Shown: piece after piece, positions 1 through 51,064 of the stretch | Layout: each line of letters begins with the position of its first letter | Numbering within the stretch: the stretch's first letter is position 1 | Origin: Solirubrobacteraceae bacterium | Lineage (GTDB): Bacteria > Actinomycetota > Thermoleophilia > Solirubrobacterales > Solirubrobacteraceae | Assembly: GCA_030690545.1 (NCBI GenBank) | Contig: JAUYGN010000050.1 | Span: 1 to 51,064 of the forward strand | Direction of reading: 5' to 3' | DNA length: 51,064 nt | The notes under the pieces: model-generated | Seen by the model: the letters and a program-made list of their open reading frames with translations, nothing else | Told to the model about the DNA's origin: nothing | Database searches by the model: none | Program-made: the position numbers and the translations under genes

Positions 1-2
1 GC

Positions 3-848
3 GCGCTCGCGGGGCTGCTGCACGAGCTCGGCGGCGAGACGCGGGTCAGCGCGCCGGCCGAGCGGGTGCTCGCGCGGCGCGGGCGCGTGACGGGCGTGCA
101 GCTGGCCGGCGGCGAGCGGATCGCCGCGCGCACGGTGATCGCGACGACGACCCCGCACGGCCTCGTGCGGCTCGCCGGCGACGCGCTCGGCGACGCCTAC
201 ACGCGCCGCGCGGTGGGCTTTCGCTACGGCCCGGACACGGTGAAGGTCGACTGGGCGCTGGACGGTCCGGTGCCGTGGAGCAACGACGACGCGCGGCGGG
301 CGGGGACGGTGCACGTCGGCGGCAGCGCCGCCCAGCTGCGCGGCGCGCTGCACGACGTCGCGCGCGGCGAGCTGCCCGAGCGCCCGTTCCTGCTGTCGGG
401 CTCGCAGTCGGTCGCCGACCCGACGCGCGCCCCGGCCGGCAAGCACACGCTGTGGGCGTACACGCACACGCCGCGCGGCGTCGACTGGTCGGATGCTGCG
501 CGCGACGCGTTCGCCGACGTGATCGAGCAGCAGCTCGAGCGCTTCGCGCCCGGCTTTCGCGACCTCGTGCTGGCGCGTCACGTCATGGCCCCCGACGACC
601 TGCACGCCCGCAACCCGAGCCTGCCCGGCGGCGACGTCGGCCACGGCAGCTACGCGATGGACCAGCTCATCTTCCGACCCGTGCCGTCGCTGAAGCCCTA
701 CGCCACGCCGCTGCGCGGCCTGTTCATCGGCAGCGCCTCGGCGTTCCCGGGCGGCGCTGTGCACGGCGTGCCGGGACGTGCCGCGGCTCGCGCCGCCCTG
801 CGCGAGGCCCGGATGCCGCGCATGCCCCGCCCGCGGCGGCGCGGGTAG
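3..848 (+). CDS. Phytoene desaturase-like FAD-dependent oxidoreductase (5' partial)
   Basis: The reading frame is open to the left edge of the window, so only the C-terminal ~281 residues are seen. They match the second half of the phytoene desaturase/NAD(P)-FAD oxidoreductase family (COG1233). The segment LLHELGGETR followed by V..VLARRGRVTGVQL is the usual strand pair that builds a second FAD-contacting sheet, and ATTTPH follows it. The C-terminus carries the FAD-binding closing motif: GLFIGSASAFPGGAVHGVPGR, typical of these enzymes (G-S/G-A...PGG-V.G..G). The family oxidises carotenoid or other polyprenoid substrates, but many members have unknown substrates and no carotenoid genes are visible here. 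The 15-bp hairpin at 899-932 lies just downstream and probably ends transcription. Confidence 0.85.
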   Translation, partial: ALAGLLHELGGETRVSAPAERVLARRGRVTGVQLAGGERIAARTVIATTTPHGLVRLAGDALGDAYTRRAVGFRYGPDTVKVDWALDGPVPWSNDDARRAGTVHVGGSAAQLRGALHDVARGELPERPFLLSGSQSVADPTRAPAGKHTLWAYTHTPRGVDWSDAARDAFADVIEQQLERFAPGFRDLVLARHVMAPDDLHARNPSLPGGDVGHGSYAMDQLIFRPVPSLKPYATPLRGLFIGSASAFPGGAVHGVPGRAAARAALREARMPRMPRPRRRG

Positions 849-898
849 CGCCCGGCGCGAACCCGGGCTCGCGAGGTCGTGACCCGCTTGGGCATGGC

Positions 899-932
899 AG
901 CTCCCCGCGGGCCGACCGGCCCGCGGGGAGCT
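899..932. terminator. 15-bp perfect inverted repeat between convergent genes
   Basis: Arms 899-913 (AGCTCCCCGCGGGCC) and 918-932 are perfect reverse complements around a 4-base loop. The hairpin sits between the stop of the FAD enzyme (plus, 848) and the stop of the LamG protein (minus, 956), so it can serve as a bidirectional terminator. No strong U-tract follows on either strand, which is common in high-GC actinobacteria. Confidence 0.75.
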
Positions 933-955
933 TCTGCCCTGACGTCAGACCGCCG

Positions 956-2233
956 TCAGAAGAGGATCTGCGGCGCGCCGCCGCCGGCCTCGTACCGCTC
1001 GTCGATCTGCTCCTGCGTGAGGACCGAGTCGTAGACGGCGAACTCGTCGAAGTCCGCGCTCGAGCTCCCGCTCGTGCCGAACGCCAGCGGGAACGTCGTG
1101 TTGGCGATCGGGACCGCCGGCGCGACGCTCGTCGTGCCCTCGACCCCGTCGATGTAGATGCGCGTGCTGCCCGCACCGGTGCCGTCCTTCGTCACGACGA
1201 TGTGGTGATACAGGCCGTCGGCCGGGACCTCGCCCGTCGAGCGCGCGATCGTCGTGCCGTTCGCGCGCCGCAACCAGACCTGGTTGCCGTTGGCGGCGTT
1301 CATGACCGCGAGCTGGAACCCGGTGCCGCCCTTGTTCATGAGCGTGTGCGTCCTCGTCGTCGAGCTGCGCTTCACCCAGCCCTCGAGCGAGAAGCTGTCG
1401 CCGACGTTGAGGCTCGCGTCATGCGGGACGCGCACGAAGTCGTTGACGCCATCCAGCGTGATGCCCGTGTTGCGCACGCCGAGGATGCCGAGCACCGGCC
1501 CGTTGACGTACTCGCCGTGATTGGCGAACGACGACGCGTCCGCGGCCGTCGTGCCGCTCGTCTCGTCGAAGTGCCAGCAGCCGACGGGGGCGAGCGCCGA
1601 GTCGCACGTCGCGATGAAGTTCGCCGCGATGCTGAGGCGGAAGTTGTCCGTTACCGGCGGCGACTCCAGCTCGACGACGTCGCCGGCAACCGGTGCTCCG
1701 GCGAAGAGCGCGATCTCGATGTCGTCTGCGCTGCTGAGCGTGAACGCCGCGCAGCGGTTGACCGCGTTCGTCTGGTTGACGATCCCGAGCAGGTCCCCGG
1801 CCTCTACGGCGATCGGCGTGATCGGCGTGACGATCGGCGACGCCGGCGCGCTGTTGCCGAGCTCGAGCGCCTCGCTGACGCCGACGACGAGGTACTCGCC
1901 GGGCGTCGCGGTCGGTCGGTAGACCGCGAGGCTCAGCTGTGCGCTCGCGCCGACGCCGCTCAGCGGCACCCAGGCCCGCGTCGAGAACGACGTCAGCGTG
2001 CCCGCCGCGGGGACGGCGTACGAGTTGCCGCTCGAGACCGACGTCTGCACGGCGAGCTCCGTTCCGATCAGACACTGGCCTGCGATGTTCGGCGTGACCG
2101 GTTGACCGATCTCGGTCGCCGCCGAGGCGCCCGCGGCCGTGACCGCCAACCCACCAGCGGCGGCGAGCGTCGCCAGCAGCGCGCTCCTCAATCTACGCCC
2201 ACCATGGCGCCTGACCCCTGCGTCCTGCCTCAT
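956..2233 (-). CDS. Secreted LamG/concanavalin-fold protein
   Basis: A 425-residue protein. I chose ATG at 2233 because GGAGG (2239-2243 on the plus strand as CCTCC) lies 5 bases upstream and a clear signal peptide follows: basic MRQDAGVRRHGGRRLR, a hydrophobic stretch, then AGASA-A as the likely cleavage site. Residues ~35-200 form an uncharacterised beta-rich domain. From about residue 205 a LamG-like jellyroll begins (CWHFDETSGTTAADASS, GITLDGVNDFVRVP, SFSLEGWVKR, LYHHIVVTKDG, RIYIDGV, FDEFAVYDSVLTQEQI), the usual order in bacterial LamG-like domains. The likely role is extracellular carbohydrate or matrix binding; no catalytic residues are evident. A longer frame extends upstream of 2233 but has no signal peptide. 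Confidence 0.85.
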   Translation of the reverse strand: MRQDAGVRRHGGRRLRSALLATLAAAGGLAVTAAGASAATEIGQPVTPNIAGQCLIGTELAVQTSVSSGNSYAVPAAGTLTSFSTRAWVPLSGVGASAQLSLAVYRPTATPGEYLVVGVSEALELGNSAPASPIVTPITPIAVEAGDLLGIVNQTNAVNRCAAFTLSSADDIEIALFAGAPVAGDVVELESPPVTDNFRLSIAANFIATCDSALAPVGCWHFDETSGTTAADASSFANHGEYVNGPVLGILGVRNTGITLDGVNDFVRVPHDASLNVGDSFSLEGWVKRSSTTRTHTLMNKGGTGFQLAVMNAANGNQVWLRRANGTTIARSTGEVPADGLYHHIVVTKDGTGAGSTRIYIDGVEGTTSVAPAVPIANTTFPLAFGTSGSSSADFDEFAVYDSVLTQEQIDERYEAGGGAPQILF

Positions 2234-2238
2234 GCTTG

Positions 2239-2243
2239 CCTCC
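2239..2243 (-). promoter_or_regulatory. Shine-Dalgarno site deciding the LamG start
   Basis: GGAGG on the minus strand, 5 bases before ATG 2233. It separates the true secreted start from upstream in-frame candidates. Confidence 0.7.
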
Positions 2244-2435
2244 GATCGGAACTTGGACGGCGCGAGCCTAGTCGGGCCATTGAGCACCAACGGGAAGACA
2301 AGCGGGCTGACCAGCGTGCCACGGTCAGCGGATCGCGGACACCGGTGGCGAGGACGGGCGCGGGCCGGGCGATGTACCGATGTTTGGTGCGCCGCGATCC
2401 GGGTAGTGGCGCCACGTCTGGCGTTCGTTGGAGGC

Positions 2436-2443
2436 AAGGAGGG
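2436..2443 (+). promoter_or_regulatory. Shine-Dalgarno site deciding a TTG start
   Basis: AAGGAGGG lies 4 bases before TTG 2448. It is the best ribosome-binding site in the region and fixes the start of the ATPase-type regulator. The open frame continues upstream without similarity to the family. Confidence 0.7.
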
Positions 2444-2447
2444 TTCG

Positions 2448-2882
2448 TTGGCGGCTGAGCTGTCCGTCGAGGTGCCGCGCAGCATCGATGCACCGTCGGT
2501 CGTGCGGCACGCGGTCAACGCGCGCTGTTGCGACGAGCTGCCCGCACAGCAGCTGACGGACCTGCTCATCGTCGTCTCCGAGCTGACGACGAATGCCGTC
2601 CGGTACGGCGTCGGCGAGATCCGACTGCGCGTCAGCGTCGCGGCCGGTCACGTGTACGGGGAGGTGATCGACGAGGGCCGCGGCTTCGTCTCCGACGTCC
2701 GCGATCACGGCATCGAGGATGTCGTCGGCAAGCGGGGCCTGTTGATCGTCGGCGGCCTGACGGAGCGCTGGGGCATCCACACAGACAGCAGCCACGTCTG
2801 GTTCGAGCTGCTGCCGAGCGAGGCCGACGGCACGGATGACCCGCAGCTGCGCCGCGAGCAGCGGCCGCCTGAGCTTGACTGA
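2448..2882 (+). CDS. RsbW/SpoIIAB-like ATP-binding (anti-sigma-type) regulator
   Basis: A 144-residue protein with a single HATPase_c_2 (GHKL) domain. The N box is VVSELTTNAVRYG (around residues 40-52), the G1-like box is EVIDEGRGF, and RGLLIVGGLTERWG is the G2/C-terminal signature of actinobacterial anti-sigma or anti-anti-sigma switch kinases. Such proteins bind ATP and either sequester a sigma factor or phosphorylate a STAS antagonist. No sigma factor or STAS partner is adjacent, so it is an orphan here. The start at TTG 2448 is supported by a strong ribosome-binding site. It may also act as a stand-alone histidine-kinase-like sensor module. Confidence 0.8.
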   Translation: MAAELSVEVPRSIDAPSVVRHAVNARCCDELPAQQLTDLLIVVSELTTNAVRYGVGEIRLRVSVAAGHVYGEVIDEGRGFVSDVRDHGIEDVVGKRGLLIVGGLTERWGIHTDSSHVWFELLPSEADGTDDPQLRREQRPPELD

Positions 2883-2981
2883 CGCCCGCTCGCTGACCCG
2901 TCGGTCGACGACCTCGACCGCGGCGCCGGCCGCACGCGTTCGTGCAGACGCGGCGGAGAGCCGCGACTATCGTCGCCCGCC

Positions 2982-5267
2982 GTGGTTGAAGCGGCGATGG
3001 CCCGCAGCCCCCATCGCCGGTTCGGCGACTTCGCGATCGTCATGCTCGCCGCGCTTGCGACGCTCGCGCTGCCGACCCTTGCGCTGCCCGCGAGCGCCTC
3101 CGCCCAGACGTCCTGCCCCGGCGCCGCGCCGGTCTGCCCGTACACGAGCTCGTCGCAGATCGGCCAGCGCGGCGGCGGCGTCATGCGCTTCCCGCAGACC
3201 GTCGCGATCGGACCCGACGGCCTCGTCTACATCGCCGACCAGTCCTCGAGCGTCGTGCAGGTCTTCACGCCCGACGGCCGGTTCGTGCGCGAGGTCGGTC
3301 TCGCCGGCCTGCGCCCCGGCGAGTTCACGTCGATCGGAGCGGTCGCGGTCGCGGCCGACAACACGCTGTTCGTCGCCAGCAGCGGTCACGCCCGGGTCGA
3401 CCGCTTCGACGCCGGCGGCAGGCTGATCGGCACCTTCGGCAGCCGGGGCACCGCCGTGGGCCAGTTCAACTTCGGCCCGGGCGGCGGCAACGATGCGCCG
3501 GCCGGCGGCGCCCTGGTGACCGCGGGCAACTTCGTGTTCGTCTCCGACAGCCGCAACGACCGCGTCCAGCGCTTCAACCTCGACGGCTCCAACGCGACCG
3601 AGATCATCCCGCCCGGCCTGCTCGCCTACCCGCGCGGCCTGGCGGTGCGCGGCCAGCGGCTGATCATCGCCGACGACCACAACCACCGGCTCGTCGTGAC
3701 CGACTTCAGCGGGCGCGTGATCCGCACCGTCGGCGCCGGCGAGGGCGCAGGTCGCAACCAGTTCAGCTTCCCGTTCGGCGTCGCGATCGACCCGCAGGGC
3801 CGGGTCTTCGTCGCCGACGACATGAACCAGCGCGTGATGCGCTTCGGCCCCGCGCCCGCCTACAAGTACGTCGCGCGGTGGGGCAGCTACGGCACCGGTC
3901 CGGGCAGGCTCGCCTACCCGCGCGCGATCGCCGCCGACCGCAGCGGGGCGGTGTACGTGACGAACACCGGCAACGACCGGATCGACGTCTTCGACCGCAG
4001 CGGCCGGCTGCTGCGCTCGTTCGGCCGGTCGGGTCGCGCGGCAGGCCAGTTCAACACGCCGCTCGGCGTCGGTGCCGACGCCAGCGGCATCCGTGCCGTC
4101 GCCGACTCCGTCAACGGGCGCGTCGAGTTCCTCAACCCGGATGGCTCGATCGCCTCCTCGTGGGGCTCCCCCGCCCCCGGCCCGACGATCCTGCGACGGC
4201 CCGCCGCGGTCGCCTTCGACGCCGCTGGCAACGCCTACGTGCTCGACCAGCGCCGCGCGCGGATCTTCGTCTTCTCGCGCGCGACCGGCCGGCCGGCGCG
4301 CACGATCGCCGCGCTGGGCAGCGGCCCCGGCCGGCTGCGCGACCCGTCGGCGCTCGCGATCGCCGGCAACGTGATCACGGTCGCCGACAGCGGCAACCGG
4401 CGGATCGCGCGCTTCACGACAGCCGGTCGGTACCTCGGCGCCTGGACGGACAGGGGCACCGTGCGCGGCGTCGCGGTCACGCCCGACGGCTCCCGCACGT
4501 ACGTCAGCTCCACGAACCACCGGATCACCGTGTACGACGCGCAGGGCGGCTACGTCACCCAGTTCGGCGGCTCCGGTCGCGCGCTCGGAAAGCTGGCGGC
4601 GCCCGCGCAGATCGCGCTCGACGCCGGCGGCAACCTGTGGGTCGCCGACCGCGGCAACAACCGCATCCAGCAGTTCGGGCCCAACGGCGAGCGCCTGGGG
4701 ATGTTCGGCGAGCGCGGGATCGGACCGGGCCAGTTCGTCAACCCCACCGGCGTCGTCGTCGACTGCACCGGCACGCTGACCGTGACCGACACGCGCAACC
4801 ACCGCGTGCAGCAGTTCAAGCTCGCCGCGCCGCAGGCGCCGCCGTGCGCCGCGACGTCGCCGCTCGGTCACCCGCCGCCGCCCCGCCTGCCGACCCTGCC
4901 GCCGCCGCTCGGCCCGGACCTGACGCTGCGCGTGCTGCGCACCGTCAACCTGTTCGGCACGCGCACGCTGCCGATCCGCGTCGGCTGCGACACGATCTGC
5001 GAGGTGGCCGTGACCGGCACCGTGACCGAGCGCGACAAGCCCCGCAACCGCCGGCGCGCGGCCTCGATCCGCCTGCGCGCGACGACGGCGAAGCTGAAGG
5101 CCGCCGAGTCGAGGATCGTGCGCGTCCGGCTGACGGGCGCCCAGGTGGCGCGGCTGCGCAGCGCGATGGGAAGCCGGCGCGCGCTGCGCGTCACGCTGCA
5201 GGTCGAGGCGACCCCCGACGCCGGCGATTCGACGACCGTCACCCGCCGCTTGACCGCACGCGGATAA
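2982..5267 (+). CDS. Secreted NHL-repeat beta-propeller protein
   Basis: About 761 residues from GTG 2982; ATG 2997 (MARSPHRR) is an equally plausible start. A signal peptide is clear: basic start, then a hydrophobic run ending ASASA-Q. About a dozen NHL-type repeats follow through residue ~620, seen as repeated G.F..P.G.A.D..G..YV.D..N.R...F motifs (for example GNNRIQQFG and NHRVQQFK), predicting one or two six-bladed propellers. The repeats are followed by a Pro-rich linker and a ~110-residue C-terminal beta domain with a paired-Cys motif (CDTICEV). NHL propellers bind proteins, RNA or glycans; this one acts outside the membrane. The substrate is unknown. The hairpin at 5274-5300 follows the stop. 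Confidence 0.85.
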   Translation: MVEAAMARSPHRRFGDFAIVMLAALATLALPTLALPASASAQTSCPGAAPVCPYTSSSQIGQRGGGVMRFPQTVAIGPDGLVYIADQSSSVVQVFTPDGRFVREVGLAGLRPGEFTSIGAVAVAADNTLFVASSGHARVDRFDAGGRLIGTFGSRGTAVGQFNFGPGGGNDAPAGGALVTAGNFVFVSDSRNDRVQRFNLDGSNATEIIPPGLLAYPRGLAVRGQRLIIADDHNHRLVVTDFSGRVIRTVGAGEGAGRNQFSFPFGVAIDPQGRVFVADDMNQRVMRFGPAPAYKYVARWGSYGTGPGRLAYPRAIAADRSGAVYVTNTGNDRIDVFDRSGRLLRSFGRSGRAAGQFNTPLGVGADASGIRAVADSVNGRVEFLNPDGSIASSWGSPAPGPTILRRPAAVAFDAAGNAYVLDQRRARIFVFSRATGRPARTIAALGSGPGRLRDPSALAIAGNVITVADSGNRRIARFTTAGRYLGAWTDRGTVRGVAVTPDGSRTYVSSTNHRITVYDAQGGYVTQFGGSGRALGKLAAPAQIALDAGGNLWVADRGNNRIQQFGPNGERLGMFGERGIGPGQFVNPTGVVVDCTGTLTVTDTRNHRVQQFKLAAPQAPPCAATSPLGHPPPPRLPTLPPPLGPDLTLRVLRTVNLFGTRTLPIRVGCDTICEVAVTGTVTERDKPRNRRRAASIRLRATTAKLKAAESRIVRVRLTGAQVARLRSAMGSRRALRVTLQVEATPDAGDSTTVTRRLTARG

Positions 5268-5273
5268 TGCACA

Positions 5274-5300
5274 CCGACGGCCGCGCGGGGCGGCCGTCGG
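5274..5300 (+). terminator. Hairpin after the NHL gene
   Basis: Arms CCGACGGCCG (5274-5283) and CGGCCGTCGG (5291-5300) enclose a 7-base loop, directly after the TAA at 5267. A GGGGAAGGGGAGC purine run, which may serve as the next gene's ribosome-binding site, follows. It could be a terminator or a processing/attenuation hairpin between two secreted-protein genes. Confidence 0.6.
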
Positions 5301-5316
5301 GGGAAGGGGAGCTTCC

Positions 5317-5997
5317 ATGAACCCACGGATTGAGGAACGAGCTCGTGGCCGCGCCGGGAACGCCGGTCGGCGGACGCTGCGCGGCTGCCTGCGCGGTGGC
5401 CTGCTCGGCGTGCTCGGCCTGCTGGCCGGCACGGCAGCGCCCCTGCCGGCGCTCGCCAGCGAGGGCGACGTCCTGATCGTCGGCGACTCGCTGGCCGTCG
5501 GCACGCACCCCTTCCTCAGCCCCCTGCTCGCCGAGCGCAACGTCGTCAGCAGCGTGCGCAACGGCATCACGACGCCGGCCGGGATGCGGCTCATGCGGAT
5601 CGCGCTGAACAGGATGGACCCGGCGACCGTCGTCGTCAGCCTCGGCACGAACGACGGGCCCGACCCGCGCCGCTTCGCCGATCGCCTGCGCCGCACGATG
5701 TCGCTGCTGTCCGCCCAGACCTGCGTCATCTGGCCCACGATCATCCGGCCCAAGCGCAAGGGCGACTACCGCCTGCTCAACCGCGTGCTGCATCAGGAGA
5801 AGCGCCGCGACCGGCGGCTCGTCGTGATCAACTGGGAGTACGCCGTGCGCAGCGGCGCCGCGCCCCTGCGCGACGGGCTGCACGCCACCGCGGCCGGCTA
5901 CCGCCACCGCAGCGAGATGATCGCCGCCGCGATCAGCAACGACTGCGCGCGGCCGCGGCCCGCGGCCCGCTCGGGATCTGGCGCTTCGCCGCGCTGA
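5317..5997 (+). CDS. Secreted SGNH/GDSL-type hydrolase
   Basis: A 226-residue protein with a signal peptide (basic N-terminus, hydrophobic stretch near residues 28-45, cleavage near ALAS). SGNH blocks are visible: block I VGDSLAVG (nucleophile Ser), a block III-type SLGTNDG with the oxyanion Asn, and the C-terminal DGLHATAAGY carrying the Asp and His of the triad. The protein is therefore a lipase/esterase- or deacetylase-like hydrolase acting outside the cell. It is probably in the same transcription unit as, or just downstream of, the NHL protein. The Arg/Pro/Ala-rich tail is low-complexity. Its substrate cannot be told. Confidence 0.85.
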   Translation: MNPRIEERARGRAGNAGRRTLRGCLRGGLLGVLGLLAGTAAPLPALASEGDVLIVGDSLAVGTHPFLSPLLAERNVVSSVRNGITTPAGMRLMRIALNRMDPATVVVSLGTNDGPDPRRFADRLRRTMSLLSAQTCVIWPTIIRPKRKGDYRLLNRVLHQEKRRDRRLVVINWEYAVRSGAAPLRDGLHATAAGYRHRSEMIAAAISNDCARPRPAARSGSGASPR

Positions 5998-6104
5998 GCC
6001 GCAGCTCGCCGCGATTGCGTCCTGTCGTCGATTCGCTTGGGGCGCGTGTTTCCCAGCGTGCTGGACGCACGAACCCGCTTCGGTCTCTGTCGGCTTGCCG
6101 CCGG

Positions 6105-6284
6105 CTACTGAGGTGCCCGACTACGCCGCATCGACACGCAGACGTACGCGAACAGCGCATGCAGCTTCAGCCACGTTCTCTCCCTTGCGACGACTTCACG
6201 AAGGGTGTGACGCTCTTCCCGACCACTGATCCTCCGAAGCGCCTTGACGGCGGCCCACCGCACGACGAAGGTCTCGCTATCGGA
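6105..6284 (-). pseudogene. Broken third HEAT-repeat paralogue (C-terminal remnant)
   Basis: About 59 codons align with the C-terminal HEAT unit of the neighbour at 6923-7495. Both contain DSE.F.VRWA.V.AL.R and then E(R)....L.....AL..Y; I count about 23 identities in 53 positions by eye. There is no start codon or N-terminal HEAT unit. The fragment opens in a different frame exactly where the small membrane ORF (6277-6501) ends. It therefore looks like the 3' end of a copy deleted by recombination or fused to the upstream gene. The end is TGA at 6105-6107. Confidence 0.65.
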
Positions 6285-6501
6285 GCGAACGCGCTGACGA
6301 CCTTGCCCACAACGGTCGCGCATAGCGGAGCATGTACGCGCCGATGAGCATGCCTGCCGCGAAGCCGAGCAGCGACAATGGCCACTCATTGAGCCGATCG
6401 CCTTGGAGCCAGCCTCCCGCGAGGCAGCACGCAACGATGAACGCCCATTCCAAAGGTTCCACGAACCAGTCCTCACTGGCCTGCCGCCTATCCGGAAGCA
6501 C
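6277..6501 (-). CDS. Small two-helix membrane protein
   Basis: A 74-residue ORF from GTG 6501, starting 9 bases after the stop of the upstream ORF (6511). Two hydrophobic segments (LEWAFIVACCLAGGWL and SLLGFAAGMLIGAYML) are joined by a short acidic/basic loop, with a basic C-terminus suggesting inner-face ends. There is no recognisable family. Its place in a run of same-strand short genes downstream of an RHS-type toxin gene suggests an accessory or immunity role; that is inference only. Its 3' end overlaps the HEAT remnant by a few bases. Confidence 0.5.
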   Translation of the reverse strand: MLPDRRQASEDWFVEPLEWAFIVACCLAGGWLQGDRLNEWPLSLLGFAAGMLIGAYMLRYARPLWARSSARSLR

Positions 6502-6510
6502 GGCCGAATC

Positions 6511-6894
6511 CTAGACCGATCGCATTTCCAGGATGACGACTCCGGCGTCCAGCGAGCGTGTACGAACCAGCAGTGTCGATCCGAACCCAAGGCTCATATG
6601 TATGTCGCCTTTTGCGACATCGAGCACGACACCTTCAATGGGTTGTGCAAACGGGTAGCCGCCATCGTGCTCCACGGCAAGATCTGTGACCTCCCGAAGC
6701 GTTAGCTGATGACGATACACCCCTGGCCCTTTGGCACGCGACACGCCGAACTTGACCTTGACGTCGGCCTTCTCGACGGGGATCCGGACAACGGCCCCAT
6801 CGCGATCCCAGTCAACGTGTTCAAGATCGACCCACCAGCCGATGATGCGATCGGCGACGTCTTGGGCAACCATAGGGTGTCGAATCTCCGTCAT
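6511..6894 (-). CDS. Orphan protein of the RHS-linked island
   Basis: A 127-residue protein from ATG 6894 (GTG 6906 is an alternative), beginning 17-29 bases after the end of the HEAT paralogue. It is soluble, with no signal peptide or helix. The composition looks like a compact alpha/beta domain: IIGWWVDLEHVDWDRDGAVVRIPV, a YRHQLTLREV segment and GDIHMSLGFGSTLLVRTRSL. I do not recognise the family. Size, acidity and position next to HEAT genes downstream of an RHS toxin gene fit an immunity protein, but this is inference. Codon use is less GC-extreme than in flanking core genes. Confidence 0.6.
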   Translation of the reverse strand: MTEIRHPMVAQDVADRIIGWWVDLEHVDWDRDGAVVRIPVEKADVKVKFGVSRAKGPGVYRHQLTLREVTDLAVEHDGGYPFAQPIEGVVLDVAKGDIHMSLGFGSTLLVRTRSLDAGVVILEMRSV

Positions 6895-6922
6895 CGGTGC
6901 CACCAAGGCCTGTTCTATCGAG

Positions 6923-7495
6923 TCATCCGCGCAATCGGACTCGCAAGTAGCCGCGCAACGCGACTCGTCTGAGGCTCCCCCTCTCCTGTCCTGCCCGATC
7001 GCGAAGCGCCGTTGCAGCGCGACCGCCTCTCATCCGACCCAGTGCCCTCACGCTCGCCCAGCGCACCATGAAATGCTCACTATCGATGAGCTCGATTGCG
7101 GATTGCACGGACAGCGCTCGTCGATCCGAAAGATGCTTGAGCGCCCAGGACACCAGCGGCGGATCATGATGATCCAGCGCTTCGGTGAGCACGCGAGTGG
7201 CATCGCTTCCGTCGATCCTCGCAATAGCCGTAAGGGCCTGAAGCCGAACGCTCTGCTCGCGATCGTTGATGAGAGCCTCGAAGTCGGGGAGCAGGTTCGC
7301 GTCTTCGGACTTGCGGAGGCGGCGCAGGGCGAAGACACGCACGAGGTCCGAGCGGTCTTGGGCCTTCGCGATGGCGAGGAGCGCGGGCACGTCGTGGCTT
7401 GAACGCGCCCGAGCGAACTCGTCGAACTGCTCGCGGTCGATGGGATCTGCCCAGCGCTTGCGCCTCACGGCCGACCTGCGAATCGGTCGACGCAC
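6923..7495 (-). CDS. HEAT-repeat protein, copy 2
   Basis: About 190 residues from GTG 7495 (GTG 7468 possible). It is composed of about five HEAT/PBS-lyase-like helical pairs of ~30 residues: DLVRVFALRRL, QALTAIARIDG, DATRVLTEAL, SWALKHLSDRRALS, MVRWASVRALGRM, LRRVALRGYLRV. It is about half identical to the copy at 7555-8121 over ~140 aligned residues, so the two are tandem duplicates. HEAT arrays are protein-binding scaffolds. In this island, directly downstream of an RHS gene, a toxin-binding (immunity) role is plausible but untested. It has no signal peptide and should be cytoplasmic. Confidence 0.75.
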   Translation of the reverse strand: MRRPIRRSAVRRKRWADPIDREQFDEFARARSSHDVPALLAIAKAQDRSDLVRVFALRRLRKSEDANLLPDFEALINDREQSVRLQALTAIARIDGSDATRVLTEALDHHDPPLVSWALKHLSDRRALSVQSAIELIDSEHFMVRWASVRALGRMRGGRAATALRDRAGQERGSLRRVALRGYLRVRLRG

Positions 7496-7554
7496 TGCTT
7501 AACCACTAGAGCTATTTGACGATAATGTGCAGCGTCCCCGTCGGCCCTGGACGT

Positions 7555-8121
7555 TCAGCATTTCGCCGTAGTCCGTCTTCCGCGAAGGACTACGCGCACG
7601 TAGGCACGCATCGCCGCCCGCCTCAAGCGACCCTTCTCGCGACGCGCAGCGGCGAGCAGCGCTGGCGCGCTCTCACTATTCCCGGTCCTTGCCAGTGCCA
7701 TTACGGCGCCATGACGGACTGTCCGCTCGCTGCTCGAGAGCAACTCGACCGCAGCGCCTTGCGACAGCGCTCGTCTATCAGCCAGGAACTTGATCACCCA
7801 CGCCGTCGTCACTCCATCGTACCGAAATAGCGCGTCCTGAAGCACACGCGTTGCCTCTGGACCATCGATCCGGGCGATCGCCCCGATCGCAGTCAATGCC
7901 ACACCTTCACCGCGATCATCAAGCAGACGTACGAGACTTGGCAGCAGGTCGACATCTGGATGCCTTCGCAACGATTGCAGGGCCGACACTCGCACAAGAT
8001 CAGGCTTGCTCGCATCGGTGGCCAGCGCCACCAGAGCGTCCCGGTCCCTCGCGAACTTGGCGTCAATCAATGCTCGCTCAGCCTCACGGCCATCTACGGT
8101 GTGACCTGACTCATCATTCAT
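7555..8121 (-). CDS. HEAT-repeat protein, copy 1
   Basis: 188 residues from ATG 8121, with GAGG about 6 bases upstream. It has the same repeat architecture as copy 2: LVRVSALQSL, LTAIGAIARIDG, EATRVLQDAL, AWVIKFLADRRALS, VRHGAVMALAR, LRRAAMRAYVRV. The N-terminal ~45 residues (NDESGHTVDGREAERALIDAKFARDRDALVAL in part) are the least conserved part between copies. It ends with a short basic RGRRTTAKC tail. The 59 bases between the stop of this gene (7555) and the start of copy 2 (7495) hold no obvious terminator. Function is inferred only from context, as for copy 2. Confidence 0.75.
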   Translation of the reverse strand: MNDESGHTVDGREAERALIDAKFARDRDALVALATDASKPDLVRVSALQSLRRHPDVDLLPSLVRLLDDRGEGVALTAIGAIARIDGPEATRVLQDALFRYDGVTTAWVIKFLADRRALSQGAAVELLSSSERTVRHGAVMALARTGNSESAPALLAAARREKGRLRRAAMRAYVRVVLRGRRTTAKC

Positions 8122-8194
8122 CGCTTGCCTCGGAGTGCGTCAATGCGGCCCTTGAGCATAGTCGCCACCTCAAGGTTACCAGTAGCTAGCGTTC

Positions 8195-8485
8195 CTACGC
8201 TGATCCCGAAGCGGCTGGCCCATCCTTTGCCGGGGTGACGTTAGTCCGCCCATTGCTGCCGCGACGATCGCAGAGCAGGTATGCCAGCAGCAACCACAAA
8301 ATCAGCGCCACAATATCACGAACGATGCTTTTGTCGACGAACAGGTGCGCCGAATATGAAATGATAAGTCCAATTCCAAGCGCCAGTCGCGGCCGAGGCG
8401 TAAAGCGCACGATCCATACGATGGTCCCACCAATCACTAGGCCCAACAAGACGAGCATCGGCCCAGGAGTCACTTGACAGACCAT
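8195..8485 (-). CDS. Small multi-pass membrane protein after the RHS gene
   Basis: A 96-residue ORF from ATG 8485 (ATG 8458, MLVLLGLV, is an alternative). Three hydrophobic helices are clear: MLVLLGLVIGGTIVWIV, LALGIGLIISYSAHLF and IVALILWLLLAYLL, separated by basic loops. A second minus-strand frame opens with ATG 8576, only two bases after the RHS stop, and encodes a basic start plus a hydrophobic SAWFAILSGSLTCMTIVYGL. It then runs into unlikely sequence where the present frame takes over near 8480. One original four-helix protein split by a frameshift would explain both. No family is recognised; the position suits an RHS immunity or accessory gene. Confidence 0.5.
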   Translation of the reverse strand: MVCQVTPGPMLVLLGLVIGGTIVWIVRFTPRPRLALGIGLIISYSAHLFVDKSIVRDIVALILWLLLAYLLCDRRGSNGRTNVTPAKDGPAASGSA

Positions 8486-8578
8486 AAACGATAGTCATGC
8501 ATGTCAGTGAGCCACTGAGGATCGCAAACCATGCCGATCGCCAGAGTCGCCAACGTCGACTCAACGATACTCGCATGG

Positions 8579-11166
8579 TTAGGTTTTGACCCAGAATCCG
8601 AACGGCGCACACGAAAAAAGGGTCATACTCAGGCTCCTGACTGAGAGTACATGGCCACTACGACTGAACTGCTCGCTCACCCGCCATCCAAAGCAGGCCG
8701 CGGGCGCATACTTCAGCCCGGCCTTGAGTGCCCCTCGCAATATGAGTGCCTTCACCTGTTTGGCGGCGACTGACACGGCTTTCTTTGTAGCCCGGGCCAC
8801 CCCCGTCGTAATCTTGATAATTCGCTTCTGCACCTCCCTCAACCACCGTGGCAAACGGCCATCCAGATCGAACATATTGATCGGGTCCTGGAAGGCGTAT
8901 TCGTAGGCGTTGGCCGAGCCGCCCAGTACCGGATCGACCTGCAGAAAGCGTCCCAGCGAAGGTACGTACGTGCGCACGCCCATGGCTATGACTCCGCTCG
9001 GCAGTTCGGTCGAGCGCTGCTTTGCGCCGAGCCAGCCGAAGGCTCGCTCAGAAGGAGCTCCGGGCAGCCCGAACGATGTGCTGTCAGACGTGTCCCCGAG
9101 TTGTGTGATCACGGGATCGGACGATGCGTCGGCCACGACGTCCCCGTGCAAGTTGACGAGTTGCAGGCGAGTCCCGCTGGTGTCGCGGATGGCGGCGAGA
9201 TCGCCGTCGACGCCGGTGATGTACCGGGTGTATGGACTGCCGGTCGTGTTCTCGGCGATCCAGGTTGGGCTGTCGAGCCCGTTGTCCTCGGTGCTCGCGT
9301 AGTGGTAGGTCTCCGTCGAGGTCGTAGACCCGCTCGTGGTACGTACGCGCAGGCGCCGGGCTGGTCGAGGCTGTACGTCCGCGTCAAGCCTGACTGGGTG
9401 ATGCTGCGTGCGAGGTCGTTGGTGTAATACGTGCTCGTGAGCTCGCTGCCGCCGGCGTGCGCTGCGGGGACCGTGAGGGTGCGCCCGAACGCGTCGTAGT
9501 CGAAGCCGCTGGTCGTGATGCGATCCGCTTCGTCGTGGCTCGTCGTTTGGACGGTGCTCTCGCCAGCGTCACGGCATTCGCCGCTGGGCCCGGGCCCGCG
9601 GGTTTCGACTTGCTTGCGGTTGCTGTTGGGATCGTATTGGTGGCCGATGACGGTGCAGGCAGACGGGTTGCCGGTGATGTCGCCGTTGAGCGTGAGGCGC
9701 CCGGCGGCGTCGTAGGTGTAGCTGTCGGCGGAGTGCTCACCGGTCTGCGTCGTCGTCATCTGCGAGACCTGCTGACCGTGAATCCCTATCTCCACCTGGG
9801 AGAGCAGCCAGTCGCATGACGCGCCGCAGTTGCTGGCTTTGACGTAGTGCAGCTTGGTCGGCGCTCCGGCCTCGTTGGTCGTCGTGGTCGCCGTGAGGCC
9901 GTTGGGATAGGTCTTCGTGGCGATCGCGCCATCGGCATCGTAGGTTCCGCCCAAGACACCGACCTGCGGATCGCTCACGCTGGTCAGCATGCCACGCACG
10001 GGGTCGTAGCCGAATGTCTGCACGGCCTTGCCATCATCGATCGTGGTCGGACGATCCAGGAGATCGTACGTCGTCGTCGTCACGTCGTCTGCGTCGGTGT
10101 GCTGCGTCTCGCGACCGATGGAGTCATGGACGCGGGTGATCGTCTGGGCGGGGCTGCTCGTCGACAGCGTGGTCGCGCGCCCGGTGCTCGAGCTGTAGCC
10201 ATGCGTTACCGTCGGCAGAGCTTGCCCGCTGGTCGCCGTGATCGTCTCGGTCAGCAGGCGCCCGGAAGCGTCGTAACCGTAGCTCGTGGTGCGTGACGCG
10301 CTTCCCTCGGCGTCGACCCTGGTCGTGACGTTCGAGAGGCGGTCGTATTCGTACGTGCTCGTCGGGATCGGCGGCAGTGTGCCGCTCGGCGGGATGCTCG
10401 TCGGCTGCGCTGCCGGGGCGATCTTGCAGACCAGGTTCGCCCAGGCCGGCTTGTCGCCGCACGCTGAGTCCTGCGTGTTCGTGCCGGCCGTGTAGTAGAT
10501 CGTCCGCGTCGTACCGGCGTCGCTGCCATTCGCGTTGCCCGCGGGCAGCGTGCGGCTGACCTCCAAGCCAGTGCCAGGGTCATAGGCGACCTTCGTGGCA
10601 AGCTTCAGCCCGTCAGGGTCGACGACCGTCGTCGTCGGCTTGCGCAGCGTCTTGCCGGTCGCGTCGTAGTCGTAGCTCGTCGTGCGCTCCTCCGCGTCGG
10701 TTGACTGACCCACGACTTCTGCGCCGACGCGCACGGTCGTCGGGAGATGGGAGCCATCGGACTCGTATGTCGTGACCGTGTGCCGCCGGGCCTGCACGAC
10801 TTGGAGGCTCGGAAGCGTGATCTCGTGTTGGGGCTCCCATTGCTCGCGCAGCTCGAGGCCGGTGGCATCGTAGCTGCTGACGGTGTCGATCTCGCGCGCT
10901 CGGGCTGGCGTATCGCCGGCCGTGAGGGCGCGCTCACGGTTGGCGGCCGTGAGGCTGCGAACGACGTTGTGGTGCTCGTCGTACTCGCGGGTCATGATGT
11001 GCCCGCCGGGGGAAGCGACGTTGACCTCGCGTCCGCCGCCGTTGAGGTAGTGCACCGTCGCCCGCGAGTAGCTCGACGGGATGCCGCTGCCATCCAAAGG
11101 CGCAATTGCGGTTACGGCGCAGACTTGACGGTAAGGCAGCGTACTCTTCGCCGCCGACGCATGCAA
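8579..11166 (-). pseudogene. RHS/YD-repeat polymorphic-toxin-like gene, 5'-truncated and frameshifted
   Basis: The frame from 11166 encodes many YD repeats (YDATG, YEYDRLSNVTTRVDAEG, YGYDASGRLLTET, YDLLDRPT, YTYDAAGRLTLNGD, FDYDAFGRTL). Near 9364 the repeat signal moves to another frame, which continues as VRTTSGSTTSTETYHYAS, then the RHS core hallmark MGVRTYVPSLGRFLQVDP, ending at 8579. Adding one C in GACCAGCCCGG (minus strand) restores SLDPARRLRVRTTSG, the expected core sequence. So a single-base loss (or a base-call error) breaks the gene. Full RHS proteins are usually well over 1000 residues with an N-terminal secretion part, and none is seen upstream. The last ~85 residues after FDLDGR are a variable C-terminal tail. 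Confidence 0.8.
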
Positions 11167-11320
11167 CCACTTTCACCCGCTTTCGAATACTCTCGGCATT
11201 CAAATGATGCACCGATAACCGGTCTGTCGCGCAGAGCAGGGTGCGTGGTCGAGCGGCTTGAGAAGCACTCATGCGCCGATCTCGAGCAGAGACCCGCCGC
11301 GCGCAGCGGCAACTCAGCGC

Positions 11321-13474
11321 TCAGTCGCCCCAGCCCGCCGTCGCGCGCCGGATGACGCGCTCCAGCGGCTGGCGGAGCGTCTCGGCGAAGATGAGCGTGA
11401 AGTGGTGCGCGTCCTTGAAGACGAGCACGCCGCCGATGACGGGGAAGCAGGCGCGCTCGTTGCAGAGGACGTCGTTGAGATCGATGACCTGCATTCGCGG
11501 TGAGTTGGCGACGCGCGCGGCGACGACCTGCGGATCGGGTTCGAGCGCTGCCTCGCGCGGCACCGCGCAGCGCAGCCCGGCGCGCTCGCCGGCGTCGATC
11601 GCGCGCTCGATGCAGTCGACCGTGTCGGCGAAGATCTTCGGCGTGTCGCGGATCACGACGATGTGCTTGATCGTGTCGGGCAGCGACCGCCAGGCGTTGA
11701 GATAGCCGTTGACCTTCGCCTGGAACATCGTGCGCCCGGCCGGCACGTTGACGGTGCCGCCGGTGATCCCGGCCACGAACAGCGTGTCGATCTCGGGGTG
11801 CGCGCGCAGGTAGCGCGGCAGGTCCTTGACCCAGCGGCGGCAGCGCGAGCGCGTCGGCTCGGGCGTGTGCTTCGTCGCCGTCGAGAACGGGCAGCTCGTG
11901 CGCGTGATCGACAGTCCGCGCCAGCCCCGCTCGCGCGCGATCTCGTTCATCGGCGCGCGCCAGTGCGAGGCGTGGCTGTCGCCGACGAGCGCGACGGTCC
12001 GCTTGGCCTCGTCGCGCGGCACGCCGAACGCGCAGACGCTGATCTCGCGGTCACGGTGAAAGCCGTCGCAGGGCGCGTAGTCCTCGGTCTTGGCGGCGAC
12101 CGGCAGCGGCACGACCTCGTGGCGCAGGTCGGGATTCTCGCAGGGATGCTCGGGGTCGCGCGCGGCGGCGCCGAAGCAGTCCGGCAGATTGGAGGCGACC
12201 CTGGCGGACTCGCGCTCGGCCTCCTGGATGTGTGCCTGGACGTGCGTCGCGCCGACGGCCAGGACGGCCGCCACGATCGCGGTCGCGGCACCGCTGACGG
12301 CGAACGTCACGCGCGGCTCGGCGGTCAGCCACGTGCTGCGCCGGACCGGATCCTCGACGAGCTCCTTCGTCGCCCAGGCGGCGAGCACGGTGAGCACGAC
12401 GACGGCGATGCCCTTCGCGATCGGGTTGGGATCGATGACGACGAACGGGATGAACACGAGCAGCGGCCAGTGCCACAGATACACCGAGTAGGAGATCCCG
12501 CCGAGGAACTGCGCCGGCGCGATCTGCAGCATGCGCGACGGCGCCCAGCGCGCCTGCGGCATCCCGGCGTGCATGACGGCCAGCGCGCCGAGGATCGGCA
12601 CGAGCGCCGCCGAGCCGGGAAACGGCGTCTCCGTGCTGTAGAAGATCGCCGCGTACATGATCGCCGCCAGGCCCGCCCAGGAGAGCAGCGCGCGGGAGCG
12701 ATCGGGCAGCTGGGCGCGGGCGCCGAGCAGCGCCAGCAGCCCGCCGGCGCCGAACTCCCAGGCGCGCGTCGGCGTCACGAAGTACGCCGCGGCCGGATTG
12801 GAGGCCGTCTCCGTGATCGAGTACAGCAGGCTGAGGCCGGTGACGGTCACGAGCGTGGCGCTGATCGCGGCGCGCTTGCGCCTCGTCGCCGTCCACGCGG
12901 CGGCGACGATCAGCAGCGGCCAGAGGACGTAGAACTGCTCCTCGGCCGACAGCGACCAGAAGTGCTGCACGGGCGACGGGCGGTTCTCGGAGGCGAGGTA
13001 GTCGACGGCGTCTGCGGCGAGGTGCCAGTTCTGGATGTACGCGGTGCTCGCGGTGATCTCGGTGAGGAACTGCTGCCAGTAGGCCTGCGGCGTCAGCAGC
13101 AGCGTGCCGATCGCGCAGACGAGCAGCGTCAGCAGCGCCGCCGGCAGCAGGCGCCGCGCGCGCCGCGCCCAGAAGCGCCACAGCGCCAGCCTGCCGGTCG
13201 CCTCGACCTCGCGCAGCAGATGCGCGGTGATCAGAAAGCCGGAGATCGCGAAGAACACGTCGACGCCGATGAAGCCGCCGGGCATCGCCGACGGCCAGAC
13301 GTGGTAGATGACGACGGTCAGCACCGCGAGCGCCCGCAGCGCCTGGATCTCCGGGCGCAGCCGGGAGCGCCCGCCGGGGCTCACGGGAGCGGGAGCCGGC
13401 GGCCGCTTGCCGGCCGACCCGCCGCCGGAGGTGCCTTCAGTGACGACGGGGTCGTCTGCGCGCTGCGGCCGCAT
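11321..13474 (-). CDS. OafA-type acyltransferase with SGNH domain
   Basis: 717 residues. The N-terminal ~400 residues are an acyltransferase-3 membrane domain of about ten helices: IQALRALAVLTVVIYHVWP with the conserved catalytic-type His, GGFIGVDVFFAISGFLI, ARRARRLLPAAL, HFWSLSAEEQFYVLWPL, SYSVYLWHWPLL. A cytosol-averse linker follows, then a ~240-residue SGNH domain: VALVGDSHASHW (block I Ser), an ITGGTVN segment, and FKDAHHFT with the Asp-x-x-His pair. Such two-domain enzymes O-acylate cell-surface polysaccharides or peptidoglycan, moving acyl groups across the membrane. The N-terminal ~40 residues are Pro/Gly-rich. The gene is transcribed alone, divergently from the Mrp operon. Confidence 0.9.
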   Translation of the reverse strand: MRPQRADDPVVTEGTSGGGSAGKRPPAPAPVSPGGRSRLRPEIQALRALAVLTVVIYHVWPSAMPGGFIGVDVFFAISGFLITAHLLREVEATGRLALWRFWARRARRLLPAALLTLLVCAIGTLLLTPQAYWQQFLTEITASTAYIQNWHLAADAVDYLASENRPSPVQHFWSLSAEEQFYVLWPLLIVAAAWTATRRKRAAISATLVTVTGLSLLYSITETASNPAAAYFVTPTRAWEFGAGGLLALLGARAQLPDRSRALLSWAGLAAIMYAAIFYSTETPFPGSAALVPILGALAVMHAGMPQARWAPSRMLQIAPAQFLGGISYSVYLWHWPLLVFIPFVVIDPNPIAKGIAVVVLTVLAAWATKELVEDPVRRSTWLTAEPRVTFAVSGAATAIVAAVLAVGATHVQAHIQEAERESARVASNLPDCFGAAARDPEHPCENPDLRHEVVPLPVAAKTEDYAPCDGFHRDREISVCAFGVPRDEAKRTVALVGDSHASHWRAPMNEIARERGWRGLSITRTSCPFSTATKHTPEPTRSRCRRWVKDLPRYLRAHPEIDTLFVAGITGGTVNVPAGRTMFQAKVNGYLNAWRSLPDTIKHIVVIRDTPKIFADTVDCIERAIDAGERAGLRCAVPREAALEPDPQVVAARVANSPRMQVIDLNDVLCNERACFPVIGGVLVFKDAHHFTLIFAETLRQPLERVIRRATAGWGD

Positions 13475-13881
13475 GGCGTCCTAGCCGCCCCTGACACCGA
13501 GCGGTCGCGTTGCCGCGCCGGTCGACGTCACGCGCGACGAGACGGCGGTGAGAGTCATGCGTCTCGGGGCGGCCGGAGACGCGGTGCGCTGATTGACGAT
13601 GTGTGGCAAGGTTGCTCGGTGTCGTGGCGGCGGCCCGGGCGCTGAGATCTTGCGGCCCGGATCGATCGCGTCGCGAAGCTCGGAATACTCCACCATGATG
13701 GCGACCGCGGCAGTACGTCCGCGTCGCACCCGGTCGGGGAGGATGACATCGCCACGCGGCCACCGACCGCCGGACTGGGGTACCGTCAGGGTATGACCGA
13801 CCGCACAAAGGCCGCGGTCACCGAGTGCACCCTCGCCGTCGGGGTGCTCGCAGCGAACGCTGGCGGCCATCGCATCAGGCC
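13475..13881. other. Intergenic region between acyltransferase and Mrp operon
   Basis: About 400 bases without a convincing protein gene on either strand, lying between divergent transcription units. It contains the TACCGT box at 13781 and a 35-codon ORF (13793-13900). No riboswitch, tRNA or clear operator palindrome was recognised. Confidence 0.5.
13781..13786 (+). promoter_or_regulatory. -10 box (TACCGT) ahead of the Mrp operon
   Basis: TACCGT ends 6 bases before ATG 13793. This TANNNT plus 6-8 base arrangement matches actinobacterial leaderless promoters and recurs at 19598, 33088 and 44036. No good -35 hexamer is visible. Confidence 0.45.
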
Positions 13882-13900
13882 TTGTCGGGGAACTTGCTGA
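13793..13900 (+). CDS. Short leader ORF of the Mrp operon
   Basis: A 35-codon ORF (starts MTDRTKAAVTEC, ends RGTC) from ATG 13793, just after the TACCGT box, with TGA at 13898-13900. It ends within the region where the mrpA frame must start (TTG 13882 or 13894). It could be a leader peptide coupling translation into mrpA, or a relic of the mrpA N-terminus displaced by a frameshift. No similarity is recognised and the coding evidence is weak. Confidence 0.3.
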   Translation: MTDRTKAAVTECTLAVGVLAANAGGHRIRPCRGTC

Positions 13901-16143
13901 CGGATCGGCGCGTCACACGACTTGCGGGAACCGCTGTCGCCATCGCTGGCGGCACCTTTGCGGTGATCGCGGCCGTGTGGCTCAGTGGAGGCGGGGGATT
14001 CGACGTGCCCTGGGCACCGACCTGGAACCTGCGGCTGGCGTTCGAGCTCGACGGGCTCGCGGCGCTCTACGGACTGCTGGCGGCAGGGATCGGCGCGCTC
14101 GTCTTCCTCTACGCGACGGCATACGTCCCGCGCCATCTCGCGGCGCAGGGACGCCCGCGCCGCGACGAGATCCGGCTGCACGCCGCGATGGTCCTGTTCC
14201 TCGTCTCGATGATCGGACTCGTGACGGCGCAGGACCTGATCTTGCTGTTCGTCTTCTGGGATCTCACCGCGGTCGCGTCGTGGCTGCTGATCAGCTTCGA
14301 CCGTCACAACCGCGACGCGCGCCTGTCGGCCCTGATGGCGCTGCTCGTCACCGCCGTGTCCGCCGTCCTGATGCTCGTCGGGATCCTGATGCTGCGCGTC
14401 GAGTACGGCACGACGCAGCTGCCCGAGCTGTTCGCGCTCGCCGGCGACAGCACGACGGTCACGGTCGCCGTGGCGCTGATCGCCGTCGCGGCGCTCGCCA
14501 AGAGCGCACAGGTGCCGTTTCACTTCTGGCTGCCGCGGGCGATGGCCGCGCCGACGCCGGTGTCGGCCTACCTGCACTCGGCGGCGATGGTCGCGGCCGG
14601 CGTCTTCCTGCTGAGCCGGATCCACCCGCTGCTCGCGCTCAACGGCGACCTGCTCGACGCCCTGCTCGTCGTCGGCCTGGCGTCGATGGCCGTCGGAGGA
14701 ATGCTGGCGCTGACCGCCCAGGGCCTCAAGCGCGTGCTCGCGTACTCGACGATCTCCCAGTACGGCTACGTCGTGACGATGCTCGGCGTCGGCGGCAGCG
14801 CCGGCGCGGCGGCGGCGTGCTTCTACGTGCTCGCCCACGCGCTCGCCAAGAGCGCGCTGTTCATGACCGCCGGCGCCGTGACCGAGGCGACGGGAGCCAA
14901 GGCGCTGCCCGATCTCGGCGGGCTGGCGCGCCAGATGCCGCTGCTGGCGGCGGGCAGCGGCGCGGCCGTGGCCGGGATCGCGGCGCTGCCGCTGACGATC
15001 GGCTTCTTCAAGGACGAGCTGTTCTTCAAGGCCGCGCTCGAGCACAGCACGGCGCTGGCCGTGCTCGCCGTCGCCGGCGCGGCGCTCACCTTCGCCTACA
15101 TGGCACGCTTCTGGTGCGGCATCTTCCTCGGCCCGCCGCGCTGCACCCCGCAGCCCGTGCAGCGGCGGCTGATCTGGCCGGTGGCGCTGCTCGGCGCGCT
15201 CGTGATGATCGGCGGCGTCGTGGTCGGGCCCTTCGCCGACCTGGCGCGCGACGCGGCCGCGGTCACGCACGCCGGTCCGGTGCAGCTCGACGCCGCCTAT
15301 CACCTCGATGCCCGCGCCGAGAACCTGATGGCGCTCGGCGTCTATGCGCTCGGGCTGATGCTCTTCATGGGCCGGCGCGTGCTCGAGGCGCCGTTGGGAA
15401 TCGTCGAGCGCTTCGGCACGCGCTTCGGGCCCGAGCACGTCTACGTGATCTTCCTGCGCGGCCTCAACCGCCTCTCCAACCAGCTGCACGACATCGAGGT
15501 GCGCGACCTGCGCAGCCGCGTCGCCGCCGTCATCCTGCCGGCCTCGGGGCTCGTCGCCCTGGGCCTGATCTTCACCCCGTTCGAGGGCGCCTACCGCGTC
15601 GGGGAGGTGATCGCCTCCGACGCACCGCTCGTCGTCGCGCTCGCCGTCTGCGCGCTGGCAGCGGTCGCGGTCACGATGCCGCGCCGGCACCTCGGGCTCG
15701 CGCTGACGCTGTCGGGCGTCGGCTTCGCGCTGGCGATCGCGTACTCGCTGATGGGCGCGCCCGACGTCGCGCTCGTCGCGGTCCTGATCGAGACGATCTT
15801 CATGCTGCTGTTCGTCGGCGTCTTCGCGCTCCTGCCGCGCGACGTGCTGCGGCGCGAGGCGGACCTGCGCCCGCCGCGCTCGCGTCGCGTCCGCGATGCC
15901 GTGATCGCGTCGGTGTCGGGGATCGTCACGGCGCTCGTCGTCTGGTCGGCGTTCTCGCGCCCGATCCCGCTCGACGGCTCGGCCGAGCAGCACATCGCGC
16001 TCGCCGAGGAAGCGCACGGCAACGCGATCGTGACCGTGATCCTGGCCGACTTCCGGGGTCTCGACACGCTCGTCGAGATCACCGTCGTCGCGGTCGCGAT
16101 GATCGCCGTCGCGATGCTCCTGCGCACGAGGCTGCGCGCATGA
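13882..16143 (+). CDS. mrpA: Mrp Na+(K+)/H+ antiporter subunit A
   Basis: About 753 residues. The core is the NuoL-like proton-pumping fold: FELDGLAALYGLLAAGIGALVFLYA, WDLTAVASWLLISFDRH, LAKSAQVPFHFWLPRAMAAPTPVSAYLHSAAMV (conserved Lys and the His-containing helix), KRVLAYSTISQYGYV, and GFFKDELFFKAAL. The C-terminal ~150 residues are the DUF4040/MbhE-type extension typical of MrpA (GAPDVALVAVLIETIFMLLFV, then ILADFRGLDTLVEITVVAVAMI). It forms the large membrane complex with MrpB-G, exchanging cytoplasmic Na+ for H+. The start is uncertain: TTG 13882, TTG 13894 and GTG 13825 are all in frame. All leave out the first transmembrane helix usual for NuoL-like proteins. Confidence 0.9.
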   Translation: MSGNLLTDRRVTRLAGTAVAIAGGTFAVIAAVWLSGGGGFDVPWAPTWNLRLAFELDGLAALYGLLAAGIGALVFLYATAYVPRHLAAQGRPRRDEIRLHAAMVLFLVSMIGLVTAQDLILLFVFWDLTAVASWLLISFDRHNRDARLSALMALLVTAVSAVLMLVGILMLRVEYGTTQLPELFALAGDSTTVTVAVALIAVAALAKSAQVPFHFWLPRAMAAPTPVSAYLHSAAMVAAGVFLLSRIHPLLALNGDLLDALLVVGLASMAVGGMLALTAQGLKRVLAYSTISQYGYVVTMLGVGGSAGAAAACFYVLAHALAKSALFMTAGAVTEATGAKALPDLGGLARQMPLLAAGSGAAVAGIAALPLTIGFFKDELFFKAALEHSTALAVLAVAGAALTFAYMARFWCGIFLGPPRCTPQPVQRRLIWPVALLGALVMIGGVVVGPFADLARDAAAVTHAGPVQLDAAYHLDARAENLMALGVYALGLMLFMGRRVLEAPLGIVERFGTRFGPEHVYVIFLRGLNRLSNQLHDIEVRDLRSRVAAVILPASGLVALGLIFTPFEGAYRVGEVIASDAPLVVALAVCALAAVAVTMPRRHLGLALTLSGVGFALAIAYSLMGAPDVALVAVLIETIFMLLFVGVFALLPRDVLRREADLRPPRSRRVRDAVIASVSGIVTALVVWSAFSRPIPLDGSAEQHIALAEEAHGNAIVTVILADFRGLDTLVEITVVAVAMIAVAMLLRTRLRA

Positions 16144-16574
16144 CGAGCGTGCTCACGCAGATGGTGGCTCGCGGCCTGCTCGCGCCGACGCTCGTCGTCG
16201 CGGCGGCGATCCTCGTCAAGGGCTACACCGACGTCGGCGACGGCTTCTCGGCAGGCATCGTCGCGGCGCTCGGCGTCCTGCTGCAGTTCCTCGCGTTCGG
16301 CCGCACAGCGGTCGTCGACGCCCTCCCGATCCGCCACGCGCCGACCGTCGCGCTCGCCGGGCTCGCGGTCGCCGCCGCGGTCTTCATCGTGCCGCTGCTG
16401 CTCGGCGGCGCTCCGCTCGAGCACTGGCCGCCGCCCGGCGACGGGCCCGTGCACGTCGGCTCGCTGGAGCTGATCACCGCCGTCGTCTTCGACATCGGCG
16501 TCTTCCTGCTCGTGCTCGGGGCAGCCGTGACGATCATCGACGCGCTCGCGGCGGCGCAGGAGCGCGAGCTGTGA
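16140..16574 (+). CDS. mrpB: Mrp antiporter subunit B
   Basis: 144 residues. ATG 16140 overlaps the mrpA stop by four bases (ATGA). MrpB/MnhB domain with four hydrophobic helices: LLAPTLVVAAAILVKGYTDVGDGFSAGIVAALGVLL carries the family's signature GxxxPGxGFxxG-like turn (here DVGDGFSAG), followed by ALAGLAVAAAVFIVPLLLGG and ITAVVFDIGVFLLVLGAAVTIID. It is a small membrane subunit required for the Mrp complex. It is translationally coupled on both sides, since its stop overlaps mrpC's GTG. Confidence 0.9.
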   Translation: MTSVLTQMVARGLLAPTLVVAAAILVKGYTDVGDGFSAGIVAALGVLLQFLAFGRTAVVDALPIRHAPTVALAGLAVAAAVFIVPLLLGGAPLEHWPPPGDGPVHVGSLELITAVVFDIGVFLLVLGAAVTIIDALAAAQEREL

Positions 16575-17008
16575 ACCTCCTCTTCGCGATCGTCATCGGC
16601 ATCCTGTTCGGCAGCGGCGTGTTCCTGCTGCTGAAGGCCGACCTGTTCCGCGTCGTCGCCGGACTCGTGCTCGTCTCCAACGCGGCGAACCTGACGCTGA
16701 TGTCGTCGGGGCTGACGCGCGGCCGCGCGCCGATCCAGCCGCTGCCCGACGACGTCGGGATCGCCGATCCGCTCGTGCAGGCGATGACGCTGACCGCGCT
16801 CGTGATCGGCTTCGCCGTGACGGCCGTGCTGCTGGCGCTGTCGTTCGGCGTCTACCGCGCGCGTCACAGCGTCGACCTCGACGAGCTGTCACGTCAGCAG
16901 GCAGCGGCCGCGGCCGAGAGCGAGGCGCACACCGCAGCGCTCGACGAGGAGCGCGAGCTGCAGGAAGCCGAGCAGCGGGCGCGCGCGCACGACGAGTCGG
17001 TCTCATGA
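16571..17008 (+). CDS. mrpC: Mrp antiporter subunit C
   Basis: 145 residues from GTG 16571, overlapping the mrpB stop by four bases (GTGA). NuoK-like: three helices (LLFAIVIGILFGSGVFLLL, FRVVAGLVLVSNAANLTLM, QAMTLTALVIGFAVTAVLLAL) and the conserved DPLVQAMTLTALVI motif. Typical MrpC proteins end around residue 110-115; here a charged, Ala/Glu-rich tail of about 40 residues (DLDELSRQQAAAAAESEAHT... to DESVS) is added, likely a cytoplasmic coiled coil. The tail's role is unknown. Confidence 0.9.
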   Translation: MNLLFAIVIGILFGSGVFLLLKADLFRVVAGLVLVSNAANLTLMSSGLTRGRAPIQPLPDDVGIADPLVQAMTLTALVIGFAVTAVLLALSFGVYRARHSVDLDELSRQQAAAAAESEAHTAALDEERELQEAEQRARAHDESVS

Positions 17009-18405
17009 GCCTGATCGCCCTGCCACTGGCGATCCTCTGGCCGGCAGCGATCGTGCTCGCCCTGCTCGACGGCCGGCGCCGCGGGCCGGGCCTGCTGGCC
17101 GTCGGCGTCCTGCTGGCGACCTTCGTCGTGCTCGCCGTCCTGCTCGGTCAGGTCGCGACGCGCGGACCGCAGGAGATCGTCGCCGGCGGCTGGCCGGTCG
17201 ACGTCGGCATCCGGCTGCGCGTCGACGCGCTCGGCGCCGTCTTCGCCGTCGTCAGCTGCGGCGTGCTGGCCGCCTCGCTGCTGCAGGCGGTGATCACGGG
17301 CGTCGTCGCGCGGGCGACGCCCGCGCTGACGCTGTTCATGGGGCTCGGGCTGACCGGGCTCTTTCTCACCGGCGACGTCTTCAGCTTCTACGTCTTCTTC
17401 GAGCTGGCGATGATCGCCGCCTACGCGCTGACGGCCGCGCGCGGCGGCGGGCAGCGATTCGGCGCGGCGTTCATCTTCGCGGTCGTCAACCTCGTCGGCT
17501 CGTTCCTGTTCCTGATCGCGATCGGGGCGCTGTATCGCGCGACCGGAACGCTCGAGATGCTGGCGATCGCCGAGCGTGCCGCGCCGATCGACCCGAACAC
17601 AGCGATCCTGATCGCGATCACGTTCTTCGTCGCGTTCGGGATCAAGCTCGGGCTGTTTCCGTTTCACTTCTGGCTGCCGTCGGTCTACCTCGCCGTCTCC
17701 CCGCACACGGCGGCGATGTTCGCCGGCGCGCTGGCGAACATCGGCGCCTACGGCCTGCTGCGCTTCGGCGGCGCGATCCTGCCGCGCGAGCTGGAGATCA
17801 GCGCCGGCGCGCTGATCGTGATCGGGACGATGAGCATCGCCTACGGCGCGCTGCAGGCGATCGCCCGGCGCGGCACGCGCGAGGTGCTCGCGTACTCGTC
17901 GATCGGGCACGCGGGCTACGTGCTCGTCGCGCTCGGCCTCGGCGGCCCGATCGGCCTCGCCGCCGCCGTGATCTTCAGCGTCGCCAACTCGCTGAACAAG
18001 ACGCTGCTGTTCCTCACCAGCGAGCTGCAGGGGCGCCTGATGGCGGCCGCGTTCCTGATCGGCGTGCTCAGCGTCGCGGGGGTGCCGCCGACGGCCGGCT
18101 TCTTCGGCAAGGCGGCGCTCTTCGAAGCCGGCATCGACGCTGGCAGCATCGCCGCCGTGGTCCTGCTGTTCCTCGGCGGCGCGCTGTCGTTCGTCTACCT
18201 CTTCCAGATCTACCAGCACGACCGCTGGCGGCCACGCGAGGAGCGCGAGCGGCGCATGCCCGCCCGCCCGGCCGCGCGCGGTCAGCAGGCGGTGGCGCTC
18301 GTAGTCGCCGCCGTCGTGCTCGCGCTCGGGCTGTGGCCCGAGCCACTGCTGGCGATCGGCGAGCAGGCGGCTGCCGAGCTGATCGCGGCGGGGCCCGGCC
18401 GATGA
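17005..18405 (+). CDS. mrpD: Mrp antiporter subunit D
   Basis: 466 residues from ATG 17005 (ATGA overlap with mrpC). NuoN/NuoM-like antiporter subunit with about 14 helices. Key segments are FYVFFELAMIAAYALTA, IKLGLFPFHFWLPSVYLAVSPHTAAMFAGA (proton-path Lys and the PHTAA helix), REVLAYSSIGHAGYVLVALG, NSLNKTLLFL and VAGVPPTAGFFGKAALFEAG. It works with MrpA as the second proton/sodium-translocating unit. The C-terminal ~45 residues hold a basic loop (RPREERERRMPARP) and one last helix. Confidence 0.92.
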   Translation: MSLIALPLAILWPAAIVLALLDGRRRGPGLLAVGVLLATFVVLAVLLGQVATRGPQEIVAGGWPVDVGIRLRVDALGAVFAVVSCGVLAASLLQAVITGVVARATPALTLFMGLGLTGLFLTGDVFSFYVFFELAMIAAYALTAARGGGQRFGAAFIFAVVNLVGSFLFLIAIGALYRATGTLEMLAIAERAAPIDPNTAILIAITFFVAFGIKLGLFPFHFWLPSVYLAVSPHTAAMFAGALANIGAYGLLRFGGAILPRELEISAGALIVIGTMSIAYGALQAIARRGTREVLAYSSIGHAGYVLVALGLGGPIGLAAAVIFSVANSLNKTLLFLTSELQGRLMAAAFLIGVLSVAGVPPTAGFFGKAALFEAGIDAGSIAAVVLLFLGGALSFVYLFQIYQHDRWRPREERERRMPARPAARGQQAVALVVAAVVLALGLWPEPLLAIGEQAAAELIAAGPGR

Positions 18406-18896
18406 GGGCGGTGATCGGATCCGCGCTCGGGCTCGGCCTCCTGTTCATGCTGACGCTCGCCAGCATCGACCCCGTCGACCTCGCGCTCGGCGTCACGCTC
18501 GGCGCGGTGCTCGTCGCGCTGCTCGGCCGGCGCCTGCGGCTCGCTCCGGACGGCGTCGCGGTCGCGCCGATCCAGCGCGCCGTCTGGTTTCCCGTCTTCC
18601 TCGGCGCGGTCTTCGCCGAGATCCTCGTCGGCACCTGGGACATGGCGCTGCGCGTCGTGCATCTGCGCGACCTCAAGCACCCGGGCGTCGTGCGCTTCCC
18701 GATCGGCGAGCGCTCCGAGCACGGCGTCGCGATCTCCGCGCTCGCGACCACGCTGTCGCCGGGATCGGTCCTGCTCGAGATCGACTGGGAGCGCCGTGAC
18801 CTCGTCTTCCACTTCATCGACGTGTCCGATCCCGACCGCCTGCGCGAGCGCTTCGAGCGCTTCTACGACCGCTACCAGCGGAAGGTGTTCCCATGA
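18402..18896 (+). CDS. mrpE: Mrp antiporter subunit E
   Basis: 164 residues from ATG 18402 (ATGA overlap with mrpD). MrpE/MnhE domain: two to three N-terminal helices (GSALGLGLLFMLTLASID, DLALGVTLGAVLVALLG, WFPVFLGAVFAEILVGTWDMALRVV), then the soluble part with HPGVVRFP, ALATTLSPGSVLLEIDWERRDLVFHFID, the family signature, and a charged C-terminal helix. Essential or modulatory subunit of the Mrp complex depending on species. Confidence 0.92.
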   Translation: MRAVIGSALGLGLLFMLTLASIDPVDLALGVTLGAVLVALLGRRLRLAPDGVAVAPIQRAVWFPVFLGAVFAEILVGTWDMALRVVHLRDLKHPGVVRFPIGERSEHGVAISALATTLSPGSVLLEIDWERRDLVFHFIDVSDPDRLRERFERFYDRYQRKVFP

Positions 18897-19165
18897 GCTC
18901 AAACGTCGTCTTCTACGCGGGGCTCGTGTGGGTCGCCGGTCTGCTCGGCGTCGTCGTCGTGCGCGTGGCGCGCGCCGAGACGACGGCCCAGCGGATCCTC
19001 GCGCTCGACCTGCTGACGCTGATCCTCGTCGGGCTGCTCGCGCTTGCCGCCGGTCAGGACGGCCGCGCCTACGCGCTCGAGGCGGGACTCGCCCTGGCCC
19101 TGCTGTCGTTCGTGGCGACGCTTGCCGCCTGTCGCTACTACGAGAACCGCAGGCCCTTCTCGTGA
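18893..19165 (+). CDS. mrpF: Mrp antiporter subunit F
   Basis: 90 residues from ATG 18893, overlapping mrpE by four bases. Three hydrophobic helices with the MrpF/PhaF pattern: FYAGLVWVAGLLGVVVVRVARA, then TAQRILALDLLTLILVGLLALAAG (the conserved DRILALDLLT-like segment), then EAGLALALLSFVATLAACRYY. Ends YENRRPFS. Membrane subunit of the antiporter. Confidence 0.9.
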   Translation: MSSNVVFYAGLVWVAGLLGVVVVRVARAETTAQRILALDLLTLILVGLLALAAGQDGRAYALEAGLALALLSFVATLAACRYYENRRPFS

Positions 19166-19482
19166 TCATCGTCCTGTCCGACATCCTGACCGTCCTGGGG
19201 CTCGCGATCCTCACGATCGGCGTCTACGGCTTCGTCCGCATGCCCGACGTGTACACCCAGCTGCACGCCGCCTCGAAGGCCGGCTTCCTCGGCATCGTCG
19301 CGCTGCTCGCGTCGACGGCGCTGCACGGTGATGGCGCGATCATCACGCGGGCCGTGCTGATCACCGTGCTGCTTGCCCTGACGACCCCGGTGGCCGCGCA
19401 CGCGATCGGTCGCGCCGCACACCGTCGCGAGGAGCCGATGCACATCTCCGAGGCGGTCGACGAGACCGTCGACGATCGATGA
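19162..19482 (+). CDS. mrpG: Mrp antiporter subunit G
   Basis: 106 residues from GTG 19162 (GTGA overlap with mrpF). MnhG/PhaG domain: LSDILTVLGLAILTIGVYGFVRMPDVYTQLHAASKAG is the family signature (GxxRxPDxYxRLHAAxKA), then GIVALLASTALHG and AVLITVLLALTTPVAAHAIGRAAH. The tail RREEPMHISEAVDET is charged. This completes a full A-G set in the standard order, all seven apparently translationally coupled. Confidence 0.92.
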   Translation: MIIVLSDILTVLGLAILTIGVYGFVRMPDVYTQLHAASKAGFLGIVALLASTALHGDGAIITRAVLITVLLALTTPVAAHAIGRAAHRREEPMHISEAVDETVDDR

Positions 19483-19597
19483 CGTCGCCGCGGCCGTGGT
19501 CACCGTGATCGCGCTGACCGGCATCGGGCTGCCGTGCCTGCGACCCGCCGGCAGCCAGTGCCGACCGGTGCGCACTCACGGGCCGCCGTCGTCGAGC

Positions 19598-19603
19598 TAC
19601 CCT
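19598..19603 (+). promoter_or_regulatory. -10 box (TACCCT) of the ppc operon, likely leaderless
   Basis: TACCCT is followed by exactly 8 bases and then ATG 19612, placing transcription start at or next to the start codon. No Shine-Dalgarno site precedes the ATG, which supports a leaderless message and this start over the upstream GTG at 19534. Confidence 0.5.
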
Positions 19604-19611
19604 CGGCGCGG

Positions 19612-22359
19612 ATGACGTCCGCCAGCACCACGGCTCCAGCGAGCCGCACATACGCCGACGACGAGGCGCTGCTCGGCGGCATCCTCGACGAGGTCATCTG
19701 CGCGGTCGAGGGGCCGGCGGCACTCGAGCTGCACCGCCGCGCGATAGAGCTCGGCGAGCGCTCACGCGGCGGCGAGGGCGCCGCGGCGCAGCAGCTCGCA
19801 CAGCTCGTCGCCGACCTCGGCCTCGACGACATCGTGCTGCTGATCCGCATGCTGACGCGCTGGTTTCTGCTGATGAACCTCGCCGAGGACCTCGACCGCG
19901 TTCGCCGCCTGCGCGCGCTCGACGCCAGTCCCGGTCCGCGCCGCGGCTCGCTGCGGGCAGCCGTCGCGCGGCTCGCCGTCGACGGCACGACGGCCGCCGA
20001 GATGCACGAGACGCTCGCCGCGGCGGAGGTGCGCCTCGTGCTCACCGCGCACCCGACCGAGGCGCGGCGACGCACGACGGTCTCCAAGCTGGCGCGGATC
20101 TTCGCGCTGCTGCGCGAGCTCGACGAGCGCCGTCCCGGTCCCACGGCACAGGAGCATCTGCGCCGCCAGATCGCCGCCGCGGTGCAGGAGATGTGGGTCT
20201 CCGACGAGCTGCGCGCCGTCTCGACGACGGTGCTCGACGAGGTGCGCGCCGGGCTGATCTACTTCACGTCGACGCTGACGACGGTCGTTCCCGACCTCTA
20301 CCGCGACCTCGAGGCCGCGATCCGCGCGACCTATCCGGGCAGCGACCTGCCCGTCCCCCCGCTGCTGAGCTTCGGCTCGTGGATCGGCGGCGATCGCGAC
20401 GGCAACCCGAACGTCACGCCGGACATGAGCGCCGCGGCGCTCGAGCTGATGAAGGAGGCCTGCCTGCAGCACCACGAGGGCAGGATCGCGGCGCTCGCGG
20501 GCCGCATCACGGTGTCCTCGCGCGTCGCGGGCGAGCCGCCCGAGCTGCATGAGCTGCTGGCGCAGCTCGAGGCGCTCTTCCCCGACGTCGCCGCCGCTGC
20601 GCTGGATCGCAGCCCCGAGGAGCCCTACCGACGCCTGTTCAAGCTGCTCGCGGCTCGCGTGCGCGCCACCCGCAAGAGCGAGCCGGGCGCCTACCGGCGT
20701 CCCGCCGAGCTGCTCGCCGAACTGCGCGTCGCCGAGCGCGCGCTGCGCCAGCAGAACGCCACGTTCGTCGCCGAGGACGCGCTGCGCGACGTGATCCGCA
20801 CGGTCGAGGTCTTCGGCTTTCACTTTGCGCTGCTCGACGTGCGCGAGCACGCCGACATCCATCGTGCGGCGATCGGCGAGATCCTCGGCAACCTCGGCGT
20901 GCAGGACGGCTACGGTGAGCTGCCCGAGGCCGAGCGGATCGCGCTGCTCGCGCGCGAGATCGCCGACCGCCGGCCGCTGATCCCGCTCGACATCAGCGGC
21001 TTCAGCGCCTCGACGCGCGAGGTCGTCGAGACGTTCAGGACGATGTACGAGCTGCTGCGCGGCGCGCATCCCGACTCGATCGGCTCCTATGTCGTGTCCG
21101 GCACGACGGGCCCCGCGGACCTGCTCGAGGTGCTGCTGCTGATGAAGGAGGTCGGGCTGAGCCGCGCCGACGGCCGCGACGCGCAGCTGCGGATCGTGCC
21201 GCTGTTCGAGTCCGGCGACACGCTCGCGAGCTCGGCCGCGACAATCCGCACGCTGCTCGAGACGCCGGTCTACCGGACGGCGCTTGACGCCGTCGGCGAG
21301 CAGGAGGTGATGGTCGGCTACTCGGACTCCAACAAGGACGTCGGCTACGTCGCGTCGGGCTGGCATGTCTACCGCGCACAGCTGGAGATGGCCGCGGTGA
21401 TGCGCGAGCACGGCGTTCGCTGGCAGTTCTTCCACGGTCGCGGCGGTGCCGTCGGACGCGGCGGCGGACCGAGCTACACGGCGATCCGCGCGCAGCCGCC
21501 GGGGACGGTCGCCGGGCGCCTGAAGGTGACCGAGCAGGGCGAGATGCTGTCGGCGAAGTTCTCGCTCGCCGAGATCGCCCATCGCGAGCTCGAGCTGTCG
21601 ACGAGCGCGGCGCTCGTCAGCACACTCGACCGCTCGGCCGACCGCGAGCCCGAGCGACTCGCGCGCTACGAGACGGTCATGGCACAGATGGCCGAGCTGT
21701 CGACGGCGCGCTACCGCGACCTCGTCTACGGCGATCCGGACTTCGCCGACTTCTTCCACGCCGCGACGCCGGTGCGCGAGGTCTCGCGCCTGCAGCTCGG
21801 CTCGCGGCCGGCCAAGCGGCGCACGTCGATGCGGATCGAGGACTTCCGCGCGATCCCCTGGGTCTTCTCCTGGACGCAGGCGCGCGCGGTGCTGCCGGCC
21901 TGGTTCGGCCTCGGCTCGGCGCTCGCCGCCGCGCGCGAGCAGCACGGCGTGCAGCTGCTGCGCGAGATGGAGCGCGACTGGCCGTTCTTCGCGGCGCTGA
22001 TCTCCAACGCCGAGATGGCGTGCGTGAAGGCCGACCTCGACATCGCCGGCCGCTACGCCGAGCTGTGCTCGGACGACGCGATCCGCGAGCGCATCTGGCA
22101 GACGATCAGCGACGAGTTCGAGCGCACGCTGCGCGAGCTCGGCGCCGTGCGCGACGAGCGCGAGCTGCTCGATCGCGAGCCGATCCTGCAGCGCGCGCTC
22201 GCCCGCCGCAACCCGTTCGTCGACCCGCTCTCGTACGTCCAGCTCGAGCTGCTGCGACGGCTGCGCGCGCCCGGCGGCGACCCCGACGATCCCGATCTCG
22301 TGCGCGCGAGCCTGCTGGCGATCAACGGCATCGCCGGCGGCCTGCGAAACACCGGATGA
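19612..22359 (+). CDS. ppc: Phosphoenolpyruvate carboxylase
   Basis: 915 residues, the usual length for bacterial PEPC, which carboxylates PEP with bicarbonate to oxaloacetate and phosphate (anaplerosis). Signatures are all present: VLTAHPTEARRRT with catalytic His147, IGGDRDGNPNVT, GYSDSNKDVGY, and FHGRGGAVGRGGGPSY with His608 and Arg610, ending in the conserved C-terminal NTG. ATG 19612 is preferred because of the TACCCT box 8 bases upstream. The gene is the first of a two-gene unit: its stop overlaps the start of a family II pyrophosphatase by four bases. Confidence 0.97.
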   Translation: MTSASTTAPASRTYADDEALLGGILDEVICAVEGPAALELHRRAIELGERSRGGEGAAAQQLAQLVADLGLDDIVLLIRMLTRWFLLMNLAEDLDRVRRLRALDASPGPRRGSLRAAVARLAVDGTTAAEMHETLAAAEVRLVLTAHPTEARRRTTVSKLARIFALLRELDERRPGPTAQEHLRRQIAAAVQEMWVSDELRAVSTTVLDEVRAGLIYFTSTLTTVVPDLYRDLEAAIRATYPGSDLPVPPLLSFGSWIGGDRDGNPNVTPDMSAAALELMKEACLQHHEGRIAALAGRITVSSRVAGEPPELHELLAQLEALFPDVAAAALDRSPEEPYRRLFKLLAARVRATRKSEPGAYRRPAELLAELRVAERALRQQNATFVAEDALRDVIRTVEVFGFHFALLDVREHADIHRAAIGEILGNLGVQDGYGELPEAERIALLAREIADRRPLIPLDISGFSASTREVVETFRTMYELLRGAHPDSIGSYVVSGTTGPADLLEVLLLMKEVGLSRADGRDAQLRIVPLFESGDTLASSAATIRTLLETPVYRTALDAVGEQEVMVGYSDSNKDVGYVASGWHVYRAQLEMAAVMREHGVRWQFFHGRGGAVGRGGGPSYTAIRAQPPGTVAGRLKVTEQGEMLSAKFSLAEIAHRELELSTSAALVSTLDRSADREPERLARYETVMAQMAELSTARYRDLVYGDPDFADFFHAATPVREVSRLQLGSRPAKRRTSMRIEDFRAIPWVFSWTQARAVLPAWFGLGSALAAAREQHGVQLLREMERDWPFFAALISNAEMACVKADLDIAGRYAELCSDDAIRERIWQTISDEFERTLRELGAVRDERELLDREPILQRALARRNPFVDPLSYVQLELLRRLRAPGGDPDDPDLVRASLLAINGIAGGLRNTG

Positions 22360-23984
22360 CACGCGTCTACGTCTGCGGGCACCGCAACCCCGACACCGAC
22401 TCGATCGCCGCGGCGATCGGCTACGCGGAGCTGAAGAACCGGGTCGACGGCGAGACGGCGGAGTACGTCCCGGTCCGCCTGGGCAGCGTCAACGCGCAGA
22501 CGGACTGGCTGCTGCGGCGCAGCGGCGCGCCGCTGCCGGTTCACCTGCCGCACGCCTACCTGCGCGTGCGCGACGTCATGCGCACGAGCTTTCCCGTCGC
22601 CCGGCGCGACGATCCGGTGCGCAGCGTCGGCCTGCTGATGGCCTCCGAGCAGATGGACCTCGTGCCGATCGTCGACGACGACGGCGTCCTGTCGGGCCTG
22701 CTGACCGAGCGCACGCTCGCGCGGCGCTACATCCGCGAGTCGCGCGAGGCGTCGCGGCTCGACGTGCCGACGCCGGTCGGCTCGATCGTCGAGGTCCTCG
22801 GCGGTGAGCTGCTGGCCGGCGATGCGGCGGTCGAGATCCGCGGCCGCGTCTGGGTCCAGGCGATGCATTCGACCGCCAACAGCCGCGTCCAGCCGGGCGA
22901 CGTCGTCGTGATCGGCAACCGCCCGCGGGCAACCGAGGCCGCGCTCGCCCACGGCATCGCGCTGCTCGTGCTCAGCAACGGCGCCCGCCCCACCGCGCGG
23001 GTGCTGCAGCTCGCCGCCGAGCAGGGCACCTGCGTCGTGCAGTCTCCGCTGGACAGCTACGTGACGAGCCGCATGGTCACGCTGTCGGAGCCCTGCCGGG
23101 CGTTCGCCGAGGACGACCCGCTGACCGTCGGGCGCAACGATCTCGTCCGCGACATCGCCGACCAGATCAAGGACGTCCACTACCGCGCGGTGATCGCCGT
23201 CGACCAGGACGGCAGGCCGATCGGCGTCGTCACGCGCTCGGATCTCGTCAGCCCCACGCCGCGGCGCGTGCTGCTCGTCGACCACGGCGAGCGCGCGCAG
23301 AGCGTGCCGGGCATCGAGGAGGCCGAGATCGTCGAGATCCTCGACCACCATCACATCGGATCGATCGAGACGAAGCTGCCCGTGACCGCGATCTTCGACC
23401 CCGTCGGCTCGACCTGCACGCTGATCGTCGAGCGCTTCCGCCAGGCGGGCTGCGAGCCGGCGGCGTCGACCGCGACGATGCTGCTCGGCGCGATCGTCTC
23501 CGACACGGTCCTGCTGACCTCCCCGACGACGACCGAGCGCGACCACGCGGCCGCCGCGTACCTCGAGTCGCTGCTGTCGCTCGACGCGCGGAGCTTCGGC
23601 CGTGAGATGTTCGAGGACAGCTCCGACGTCGCCGACGTATCGGCTTCCGATCTCATCCGGCGAGACCTCAAGGAGTACGAGCTCGACAACGGCAGGACGC
23701 TGACGGTCTCCCAGATCGAGACCGTCGGCCGCGCGGTGTTCACGCGCTCCGACGAGCTGCGCGACGCCGCCGAGCGCCGGCGCGGGCGCCACGGCGACGT
23801 CCTCTTCGCGGTCATGCTGACCGACATCCTCGCCCAGCACACGCGCCTGCTCGTGACCGGCAGCGAGGCGCTCGCCGAGCGCGCGTTCGGGCTGCCGGTC
23901 GTCGACGGCGCGATCGAGTTGGCCGGCGTGATGAGCCGCAAGAAGCAGGTCGCGCCCGGCCTGCTGGCGGCCGCGTCCGGCTGA
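22356..23984 (+). CDS. CBS/DRTGG-domain family II inorganic pyrophosphatase
   Basis: 542 residues from ATG 22356 (ATGA overlap with ppc). Domain order: DHH part 1 with H9, N11-P-D13-T-D15-S; CBS 1 (~68-125, RVRDVMRTSFPVA...); DRTGG-like domain (~140-245); CBS 2 (~250-310); then DHH part 2 with DHGE at 309-312 and DHHH at 330-333; and DHHA2 with the C-terminal SRKKQ substrate-binding motif. This is the layout of nucleotide-regulated CBS-PPases, Mn2+/Co2+-dependent enzymes hydrolysing pyrophosphate, inhibited or activated by AMP/ADP or diadenosine polyphosphates. The usual DHNE is DHGE here. Coupling to ppc is unusual. A phosphatase role is likely, though not certain given the variant motif. 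Confidence 0.88.
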   Translation: MTRVYVCGHRNPDTDSIAAAIGYAELKNRVDGETAEYVPVRLGSVNAQTDWLLRRSGAPLPVHLPHAYLRVRDVMRTSFPVARRDDPVRSVGLLMASEQMDLVPIVDDDGVLSGLLTERTLARRYIRESREASRLDVPTPVGSIVEVLGGELLAGDAAVEIRGRVWVQAMHSTANSRVQPGDVVVIGNRPRATEAALAHGIALLVLSNGARPTARVLQLAAEQGTCVVQSPLDSYVTSRMVTLSEPCRAFAEDDPLTVGRNDLVRDIADQIKDVHYRAVIAVDQDGRPIGVVTRSDLVSPTPRRVLLVDHGERAQSVPGIEEAEIVEILDHHHIGSIETKLPVTAIFDPVGSTCTLIVERFRQAGCEPAASTATMLLGAIVSDTVLLTSPTTTERDHAAAAYLESLLSLDARSFGREMFEDSSDVADVSASDLIRRDLKEYELDNGRTLTVSQIETVGRAVFTRSDELRDAAERRRGRHGDVLFAVMLTDILAQHTRLLVTGSEALAERAFGLPVVDGAIELAGVMSRKKQVAPGLLAAASG

Positions 23985-23998
23985 GCGTCGCGAGCAGC

Positions 23999-24053
23999 AG
24001 GAGGTCCCCGCGATGCCGTCCGCGAAATGGACGATCTCGCGAGGACCCCTCCT
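23999..24053 (+). terminator. Compound hairpin after the pyrophosphatase gene
   Basis: AGGAGGTCC (23999-24007) pairs, with a one-base bulge, with GGACCCCTCCT (24043-24053). An inner CGTCC/GGACG stem (24017-24021 with 24029-24033) caps it. A second small repeat, CACGAC-AC-GTCGTG (24054-24067), follows and is itself followed by AACTTTT. Together they probably terminate the ppc-PPase message, although the second repeat could also be an operator of the sigma-factor gene. Confidence 0.55.
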
Positions 24054-24101
24054 CACGACACGTCGTGAACTTTTCCCCGTCCGCGACGGTTAACCCCCCA
24101 G

Positions 24102-24671
24102 ATGCCCGATGACGACGACGAGCATGTCCTGGCACGCTCGATTGCCGAGCCGGCCGCCTTCGCCGTCGTCTACCGGCGGCATGCCGGCGCGGTGCTGCGG
24201 TACATGCGCCGCAGGCTTGGCGACGCGGCCGCCGAGGATGCGACGACCGAGGTGTTTCTCCGCGCGTTCAGGCAGCGCGCCGGCTACAGGCCACGGCACG
24301 TCACCGCGTTGCCATGGCTGTACTGGCTGGCGGGGCTCGTCATCGCCGACCTCGCGGGCGCCGAGCAGCGGCGCCTGAACGTCCTGCAGCGCTTGGCCGC
24401 GATGGCAGCCGGCGCTCCCGCCGAGAGCTCGCGCCCAGGTTCGGATCTCACGCCCGACGTGGCCCGCGCGCTGCTTGCGCTCAGCGCACCCGACCGCGAG
24501 GCGCTGTTGCTCGTCGTGTGGGGCGAGCTCAGCTACGAGGAGGCAGCCCTCGCTGTGGGCGTGCCGATCGGCACCGTCCGCTCGCGGATCGCGCGGGCTC
24601 GCAAGCAGCTGCGCGCGGTGATCTGCGTCGCCCACGCGAGTCACGACCACCCCGGAGATGCACATGCCTGA
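24102..24671 (+). CDS. ECF-type RNA polymerase sigma factor
   Basis: 189 residues. Region 2 (residues ~17-85): FAVVYRRHAGAVLRYMRRRL, EDATTEVFLRAFRQRAGY and LYWLAGLVIADLAGAEQRR, with the core-binding and -10 recognition helices. Region 4 (~125-175): LSAPDREALLLVVWGELSYEEAALAVGVPIGTVRSRIARARKQLR, the -35-reading helix-turn-helix. There is no region 3, as expected for ECF factors. The downstream gene overlaps it and encodes a single-pass membrane protein, the usual place of an anti-sigma factor. Autoregulation is typical but no confident ECF promoter could be assigned upstream. Confidence 0.9.
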   Translation: MPDDDDEHVLARSIAEPAAFAVVYRRHAGAVLRYMRRRLGDAAAEDATTEVFLRAFRQRAGYRPRHVTALPWLYWLAGLVIADLAGAEQRRLNVLQRLAAMAAGAPAESSRPGSDLTPDVARALLALSAPDREALLLVVWGELSYEEAALAVGVPIGTVRSRIARARKQLRAVICVAHASHDHPGDAHA

Positions 24672-25722
24672 CGACGAGCTCGATCGGATCCTGCGTGAGC
24701 TCGGCGACCTCGGCCTGCAAAGCGACGAGCAGGGCGCCGAGCAGCGCGTCCTCGCTCGACTGGAGGGCGAGATTCCCGGGCTGGACGGCGAGATCCCGGC
24801 GACGACCGAATCCCCGACCGTGCCCTCGTCGTCACGTCGACCACGTCGGCGCGGGTGGCGCCGCACGTCGCTGTTCGCGCTCGCCGGCGCGCTCGGCGTC
24901 AGCGGCGGTGCAATCGCAGCGACAACGCTCGTCTCGGGACCGAGCGCCGAAACCGAAGGACGCAAGATCGCGCTGCAGGCCGTTCGGGAGACGGCTTCGC
25001 AGCCGCCATGCACGATGGCGCCCGCGTCAGCCCGGCCGGTGCTGAGCACCGCTGCGCCGCTGTCCGCGATCACCGCCGCCCTCCCCTCGCTCGCCGTGCC
25101 CGCCAGCGCCGTCAACCAGGCCCGCGCGCTCGCGATGCTGCCGGCAGGTGGCCGGGCCGGTGGCGGTGCCGTGTTGCGCCGCACCGCGCGGGTCGTCGAG
25201 GCTCACGGGAGCGTCACGCTGCTCGTCTACGTCCAGCAAGGCCCCGGTTTGCGCGCCCTGTCGGACCCTGATGCCTGCCGTGAGATCCGCCGCGAACGGG
25301 CTGCGCTCCTGGCCGACGACCGCTCAGCGGATGTCCAGCGCTGGGTGACACGCCGGCTGGCGCAGCTGCGAGATACCGCTGCGGGCCTGCAGACGCTGTG
25401 GATCGTCGCGCGCGTCGCGGGCCAGGCGAGCAGCGGCGATTCGGGCATGCCGATTGTGCCCGGGCAGACGTTGGGACCGGGCATCCTCGGCAGCAGCAGC
25501 GCGGGCGATCGCCGACGCGTGTACGTCGGCATCGCCGCCAGACGGGCGACGCGCGTCGTCGTGCGCGCCGCCCCCGACGATCCGCCGCCCGGCATGCCCA
25601 ACGTGGTCGTCGTGAGGCAGGGGCTCTATGCGGTCGTCCTGCCGGCCGGGACCGGCCGCGTCCTCCTGCGGGAGCTGTCCGCAACGGGCGCCGAGGTCCA
25701 CCGAACCATGCTGCGGGGCTGA
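24664..25722 (+). CDS. Membrane-anchored partner of the ECF sigma factor (possible anti-sigma)
   Basis: 352 residues from ATG 24664, chosen because GGAG (24654-24657) lies 6 bases upstream; ATG 24658 is the alternative. It overlaps the sigma gene by 8 bases. Residues 1-70 are an acidic cytoplasmic segment (DDELDRILRELGDLGLQS...), then a basic stop-transfer RRPRRRGWRR, one helix (LFALAGALGVSGGAIAATTLV), and a large extracytoplasmic domain rich in Ala/Arg with Cys. The layout resembles the membrane proteins that accompany actinobacterial ECF factors. There is no clear zinc-binding anti-sigma HxxxCxxC motif, so sigma inhibition is inferred from position. Confidence 0.7.
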   Translation: MPDDELDRILRELGDLGLQSDEQGAEQRVLARLEGEIPGLDGEIPATTESPTVPSSSRRPRRRGWRRTSLFALAGALGVSGGAIAATTLVSGPSAETEGRKIALQAVRETASQPPCTMAPASARPVLSTAAPLSAITAALPSLAVPASAVNQARALAMLPAGGRAGGGAVLRRTARVVEAHGSVTLLVYVQQGPGLRALSDPDACREIRRERAALLADDRSADVQRWVTRRLAQLRDTAAGLQTLWIVARVAGQASSGDSGMPIVPGQTLGPGILGSSSAGDRRRVYVGIAARRATRVVVRAAPDDPPPGMPNVVVVRQGLYAVVLPAGTGRVLLRELSATGAEVHRTMLRG

Positions 25723-25798
25723 GCAGCACCGCCACTCCAGCAGCGGCGCTGTCGTGCGGTCGAAGGTCGTCCTGACGCAACCGCGGGGACACCTTGTT

Positions 25799-25835
25799 TG
25801 TCAGTTTGTGCTCGGCTACCGAGTACAAGCTGACA
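25799..25835 (+). terminator. 17-bp stem-loop after the sigma/anti-sigma pair
   Basis: Arms 25799-25815 and 25819-25835 (TGTCAGTTTGTGCTCGG against CCGAGTACAAGCTGACA) enclose the 3-base loop CTA. The only two mismatches (25805/25829 and 25810/25824) are G-U wobbles in plus-strand RNA and would be A-C clashes in minus-strand RNA, so the structure is selected for plus-strand transcripts. No U-tract follows. It could be a terminator, a processing signal or a leader element of the oxidoreductase gene. Confidence 0.55.
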
Positions 25836-25934
25836 GCCTCCCGGCGGGGATCTCGCATCGTGGTCTCGCCGGCGTGCCGCGCGACGACCCTCCCGCCAAG
25901 CACGCTTGACGCCGCGTATCCTGCGCGTTCGCGC

Positions 25935-26978
25935 ATGCCTGCTGCACAGCGACCGATCACGATCGCGGTTCTCGGCGGCGGCTACGGGGCGAAGGTCCCG
26001 CTGCCGGTCCTGAGCGGACTCGACGAGTTCGAGCCCGTCGCCGTCTGGTCGCGCTCGCCGGAGCGCGCGCAGGCGCTCGCCGCGACGCATGACCTTCAGC
26101 TCGGCACGAGCGACGTCGACGAGCTGCTCGACCATCCCGGCCTGGAGGCCGTCCACGTCGCGACGCCGGTCGCGCTGCACGCCGAGGTCGCGATCGCCGC
26201 GGCGCGGCGCGGCCTGCACGTGCTCTGCGAGAAGCCGCTGGCGACCGATCTCGCCGAGGCGCGCAGCGTCGCCGCCGCGATCGAGCAGGCCGGCGTCGTC
26301 GGCGCCGTCAACTACGGCCGGCGCTTTCAGGAGACGCGTGCGCGCCTGCTGGAGCGCATCGCCGAGATCTGCGGAGCGCCCCGGATGGTCAGCGTCTCGC
26401 TCGTCTTCGACGACCACGCGCAGCCCGACTCGCGCCCCTTCACGTGGGTGCAGGACGCGGCTCTGGGCGGCGGGCGGCTGCAGGGCTACGGGGTCCACGA
26501 CCTCGATCTCGTCCTCGCGGCGTTCGGCGAGGTGGACTCCGTCGCGGCCGCGACCGAGGTCGGCGTCGGCGAGCGCCAGGCGCCGGACGGCACGCCGCGC
26601 GCCGTCACCGCCGAGGACGCCTACGTGATCGCGATCCGCTTCCGCGGCGGTGGCCTGGGCCACGTCAGCCTGACGGCGACCGCGCGCCACAAGCGCGGCG
26701 ACACGATCGAGGTCTACGGCGCCGAGGGCACCGTCACGCTCGACGCGGACAAGCAGCTGCAGTGGGGCCGTGCCGGCGAGCCGCTGCAGACCGAGGGACC
26801 GCTGAAGGCCGACTCGAAGGCGGCCTACGCGCAGGTCGCGCGCAGCTTCCATGCCGCGATCCGCGACGGCGCGCCGCCCGAGCCGTCGATCGACGACGCG
26901 CTGCGCGTGCAGGCGCTGTTCGACGCCGTCCGCCGCGCCGACGCCGAGCGCCGCTGGGTGGCGCCGGAGCCGGTCTGA
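25935..26978 (+). CDS. Gfo/Idh/MocA-family oxidoreductase
   Basis: 347 residues from ATG 25935. N-terminal Rossmann fold: ITIAVLGGGYGAKVPLPVL (nucleotide-binding loop), VATPVALHAEVAIAAARRGLHVLCEKPLATD with the family's EKP motif, then the GFO_IDH_MocA_C-type alpha/beta domain with GGRLQGYGVHDLDLVLAAFG, where the Asp/His around residue ~185 are the usual catalytic pair. It oxidises or reduces a sugar, inositol or other alcohol with NAD(P); the substrate cannot be told. The glycine loop reads GGGYGAK rather than the common GxGxxG. It stands alone, with the gpm-like phosphatase downstream after 140 bases. Confidence 0.88.
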   Translation: MPAAQRPITIAVLGGGYGAKVPLPVLSGLDEFEPVAVWSRSPERAQALAATHDLQLGTSDVDELLDHPGLEAVHVATPVALHAEVAIAAARRGLHVLCEKPLATDLAEARSVAAAIEQAGVVGAVNYGRRFQETRARLLERIAEICGAPRMVSVSLVFDDHAQPDSRPFTWVQDAALGGGRLQGYGVHDLDLVLAAFGEVDSVAAATEVGVGERQAPDGTPRAVTAEDAYVIAIRFRGGGLGHVSLTATARHKRGDTIEVYGAEGTVTLDADKQLQWGRAGEPLQTEGPLKADSKAAYAQVARSFHAAIRDGAPPEPSIDDALRVQALFDAVRRADAERRWVAPEPV

Positions 26979-27116
26979 GGCGTGGATCTCCGCAACGCGG
27001 CATCCGCGCAGCGGCGCGGCACGACGATGTCGCATCGGTGCCCGGTCGCGTCTGAGCACACGCGCGAGACAGCGTCCGCACGGCGGCACCACGCGACGGA
27101 TCACGGTCGCTAGCCG

Positions 27117-27683
27117 GTGGCCGCCCACACCGTCACGCTCGTGCGCCACGGGCAGACCGCGAGCTCGGCGCGCATGGCCTACTCGGGCCGCTCGGACATC
27201 CCGCTGACCGACGTCGGCCGCGAGCAGGCGCTCCAAGCGGCTCGGCGGCTCGCCGGCAGCGGCGTCGACGCCGTCGTCTGCAGCCCGTTGATCCGCGCGC
27301 GCGACACCGCCCAGGCGATCGCCGACGCGACCGGTGCGCCACTGACCGTCGACGAGCGCCTGACCGAAGTCGACTACGGTCCCTTCGAGGGGCTCGACCG
27401 TGCCGGCGCGCGGGCGCTGCTCGGTGCCGTCTTCGACGCCTGGCGCGCCGATCCGTTCGGCGCGCCGGTGCCGGGCATGGAGCCGCTCGCCGAGGCGCTG
27501 CGGCGCGCCTCGGATGCCACCGCAGACGCGCTCGCCGCGCACGCGCATCCCGCGCTCGTCGGCCACCAGGGCATCCTGCGGATCGTCCTCGTCGCGCTTG
27601 GGCAGATCGCACCCGGCGACTACTTCGCGACGCGCCTGCTCGAAGCCGACCCGCTCGCCGTCGACGCGCCGGCGATCGCCTGA
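27117..27683 (+). CDS. Histidine phosphatase (phosphoglycerate mutase-like)
   Basis: 188 residues from GTG 27117. The histidine-acid phosphatase fold is clear: VTLVRHGQTASS with the phospho-accepting His, GRSDIPLTDVGREQA, SPLIRARDTAQAI with its phosphate-binding Arg, the acid residue in EVDYGPFEGL, and the second His in ALVGHQGILRIVL. It is probably a GpmB/CobC-type phosphomonoesterase, not glycolytic mutase, given its short length. Substrate unknown. It precedes the protease operon by 71 bases and might share its promoter. Confidence 0.88.
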   Translation: MAAHTVTLVRHGQTASSARMAYSGRSDIPLTDVGREQALQAARRLAGSGVDAVVCSPLIRARDTAQAIADATGAPLTVDERLTEVDYGPFEGLDRAGARALLGAVFDAWRADPFGAPVPGMEPLAEALRRASDATADALAAHAHPALVGHQGILRIVLVALGQIAPGDYFATRLLEADPLAVDAPAIA

Positions 27684-27753
27684 GCCGTGTGCGACAGCGC
27701 ACAGGGCGCGCGCCGGCCTTGACGCCGGCCGAGCCACCCGGTGTGCTTGACCC

Positions 27754-29571
27754 GTGCCGCTCGAGCTCGACAACCTGGGACGATGGATCTTCGGCAGCGA
27801 GCAGCTCAAGCGCTTCACGCAGGACTCGCCCGTCATGCCCGACGTCTGGCTGCACTACGGCCGCACGCCCGACGCGGCGATCGACCTGCTGCTCGAGCCG
27901 CACAGCTCCTCGACGACCGCCGAGCTCGCCGCGGCGATCCTCGAGGCCGACCACACGCCGGCCGATCCGGCGCCGATCGAGCTTGCCTACAACGGCTCGC
28001 ACGTCGCCGCCGCGCTGACGTTCGAGGAGCTGCTGCGCAGCGTGCTGCCGCTCTCGAACTGGTGGCAGGCGGTGCTGTGGCCGCCGGAGACGACGGCGGT
28101 CGCGGCCGTGCTCAGCAAGCGTCGGGCGGAGATCGTCGCCGGGCTGGCGCAGCCGATGCGCGAGCAGGGGCGCCGCCCGACGGAGCCCGACGGGCTCGCC
28201 GGCACGCTGATCTGGTTCGTCGGCCTCGTCGGGCGCATCGCCTGGGAGGCCAGGCGCGAGCCCGGTGCCCCGCAGCCCGACGACGAGCCGCCGAAGGGAC
28301 TGACCTACGACGACCTCGTCGAGCTCGCCGCGGAGACGCTTGGCGACCTGCAGCGGCTGGCGCCGCCCGGCCGGCCGCTGCTGTGGTCGGTCAACCGCAA
28401 CCGGCCGGCCCGGCCGGCGCTGTGGCGCTCGCGCAACACGATCAAGGCCGACGCCGCGACCGTGCTCTTCGACCTGCGCTGCGCGGACATCTGCTGGGCC
28501 GTGATCGACTCCGGCGTCGACGCGACGCATCCGGCGTTCGCGCTGCGCGACGGCGATGACAACCCGACGGCGACATCGCGCGTGCGAGCGACCTACGACT
28601 TCACCCGGCTGCGCGGGATCCTCGCCGGCACGGGCGAGGAGCGTGACACGCTCGGCGGAGCCGCGACGACCGAGCGCAAGGAGATCGAGCGCCGCCTGCG
28701 CAGCGGGCGCGCCGTCGACTGGGCGCTGCTGGCCGCGCAGCTGCGGCTCGGCGGGGACCACGCGCCCTACGTCGCGCCGGAGCACGAGCACGGCACCCAC
28801 GTCGCCGGGATCCTCGCCGCCGACTGGCGCGCGACCGACTCGCAGCCCGCCCGCCGCAACGACGTCCGCGGCGTCTGCCCGGACATCGGCATCTACGACC
28901 TGCGCGTCTTCGACGACAGCGGCTCCGGCGACGAGTTCGCGATCCTCGCCGCGCTGCAGTTCGTGCGCTGGCTGAACGCCAGCTCGCCGGCGCCGGTCAT
29001 CCACGGCGTCAACCTCAGCCTGTCGCTCGACCACGAGGTCGGCTCCTTCGCCTGCGGCCGCACGCCCGTCTGCGACGAGTGCGAGCGGCTGATCGGCAGT
29101 GGCACGGTGGTCGTCGCCGCCGCCGGCAACGAGGGCCGCGCCCTCGTCTCGATGGCCTCGGGGCTGACCGAGGGCTACCGCCAGATGTCGATCACCGACC
29201 CCGGCAACGCAGGCAGCGTGATCACCGTCGGCGCGACGCACCGCCATCAGCCGCACACCTACGGCGTGTCGTACTTCTCCAGCCGCGGCCCGACCGGCGA
29301 CGGCCGCGCCAAGCCCGACCTCGTGGCGCCCGGCGAGAAGATCACCGCGCCCGTGCCCGACGGCGGCCTGAAGAGCCTCGACGGGACGAGCATGGCCGCA
29401 CCGCATGTGTCGGGCGCGGCGGCGCTGATCCTCGCTCGCCATCCCGAGCTGATCGGCCAGCCCGCGCAGATCAAGCGGGTGCTGTGCGCGACCGCGACCG
29501 ATCTCGGGCGCGAGCGCTACTTCCAGGGCAGCGGCGTCGTCGATGCGCTGCGGGCGATCCAATCGCTATGA
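27754..29571 (+). CDS. Cytoplasmic subtilisin-family (S8) protease with N-terminal domain
   Basis: 605 residues from GTG 27754. The catalytic triad is complete: Asp252 (WAVIDSGVD), His346 (EHEHGTHVAG) and Ser546 (LDGTSMAAPHVSG), with oxyanion Asn459 (AAAGNEG). Residues 1-245 are an uncharacterised domain with no signal peptide (LELDNLGRWIFGSEQL..., WLHYGRTPDAAIDLLLE, NWWQAVLWPPETT), and a ~90-residue insert separates Asp from His. A secreted subtilase would need a leader, so this one acts in the cytosol, possibly held inactive by its N-terminal domain. It is the first gene of a unit with an MBL hydrolase and a Vps62 protein, coupled through a 20-codon micro-ORF. Confidence 0.9.
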   Translation: MPLELDNLGRWIFGSEQLKRFTQDSPVMPDVWLHYGRTPDAAIDLLLEPHSSSTTAELAAAILEADHTPADPAPIELAYNGSHVAAALTFEELLRSVLPLSNWWQAVLWPPETTAVAAVLSKRRAEIVAGLAQPMREQGRRPTEPDGLAGTLIWFVGLVGRIAWEARREPGAPQPDDEPPKGLTYDDLVELAAETLGDLQRLAPPGRPLLWSVNRNRPARPALWRSRNTIKADAATVLFDLRCADICWAVIDSGVDATHPAFALRDGDDNPTATSRVRATYDFTRLRGILAGTGEERDTLGGAATTERKEIERRLRSGRAVDWALLAAQLRLGGDHAPYVAPEHEHGTHVAGILAADWRATDSQPARRNDVRGVCPDIGIYDLRVFDDSGSGDEFAILAALQFVRWLNASSPAPVIHGVNLSLSLDHEVGSFACGRTPVCDECERLIGSGTVVVAAAGNEGRALVSMASGLTEGYRQMSITDPGNAGSVITVGATHRHQPHTYGVSYFSSRGPTGDGRAKPDLVAPGEKITAPVPDGGLKSLDGTSMAAPHVSGAAALILARHPELIGQPAQIKRVLCATATDLGRERYFQGSGVVDALRAIQSL

Positions 29572-29630
29572 CCACGATCACGCCCTCCGATCGCCGCACG
29601 CGGCGAGCTCCGGCCGACGGCACGAGATGA
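29568..29630 (+). CDS. 20-codon micro-ORF bridging protease and MBL genes
   Basis: ATG 29568 overlaps the protease stop (TGA 29569-29571), and its own stop TGA 29628-29630 overlaps the ATG 29627 of the next gene; both junctions read ATGA. The peptide is 20 residues, starting MTTITPSDRR and ending PADGTR, basic and unstructured. Ribosomes ending the protease could re-initiate here and then again on the MBL gene, keeping the two proteins in fixed ratio. It may be a coincidence of high GC, or a true coupling device. Confidence 0.4.
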   Translation: MTTITPSDRRTRRAPADGTR

Positions 29631-30787
29631 TCTTCTCGCTCGAGGCACTGCAGGCGTTCCAGGGCGACTGCCTGCTGCTGCACGCCGGCAGCGCCACGCA
29701 GCCGCTGCTCGTGCTGATCGACGGCGGTCCCTCGAGCACCTGGGAGACGAGCCTGCGGCCACGCCTCGAGCAGCTGCGCGGCGAGCGCGCCGGCGACGAG
29801 GCCGGCGCCGCGCTGAGCATCGACCTCGCGATGGTCAGCCACATCGACGACGACCACATCCACGGGATGCTCGACTTCGCGGGCGAGCTCGTGACCGAGC
29901 AGCTGGACGCAAGGCCGCTGAGCTACGAGGTCCAGACGCTCTGGCACAACGCGTTCGACGACGTCGTCGACGACGCCGACGCGCTGCGCAGCGCCGCCGT
30001 CGATGTGCTCTCGCAGCCCGTCGGCGATCCCCGCGCCGACGAGATCCGCGCCGCCGGCCTGGCGATCGTCGCGAGCGTCAACCAGGGTCGGGAGCTGCGC
30101 GACCAGGCCGCCCGGCTCGGCTGGAGCGTCAACGACCCGTTCGACGGCCCCGTCGTCCTGCCGCCGGACGGCCGGCGCGCGATCACGCTCGGCGACGTGA
30201 CGCTGACCGTCGTCTGCCCGCACGCGACGCAGCTCGAGAAGCTCCACGAGGCGTGGGACACCTGGCTGCGCCAGCACCCGCACGCGATCAAGGATCCGGC
30301 CGCGACGGCGGCGTTCGTCGACCGATCGCCCTACAACCTGTCGAGCATCGTCGTCCTCGCCGAGTGCGCCGGCAAGCGCATGCTGCTGACCGGCGACGCA
30401 CGCGGCGACCACGTGCTCAGCGGCCTCGACGCGGCCGGGATCGCCGAGCAGGGGGCGACGCACGTCGACATCCTCAAGCTCCCCCACCACGGCTCGATCC
30501 GCAACCTCGCCGAGGAGTTCTTCGCCCGCATCACCGCCGACCACTACGTCATCTCCGCCAACGGCCGCCACGGCAACCCGGAGACCGAGACGCTCGAGCT
30601 GATCGCCGCGTCGCGCAGCGACGACGACTTCGAGATCCACCTGACCAACCGCGCCGGCAGCGGCGACCTCGAGCAGCGCATGGAGCAGTTCCTCGCGGCC
30701 CGGGACGCCGCCGGGCGCACGTATCGCGTGAGCTTTCGCGACGAGGACGCGCTCTCGCTGCGAATCGACCTGCTGGAGGAAGGCTGA
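29627..30787 (+). CDS. Cytoplasmic MBL-fold hydrolase (ComEC-type)
   Basis: 386 residues from ATG 29627. Metallo-beta-lactamase fold of the ComEC/Rec2 hydrolase group: an N-terminal FQGDCLLLHAGS and LVLIDGGPSS strand pair, the metal motif HIDDDH at 72-77 (SHIDDDHIHG), then RMLLTGDARGDHVL with a metal Asp, and LKLPHHGSIRN with the late His. There are no membrane helices and no signal peptide, so it is the soluble nuclease/phosphodiesterase-like part alone. Residues ~100-210 form an insertion. It lies between the subtilase and the Vps62 protein. The substrate may be nucleic acid, nucleotide or phospholipid; none is shown by sequence. Confidence 0.85.
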   Translation: MIFSLEALQAFQGDCLLLHAGSATQPLLVLIDGGPSSTWETSLRPRLEQLRGERAGDEAGAALSIDLAMVSHIDDDHIHGMLDFAGELVTEQLDARPLSYEVQTLWHNAFDDVVDDADALRSAAVDVLSQPVGDPRADEIRAAGLAIVASVNQGRELRDQAARLGWSVNDPFDGPVVLPPDGRRAITLGDVTLTVVCPHATQLEKLHEAWDTWLRQHPHAIKDPAATAAFVDRSPYNLSSIVVLAECAGKRMLLTGDARGDHVLSGLDAAGIAEQGATHVDILKLPHHGSIRNLAEEFFARITADHYVISANGRHGNPETETLELIAASRSDDDFEIHLTNRAGSGDLEQRMEQFLAARDAAGRTYRVSFRDEDALSLRIDLLEEG

Positions 30788-30793
30788 TCGACG

Positions 30794-32053
30794 ATGGGAA
30801 CGCACGACGACCTGCTGCGCCGCTTCCAACCCGCGCTGCGCTACGACTCCAACGAGCAGTTCTTCGCCGACGGCGCCGCGCAGTACACCGACGCGGCGGG
30901 GCTGCAGCTGCGCCGCGCCGCGCTCGAGTCCGGCGCGTCCGGCGCCGTCCTGGCCAGCGCGGGCGGCGCGGACGGGCATCGCGAGCTGTCGCTCGCGTTC
31001 CTCGGCCCGAAGCACTACGGCAGCGGCGAGGAGGTCGACAAGACCGACGTGCTCGGCGTGCAGGGCCGCGACTACCGCGCGCAGTACGTCAGGCTGCGCA
31101 CGTCGCGTCCCGACCTCAACAACCGGATCTACGGGCGCGCGGTCGAGGCCAACGGTCGCCTCTGGCTGCAGTACTGGACCTGGTACTTCTACAACGACTA
31201 CCAGCTGGCGCTCGGATTCGGCACGCACGAGGGCGACTGGGAGTCCGTCCAGTTTCGGATCGGCATCGACGGCGACGTCCCCGACGTCGCGGTCTACGCG
31301 CAGCATCGCCACGGCGAGAAGCGCGACTGGGAGAGCGTCGAGAAGCTTCCCGACAGCCCCGACACGCCCGTCGTCTACGTCGCCCGCGGCTCGCATGCGG
31401 CGTACTTCGAGGCCGGCTACCACCAGACCGAGGCCTGGTACGACCTGGCCGACGGCAAGCGTCCGGCGCCGAAGCTCGAGCTCGAGATCGTCGAGCACGC
31501 GACGCACGCCTGGATGCGCTGGCCCGGGCGCTGGGGCGACACGCTGCCCCAGAAGGGCAAGCAGCTCGATCTCGACCAGGCCAGCCCGACGGGACCCGGC
31601 ACGAAGCGCCACTGGCGCGACCCGAACGCCCTGCTCGACGGCGCCAAGCCGTCGAAGGTCAGCGATCCGCCGCCCGCCCCCGACGTGCGGATCACGCGCG
31701 GCGCCGGCGACGTGCTCGAGCTCGCGTACGACTTCTCCGGCCGTGAGCAGCAGCCCAGCGCGCTCGTCGTGACGGTCAACTCGCGCAACGAGAAGGGGGT
31801 GCCGCCGATCACGCACACGTTCGACGAGCTCGATGTCAGCGGGACGTTCCAGACCACGATCCCGCTCGATCCCGAGCATCACTTCGACGTCTACACGAGC
31901 ACGGTCACCGGCGACCCGCCGCTGCCGTCGGCGTCGCGGTTCACCGAGGTCCAGGCCGTCAAGCCCGAGAAGGACCAGGCCTTCGGACCGGAGGTGGCGA
32001 AGAAGATCGGGCGCTTCTTCGCGAAGATCCGCGGCGACCTCCGAAGCCGCTGA
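30794..32053 (+). CDS. Vps62/DUF946-family protein with beta-sandwich C-terminus
   Basis: 419 residues from ATG 30794; the ribosome-binding site GGAGGAAGG overlaps the end of the MBL gene. Residues ~10-270 match the Vps62/DUF946 pattern: ALRYDSNEQFFADG at the N-terminus, WLQYWTWYFYNDYQ, HEGDWESVQFRI, VYVARGSHAAYFEAG and MRWPGRWGDT. Residues ~285-390 form a fibronectin-like sandwich (DVRITRGAGDVLELAYDFSG...), ending in a basic tail. Vps62-type domains occur in fungi, plants and bacteria without a known activity. Its place after a protease and a hydrolase, with no signal peptide, suggests an effector or target within one system. This is inference. Confidence 0.75.
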   Translation: MGTHDDLLRRFQPALRYDSNEQFFADGAAQYTDAAGLQLRRAALESGASGAVLASAGGADGHRELSLAFLGPKHYGSGEEVDKTDVLGVQGRDYRAQYVRLRTSRPDLNNRIYGRAVEANGRLWLQYWTWYFYNDYQLALGFGTHEGDWESVQFRIGIDGDVPDVAVYAQHRHGEKRDWESVEKLPDSPDTPVVYVARGSHAAYFEAGYHQTEAWYDLADGKRPAPKLELEIVEHATHAWMRWPGRWGDTLPQKGKQLDLDQASPTGPGTKRHWRDPNALLDGAKPSKVSDPPPAPDVRITRGAGDVLELAYDFSGREQQPSALVVTVNSRNEKGVPPITHTFDELDVSGTFQTTIPLDPEHHFDVYTSTVTGDPPLPSASRFTEVQAVKPEKDQAFGPEVAKKIGRFFAKIRGDLRSR

Positions 32054-32149
32054 GGCAGCCGGTCTCGGGCCTCGTCGTCGTCGGGGTGCGTGGCGCCGAT
32101 TGGGCGGATATCGCCCAAAAGCTGCCATCCGCTCGGGCGTGACCCCCGC

Positions 32150-32737
32150 TTATCGGCTGACGACGGCTCGCTGGGCTTCAACGGCGTCGCGGACGACGCA
32201 GCCGGCGACGTGGTCGTTGACGATCCCCGTCGCCTGCATCAGCGCGTAGGCGGTCGTCGGGCCCACGAAGCGAAAGCCGCGGCGCTTGAGCTCGCGCGCG
32301 AGCGCCGTCGACTCGGGCGTGCTGGCCGGCATCTCCCGCAGGCTGGGCGGCGCCGGGCCGGCGACGTCCGGCGCGAAGGACCACAGCAGCGCGGCGAGCG
32401 TCTCGCCCGCGTCGTGCAGCGCGACCGTCGCCCGCGCGTTGGCGATCGTCGCCTCGATCTTCCCGCGGTGACGGACGATGCCGGCGTCGGCCAGCAGGCG
32501 TTGCACGTCGGCATCTCCGAACGCCGCCACCCGCGCGGGATCGAAGCCGGCGAACGCGGCGCGGAAGCTCTCGCGCTTGCGCAGGATCGTGATCCAGGCC
32601 AGTCCGGATTGAAAGCCCTCCAGGCAGAGGCGCTCGAGCAGCAGCCGCTCGTCGCGCACCGGCCTGCCCCACTCCTCGTCGTGGTAGGCCACGTAGAGGG
32701 GGTCGGTCGTCGGCCAGCAGCGGAGCGGCTCGGTCAT
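32150..32737 (-). CDS. tag: DNA-3-methyladenine glycosylase I
   Basis: 195 residues from ATG 32737, with AGGA upstream. Tag removes 3-methyladenine from DNA in base-excision repair. Diagnostic features: RCWPTTDPLYVAYHDEEWGRPV (zinc Cys7 and His19, and the Trp/Asp region of the base pocket), EGFQSGLAWITILRKRE, and the C-terminal ATGIVNDHVAGCV carrying the second zinc His and Cys. It overlaps the stop of the zinc-ribbon gene by four bases. The last residues end at TGA 32150. Confidence 0.93.
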   Translation of the reverse strand: MTEPLRCWPTTDPLYVAYHDEEWGRPVRDERLLLERLCLEGFQSGLAWITILRKRESFRAAFAGFDPARVAAFGDADVQRLLADAGIVRHRGKIEATIANARATVALHDAGETLAALLWSFAPDVAGPAPPSLREMPASTPESTALARELKRRGFRFVGPTTAYALMQATGIVNDHVAGCVVRDAVEAQRAVVSR

Positions 32738-32934
32738 GCGTCGTCCTTCTCCGTGGCGGCAGCGGCGCGGTGCGGCTCGTATCCCGGGCAGCTCAGCACC
32801 GGGATGCGCGGGTACTTCGGGTAGCGCTCGTCCTCCCGGGAGCGACGGCACAGCGAGAACGACGAGCCGCGCGTGGTGCGCACGACCTGCTGGTGGCGAC
32901 AGCGGTCGCAGAGTCCGACGGGCGGTCCCGGCAT
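32734..32934 (-). CDS. Small zinc-ribbon protein coupled to tag
   Basis: 66 residues from ATG 32934 (MPGPPVGLC...). CDRC near the start and a later RGSSFSLC...C pattern (C-x2-C ... C ... C) fit a zinc ribbon, followed by DERYPKYPRIPVLSCPGY, a motif recurring in a small actinobacterial family without known function. The stop overlaps the tag ATG by four bases (ATGA), so the two are translated together. A role in DNA repair or in delivering metal to Tag is possible but not shown. Confidence 0.65.
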   Translation of the reverse strand: MPGPPVGLCDRCRHQQVVRTTRGSSFSLCRRSREDERYPKYPRIPVLSCPGYEPHRAAAATEKDDA

Positions 32935-32967
32935 CGGGCCAGCGTAGTGGGGCTGCTGGCCGGGGGC

Positions 32968-33006
32968 GTGTCGAACGACTCGCGGCCGACGCGAACGATT
33001 CGACAC
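32968..33006. repeat. Inverted repeat between tag unit and ABC exporter
   Basis: GTGTCGAA (32968-32975) and TTCGACAC (32999-33006) are perfect reverse complements. Inner TCGCG/CGCGA (32980-32984 and 32990-32994) are also paired. It lies in the intergenic space shared by divergent units, 34 bases from the zinc-ribbon start and about 80 bases from the ABC promoter, so it is a candidate operator. TCGAAC also resembles half of an actinobacterial LexA box, but the second half does not fit. Confidence 0.45.
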
Positions 33007-33087
33007 ACCCCTGCACACGACGAACCGGGCGCGGGAGGTGGTGAGGCCCGGCGACGATCGCAGCGCCAAGATCGTTGACCAAGCAAC

Positions 33088-33093
33088 TACAAT
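33088..33093 (+). promoter_or_regulatory. -10 box (TACAAT) for the ABC exporter, likely leaderless
   Basis: TACAAT, a near-perfect -10 hexamer, is followed by 8 bases and then GTG 33102. Spacing puts transcription start at the start codon. The upstream TTG at 33075 lies before this box and is therefore less likely as the start. Confidence 0.55.
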
Positions 33094-33101
33094 GCGCGGC
33101 T

Positions 33102-34901
33102 GTGTCCACGTTCATCCGCCTGCTCGGCTTCCTGCGCGACTACAAGCGCGGCGTCTGGTGGTCGGGCATCCTGGCCGCGCTGGCGATGCTCGCGACGGTC
33201 GCGATCCCCGGCCTGACGGGCGCCGCGATCAGCGCGATCGAGGCCGGCGACCGCGACCGGCTGCGGCTGATGGCGCTCCTGATCGCCGCCGCCGGCGTGC
33301 TGCGCCTCGGCCTCACCGTCGCCCGCCGGCTGATCGCCGGGCGCGTCTCGCTCGGCGTCGAGCTGGACCTGCGAGAGCGCGTCTACGAGCACCTTCTGTC
33401 ACTCGAGCTCGGCTTCTTCGACAGCCAGCAGACCGGCCAGCTGATGTCGCGCGCGACGGTCGACCTGCAGTCCGTGCGCTTCTTTCTCGGCTACGGCCTC
33501 GTGCTCATCTCGCAGGCCGCGCTGACGCTCGTCTTCGCCTCGGTCGCGGTGATCTACATCGACCCGCTGCTGGCGCTCGTGTCGCTCTTCCCGGTGCCGT
33601 TCGTGATCTGGATCGCGACGCGCTACGGCCGCCGCGCGCGCCCCACGCTGCAGGAGGTCCAGCAGCGCATCGGCGAGCTGACCGCCGACGTCGAGGAGAA
33701 CGTCGGCGGCGTGCGGGTCGTCAAGGCCTTCGCCGCCGAGCAGCGGCGCGAAGCACGCTTCCGCGACAGCGTCGCACGCGTCTTCGAGCAGTCGATGATC
33801 GCGACGCGGGTGCGCGCCTTCTACAACCCGTTCATCGGCTTCCTGCCACAGCTCGGCCTCGGCGCGCTGCTGCTCGTCGGCGGCCGCATGGTCGTCGACG
33901 GGCGCCTCACGCTCGGCGAGTTCACCGCCTTCTACGGCTACCTGCTGATCCTGCTCGCGCCGATGCGCACGCTCGGCTGGACGCTCGGCCTCGCCCAGCG
34001 CGCGACCGCGTCGGGCGCGCGCCTGTTCGAGCTGCTCGACCGCGCCCCGCGGATCACGGCCGCGCCCGACGCTGTCGCGCTGCCGGCCGGCTCGGGCCGC
34101 GTCGAGCTGCGCGACGTGACGTTCGCCTACGGCGCCTACGACGATGCCTACGACGGCGCCGGCGGCGACGCGGAGCCCTCGCTGCACGACCTCTCGCTGA
34201 CCGTCGAGGCGGGCACGACGCTGGCGCTCGTCGGCGCGACCGGCGCGGGCAAGACGACGCTCGTGCAGCTGATCGCGCGTCTCTATGACCCGACGAGCGG
34301 CATCGTGCTCGTCGACGGCGCCGACGTGCGGACCGTCGAGCCGACGGCGCTGCGCTCGCAGGTCGCCGTCGTCAACGACGATCCGTTCCTGTTCAGCGCC
34401 TCGGTGCTCGAGAACATCGCCTACGGGCGTGCAGACGCTTCGCCCGAGGAGGTCGTGCAAGCCGCCCACGCCGCGCGGGCGAACGAGTTCATCGAGGCGC
34501 TGCCCGACGGCTACGACACGCTCGTCGGCGAGCGTGGCCTGACGCTGAGCGGCGGCCAGCGCCAGCGGATCGCGATCGCCCGCGCGCTGCTCGCCAACCC
34601 GCGGATCCTCGTGCTCGACGACGCCACGTCGTCGATCGACGCCTCGACCGAGCGAGAGATCAAGCAGGGCCTGCAGGCGGCGATGGCCGGTCGCACGACG
34701 TTCGTCATCGCTCACCGCCTGTCGACGATCGCGCTCGCCGACGAGATCGCCGTGCTCGACGGCGGGCGGCTGATCGATCGCGGCACGCACGACGAGCTCG
34801 TCCAGCGCTCGCCCTTCTACAAGGAGATCGTCGAGAAGGGGCTGCCCGACCAGGTCTTCCTCACCCGCAAGCCGCTCGAGCCCGAGGTGGCGGGCCTGTG
34901 A
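33102..34901 (+). CDS. ABC exporter half-transporter, degenerate-site partner
   Basis: 599 residues from GTG 33102 (TTG 33075 is also in frame). Type IV exporter: an N-terminal six-helix domain (residues ~1-315, for example FIRLLGFLRDYKRG, VSLGVELDLRERVYEHLLSLELGFFD), then an ATPase with Walker A GATGAGKTT, signature LSGGQRQR and Walker B ILVLDDATSSID. The catalytic Glu after Walker B is Asp here (LDDATSS), typical of the non-consensus site of heterodimeric exporters. The neighbour overlaps by four bases and has consensus LDEATS, so the two form one heterodimer exporting lipid, peptide or drug. Substrate unknown. Confidence 0.88.
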   Translation: MSTFIRLLGFLRDYKRGVWWSGILAALAMLATVAIPGLTGAAISAIEAGDRDRLRLMALLIAAAGVLRLGLTVARRLIAGRVSLGVELDLRERVYEHLLSLELGFFDSQQTGQLMSRATVDLQSVRFFLGYGLVLISQAALTLVFASVAVIYIDPLLALVSLFPVPFVIWIATRYGRRARPTLQEVQQRIGELTADVEENVGGVRVVKAFAAEQRREARFRDSVARVFEQSMIATRVRAFYNPFIGFLPQLGLGALLLVGGRMVVDGRLTLGEFTAFYGYLLILLAPMRTLGWTLGLAQRATASGARLFELLDRAPRITAAPDAVALPAGSGRVELRDVTFAYGAYDDAYDGAGGDAEPSLHDLSLTVEAGTTLALVGATGAGKTTLVQLIARLYDPTSGIVLVDGADVRTVEPTALRSQVAVVNDDPFLFSASVLENIAYGRADASPEEVVQAAHAARANEFIEALPDGYDTLVGERGLTLSGGQRQRIAIARALLANPRILVLDDATSSIDASTEREIKQGLQAAMAGRTTFVIAHRLSTIALADEIAVLDGGRLIDRGTHDELVQRSPFYKEIVEKGLPDQVFLTRKPLEPEVAGL

Positions 34902-36772
34902 GCCGCGGCGCCCGCTCCCCCGCCGCGCGCGACGCCGTCGGCGCCCAGTACGCCGCCGAGCCGGGCGCGGGTGCCGACGAGGCGCTGACGACCTCCGAGC
35001 TGCGCCGCCGCCTGCGCCAGACCGGCGGGCGCGGACGCAAGCTGCGCGGGCTGCTCGTGCTGCTGCGTCCCTACCGCCGCAAGATCGCCTGGATGTTCCT
35101 GGCGCTGCTCGCTGCGACCGCCGCGTCGCTCGCGCCGCCGCCGCTGGCCAAGCTGGCGATCGACGACGGCATCGTGCCCGGCGATCTCGGCACGCTGAAC
35201 CTCGTCGTCGTCGCGTTCCTCGTCAGCGCGCTCGTCTACTGGGGCGCGTCGTATGCCCAGACCTACCTCGTCGGCTGGGTCGGGCAGCGCGCGCTGCAGG
35301 ACCTGCGCCTGCGGATCTTCACCCATCTGCAGTCGCTGCCGATCGGCTTCTACGAGCGCCGTCAGGCGGGACAGCTGATCTCGCGCATGACCAACGACGT
35401 GCAGGCGCTGGACTCGCTCGTCACCGACAGCGTCGTGACGCTCTTTCAGAGCACGCTGACGCTGATCGGCACGATGGCGATCCTGCTCTGGCTCGACGTC
35501 GAGCTGGCGCTGCTGACGTTCCTCATCTTCCCCGTCGTCGGCCTCGCGTCGCTGGCCTTCCGGATCGCGTCGGCCGACGCCTATGCGCGCACGCGCACGG
35601 CGATCGGCTCGATCACGGCCTACCTGCAGGAGTCGCTGTCGGGGATCCGCGTCGTGCGCTCCTTCAGCCAGGAGCCGCGCCACATCAAGCGCTTCCGGTC
35701 GCTCAACGAGCGCAACCGCGACGTCAACATGACGACGGTCCACCTCAACGCCGCGTACTTCCCCGGCGTCGAGCTCGTCAGCGCGCTGGCGACCGTCGGG
35801 ATCGTGCTGTACGGCGGCATGCAGGCGATCGAGGGCGAGATCACGCCGGGCGTCATCATCGCCTTCGTCGCGGCGCTGAACCTCTTCTTCGATCCGATCC
35901 AGCAGCTCTCGCAGCTCTACACGACCTACCAGGCCGGGATGGCCGCGCTGGACAAGATCTTCGACCTGCTCGACGAGCAGCCCGACCTCGTCGACGCGCC
36001 CGACGCGCTCGAGCTGGGCCGGCTGCGCGGCGAGGTCGAGCTGCGCGACGTCGGCTTCAGCTACGGCGCGGGCGACGACGAGGCGTGGGCGCTGCAGGAC
36101 CTGTCGCTGAAGGTGCCGCCGGGGCAGACCGTCGCGCTCGTCGGCGCGACGGGCGCTGGCAAGTCGACGATCGCCAAGCTCGTCGCGCGCTTCTACGACC
36201 CGACGAGCGGCGCGGTGCTCGTCGACGGCCACGACCTGCGCACGGTGACGCAGGACTCGCTGCGCCGCCAGCTCGGCGTCGTCCCGCAGGAGGGCTTTCT
36301 GTTCAGCGGCACGATCGCCGACAACATCGCGTTCGGCCGGCCCGACGCCTCGATCGACGAGGTCGTCGCGGCGGCGCGCGCGGTCGGCGCGCACGAGTTC
36401 ATCGCCGGCCTCGAGCACGGCTACGAGACGCAGGTCGGCGAGCGCGGCACGCAGCTGTCGGCGGGCCAGCGCCAGCTCGTCGCGTTCGCCCGCGCGCTCG
36501 CGACCGACCCGCGCATCCTGATCCTCGACGAGGCGACCTCCAACGTCGACCTGCACACCGAGAGCCGCATCGAGGAGGGCCTGCGCCGGCTGCTGGCCGG
36601 CCGCACGGCGATCGTCATCGCCCACCGCCTCAGCACGATCCGCCAGGCCGGCCGGATCGTCGTGCTCGACGGCGGACGGATCGTCGAGCAGGGCACGCAC
36701 GACGAGCTGCTGGCCGCCGGGGGCGCCTACTGGCGCCTGTACCGCGACTGGATCGAGCAGGCGGCGGCGTAG
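34898..36772 (+). CDS. ABC exporter half-transporter, consensus-site partner
   Basis: 624 residues from GTG 34898 (GTGA overlap with the previous gene). It has an extra ~50-residue cytoplasmic N-terminus (Arg-rich, TTSELRRRLRQTGGRGRK), six helices (for example RKIAWMFLALLAATAASLA), then ATPase motifs: Walker A GATGAGKST, Q-loop VVPQEGFLFSGTI, signature LSAGQRQL, Walker B ILILDEATSNVD and switch His in VIAHRLST. The catalytic Glu is intact, so this subunit supplies the active residue to one of the two shared sites. It pairs with the partner upstream. Confidence 0.88.
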   Translation: MSRGARSPAARDAVGAQYAAEPGAGADEALTTSELRRRLRQTGGRGRKLRGLLVLLRPYRRKIAWMFLALLAATAASLAPPPLAKLAIDDGIVPGDLGTLNLVVVAFLVSALVYWGASYAQTYLVGWVGQRALQDLRLRIFTHLQSLPIGFYERRQAGQLISRMTNDVQALDSLVTDSVVTLFQSTLTLIGTMAILLWLDVELALLTFLIFPVVGLASLAFRIASADAYARTRTAIGSITAYLQESLSGIRVVRSFSQEPRHIKRFRSLNERNRDVNMTTVHLNAAYFPGVELVSALATVGIVLYGGMQAIEGEITPGVIIAFVAALNLFFDPIQQLSQLYTTYQAGMAALDKIFDLLDEQPDLVDAPDALELGRLRGEVELRDVGFSYGAGDDEAWALQDLSLKVPPGQTVALVGATGAGKSTIAKLVARFYDPTSGAVLVDGHDLRTVTQDSLRRQLGVVPQEGFLFSGTIADNIAFGRPDASIDEVVAAARAVGAHEFIAGLEHGYETQVGERGTQLSAGQRQLVAFARALATDPRILILDEATSNVDLHTESRIEEGLRRLLAGRTAIVIAHRLSTIRQAGRIVVLDGGRIVEQGTHDELLAAGGAYWRLYRDWIEQAAA

Positions 36773-36785
36773 CGCGCGACGATCA

Positions 36786-36857
36786 CTGCCGGGCAAGGAC
36801 TCGAACCTTGAATTCCAGGGCCAGAACCTGGCGAGTTGCCGATTACTCCACCCGGCA
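36786..36857 (-). tRNA. tRNA-Gln (anticodon CTG)
   Basis: A complete 72-nt cloverleaf: acceptor TGCCGGG pairing with CCCGGCA, D stem GAGT/ACTC, anticodon stem CCAGG/CCTGG with loop TTCTGGC (anticodon CTG, reading CAG), variable AATT, T stem CAAGG/CCTTG with TTCGAGT loop, discriminator G. CCA is not encoded. It lies between the ABC exporter and the acetyltransferase, opposite in strand to both. Confidence 0.96.
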
Positions 36858-36913
36858 AGGCAGTGCGCGAGTATAGCCACGGCGATGCGCGGCATCCGGG
36901 TACGAGGAGGTCC

Positions 36914-37513
36914 ATGAGCGAGATGAAGGATCGGATGCTGCGCGGCGAGCTGTACATCGCCGACGACCCGGTGCTGGCAGCCGACACGGCGCGCGCGCAG
37001 GCGCTGCTCGAGCGCTACAACGCGACCCGCCACGACGAGCAGGCCGAGCGCGACCGCCTGCTGCGCGAGCTGCTCGGAAGCGTCGGCGACGGGGTCGTCG
37101 TGCGGCCCGCGCTGCGCTGCGACTACGGCACGCAGGTCACGATCGGCGCCGGCAGCTTCGTCAACTACGACTGCGTCCTGCTCGACGTCGCGGCGATCAC
37201 GATCGGCGCCGCCTGCCAGATCGCCCCGCGCGTGCAGCTGCTGACCGCGACGCACCCCGTCGACCCCGGCCCGCGCCGCGCCGGCTGGGAGTCGGGGGCA
37301 CCGATCGCGATCGGCGACAACGTCTGGCTCGGCGGCGGCGCGATCGTCTGCCCCGGCGTGACGATCGGCGAGGACAGCGTCGTCGGCGCCGGCGCGGTCG
37401 TCACGCGCGACCTGCCGGCGGGCGTCGTCGCGGTCGGCAACCCCGCGCGCGTGCTGCGCGAGATCGGCGAGCGCGACCGCGTCGATCCCGTCAGGCGCGA
37501 AACTGCGCCGTGA
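36914..37513 (+). CDS. maa: Maltose/galactoside-type O-acetyltransferase
   Basis: 199 residues from ATG 36914 with GGAGG 3-8 bases upstream. The N-terminal MAC domain (KDRMLRGELYIADDPVLAAD...) is followed by left-handed hexapeptide repeats: CDYGTQVTIGAGSFVNYDC, then the catalytic-His segment TATHPVDPGPRR, then AIGDNVWLGGGAIVCPGVTIGEDSVVGAGAVVTRDLP, ending in the acetyl-CoA loop. It transfers acetyl groups from acetyl-CoA to a sugar hydroxyl. The 3' end overlaps convergently with the RCK gene by 23 bases. Substrate unknown; family naming is by similarity. Confidence 0.9.
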   Translation: MSEMKDRMLRGELYIADDPVLAADTARAQALLERYNATRHDEQAERDRLLRELLGSVGDGVVVRPALRCDYGTQVTIGAGSFVNYDCVLLDVAAITIGAACQIAPRVQLLTATHPVDPGPRRAGWESGAPIAIGDNVWLGGGAIVCPGVTIGEDSVVGAGAVVTRDLPAGVVAVGNPARVLREIGERDRVDPVRRETAP

Positions 37514-38150
37514 TGTGCGGCTCGAGGCCGGGATCGAGCACGATCAGCACCTCGTCGCCGGGCGAGATCGGCGTGTCGCCGTTGGGCACGAGGCCGGCCT
37601 TGCCGCGCGACAGCACCGAGATGATCAGGCTGCCCTCGGGGAGGTCGATCTCCGACACGCGGCGGCCGGCGGCGGGCGCGCCGGTGGCGACCTCGACCTC
37701 GATGATCTCGAGCTGCTCGTCGGGCAGGTCGAGCAGGCGGACGAGACCGTGGCCGGGGACCTCGTGCTCGATCAGGTTGAGGATGAGGTCGGTCGCCGAC
37801 ACCGCCGGCTGAACCCCGAGCAGCTTGAAATGCTGGAGGTTGCGGGGGTTGTTGCAGCGGGCGATGATCCGTTCGCAGCGGTACTTCTCCTTGGCGACCT
37901 GGCAGATCAGGATGTTGTCCTCGTCGTCGCCGGTGACCGCGACGACGAGGTCGGCACGCCGGATGCCGGCCCGCTCGAGCACCCACAGCTCGGTGCCGTC
38001 GCCGTACTGGACGACATGCTCGAGCTCCTGCTCGAGGCGCAGGTAGGTGCGCCGCTCGCCCTCGACGAGCGTCACCTCCTGCCCCTTGCCGATCAGCTCG
38101 CGCGCGAGGTTGAGCCCGACCTTGCCGCCACCGACGACGATCACGTACAT
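37491..38150 (-). CDS. trkA: RCK/TrkA potassium-transport regulatory subunit
   Basis: 219 residues from ATG 38150. RCK_N Rossmann domain (residues 1-~125): YVIVVGGGKVGLNLARELIGKG with GxGxxG, then VVQYGDGTELWVLERAGI, VAVTGDDEDNILICQVAKEKY and VQPAVSATDLILNLIEHEVPG. RCK_C-like domain (~135-219): IIEVEVATGAPAAGRRVSEIDLPEGSLIISVLSRGKAGLVPNGDTPISPGDEVLIVLDP. Binds NAD(H)/ATP and gates a K+ transporter. No trkH or ktrB channel subunit is in the window; the nearby APC permeases are candidate partners. It lies 47 bases after the RCK_N-only gene. Confidence 0.9.
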   Translation of the reverse strand: MYVIVVGGGKVGLNLARELIGKGQEVTLVEGERRTYLRLEQELEHVVQYGDGTELWVLERAGIRRADLVVAVTGDDEDNILICQVAKEKYRCERIIARCNNPRNLQHFKLLGVQPAVSATDLILNLIEHEVPGHGLVRLLDLPDEQLEIIEVEVATGAPAAGRRVSEIDLPEGSLIISVLSRGKAGLVPNGDTPISPGDEVLIVLDPGLEPHITAQFRA

Positions 38151-38197
38151 CGGGGCGTCGCCTCCCGGCGACGGACGGACGGCGCCAGCGCGAGCAT

Positions 38198-38629
38198 CTA
38201 GGCGGTGGCGATGTCCGCGATCGCCTGCTCGAACATCGCGATGCCGACCTTCACGGCGCAGATCGTGTGCAGCCCCTGCTCGGCGTACCAGTCCGAGCGG
38301 GCCGGGTCGAGCACGCGCACGATCACGTGCCCGACGCCGAAGCGCTTCTGCGCGACCTGCGCGACGAGCAGGTTCGTGTTGTCGCCGCTCGTCGCGGCGA
38401 TGAAGACGTCGGCCTGCTCGACGCCGGCCGCGACCAGCGCCTCGATCTCGATCGCCGTGCCGACGGTGAACTGCCCGCCGGCGTCCTCCCAGGAGGTCGG
38501 CTGGCCGGCGTCGAGGCGCTCGTGCGAGAGCGGGTCTGCGTCGAGCACCGAGACCGTGTGACCGGCGGCGAGCGAGGACTTCGCAACCGCCGCGCCGACG
38601 CGGCCCGCCCCGACGACGAGGACCATCAT
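38198..38629 (-). CDS. RCK_N-only (TrkA-N) protein
   Basis: 143 residues from ATG 38629. A single RCK_N domain: MVLVVGAGRVGAAVAKSSLAAGHTVSVLDADP with GAGRVG, FTVGTAIEIEALVAAGVEQADVFIAATSGDNTNLLVAQVAQKRF, VRVLDPARSDWYAEQG, then a short helix. It lacks RCK_C. Two RCK proteins side by side, one complete and one N-only, suggest a hetero-octameric ring. Transcribed with the gene downstream. Confidence 0.88.
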   Translation of the reverse strand: MMVLVVGAGRVGAAVAKSSLAAGHTVSVLDADPLSHERLDAGQPTSWEDAGGQFTVGTAIEIEALVAAGVEQADVFIAATSGDNTNLLVAQVAQKRFGVGHVIVRVLDPARSDWYAEQGLHTICAVKVGIAMFEQAIADIATA

Positions 38630-38722
38630 CGCAAGCCGGCGCGATCAGGTCTTCGGCGAGTCACCGTCGAGCAACGACGCGCTGTCATGGGCCCGATGCT
38701 AGTCGACGATCTGTAGCTCGAG

Positions 38723-38737
38723 TGTGAACGTTTCGCA
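38723..38737. repeat. Palindrome upstream of the RCK pair
   Basis: TGTGAA-CGT-TTCGCA (5 of 6 paired) lies about 95 bases upstream of the RCK_N-only gene, between it and the end of the APC permease. It is a possible operator. It does not match the Rex consensus spacing (six bases between half-sites). Confidence 0.3.
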
Positions 38738-38755
38738 TGCGGACGCCGGCGCCGA

Positions 38756-40669
38756 TCATCCATCCTCATCGCCCGGCGGCGCCGTGAGGATCACGCGGCA
38801 GGGCGCCTTGCGCACGACGTGCTTCGTCGCCTCGCCGACGAAGTTGTCCAGCGGGCCGCCGACGCCGCCCAGGCGCGCCCCGCCGCGGATCCGCGACGGC
38901 TCCTCGGCGGCGAGGACGATCAGCTCCACGCCGCGCCGCGCGGCCTCGCGGACGATCCCCTCGCCGACGCGGCGCGCGCGCACCGTCGCCGTCATCACCT
39001 CGACGCCCTCGTACTCCTCCCCGACCGCCTTGGCGCGCGCCAGCGCGGCGTCCGCCGCTCGCAGCTGGGCCTCCGGCAGGCGGGCGTCGAGCGGCAGCGA
39101 CAGCGGCACCTCGAAGACCCAGATCGCCTCGATCGTCGCGCCGCGACCGGCGCCCTCCTCCGGGTCCTCTGACGCCGCCAGGCGGCCGGCCGTCTGCACG
39201 ATGTCGTCGTCCAGGGCACTGCCGAAGACGGGCACGAGGATCGAGCCGTACTCCGCTCGCGCGGTCTCGGCGCGTGACAGCACGGTTTCCGAGACGACGA
39301 CGCGAGCGAGCAGCGGCATCCCCATGCGACGCCGGTAGCCGACGTAGAGCGCGACGCCGACCGCCATCCAGACGAGGCCGACCGTCCGCGCGCCCGCGTG
39401 GAACGCCAGCAGGCTGACGAGGCCGCCGGCCGCCATCAGCGCGCCGAGCACCGCCGGCAGCGGCAGCTCGCCGCGACCGATGCGCAGCGACGGCGCGATC
39501 CGGTAGGGCCGCGGACGATCGGGTTGGCGGTAGCGCAGCACGCAGATCGACACGTGCGCGATCAGGAACGCGAGCATCGCGCCGAACGCGTAGATCCCGA
39601 CGAGGAACTCGAGGTCGCGCGGGAGGACGAGCACCGACGCCAGCAGCGCCGCCAGCGCGATCACGACATACGGCGTGCCATGGCGCCGATGCAGGCGGCC
39701 GATCACCGTCGGGATCTGCCGGTTCGTGCCCAGCGAGTAGGCCAGTCGCGACAGCCCGAGCATCGCCCCGTGCGCGGCGACGACGAGCGTGATCGTCGCC
39801 AGCGCGGCGATCGCATAGCGCAGGCCCTCGGCCAGCCACGGGGGATCGAACGCCGCGACGAGCGCCAGCACGGGTGCGTCGCGCGCCTCCTCGGTCAGCG
39901 GCGCCGCGCCCGGCGTGACCGGCAGCGAGGCGACGGCGACGAGCGAGATGCCGACGTAGATCACGAGCACCGAGACCGTCGTGCCGGCGAGCAGGCGCCG
40001 CAGGTCGCGCCGGCTGACGCGCACCTCGCCGGCCAGGCCCGACGCCGCCTCCAGACCGGTGAACGCGACGGTCGACACCGTCAGGGCGAACAGCAGGCCC
40101 TCCCAGCTGGGCGAGGTCCCGAGCTCGATCGTCCTCGTAAGCGCCTCGATGTCGACGATCAGCAGCGCGCCGAGCACGACGATCAGCAGCTGCAGCAGGA
40201 CGTCGACGACGACGAGCGCCGAGACGCGCTCGATCGTGCGCCCGCCGCCGGCGCCGCGGATGTTGCGCAGCGCGACGTAGCCGATGATCCCGAGCGCCAG
40301 CGTGATCTCGAGCGCGCCGCTGCCGAGCGGCTCCCAGAACCCCGCGCCGTAGTGCGTCGCCACGAACGCCGTCACGGCGATCAGGATCAGGAAGTCCAGC
40401 AGGACCGCCCAGCCGGCGATGAAGCTCCACAGCTCGTCGAAGGCGTGGCGCGCGAAGACCGTCGAGCCGGCGCGCTCGGGGAGCATCGAGGCGCCCTCGA
40501 CGTACGTCATCGCGGTCAGCGCGAAGAAGATCGCGGCGCCGAGGAAGACGACCGGCGTCAGGCCGAGCGCGTTCTGCGCGACGACGCCGAGCGAGAAGTA
40601 GACGGCGGCCGCGAGCGACGACCAGACGATCGCGAACAGCGCCGCCGCGCCGGGGCTTCGGCGGAGCAT
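38756..40669 (-). CDS. APC-superfamily permease with USP-like cytoplasmic tail
   Basis: 637 residues from ATG 40669. Twelve transmembrane helices of the amino-acid/polyamine/organocation fold in the first ~440 residues: AIVWSSLAAAVYFSLGVVAQN, FFALTAMTYVEGASMLPERAGSTVFARHAFDELW, VAFTGLEAASGLAGEVRVSRRDLRR. A ~180-residue soluble tail follows from about residue 450, built as a universal-stress-protein-like alpha/beta domain (YGSILVPVFGSALDDDIVQTAGRLAA, VELIVLAAEEPSRIRGGARLGG). Next to two RCK genes and a near-identical permease; potassium transport (KimA-like) is possible, but the sequence also fits an amino-acid permease. Confidence 0.85.
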   Translation of the reverse strand: MLRRSPGAAALFAIVWSSLAAAVYFSLGVVAQNALGLTPVVFLGAAIFFALTAMTYVEGASMLPERAGSTVFARHAFDELWSFIAGWAVLLDFLILIAVTAFVATHYGAGFWEPLGSGALEITLALGIIGYVALRNIRGAGGGRTIERVSALVVVDVLLQLLIVVLGALLIVDIEALTRTIELGTSPSWEGLLFALTVSTVAFTGLEAASGLAGEVRVSRRDLRRLLAGTTVSVLVIYVGISLVAVASLPVTPGAAPLTEEARDAPVLALVAAFDPPWLAEGLRYAIAALATITLVVAAHGAMLGLSRLAYSLGTNRQIPTVIGRLHRRHGTPYVVIALAALLASVLVLPRDLEFLVGIYAFGAMLAFLIAHVSICVLRYRQPDRPRPYRIAPSLRIGRGELPLPAVLGALMAAGGLVSLLAFHAGARTVGLVWMAVGVALYVGYRRRMGMPLLARVVVSETVLSRAETARAEYGSILVPVFGSALDDDIVQTAGRLAASEDPEEGAGRGATIEAIWVFEVPLSLPLDARLPEAQLRAADAALARAKAVGEEYEGVEVMTATVRARRVGEGIVREAARRGVELIVLAAEEPSRIRGGARLGGVGGPLDNFVGEATKHVVRKAPCRVILTAPPGDEDG

Positions 40670-40694
40670 CAGCGCGCGCTCCGGCGCATCGGTC

Positions 40695-40904
40695 TCACAG
40701 CCGCCGCCAGGTGACGTACAGCCGGCCGCCGCCGGCCGCGACGAACAGCAGGCCGAGCACGGTGCCGAGCGCCAGCGGGCCGCCGCCGGCGCCGAACGTG
40801 CGCACGAGGATCGCCAGGCCGAGCACGGCCATCGCCGCCGACAGGACCATCGTCATGGCGCGGTGCAGGTCGCGGCCGGCTCCGGGCGGAGGGCGCTCAG
40901 GCAT
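40695..40904 (-). CDS. Small membrane protein between the two APC permeases
   Basis: 69 residues from ATG 40904, overlapping the stop of the upstream permease by 8 bases. Two helices: MTMVLSAAMAVLGLAILVRTF and PLALGTVLGLLFVAAGGGRLYVTW, with a basic, Pro-rich N-terminus. It ends 25 bases before the next permease. The family is unknown; a small accessory subunit of the permeases is plausible. Confidence 0.6.
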   Translation of the reverse strand: MPERPPPGAGRDLHRAMTMVLSAAMAVLGLAILVRTFGAGGGPLALGTVLGLLFVAAGGGRLYVTWRRL

Positions 40905-42777
40905 GCGCGGCGGGCTCGGATTCGATGATCACGCGGCAGGGCCGGTCCGCGAGCACGGTCTCGACGGTCTTGCCGAAGACCGTCGTGCCGGTCCGCGGCG
41001 GCAGCGGCAGGACGACCGCGTGGGCGCGCATCGCGCGCGCCTCGTCGACGATCAGCCGGCCGCTTCCGCCGGGCCGGACGCGCTCGACGTGACCGTTGAC
41101 GCGGCGCCCGCCCTGCGCCCGCGCGCGTTCGATGACCGCGCGCGCGGCGAGCTCCTCCTCGGGCAGCTCGGCGTCGATCGGCGAGGCCTGCGGGACGGTG
41201 ATCAGGACGAGCACGTGGATGCCGCGGCGCTTGCGCCCGGCGAGCTTCGTCGCCGTCGCGATCGTCGTCGGCGAATCGTGACGGGCGTCGAGCGCGACGA
41301 GCACCGACTCGTACTCGGCCTCCGTCTGCGTCACCGGCTGGGGCACGGCGACCTGGTGGGTGGAGACGAAGTCCAGCCCCTGGCTGCGCCGGTACAGCAG
41401 GTAGCCGCCGATGCCGAGCGCCATCCAGGCGACCCCGGCGATGCCGACCGTCAGGTCCAGGACGCTGACGACGACGAACGACAGCGCGGTCCCGGCGAGG
41501 CCGACGACCGCCAGCGGCGGCAGCTCGTGGCCGCGCACGCGCAGCCGGCCGGGGCTGCGGTACGGGCGTCGCTGGTCGGGCGCGCTGACGCGCAGGCAGA
41601 TCAGCGAGAGGTGGGCCATCGAGAACGACAGCATCGCGCCGAAGGCGTAGATCTTGCCCAGGAACGCCGCCTGGCCCGGCAGCAGCGCCAGGCATGCGAA
41701 GCCCGAGAAGACGAGGATGCCGATGTACGGCGTGCGGTAGCGCTTGTGCAGCCGGCGCATCGTGTCGGGCAGCTGGCGGTACATGCCCATCGAGTACGTC
41801 AGCCGCGAGACGCCGAGCACGCCGGCGTTCGTCGCGGCGATCAGGATCGTCACCGCGAGGACGCCGACGTAGAGCTCGATCGCGCCGGCGAAGATGCCGA
41901 GCTCCATCCCCGACACGACGCCGATGATCGGGTCGTTGGCGAAGCCGCCGTCCTGCGGGCCGACGCCGAGCAGCGTGCGGCACTCGCCGCCGGGCAGGCA
42001 CTCGACGGGCAGCGCCGACAGGGCGATCAGCGGCAGCGTGAAGTAGATCGCGAAGACGGCGATCATCACGCGCTTGATCGCGGCCGGGATCGTGCTGTCC
42101 GGATCGCGCGCCTCGCCGGCCATGTTCGAGATCGTCTCGATGCCGGTGTAGGCGACGGTGCCGATCGGGATCGCCAGCAGGAACTGCGTCAGCGTCGGCG
42201 TCTCGCCGAGGAAGTCGAGGTTGTCGACGAGGATCGCGGGATTGAAGACGAGCACGACGCCGAGCCCGACGATCGCCAGCTGGCTCATGAAGTCGACGAC
42301 GGCGAGCACGAGGTTGACGCTGACGGCGTCCTTGACGCCGCGCACGTTGACCAGCGCCAGCAGCGCCACGACGACCGCCGCGAAGACGATGTCGCCCGGC
42401 GCCCCCTTGAAGCCGTCCCAGGTGAAGCGCCCGGCGTAGTGGGCCGCGAAGAACGCCGAGATCGCGATCGTGATGATGTAGTTGAGCATCTGCGCCCAGG
42501 CCGTGAAGAACGACCACAGCTCGTTGAACGCGCGCCGCGCGAACAGCGACGAGCCGCCCGCCTCGGGGTACATCGACGTCGCCTCGGCGTACGTCGTGGC
42601 GGTGCAGTAGAAGAGCGCGCCCGTGAGCAGGAAGACGAGCGGCGTCAGGCCGGCGGCGAGCGCGGCGACGAGCCCCAGCGCGTAGTAGATCGACGAGCCG
42701 ACGTTGCCGTAGGCGGTCGAGAAGAGCGCGTTGACCCCGAGCACGCGCTGCAGGCCGTGGAGCTGGCGCTCTGCCAT
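40897..42777 (-). CDS. APC-superfamily permease with USP-like tail, second copy
   Basis: 626 residues from ATG 42777 (MAERQLHGLQRVLG); the longer in-frame start at 42879 adds 34 Arg-rich residues and is less likely. Same layout as the copy at 38756: helix 1 FSTAYGNVGSSIYYALGLVAAL, FYCTATTYAEATSMYPEAGGSSLFARRAFNELW, VAYTGIETISNMAGEARDPDST, and a C-terminal USP-like domain from about residue 480 (YESVLVALDARHDSPTTIATATKLAG, then VRPGGSGRLIVDEARAMRAHAVVLPL). It starts a run of five minus-strand genes that includes the RCK pair. Confidence 0.85.
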   Translation of the reverse strand: MAERQLHGLQRVLGVNALFSTAYGNVGSSIYYALGLVAALAAGLTPLVFLLTGALFYCTATTYAEATSMYPEAGGSSLFARRAFNELWSFFTAWAQMLNYIITIAISAFFAAHYAGRFTWDGFKGAPGDIVFAAVVVALLALVNVRGVKDAVSVNLVLAVVDFMSQLAIVGLGVVLVFNPAILVDNLDFLGETPTLTQFLLAIPIGTVAYTGIETISNMAGEARDPDSTIPAAIKRVMIAVFAIYFTLPLIALSALPVECLPGGECRTLLGVGPQDGGFANDPIIGVVSGMELGIFAGAIELYVGVLAVTILIAATNAGVLGVSRLTYSMGMYRQLPDTMRRLHKRYRTPYIGILVFSGFACLALLPGQAAFLGKIYAFGAMLSFSMAHLSLICLRVSAPDQRRPYRSPGRLRVRGHELPPLAVVGLAGTALSFVVVSVLDLTVGIAGVAWMALGIGGYLLYRRSQGLDFVSTHQVAVPQPVTQTEAEYESVLVALDARHDSPTTIATATKLAGRKRRGIHVLVLITVPQASPIDAELPEEELAARAVIERARAQGGRRVNGHVERVRPGGSGRLIVDEARAMRAHAVVLPLPPRTGTTVFGKTVETVLADRPCRVIIESEPAAHA

Positions 42778-42865
42778 CCGCGGCGGGAGTCTACGCCGGG
42801 GTGCGCGGCGTCCCGCGCGCGACCCGGCGCCGGGCGTCGCGACGCTCCGATGGTCGCGTGGCGCG

Positions 42866-42889
42866 TTGACCCCGGCCACAGGGGGTCAA
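42866..42889. repeat. Inverted repeat upstream of the permease operon
   Basis: TTGACCCC (42866-42873) and GGGGTCAA (42882-42889) are perfect reverse complements around 8 bases. They lie between the lipoprotein stop (42916) and the permease ATG (42777), so this may be a terminator of the former or an operator of the latter. Confidence 0.45.
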
Positions 42890-42915
42890 TGTGCCACGCC
42901 GGCGGGATCGCGGCC

Positions 42916-43485
42916 CTACGACACGTGGCCGAACAGGCAGGTGCGCACGAGCGCGCGGGCACGGGGGCGCTGCTTGATCCAGACGATCGTCGTCGTGCCG
43001 CGCCGCTCGACGGCCGACTGCTCCACCTTCTTGGCGTTCGCGCGGATCCGGGGCTCCATCTGCGCCGCCCGCGCGAGCTCGGCGTAGAAGGCGACCAGCA
43101 CGTGGCCGCGATGGCCGCGCATGATGAACTGGTAGTCGGGCGCGTCGTCGCCGTCCGACCGCCACGAGCCACCGGCAATCCCGTAGCCGGCCTTCTGCAG
43201 GCAGAGCCGCTTCGGCTCGAGCTCCTCGCGCAGTCGTGCGGTGGTGCGCTCCAGCTCCCGCTGCGCTGCCGTGACGGGCGCCCGTGCCTTGGGCACGGTG
43301 GTCGTCTCCGTGCCCGAGCCTGGCTGCAACGCCGTGTCCGGCTGCGTCGCCGCGCCTGGCTGCAGCGCCGTGCTCGGCTGCGTCGCCGTGCCGGCCGCCG
43401 ACGTCGAGCGATCGCCATCGTCATCGCCGCCGCAGCCTGCACCGCCGAGCGCGAGCGCCAGGACGGCAGCGACGAGGCGGCGCAT
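42916..43485 (-). CDS. Putative lipoprotein with Gln/Pro/Thr repeat linker
   Basis: 189 residues from ATG 43485, which shares one base with the YceI stop (TGATG). Signal: MRRLVAAVLALALGGAGC, where LGGAGC is a lipobox, so the Cys becomes lipidated after cleavage. An acidic stretch follows, then a low-complexity linker with imperfect copies of TQPSTALQPGA, then an Arg/Glu-rich globular domain (residues ~70-189) with two Cys and KRLCLQKAGYGI. No family recognised. It is probably surface-anchored and co-translated with YceI. Confidence 0.75.
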   Translation of the reverse strand: MRRLVAAVLALALGGAGCGGDDDGDRSTSAAGTATQPSTALQPGAATQPDTALQPGSGTETTTVPKARAPVTAAQRELERTTARLREELEPKRLCLQKAGYGIAGGSWRSDGDDAPDYQFIMRGHRGHVLVAFYAELARAAQMEPRIRANAKKVEQSAVERRGTTTIVWIKQRPRARALVRTCLFGHVS

Positions 43486-44027
43486 CAGACCTGCTCGACG
43501 AACTCGAGCAGCGCCTCGAGCGTCACGTCCCAGCCCAGCGTGTCGCCGCCGGCCGGCAGCTGCTCCTGCCAGTCCAGCCCGAAGTCGCGGCGGTCGACCG
43601 TCGACGTCAGCTCGACGCCGACCCGGTTCTCTGGGCTCAGCGGGCCCGCTCCGGGCAGGCCGACCCTGCCGCTCGCGGTGACCGTCCGCGTCTGACCGTG
43701 GATCGTCAGCTCGCCGGTCGCCGAGATCGCCCGGTCGTCACCGCCCGTGAGCTGCGAGACGACCCAGCGCACGGTCGGGAAGCGCTCGGCGTCGAGGAAC
43801 TCCGGCGACAGCATCCGCTCGCGGATGACCGGGTTGTTCAGATCCAGCGACGCCACCGGCACGGACGCCTCGAGCGTCCCAGCCGCCGCGTCGAGCGTCG
43901 CGTCGATCTCCCGGAAGCCGGCGCGGTAGTCACGCGCGCCGAGATGGCGCACCTTGAACGTCACCGACGAGAACGGCGGATCGGCGCGCCACAGCCCACC
44001 GCCGAGATGATCCTCGAGGAAGCCCAC
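43485..44027 (-). CDS. YceI-family protein
   Basis: 180 residues from GTG 44027, chosen because the -10-like TACAGT at 44036-44041 lies 8 bases upstream and the YceI domain begins immediately. YceI lipocalin-like barrel: LWRADPPFSSVTFKVRHLGARDYRAGFREIDATLD, SLDLNNPVIRERMLSPEFLDAERFPTVRW, TGELTIHGQTRTVTASG, RDFGLDWQEQL. These proteins bind polyisoprenoids or amphiphiles. There is no signal peptide in this start, so it may be cytoplasmic; longer GTG/ATG starts to 44255 exist but add implausible low-complexity sequence. Confidence 0.85.
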   Translation of the reverse strand: MGFLEDHLGGGLWRADPPFSSVTFKVRHLGARDYRAGFREIDATLDAAAGTLEASVPVASLDLNNPVIRERMLSPEFLDAERFPTVRWVVSQLTGGDDRAISATGELTIHGQTRTVTASGRVGLPGAGPLSPENRVGVELTSTVDRRDFGLDWQEQLPAGGDTLGWDVTLEALLEFVEQV

Positions 44028-44412
44028 GGACGCTGACTGTAGTCGTGCGCTCGTGCGCTTGTGGTCGGGGTCGTCGGGGGAGGGGCCGTTCAGGCCGTTC
44101 CGGGATTTCCTGCCCGACCCCTCCCCCGCCGACCCGGCCACCGTGGAGGATGACGCCGGCAGCGCCGACTGGGCGGGGCCATCGGCTGGCGCGGCGCCAG
44201 CCCGGCGCCTTTGGGGTGAGCGAGCGGGAGCCCGAGCGCCCGTGCACAGCCGCAATCCGGATCAAGCAAGCAGGAGCCCCAGCAAACGCCGTCGCGTGGT
44301 CGGCTGAGCGCGGCATCGCGGATGCCTGAGCGTGCCGGCGAGCAGGGCACAGTGCGACAGCACGGGCTCTGCTCGTCGGTGCGCTCAGGCGCCGCGAGGA
44401 CCGCTCAGATGG
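44028..44412. other. Intergenic region between YceI and hppA genes
   Basis: About 385 bases. No coding region is convincing; the codon patterns here are not protein-like. It contains the YceI promoter box (44036) and a small GGCATC-GCG-GATGCC hairpin (44312-44326), which lies downstream of hppA on its strand and could be part of its terminator. Confidence 0.5.
44036..44041 (-). promoter_or_regulatory. -10 box (TACAGT) for YceI, likely leaderless
   Basis: TACAGT on the minus strand, then 8 bases, then GTG 44027. Same spacing as at 19598 and 33088. Confidence 0.45.
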
Positions 44413-46491
44413 CTACGCGACCAGGGGGATGATGAGGATCGCGACGATGTTCGCGACCTTGATCATCGGGTTGATCGCGGGGCCGGAGGTGTCCTTGTAG
44501 GGGTCGCCGACCGTGTCGCCGGTGATCGACGCCTCGTGAGCAAGGGTGCCCTTGCCGCCGAAGGCGCCCTCCTCGATGAGCTTCTTCGCGTTGTCCCACG
44601 CGCCGCCGCCGGCGGTCATCGAGACGGCCATGAAGAGGCCGACGACGATCACGCCGATCAGCAGGCCGCCGAGCGCCTCGACGCTGAGCAGGCCGACGAT
44701 CAGCGTGAAGACGATCGGGATCATCGACGGGATCACCATCTCGCGCTGCGCGGTCTTCGTGACGATGTCGACGCAGGCGGCGTAGTCGGGCTTCTCGGAG
44801 CCGTCCATGATGCCCGGCTTCTCCTTGAACTGGCGGCGCACCTCCTCGACGACGGCGCCGCCGGCGCGGCCGACGGCCTCCATCGAGAGCGCCGCGAACA
44901 GGTAGACCATCAGGCCGCCGACGAGCAGGCCGATCAGCACGAGCGGCGTGTCGATCAGGAACTCGACCGGCTCCTTGCCGTTGGCGACGAGCTCCTCCTC
45001 GAGCTCGATCTTGAACGCGGCGAACAGCACGAGCGCGGCGAGCACCGCCGAGCCGATCGCGTAGCCCTTCGTGACGGCCTTGGTCGTGTTGCCGACGGCG
45101 TCGAGCGGGTCGGTGACCGCGCGGACCTCCTCGGGCATCTCGGCCATCTCGGCGATCCCGCCGGCGTTGTCGGTGATCGGCCCGAACGCGTCGAGCGCGA
45201 CGATCAGGCCGCAGAGGCCGAGCTGCGCCATGACGGCGACGCCGATGCCGTAGATGCCGCCGAGCTCGTTGGCGCCGTAGATGCCGAGCGCGAGCACGAC
45301 CGCCGGCAGCGCCGTCGCCTGCATGCCCTGCGAGAGGCCGGAGATGATGTTCGTCGCGTGGCCGGTCTGCGAGGCGTCGGCCGTCTTCTTGACGGGGCCG
45401 AAGCGCGTCGACGTGTAGTAGTCGGTGATCAGGAACAGCAGCGCCGTGACGGCGAGGCCGATCAGCGAGCAGAGGTACAGGTCGCCGGTCGACGGGGCGA
45501 ACACGCTCGGGTCGGCGGTCGCCGTCTCGAGGTTGCCCATCATCCACTTCGTGATCGGGTAGAAGGCGGCTGCCGCGATCACGCCCGACAGGAGCAGGCC
45601 CTGGTAGAGCGCGCGCTCGACGTTGCCGGCGGCCGACTTGACCGCGAAGGTGCCGATGATCGAGGCGAGGATCGCCACGGCGCCGAGCATGAGCGGATAG
45701 AGGGCGACCTGCGTCGCGTTGTCGCCGGCGAACGTCAGCACGCCGAGCAGCATCACCGCGACGGCGGTGACGGCGTACGTCTCGAAGAGGTCGGCGGCCA
45801 TGCCGGCGCAGTCGCCGACGTTGTCGCCGACGTTGTCGGCGATCACGGCCGGGTTGCGCGGGTCGTCCTCGGGGATGCCGGCCTCGACCTTGCCGACGAG
45901 GTCGGCGCCGACGTCGGCGCCCTTCGTGAAGATGCCGCCGCCGAGACGGGCGAAGACGGAGATCAGCGAGCCGCCGAAGCCAAGGCCGATGAGTGCGTCG
46001 ATCGCTTCCTTCTGCGTGCTGTCGAAGACGGCCGTCAGCAGCCCGTAGTAGCCGGCGACGCCGATCAGGGCCATGCCGACGACGAGCATTCCGGTGATCG
46101 CGCCGCCGCGGAAGGCGGCGTTCAGCGCCGGCGGGATGCCGCCGCGGGCGGCCTCCGCGACGCGGCAGTTCGCGCGTACCGAGACGTTCATGCCGACGAA
46201 GCCGGCGGCGGCGGACAGGATGCCGCCGAGCGCGAACCCGACCGCCACCTCGATGCTCTGCAGCGGGATCAGGACGGCGAACAGGACGGCGCCGACGATG
46301 CCGATCGTCGTGTACTGGCGGCGCAGGTATGCCGATGCACCCTCCTGCACGGCCGCCGAGATCGCCACCATCCGCTCGTTGCCCGGTGAAAGCGCGAGCA
46401 ACGAGCGTGTCGTCAGCGCGCCATAGAGCACTGCGAGGCCGGCGCACAGCAGCGCGACGACGACCCCGTGGTCCAACAGGAAATCACTCAA
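44413..46491 (-). CDS. hppA: Membrane-bound proton-translocating pyrophosphatase (K+-independent type)
   Basis: 692 residues from TTG 46491, with GGAGG 10-14 bases upstream. Sixteen transmembrane helices expected; all active-site motifs are present: [45 protein letters not shown] (the PPi/Mg site), [14 protein letters not shown], and the late AFGGKG with its following Asp-rich loop ([23 protein letters not shown]). Position 471 in [16 protein letters not shown] is Lys, the determinant of K+-independent H+-PPases; K+-dependent enzymes have Ala there. It pumps H+ using PPi from biosynthesis. It stands at the end of the rex/GCS2 run. Confidence 0.95.
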
Positions 46492-46500
46492 GGGAAACGG

Positions 46501-46505
46501 CCTCC
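46501..46505 (-). promoter_or_regulatory. Shine-Dalgarno site of hppA
   Basis: GGAGG on the minus strand, 9 bases before TTG 46491. It supports the rare TTG start. Confidence 0.55.
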
Positions 46506-46609
46506 GTAAATCTTTGGTGCCAGGGACTCACCCCCGCGGGATGGGCGTCGTCGGCCCCCGGCTCGCGACAAACGCGCGCGGATACTAACCGGCCGGGCGG
46601 TCGGCGCGC

Positions 46610-47053
46610 CTACTGACCGGGGACCCAGAGCCCGCTGCCCGAGCGCGGGCCGCTCGCCGGGGGCGGCGGCTCGTCCGGTGCGGCAGCGCCCGGCGGCGGC
46701 GTGGCGCCCGAGCGCGCGTAGGCCAGCTGCAGCTGCGAGAGCGCGTCGCGGATCTGCTTGGCGTCGGGCCCGAGCCCCGGCTCGACGAGCGGCAGCAGCG
46801 CCCGCGTGCCGTCGATCGCCTGGCGCACCTGCTCGAAGTCGGGTTCTTCCTCGCCACCGGTCAGGCCAGCCTTGCGGGCCGCGAGGTTGAGCAGCGAGAC
46901 GACCGTCTGGACGAGCACGTCCTCGACGCGTACGCGCGCGATCTCCGCCTCGTAGGCGGCGCGCAGCTCCTCCTCGCTGAGGTCGCCGAGATCGCCTTCG
47001 GCGCCGGGCTCGGGCGCGGGAGTGGGCGGATGGGGGTCCGAGTCAGCCGTCAT
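46610..47053 (-). CDS. DUF1844-like small acidic protein
   Basis: 147 residues from ATG 47053, ATGA overlap with the GCS2 ligase. Residues ~1-25 are acidic/Pro-rich; ~38-115 match DUF1844: VEDVLVQTVVSLLNLAARKAGL, DFEQVRQAIDGTRALLPLVEP, KQIRDALSQLQLAYA, forming a helical bundle. The C-terminal ~30 residues are Pro-rich disorder. No function is known. Members often sit near translation-initiation genes elsewhere; here the neighbour is redox-related. Confidence 0.75.
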   Translation of the reverse strand: MTADSDPHPPTPAPEPGAEGDLGDLSEEELRAAYEAEIARVRVEDVLVQTVVSLLNLAARKAGLTGGEEEPDFEQVRQAIDGTRALLPLVEPGLGPDAKQIRDALSQLQLAYARSGATPPPGAAAPDEPPPPASGPRSGSGLWVPGQ

Positions 47054-48198
47054 GCGGGAACCTCCTGAGCGTAGGTCGTCATCGTCTCGCGCACGGTGTC
47101 AGCGTAGACCTCGCGCAGGTCGGCGCCGTCCAGCAGCGCCGACCGCTGGCGCTGCGCGCCGGTCGGTCCGTCGAGCGCGACGTCGATGCGGGCCTCCGCA
47201 CGGGCGGGCGCCGTCCAGCTCCACAGTTCCTCGATCGCGGCGCGCGCGGGCAGCTCTGTGCCGCGCTGCAGGTCGATCATGGCGCCGTCCATCCCGTAGC
47301 GGATCGCGCGCCACATGTTCTCCTCGACGAGCCGGTGCGGCGGATCCTCGAACGGCACGCCCTCGTCGATGTCGCGCAGCGCCTGGCCGACGCAGGCCAC
47401 GACGAGCGCCGCGAGTCCCTCGGACTCGGCGGCCGTCACCTGCGCATCGCAGACGCGGATCTCGACGGTCCCGAACGAGGCGTGCGGGCGCACCGACCAC
47501 CAGACCTGCGTGTACTCGACGATCGAGCCCGTCGCGATCAGCAGCTCGAGGTAGTCGCGAAACGCGCGCCAGCTGCCGAAGGCGTCGGGAACGCCGCAGC
47601 GGGGAAAGGACTTCGTGAAGATCTGGCTGCGCGCGGAGTGCAGCAGCGTGTCCTGGCCCTCGAGGAAGGGCGAGCTCGCGCTGATGGCGAGCAGCAGCGG
47701 CAGGATGGGACGCAGGCGGTCGCAGACGAGCACGGCGCGATCGGCGCCGCGCACCCCGACGTGGACGTGCAGCGAGAACGTGTTGTTGCGGCGCGCGACG
47801 TAGCCGAGCCCGTCGACGACGCGGCGGTAGTGCTCGGTGTCGATGTTGCGCTGCTCGCGATAGTCCGCCCACGGGTGCGCGCCGGTCGAGCCGAGTGCGA
47901 TCGCACGGTTGTTCGCGAGCGTGAACAGGCGGCGGCGGCGGTCGCGCTGGTGGGCGATCGCGTCGTGCAGGTCCTCGCCGCGACCGGAGACGATCTCGAT
48001 CTCCGAGGAGATCAGCTCGCCGGTGATCGCCTCGAAGAGGACGGGATCGAGCTGCCCGGCCGCATCGCGCAGCTCCTCGAAGCGCGCGACGAGATCGAGC
48101 GTCTGCGGATCGAGGACCGCGAACTCCTCCTCCAGGCCCACGGTCAGGTCCGTGGACGCGGCGAACATCTCCTCCGTGTTGTCGAGGTCGATCGGCAT
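47050..48198 (-). CDS. GCS2-family carboxylate-amine ligase (YbdK-like glutamate-cysteine ligase)
   Basis: 382 residues from ATG 48198. Glutamate-cysteine ligase type 2 family: TVGLEEEFAVLDPQ (Mg/ATP Glu), ITGELISSEIEI, NNTFSLHVHVGVRGAD, LLAISASSPFLEGQDT, SARSQIFTKSFPR, and SFGTVEIRVCDAQ. The family joins a carboxylate to an amine using ATP and includes weak gamma-glutamylcysteine synthetases; in actinobacteria, which make mycothiol, the true substrate is uncertain. Its position behind a glutaredoxin-like protein and the redox repressor Rex supports a thiol/redox link. It overlaps the DUF1844 gene. Confidence 0.88.
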   Translation of the reverse strand: MPIDLDNTEEMFAASTDLTVGLEEEFAVLDPQTLDLVARFEELRDAAGQLDPVLFEAITGELISSEIEIVSGRGEDLHDAIAHQRDRRRRLFTLANNRAIALGSTGAHPWADYREQRNIDTEHYRRVVDGLGYVARRNNTFSLHVHVGVRGADRAVLVCDRLRPILPLLLAISASSPFLEGQDTLLHSARSQIFTKSFPRCGVPDAFGSWRAFRDYLELLIATGSIVEYTQVWWSVRPHASFGTVEIRVCDAQVTAAESEGLAALVVACVGQALRDIDEGVPFEDPPHRLVEENMWRAIRYGMDGAMIDLQRGTELPARAAIEELWSWTAPARAEARIDVALDGPTGAQRQRSALLDGADLREVYADTVRETMTTYAQEVPA

Positions 48199-48237
48199 GA
48201 AGGTATCTTGCGCCAGAGGCCGCGGGAGGCGGTGCTT

Positions 48238-48921
48238 CTAGGTCAGGTAGAAGTACAGCGCGTAGAGCAGGTCGACCGCCGGCGACGACGTGTGAACGGT
48301 GACCTCCGGGGGCACCTGCAACAGCGCCTCGGAGTAGTTGAAGATGATCTTCACGCCTGCCTGCACGAGATCGTCGGCGATCGCCTGGGCGGCGACGGTC
48401 GGGACCGCGAGCACGCCGACGACGATGTCCTCGTCCTCGACCATCGCCGACAGCTCCGACGAGTGGCGCACCGTCGTCGGGCCGACCTTCTGTCCCACCT
48501 TGCGCTTGTCGGTGTCGAAGATCGCGACGACGCGAAAGCCGTGGTCGATGAAGATGTCCGACGAGGCGATCGCCTGGCCGAGGTGGCCGGCGCCGAAGAG
48601 CGCGATGTTGTGCTGGCCGGAGGTGCGCAGGATCTTGCGGATCTGCGACACGAGCGCGTCGACGTTGTAGCCGACGCCGCGCTTGCCGAACTTGCCGAAG
48701 CCGGAGAAGTCGCGCCGGATCTGCGTCGGGTTGACGTGCGTGTAGTCGCTCAGCTCACGCGAGGAGATCGTCTCCTTGCCCATCTTCTTGGCCTGCGTGA
48801 GCACCTGCAGGTAGCGCGACAGACGCGCCGCGACGCCGAGCGAGAGGCGCTCGCCGGGCGCGATCACGCCATCACGCGGTACTGAGTCAACCGCCGTGGG
48901 AACGCGCTCGCCGGTCGTCAT
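48238..48921 (-). CDS. rex: Redox-sensing transcriptional repressor Rex
   Basis: 227 residues from ATG 48921, ATGA overlap with the glutaredoxin gene. N-terminal winged helix: RLSRYLQVLTQAKKMGKETISSRELSDYTHVNPTQIRRDFSGFGKFGKRGVGY, the Rex signature. C-terminal Rossmann fold: NIALFGAGHLGQAIASS (NAD(H) site), then FDTDKRKVGQKVG and a domain-swapped terminal helix. It represses respiratory and redox genes when NAD+/NADH is high. TAAAGT lies nine bases upstream of the ATG, inside the preceding gene, and could be an internal promoter. Confidence 0.95.
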   Translation of the reverse strand: MTTGERVPTAVDSVPRDGVIAPGERLSLGVAARLSRYLQVLTQAKKMGKETISSRELSDYTHVNPTQIRRDFSGFGKFGKRGVGYNVDALVSQIRKILRTSGQHNIALFGAGHLGQAIASSDIFIDHGFRVVAIFDTDKRKVGQKVGPTTVRHSSELSAMVEDEDIVVGVLAVPTVAAQAIADDLVQAGVKIIFNYSEALLQVPPEVTVHTSSPAVDLLYALYFYLT

Positions 48922-49169
48922 CGACGATCCACTTTACCCAGAAGGCGGCGCAACACGGCTTCATCCACGAAGTATTCGAAGCGCTCGGCCCGATCGACCG
49001 TCACGACCGGGATGCGTTCCAGGTAGGCGGCGTGCAGATCGTCGTCGGTCGTGATGTCGATCTCGCGAAACGGCGCGCCGACGCGCTCGAGCACAGCTCG
49101 AGCGTCATCGCAGAGATGGCACCCAGGCTTGCCGTAGAGGACGACGTCGATGCCGGCCTGATCGGCCAT
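48918..49169 (-). CDS. Glutaredoxin-like (thioredoxin-fold) protein
   Basis: 83 residues from ATG 49169. Thioredoxin-fold: VVLYGKPGCHLCDDARAVLERVGAPFREIDI with a C-x-x-C redox site (CHLC), then ERIPVVTVDRAERFEYFVDE (the cis-Pro follows IPVV). The domain is the DUF836/glutaredoxin-like type with a short C-terminus. It reduces disulfides, probably with mycothiol- or other low-molecular thiols. It starts 17 bases after tsaD and overlaps rex. Confidence 0.9.
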   Translation of the reverse strand: MADQAGIDVVLYGKPGCHLCDDARAVLERVGAPFREIDITTDDDLHAAYLERIPVVTVDRAERFEYFVDEAVLRRLLGKVDRR

Positions 49170-49186
49170 CGGGGTTCTCAGCGTCC

Positions 49187-50206
49187 TTACGCGAGCGCGC
49201 GCTCGCCGGAGGCGTACGCGTCGAGCGCGAGGTAATCGGGAAACGGCTGCGCCGGCACGTAGCGTGCCGCGGATGCGATCATCGCGGCGTTGTCGGTGCA
49301 CAGCTCGCGCGGCGGGATGCCGACGGTGACGCCGAGCGCGCCCAGCCGCTCGCGCAGCGGGCCGTTGGCTGCGACGCCGCCGCCGATCGCCAGGCGCGCG
49401 AGCCCGGTCTGCTCGAGCGCCTGCTCGCAGCGCGCGGCGAGCGCCTCCACGATCGCCCGCTGGTAGCTGGCCGCGAGATCGGCCGCCCGTGCGCGGGTCG
49501 CGTCCTCGCCGAGCTCGCGCACGCGGTACAGCAGCGACGTCTTGACGCCCGCGAACGAGAGGTCCAGCCCGGCGAGGCCGCGCGCGACCGGGAACGCGAA
49601 CGCGGCCGGGTCGCCGTCGCGCGCCAGGCGCTCGAGCGCCGGCCCGCCGGGAAACGGCAGCCCGAGCAGGCGCGCGCCCTTGTCGAACGCCTCGCCGGCG
49701 GCGTCGTCGAGCGTGCGGCCGAGCACGTCGAAGCCGTCGTGACGCTCGACGTGGGCGAGCAGCGTGTGGCCGCCGCTGGCGATCAGGCAGACGAACGGCG
49801 GCTCCATGATCGGCTCCGCGGGCGGGTGCGATCCGACTCCGCGCAGGAAGCTCGCGGCGACGTGGCCCTGGAGGTGGTCGACGGCCGCCAGCGGCAGGCC
49901 CCGCGCGGCGGCCAGCCCCTTCGCCGTCGCGACGCCGACGAGCAGCGCGCCGACGAGCCCCGGCCCCTGCGTGACGGCGACGAGTCCGATCTCGTCAAGC
50001 GTCGCATCGGCGCGTCGCAGAGCGTCGTCGACGACCGCGTTGACGAGCTCGAGATGGTGGCGCGAGGCGATCTCCGGCACGACCCCGCCGTAGGCGTCGT
50101 GGACGCCCTGCGAGGAGATGACGTTCGAGCGCAGCTCGCCGTCGCCGCCGACGACCGCGGCGCAGGTGTCGTCGCAGCTCGTCTCGAGCGCCAGGATCAG
50201 GCTCAT
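49187..50206 (-). CDS. tsaD: tRNA N6-adenosine threonylcarbamoyltransferase TsaD
   Basis: 339 residues from ATG 50206, overlapping rimI by four bases (ATGA). ASKHA-fold Kae1/Qri7/TsaD family: ILALETSCDDTCAAVV, VVPEIASRHHLELV (metal-binding His pair), GLVGALLVGVATAKGLA, CLIASGGHTLL, FDKGARLLGLPFPGG, GLDLSFAGVKTSLLY, GGVAANGPLRERL and the late CTDNAAMIA with the metal Asp. It transfers the threonylcarbamoyl group to A37 of ANN-decoding tRNAs with TsaB. Two genes upstream is tsaB. Confidence 0.97.
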   Translation of the reverse strand: MSLILALETSCDDTCAAVVGGDGELRSNVISSQGVHDAYGGVVPEIASRHHLELVNAVVDDALRRADATLDEIGLVAVTQGPGLVGALLVGVATAKGLAAARGLPLAAVDHLQGHVAASFLRGVGSHPPAEPIMEPPFVCLIASGGHTLLAHVERHDGFDVLGRTLDDAAGEAFDKGARLLGLPFPGGPALERLARDGDPAAFAFPVARGLAGLDLSFAGVKTSLLYRVRELGEDATRARAADLAASYQRAIVEALAARCEQALEQTGLARLAIGGGVAANGPLRERLGALGVTVGIPPRELCTDNAAMIASAARYVPAQPFPDYLALDAYASGERALA

Positions 50207-50697
50207 GCCGGCGAGGCGTTGGGCACGTCGTCGAGGCGTCCCGCGAGCGTCGACGGCGTGCGCCACATGATCACGGCGTCCTCGCCGTTGTCCTGGTAGT
50301 AGCGCCGCCGGCGGCCGGCGGCACGAAATCCGAAGCGCTCGTAGAGCTCGATCGCGCCGGTATTGGACTCGCGCACCTCCAGCGTGAAGCGCGCGTCGGG
50401 CGCGTCGATCCGCCGCAGCAGCTCGCCGAGCATCGCGCTGGCGATTCCCTGGCGGCGCCGATCTGGGTCGACGGCGACGTTCATGACGTGCCACACCCGG
50501 TCATAGCGTGAGCAGATGAGAAAGCCGATCATCTCGTCCGCGCGCAGCGCCGCCAGGCACACGCTGGCCGGCTTGGACAGCTCGAGGACGAACATCGCCA
50601 GCGACCATGGCGTCGGGAACGCGCGCCGCTCGATCACGATCAGCTGCGGCAGGTCCGCGTAGGTCAGGCGGCGGATGTCGAGCGGTCCGTCGGTCAC
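50203..50697 (-). CDS. rimI: Ribosomal protein S18 alanine N-acetyltransferase RimI
   Basis: 164 residues from GTG 50697, overlapping tsaB by four bases (GTGA). GNAT fold: IRRLTYADLPQLIVIERRAFPTPWSLAMF, VWHVMNVAVDPDRRRQGIASAML (the R/Q-x-x-G-x-G/A acetyl-CoA loop), TLEVRESNTGAIELYERFGFRAAGRRRRYY, ending near VIMWR. Acetylates the N-terminus of ribosomal protein S18. The order tsaB-rimI-tsaD is common in actinobacteria. Confidence 0.95.
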   Translation of the reverse strand: MTDGPLDIRRLTYADLPQLIVIERRAFPTPWSLAMFVLELSKPASVCLAALRADEMIGFLICSRYDRVWHVMNVAVDPDRRRQGIASAMLGELLRRIDAPDARFTLEVRESNTGAIELYERFGFRAAGRRRRYYQDNGEDAVIMWRTPSTLAGRLDDVPNASPA

Positions 50698-51064
50698 GTC
50701 GGTGGTTCGGCTCGCGTGCGCGCGATCACCGCGTCGGGCACGCGCAGGTAGTCGGGGACGACGAGATCGCGCGCCGCGCCGCCTTGCGCTGCGAGCGCGG
50801 CGAGCCGGCAGATCGCCAGGGCGCTGACGCGATGCTGCGCGGATCCGTCGGGGGGGACACTGCAACCGGCACCTTCCAGGTCGGAACGAAATCGTATCGC
50901 GCCGTCGCCGACCGCCAGCCACGATCCGCCCTCGTCGGCGACGGCCTGCGCGAGCCGCTGCGGCGCCAGCGCCGCCTGCTCGAGCACCGGCCGGTGGTCG
51001 CGCCAGCCGGCCGCGAAGGCCTCCCCGCGGCGCGCGTCGATCACGGCGAGCACGCCGCTGCCCG
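50694..51064 (-). CDS. tsaB: tRNA threonylcarbamoyladenosine biosynthesis protein TsaB (5' partial)
   Basis: The frame runs off the right edge; ~123 residues of the C-terminal half remain, starting near VLAVIDARRGEAFAAGWRD, the conserved TsaB core strand, followed by AISALAICRLA-type helices (here VSALAICRLAALAA) and VPDYLRVPDAV, ending PPT. TsaB binds TsaD as the partner ASKHA subunit in t6A synthesis. The N-terminal half lies outside the window. Confidence 0.9.
   Translation of the reverse strand, partial: GSGVLAVIDARRGEAFAAGWRDHRPVLEQAALAPQRLAQAVADEGGSWLAVGDGAIRFRSDLEGAGCSVPPDGSAQHRVSALAICRLAALAAQGGAARDLVVPDYLRVPDAVIARTRAEPPT

Follow-up and report, generated by a model that had tools for sequence, protein, structure and literature searches.

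The window, by which we mean the whole stretch of 51,064 nucleotides that was analysed (contig C135 of a 3.53 Mb genome that is 98.6% complete), carries on its minus strand a block of genes in the order perm1–small–perm2–rckN–rckF. The gene perm1 (42777-40897) encodes 626 residues from an ATG at 42777, a start that is common to relatives in an alignment of 32 sequences, and its product matches the Pfam families AA_permease (9.5e-36), AA_permease_2 (3.4e-32) and Usp (5.1e-6). Its paralogue perm2 (40669-38756; 637 aa) matches AA_permease_2 (1.3e-33) and Usp (4.3e-8). Each permease thus combines a transmembrane part of the APC type with a Usp match at the C-terminus. Between them lies an open reading frame (ORF; 40904-40695) for a small protein of 69 aa with two hydrophobic stretches; it had no match to Pfam at 0.01, and an ORF matching it was found in 38 of 65 fetched loci. 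The two RCK genes follow. The rckN product (38629-38198; 143 aa) matches TrkA_N (5.5e-18) without TrkA_C, and that of rckF (38150-37491; 219 aa) matches both TrkA_N (1.1e-27) and TrkA_C (2.8e-13). An earlier note on this DNA had described a five-gene minus-strand run with a full RCK protein, an RCK_N-only protein, two APC-USP permeases and a small protein, and ORFs and Pfam bear out each of these parts. The range that it gave, 38198-42777, holds four of the genes, but the full RCK gene, rckF, lies just outside it.

No c-di-AMP (ydaO) riboswitch was found within the window. Upstream of the block is a gene for a membrane pyrophosphatase (H_PPase; 44413-46491, minus strand), whose GNTTKA motif we take to suggest a K+-independent type, and a gene that reads as the same pyrophosphatase lies upstream of the block in several relatives (L055, L064 and L096). 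A tRNA gene (36786-36857, minus strand; Rfam) overlaps the longest reading of a maltose acetyltransferase-like ORF (36836-37513, plus strand), the true start of which is probably further inside.

The locus was retrieved from 60 relatives, and its gene content in each was determined by BLAST. All four of perm1, perm2, rckN and rckF are found in one locus in 46 of the 60 relatives, so the neighbour set picked out by the earlier note is conserved and is not a product of chance. The four genes share a strand in 45 of these 46 loci, perm1 being reversed in G023. A further six relatives have perm2 with rckN, bringing the linkage total to 52/60; one of the six, G044, also has perm1, and its contig showed no rckF. 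The gap between rckN and rckF is -1 to 28 nt across relatives, and that between perm1 and perm2 is 183-369 nt in 44 of 45 loci, leaving room for a small gene. In G015, G017 and G051 the permease tandem reaches the contig end or lies on a contig without an RCK gene, and in two of the 60 relatives (G038 and G059) the permeases and RCKs are on different contigs. The RCK pair occurs without any permease in three of the 60 (G007, G030 and G031). In G007 and G031 (loci L050 and L076) it comes directly after a pyrophosphatase-like gene with no permeases between, which looks like the outcome of a deletion of the permeases.

Fourteen more loci from the class or family (L129–L137 and L180–L184) were divided between nine with RCKs and five with perm1 alone. 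The solitary perm1 genes, with neither perm2 nor an RCK gene nearby (L129, which is a short contig of 6962 bases, L130 and L132–L134), come from one family of the class, mostly from small genomes; they may function on their own or in partnership with an RCK encoded far away. Several relatives (L056, L065, L068 (3456-5354) and L095) have a third copy that resembles perm1, with 46-47% identity to it. This copy usually lies away from the RCK pair, and some of the genomes that have it also carry KimA. Searches of the phylum with perm1 alone or with a perm1 profile gave matches in the same class only. A mixed-profile search added six distant APC-USP loci (L174–L179) from members of the class and of the rest of the phylum; most of their proteins are about 770 aa or longer, no RCK is nearby, and we have taken them as another APC-USP family. 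No relatives of the block were found in viral contigs.

The RCK proteins were placed in a tree of 103 RCK_N domains, a short alignment of 128 columns. In this tree rckN falls together with the RCK that comes first in actinomycete KimA loci (support 100/98) and rckF with the one that comes second (87/73, moderate support only). The halves of TrkH-linked TrkA proteins, including those of the own genome (L004), fall elsewhere. Because of this grouping, apart from TrkH-linked TrkA, we assign the RCK pair to the CeoB/CeoC kind and, as judged from sequence, rckN and rckF are orthologous to the mycobacterial CeoB/CeoC pair. That pair consists of two complete RCK proteins, whereas rckN is without TrkA_C and has lost RCK_C. 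Another actinobacterium (G083, locus L194) has a second, divergent RCK pair of the CeoBC type with no KimA beside it.

In 14 of 16 RCK loci of other actinobacteria (L185–L200, the exceptions being L194 and L200) the gene next to the pair, divergent from it, encodes an APC permease of roughly 670 aa that is 38–42% identical to Bacillus subtilis KimA over 486–508 aligned positions and, by this measure, is a KimA orthologue. Pfam labels an actinomycete KimA orthologue as an amino-acid permease too, and the Pfam label 'amino acid permease' thus carries no weight. We also scanned with one actinomycete KimA orthologue and took the best 80 of 591 loci, all from named organisms, nearly all of them mycobacterial and M. 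tuberculosis not among them. In these best 80 of 591, two RCK genes are divergent from KimA in 80/80, the KimA pocket motifs of TM3, TM6 and TM10 are intact in 79, 77 and 80 loci, respectively, and the exact TM1 string SDALSSVAY is found in 54. This layout matches the gene order Rv2690c–ceoB–ceoC of M. tuberculosis. That ceoB adjoins Rv2690c is reported for M. tuberculosis (PMC12216072), and according to the same report rifampicin fitness is gained on transposon insertion in either ceoB or its neighbour Rv2690, both of which it calls Trk system genes. M. tuberculosis ceoB and ceoC together have been described as a Trk K+ uptake system, and deleted as such (PMC6375644). The literature on mycobacteria describes the Trk system as two TrkA proteins, and we found no description of a CeoBC–KimA link in the open-licence literature searched. 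Our results point to KimA (Rv2690c) as the membrane partner of mycobacterial CeoBC.

It could be argued that the RCK pair regulates, by itself, targets other than the permeases, and that it lies next to them only because the gene order was inherited. The relatives with the pair and no permeases (3/60), the two in which the genes are unlinked, the extra pair without KimA in L194 and the five class loci with perm1 and no RCK would all agree with such a regulator. Inherited order, however, does not explain why members of two different APC families, in two classes, have the same pair beside them in different orientations, and ceoB and Rv2690 mutants share a phenotype (PMC12216072). We consider this explanation quite improbable.

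We searched for TrkH, KdpA, Kup and KimA in 61 genomes, the own genome and the 60 relatives. TrkH was found in 12 of the 61, KdpA in 21, Kup above the cut-off in 19 and KimA in seven, and 25 have none of the four yet retain permeases of the block. When only good assemblies were counted (at least 90% complete with at most 5% contamination, which leaves out 15 of the 61 genomes), 18 of 46 had none of the four importers. All 18 keep perm1 and/or perm2, plus the RCK pair or part of it. The importer-less relatives include G037, a closed genome in a single contig, in which no TrkA_N match at E<=1e-10 was found beyond the two in the block. The elimination argument for K+ import is strong but not closed, because it covers these four families only.

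KimA is present in 3/3 relatives that have the RCK pair but no permease (G007, G030 and G031), versus four of the other 58 genomes (Fisher p 0.00097, a value that overstates independence because the complementarity comes from three genomes, two of them in one genus). All three have KdpA as well. On another contig of the own genome (C5:36522-39295; L001 and L004) a tandem TrkA precedes TrkH, and this TrkH with its own TrkA is a candidate second importer. The earlier note had held that a dedicated TrkH/KtrB as the RCK partner would speak against its reading; the own TrkH has its own tandem TrkA beside it, and 49 of the 61 genomes are without TrkH/KtrB.

We compared the permeases with KimA at the K+ site. 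In KimA, K+ is reported to lie between D36, Y43, T121, S125, T230 and Y377, with E233 proposed as the site of the proton, and the substitutions D36A/N and Y43A abolish K+ uptake (PMC6994465). At the six pocket sites perm1 has N, Y, T, S, T and Y in 32/32 sequences, so that five of the six are kept and the D36 position is always Asn. By comparison, 20/20 other APC carriers of the relatives, a control set whose substrates are unproven and of which 15 have Asp in the D36 column, match at 0–1 of the six. The D117 position is also Asn in 31/32 perm1 sequences. The E233 position is E in 30 and D in two of the 32, and as it is E in 16 and D in four of the 20 controls, this residue is not specific. 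The register of TM1 is ambiguous: hhalign pairs N16/Y23 with D36/Y43, while a Kup-like motif pairs N25/Y32, and our counts for the six sites use the motif register (YGNVGSS versus FGDIGTS). In the perm1 of the window the D36 position is Asn and the Y43 position is Tyr whichever register is chosen, and without TM1 the remaining four pocket sites still match KimA. The TM1 motif of perm1, AYGNVGSSIYYALG, resembles the Kup motif VFGDIGTSPLYAL from the Kup loci of relatives.

In amino-acid APC carriers G-x-G in TM1 is the substrate motif. The corresponding position is GSS in 32/32 perm1 sequences and mixed A/G/S in perm2.

The pocket of perm2 is degenerate. It matches KimA at 0–3 of the six sites and mostly fails at Y43, T121 and S125; the D36 position is S/T/A and others, and Asp is kept at the D117 position in 32/32. 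Glu is found at the D36 position of the second permease in two further loci from the class (AYGEIGSS and AYDEIGSS). On its own, perm2 has little resemblance to a K+ carrier.

Of the facts that speak against a KimA-like mechanism for perm1, the D36N result in KimA weighs most. The K+-Cl- cotransporter KCC4 is described as binding K+ through backbone carbonyls of N131 and I132 (TM1) and P429 and T432 (TM6) and through a TM3 tyrosine (PMC7200160). By this comparison, an analogy with no alignment behind it, the loss of Asp in perm1 need not exclude K+. The loss of both KimA acids, D36 and D117, would also suit a perm1 that moves another cation, such as ammonium or Na+, or that exports K+. We give this possibility very little credence, since the T, S, T and Y ligand positions are kept and the permeases show complementarity with importers.

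A profile search of the PDB with perm1 gave 2.1e-23 for amino-acid carriers versus 3.1e-10 for KimA, and KimA was not listed at 0.01 when perm1 was used as a single sequence. In a tree of 43 rows, KimA and Kup are on one side (98/99) and perm1, perm2 and generic carriers are on the other, with long branches. Matches of the permeases to curated NCBIfam models were all below cut-off. The predicted structure of perm1, made from a shallow alignment, has a mean pLDDT of 50 and a pTM of 0.50, values so low that we base nothing on it. We considered perm1 and perm2 as members of the KimA/KUP family and rejected this, because they form a separate clade and D36 is replaced; they may work like KimA though they are not members.

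These relationships raise the possibility that perm1 and perm2 are amino-acid (or polyamine) carriers tuned by the RCK pair to the K+ or osmotic state, with K+ itself entering through TrkH or channels. Such carriers would account for the nearest solved relatives, the placement in the tree with generic APC carriers, the Pfam and NCBIfam labels, the missing D36 and the TrkH of the own genome. They would leave 18 of 46 good assemblies without any searched-for K+ importer, and would not account for the GSS in 32/32 perm1 sequences or the presence of KimA in all three genomes that lost the permeases; the Pfam label is shared by KimA orthologues, and no curated NCBIfam cut-off is reached. We regard amino-acid transport as unlikely.

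In sum, we think that the block is likely to work in K+ uptake, with an APC-fold carrier under the control of an RCK pair of the CeoBC type, the kind that mycobacteria require for taking up potassium. The genomic case for this K+ reading is strong, and the reading is supported by the CeoB/CeoC orthology, the permease linkage, the absence of importers, the KimA complementarity, the perm1 pocket and the ceoB/Rv2690 phenotype. It is weakened by Asn at D36 and D117, by the sequence kinship with amino-acid carriers and the tree placement, and by the solitary perm1 loci, the unlinked RCKs of two relatives, the lack of a ydaO riboswitch and the own TrkH and TrkA. The earlier note had proposed that the permeases may be RCK-regulated K+ transporters and not amino-acid carriers. 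The linked CeoBC-type pair, the many relatives without searched-for importers and the KimA-like pocket of perm1 agree with that proposal; membership of the KimA family is not supported, and the perm2 pocket does not fit a K+ carrier.

Based on these results, we propose a model for the block. perm1 would be a K+-conducting carrier of the APC/LeuT fold, probably coupled to H+ through E214. perm2 may be a structural or regulatory paralogue, perhaps a heteromer partner, as its conservation next to perm1 suggests. rckN and rckF may form an RCK assembly of the CeoB/CeoC type that contacts the carrier and gates it on nucleotide, which would be consistent with the linkage and with CeoBC genetics. The usual RCK ligands are NAD(H), ATP/ADP or c-di-AMP. 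We hypothesize that an ancestral actinobacterial RCK pair has APC-fold K+ carriers as its partners: these would be perm1/perm2 in this class, and KimA in the mycobacteria and in other actinomycetes.

Known RCK domains belong to K+ channels and to translocators of the TrkH/KtrB type. The wider form of our model is that across actinobacteria the CeoB/CeoC-type pair gates LeuT-fold K+ carriers and not TrkH channels: KimA in mycobacteria, where the 'Trk' system of M. tuberculosis would have in Rv2690c its missing membrane subunit, and the tandem perm1/perm2 in this class, the partner having been swapped and the regulator kept. We give this an even chance of being right. If it is true, the combination of an RCK pair with a LeuT-fold secondary carrier that it controls would be new, and no description of one appeared in the open-licence literature searched. 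A K+ importer would be named for bacteria without TrkH, KdpA, Kup and KimA, the 'amino acid permease' label would be corrected, and there would be a testable answer to what CeoB/CeoC target in mycobacteria.

The block can be compared with several known systems. The amino-acid carriers GkApcT, BasC and LAT/xCT are closest to perm1 by sequence and share its fold, whereas perm1 has GSS for GxG in TM1, Thr/Tyr in TM6/TM10 and a long C-terminal USP domain. The SLC12 cotransporter KCC4 has a K+ site without Asp (PMC7200160), and the mapping of this site to perm1 is our own reading; a search of the PDB with the perm1 profile matched no SLC12 chain at E<=0.1. The Trk/Ktr systems (TrkH/KtrB with TrkA/KtrA) resemble the block in RCK control of K+ uptake, which is putative here, but the block has an APC-fold carrier instead of a TrkH/KtrB subunit and its RCK clade is separate from TrkH-linked TrkA. 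KimA (YdaO), a K+/H+ symporter of the KUP family, shares with perm1 the APC fold, a C-terminal cytosolic alpha/beta domain and the pocket residues at the Y43, T121, S125, T230, Y377 and E233 positions, and the same RCK pair lies beside mycobacterial KimA. The differences are Asn at D36 and D117 of perm1, the separate clade, the tandem paralogues and an identity of about 19% (80 of 430 aligned); moreover, the KimA domain is described as PPAT-like (PMC10284832), in contrast to the Usp match of perm1 and perm2. The CeoB/CeoC pair of Mycobacterium is orthologous to rckN/rckF by sequence, has the same order and likewise adjoins an APC carrier. The mycobacterial neighbour is a divergent KimA, whereas here it is perm1/perm2 on the same strand.
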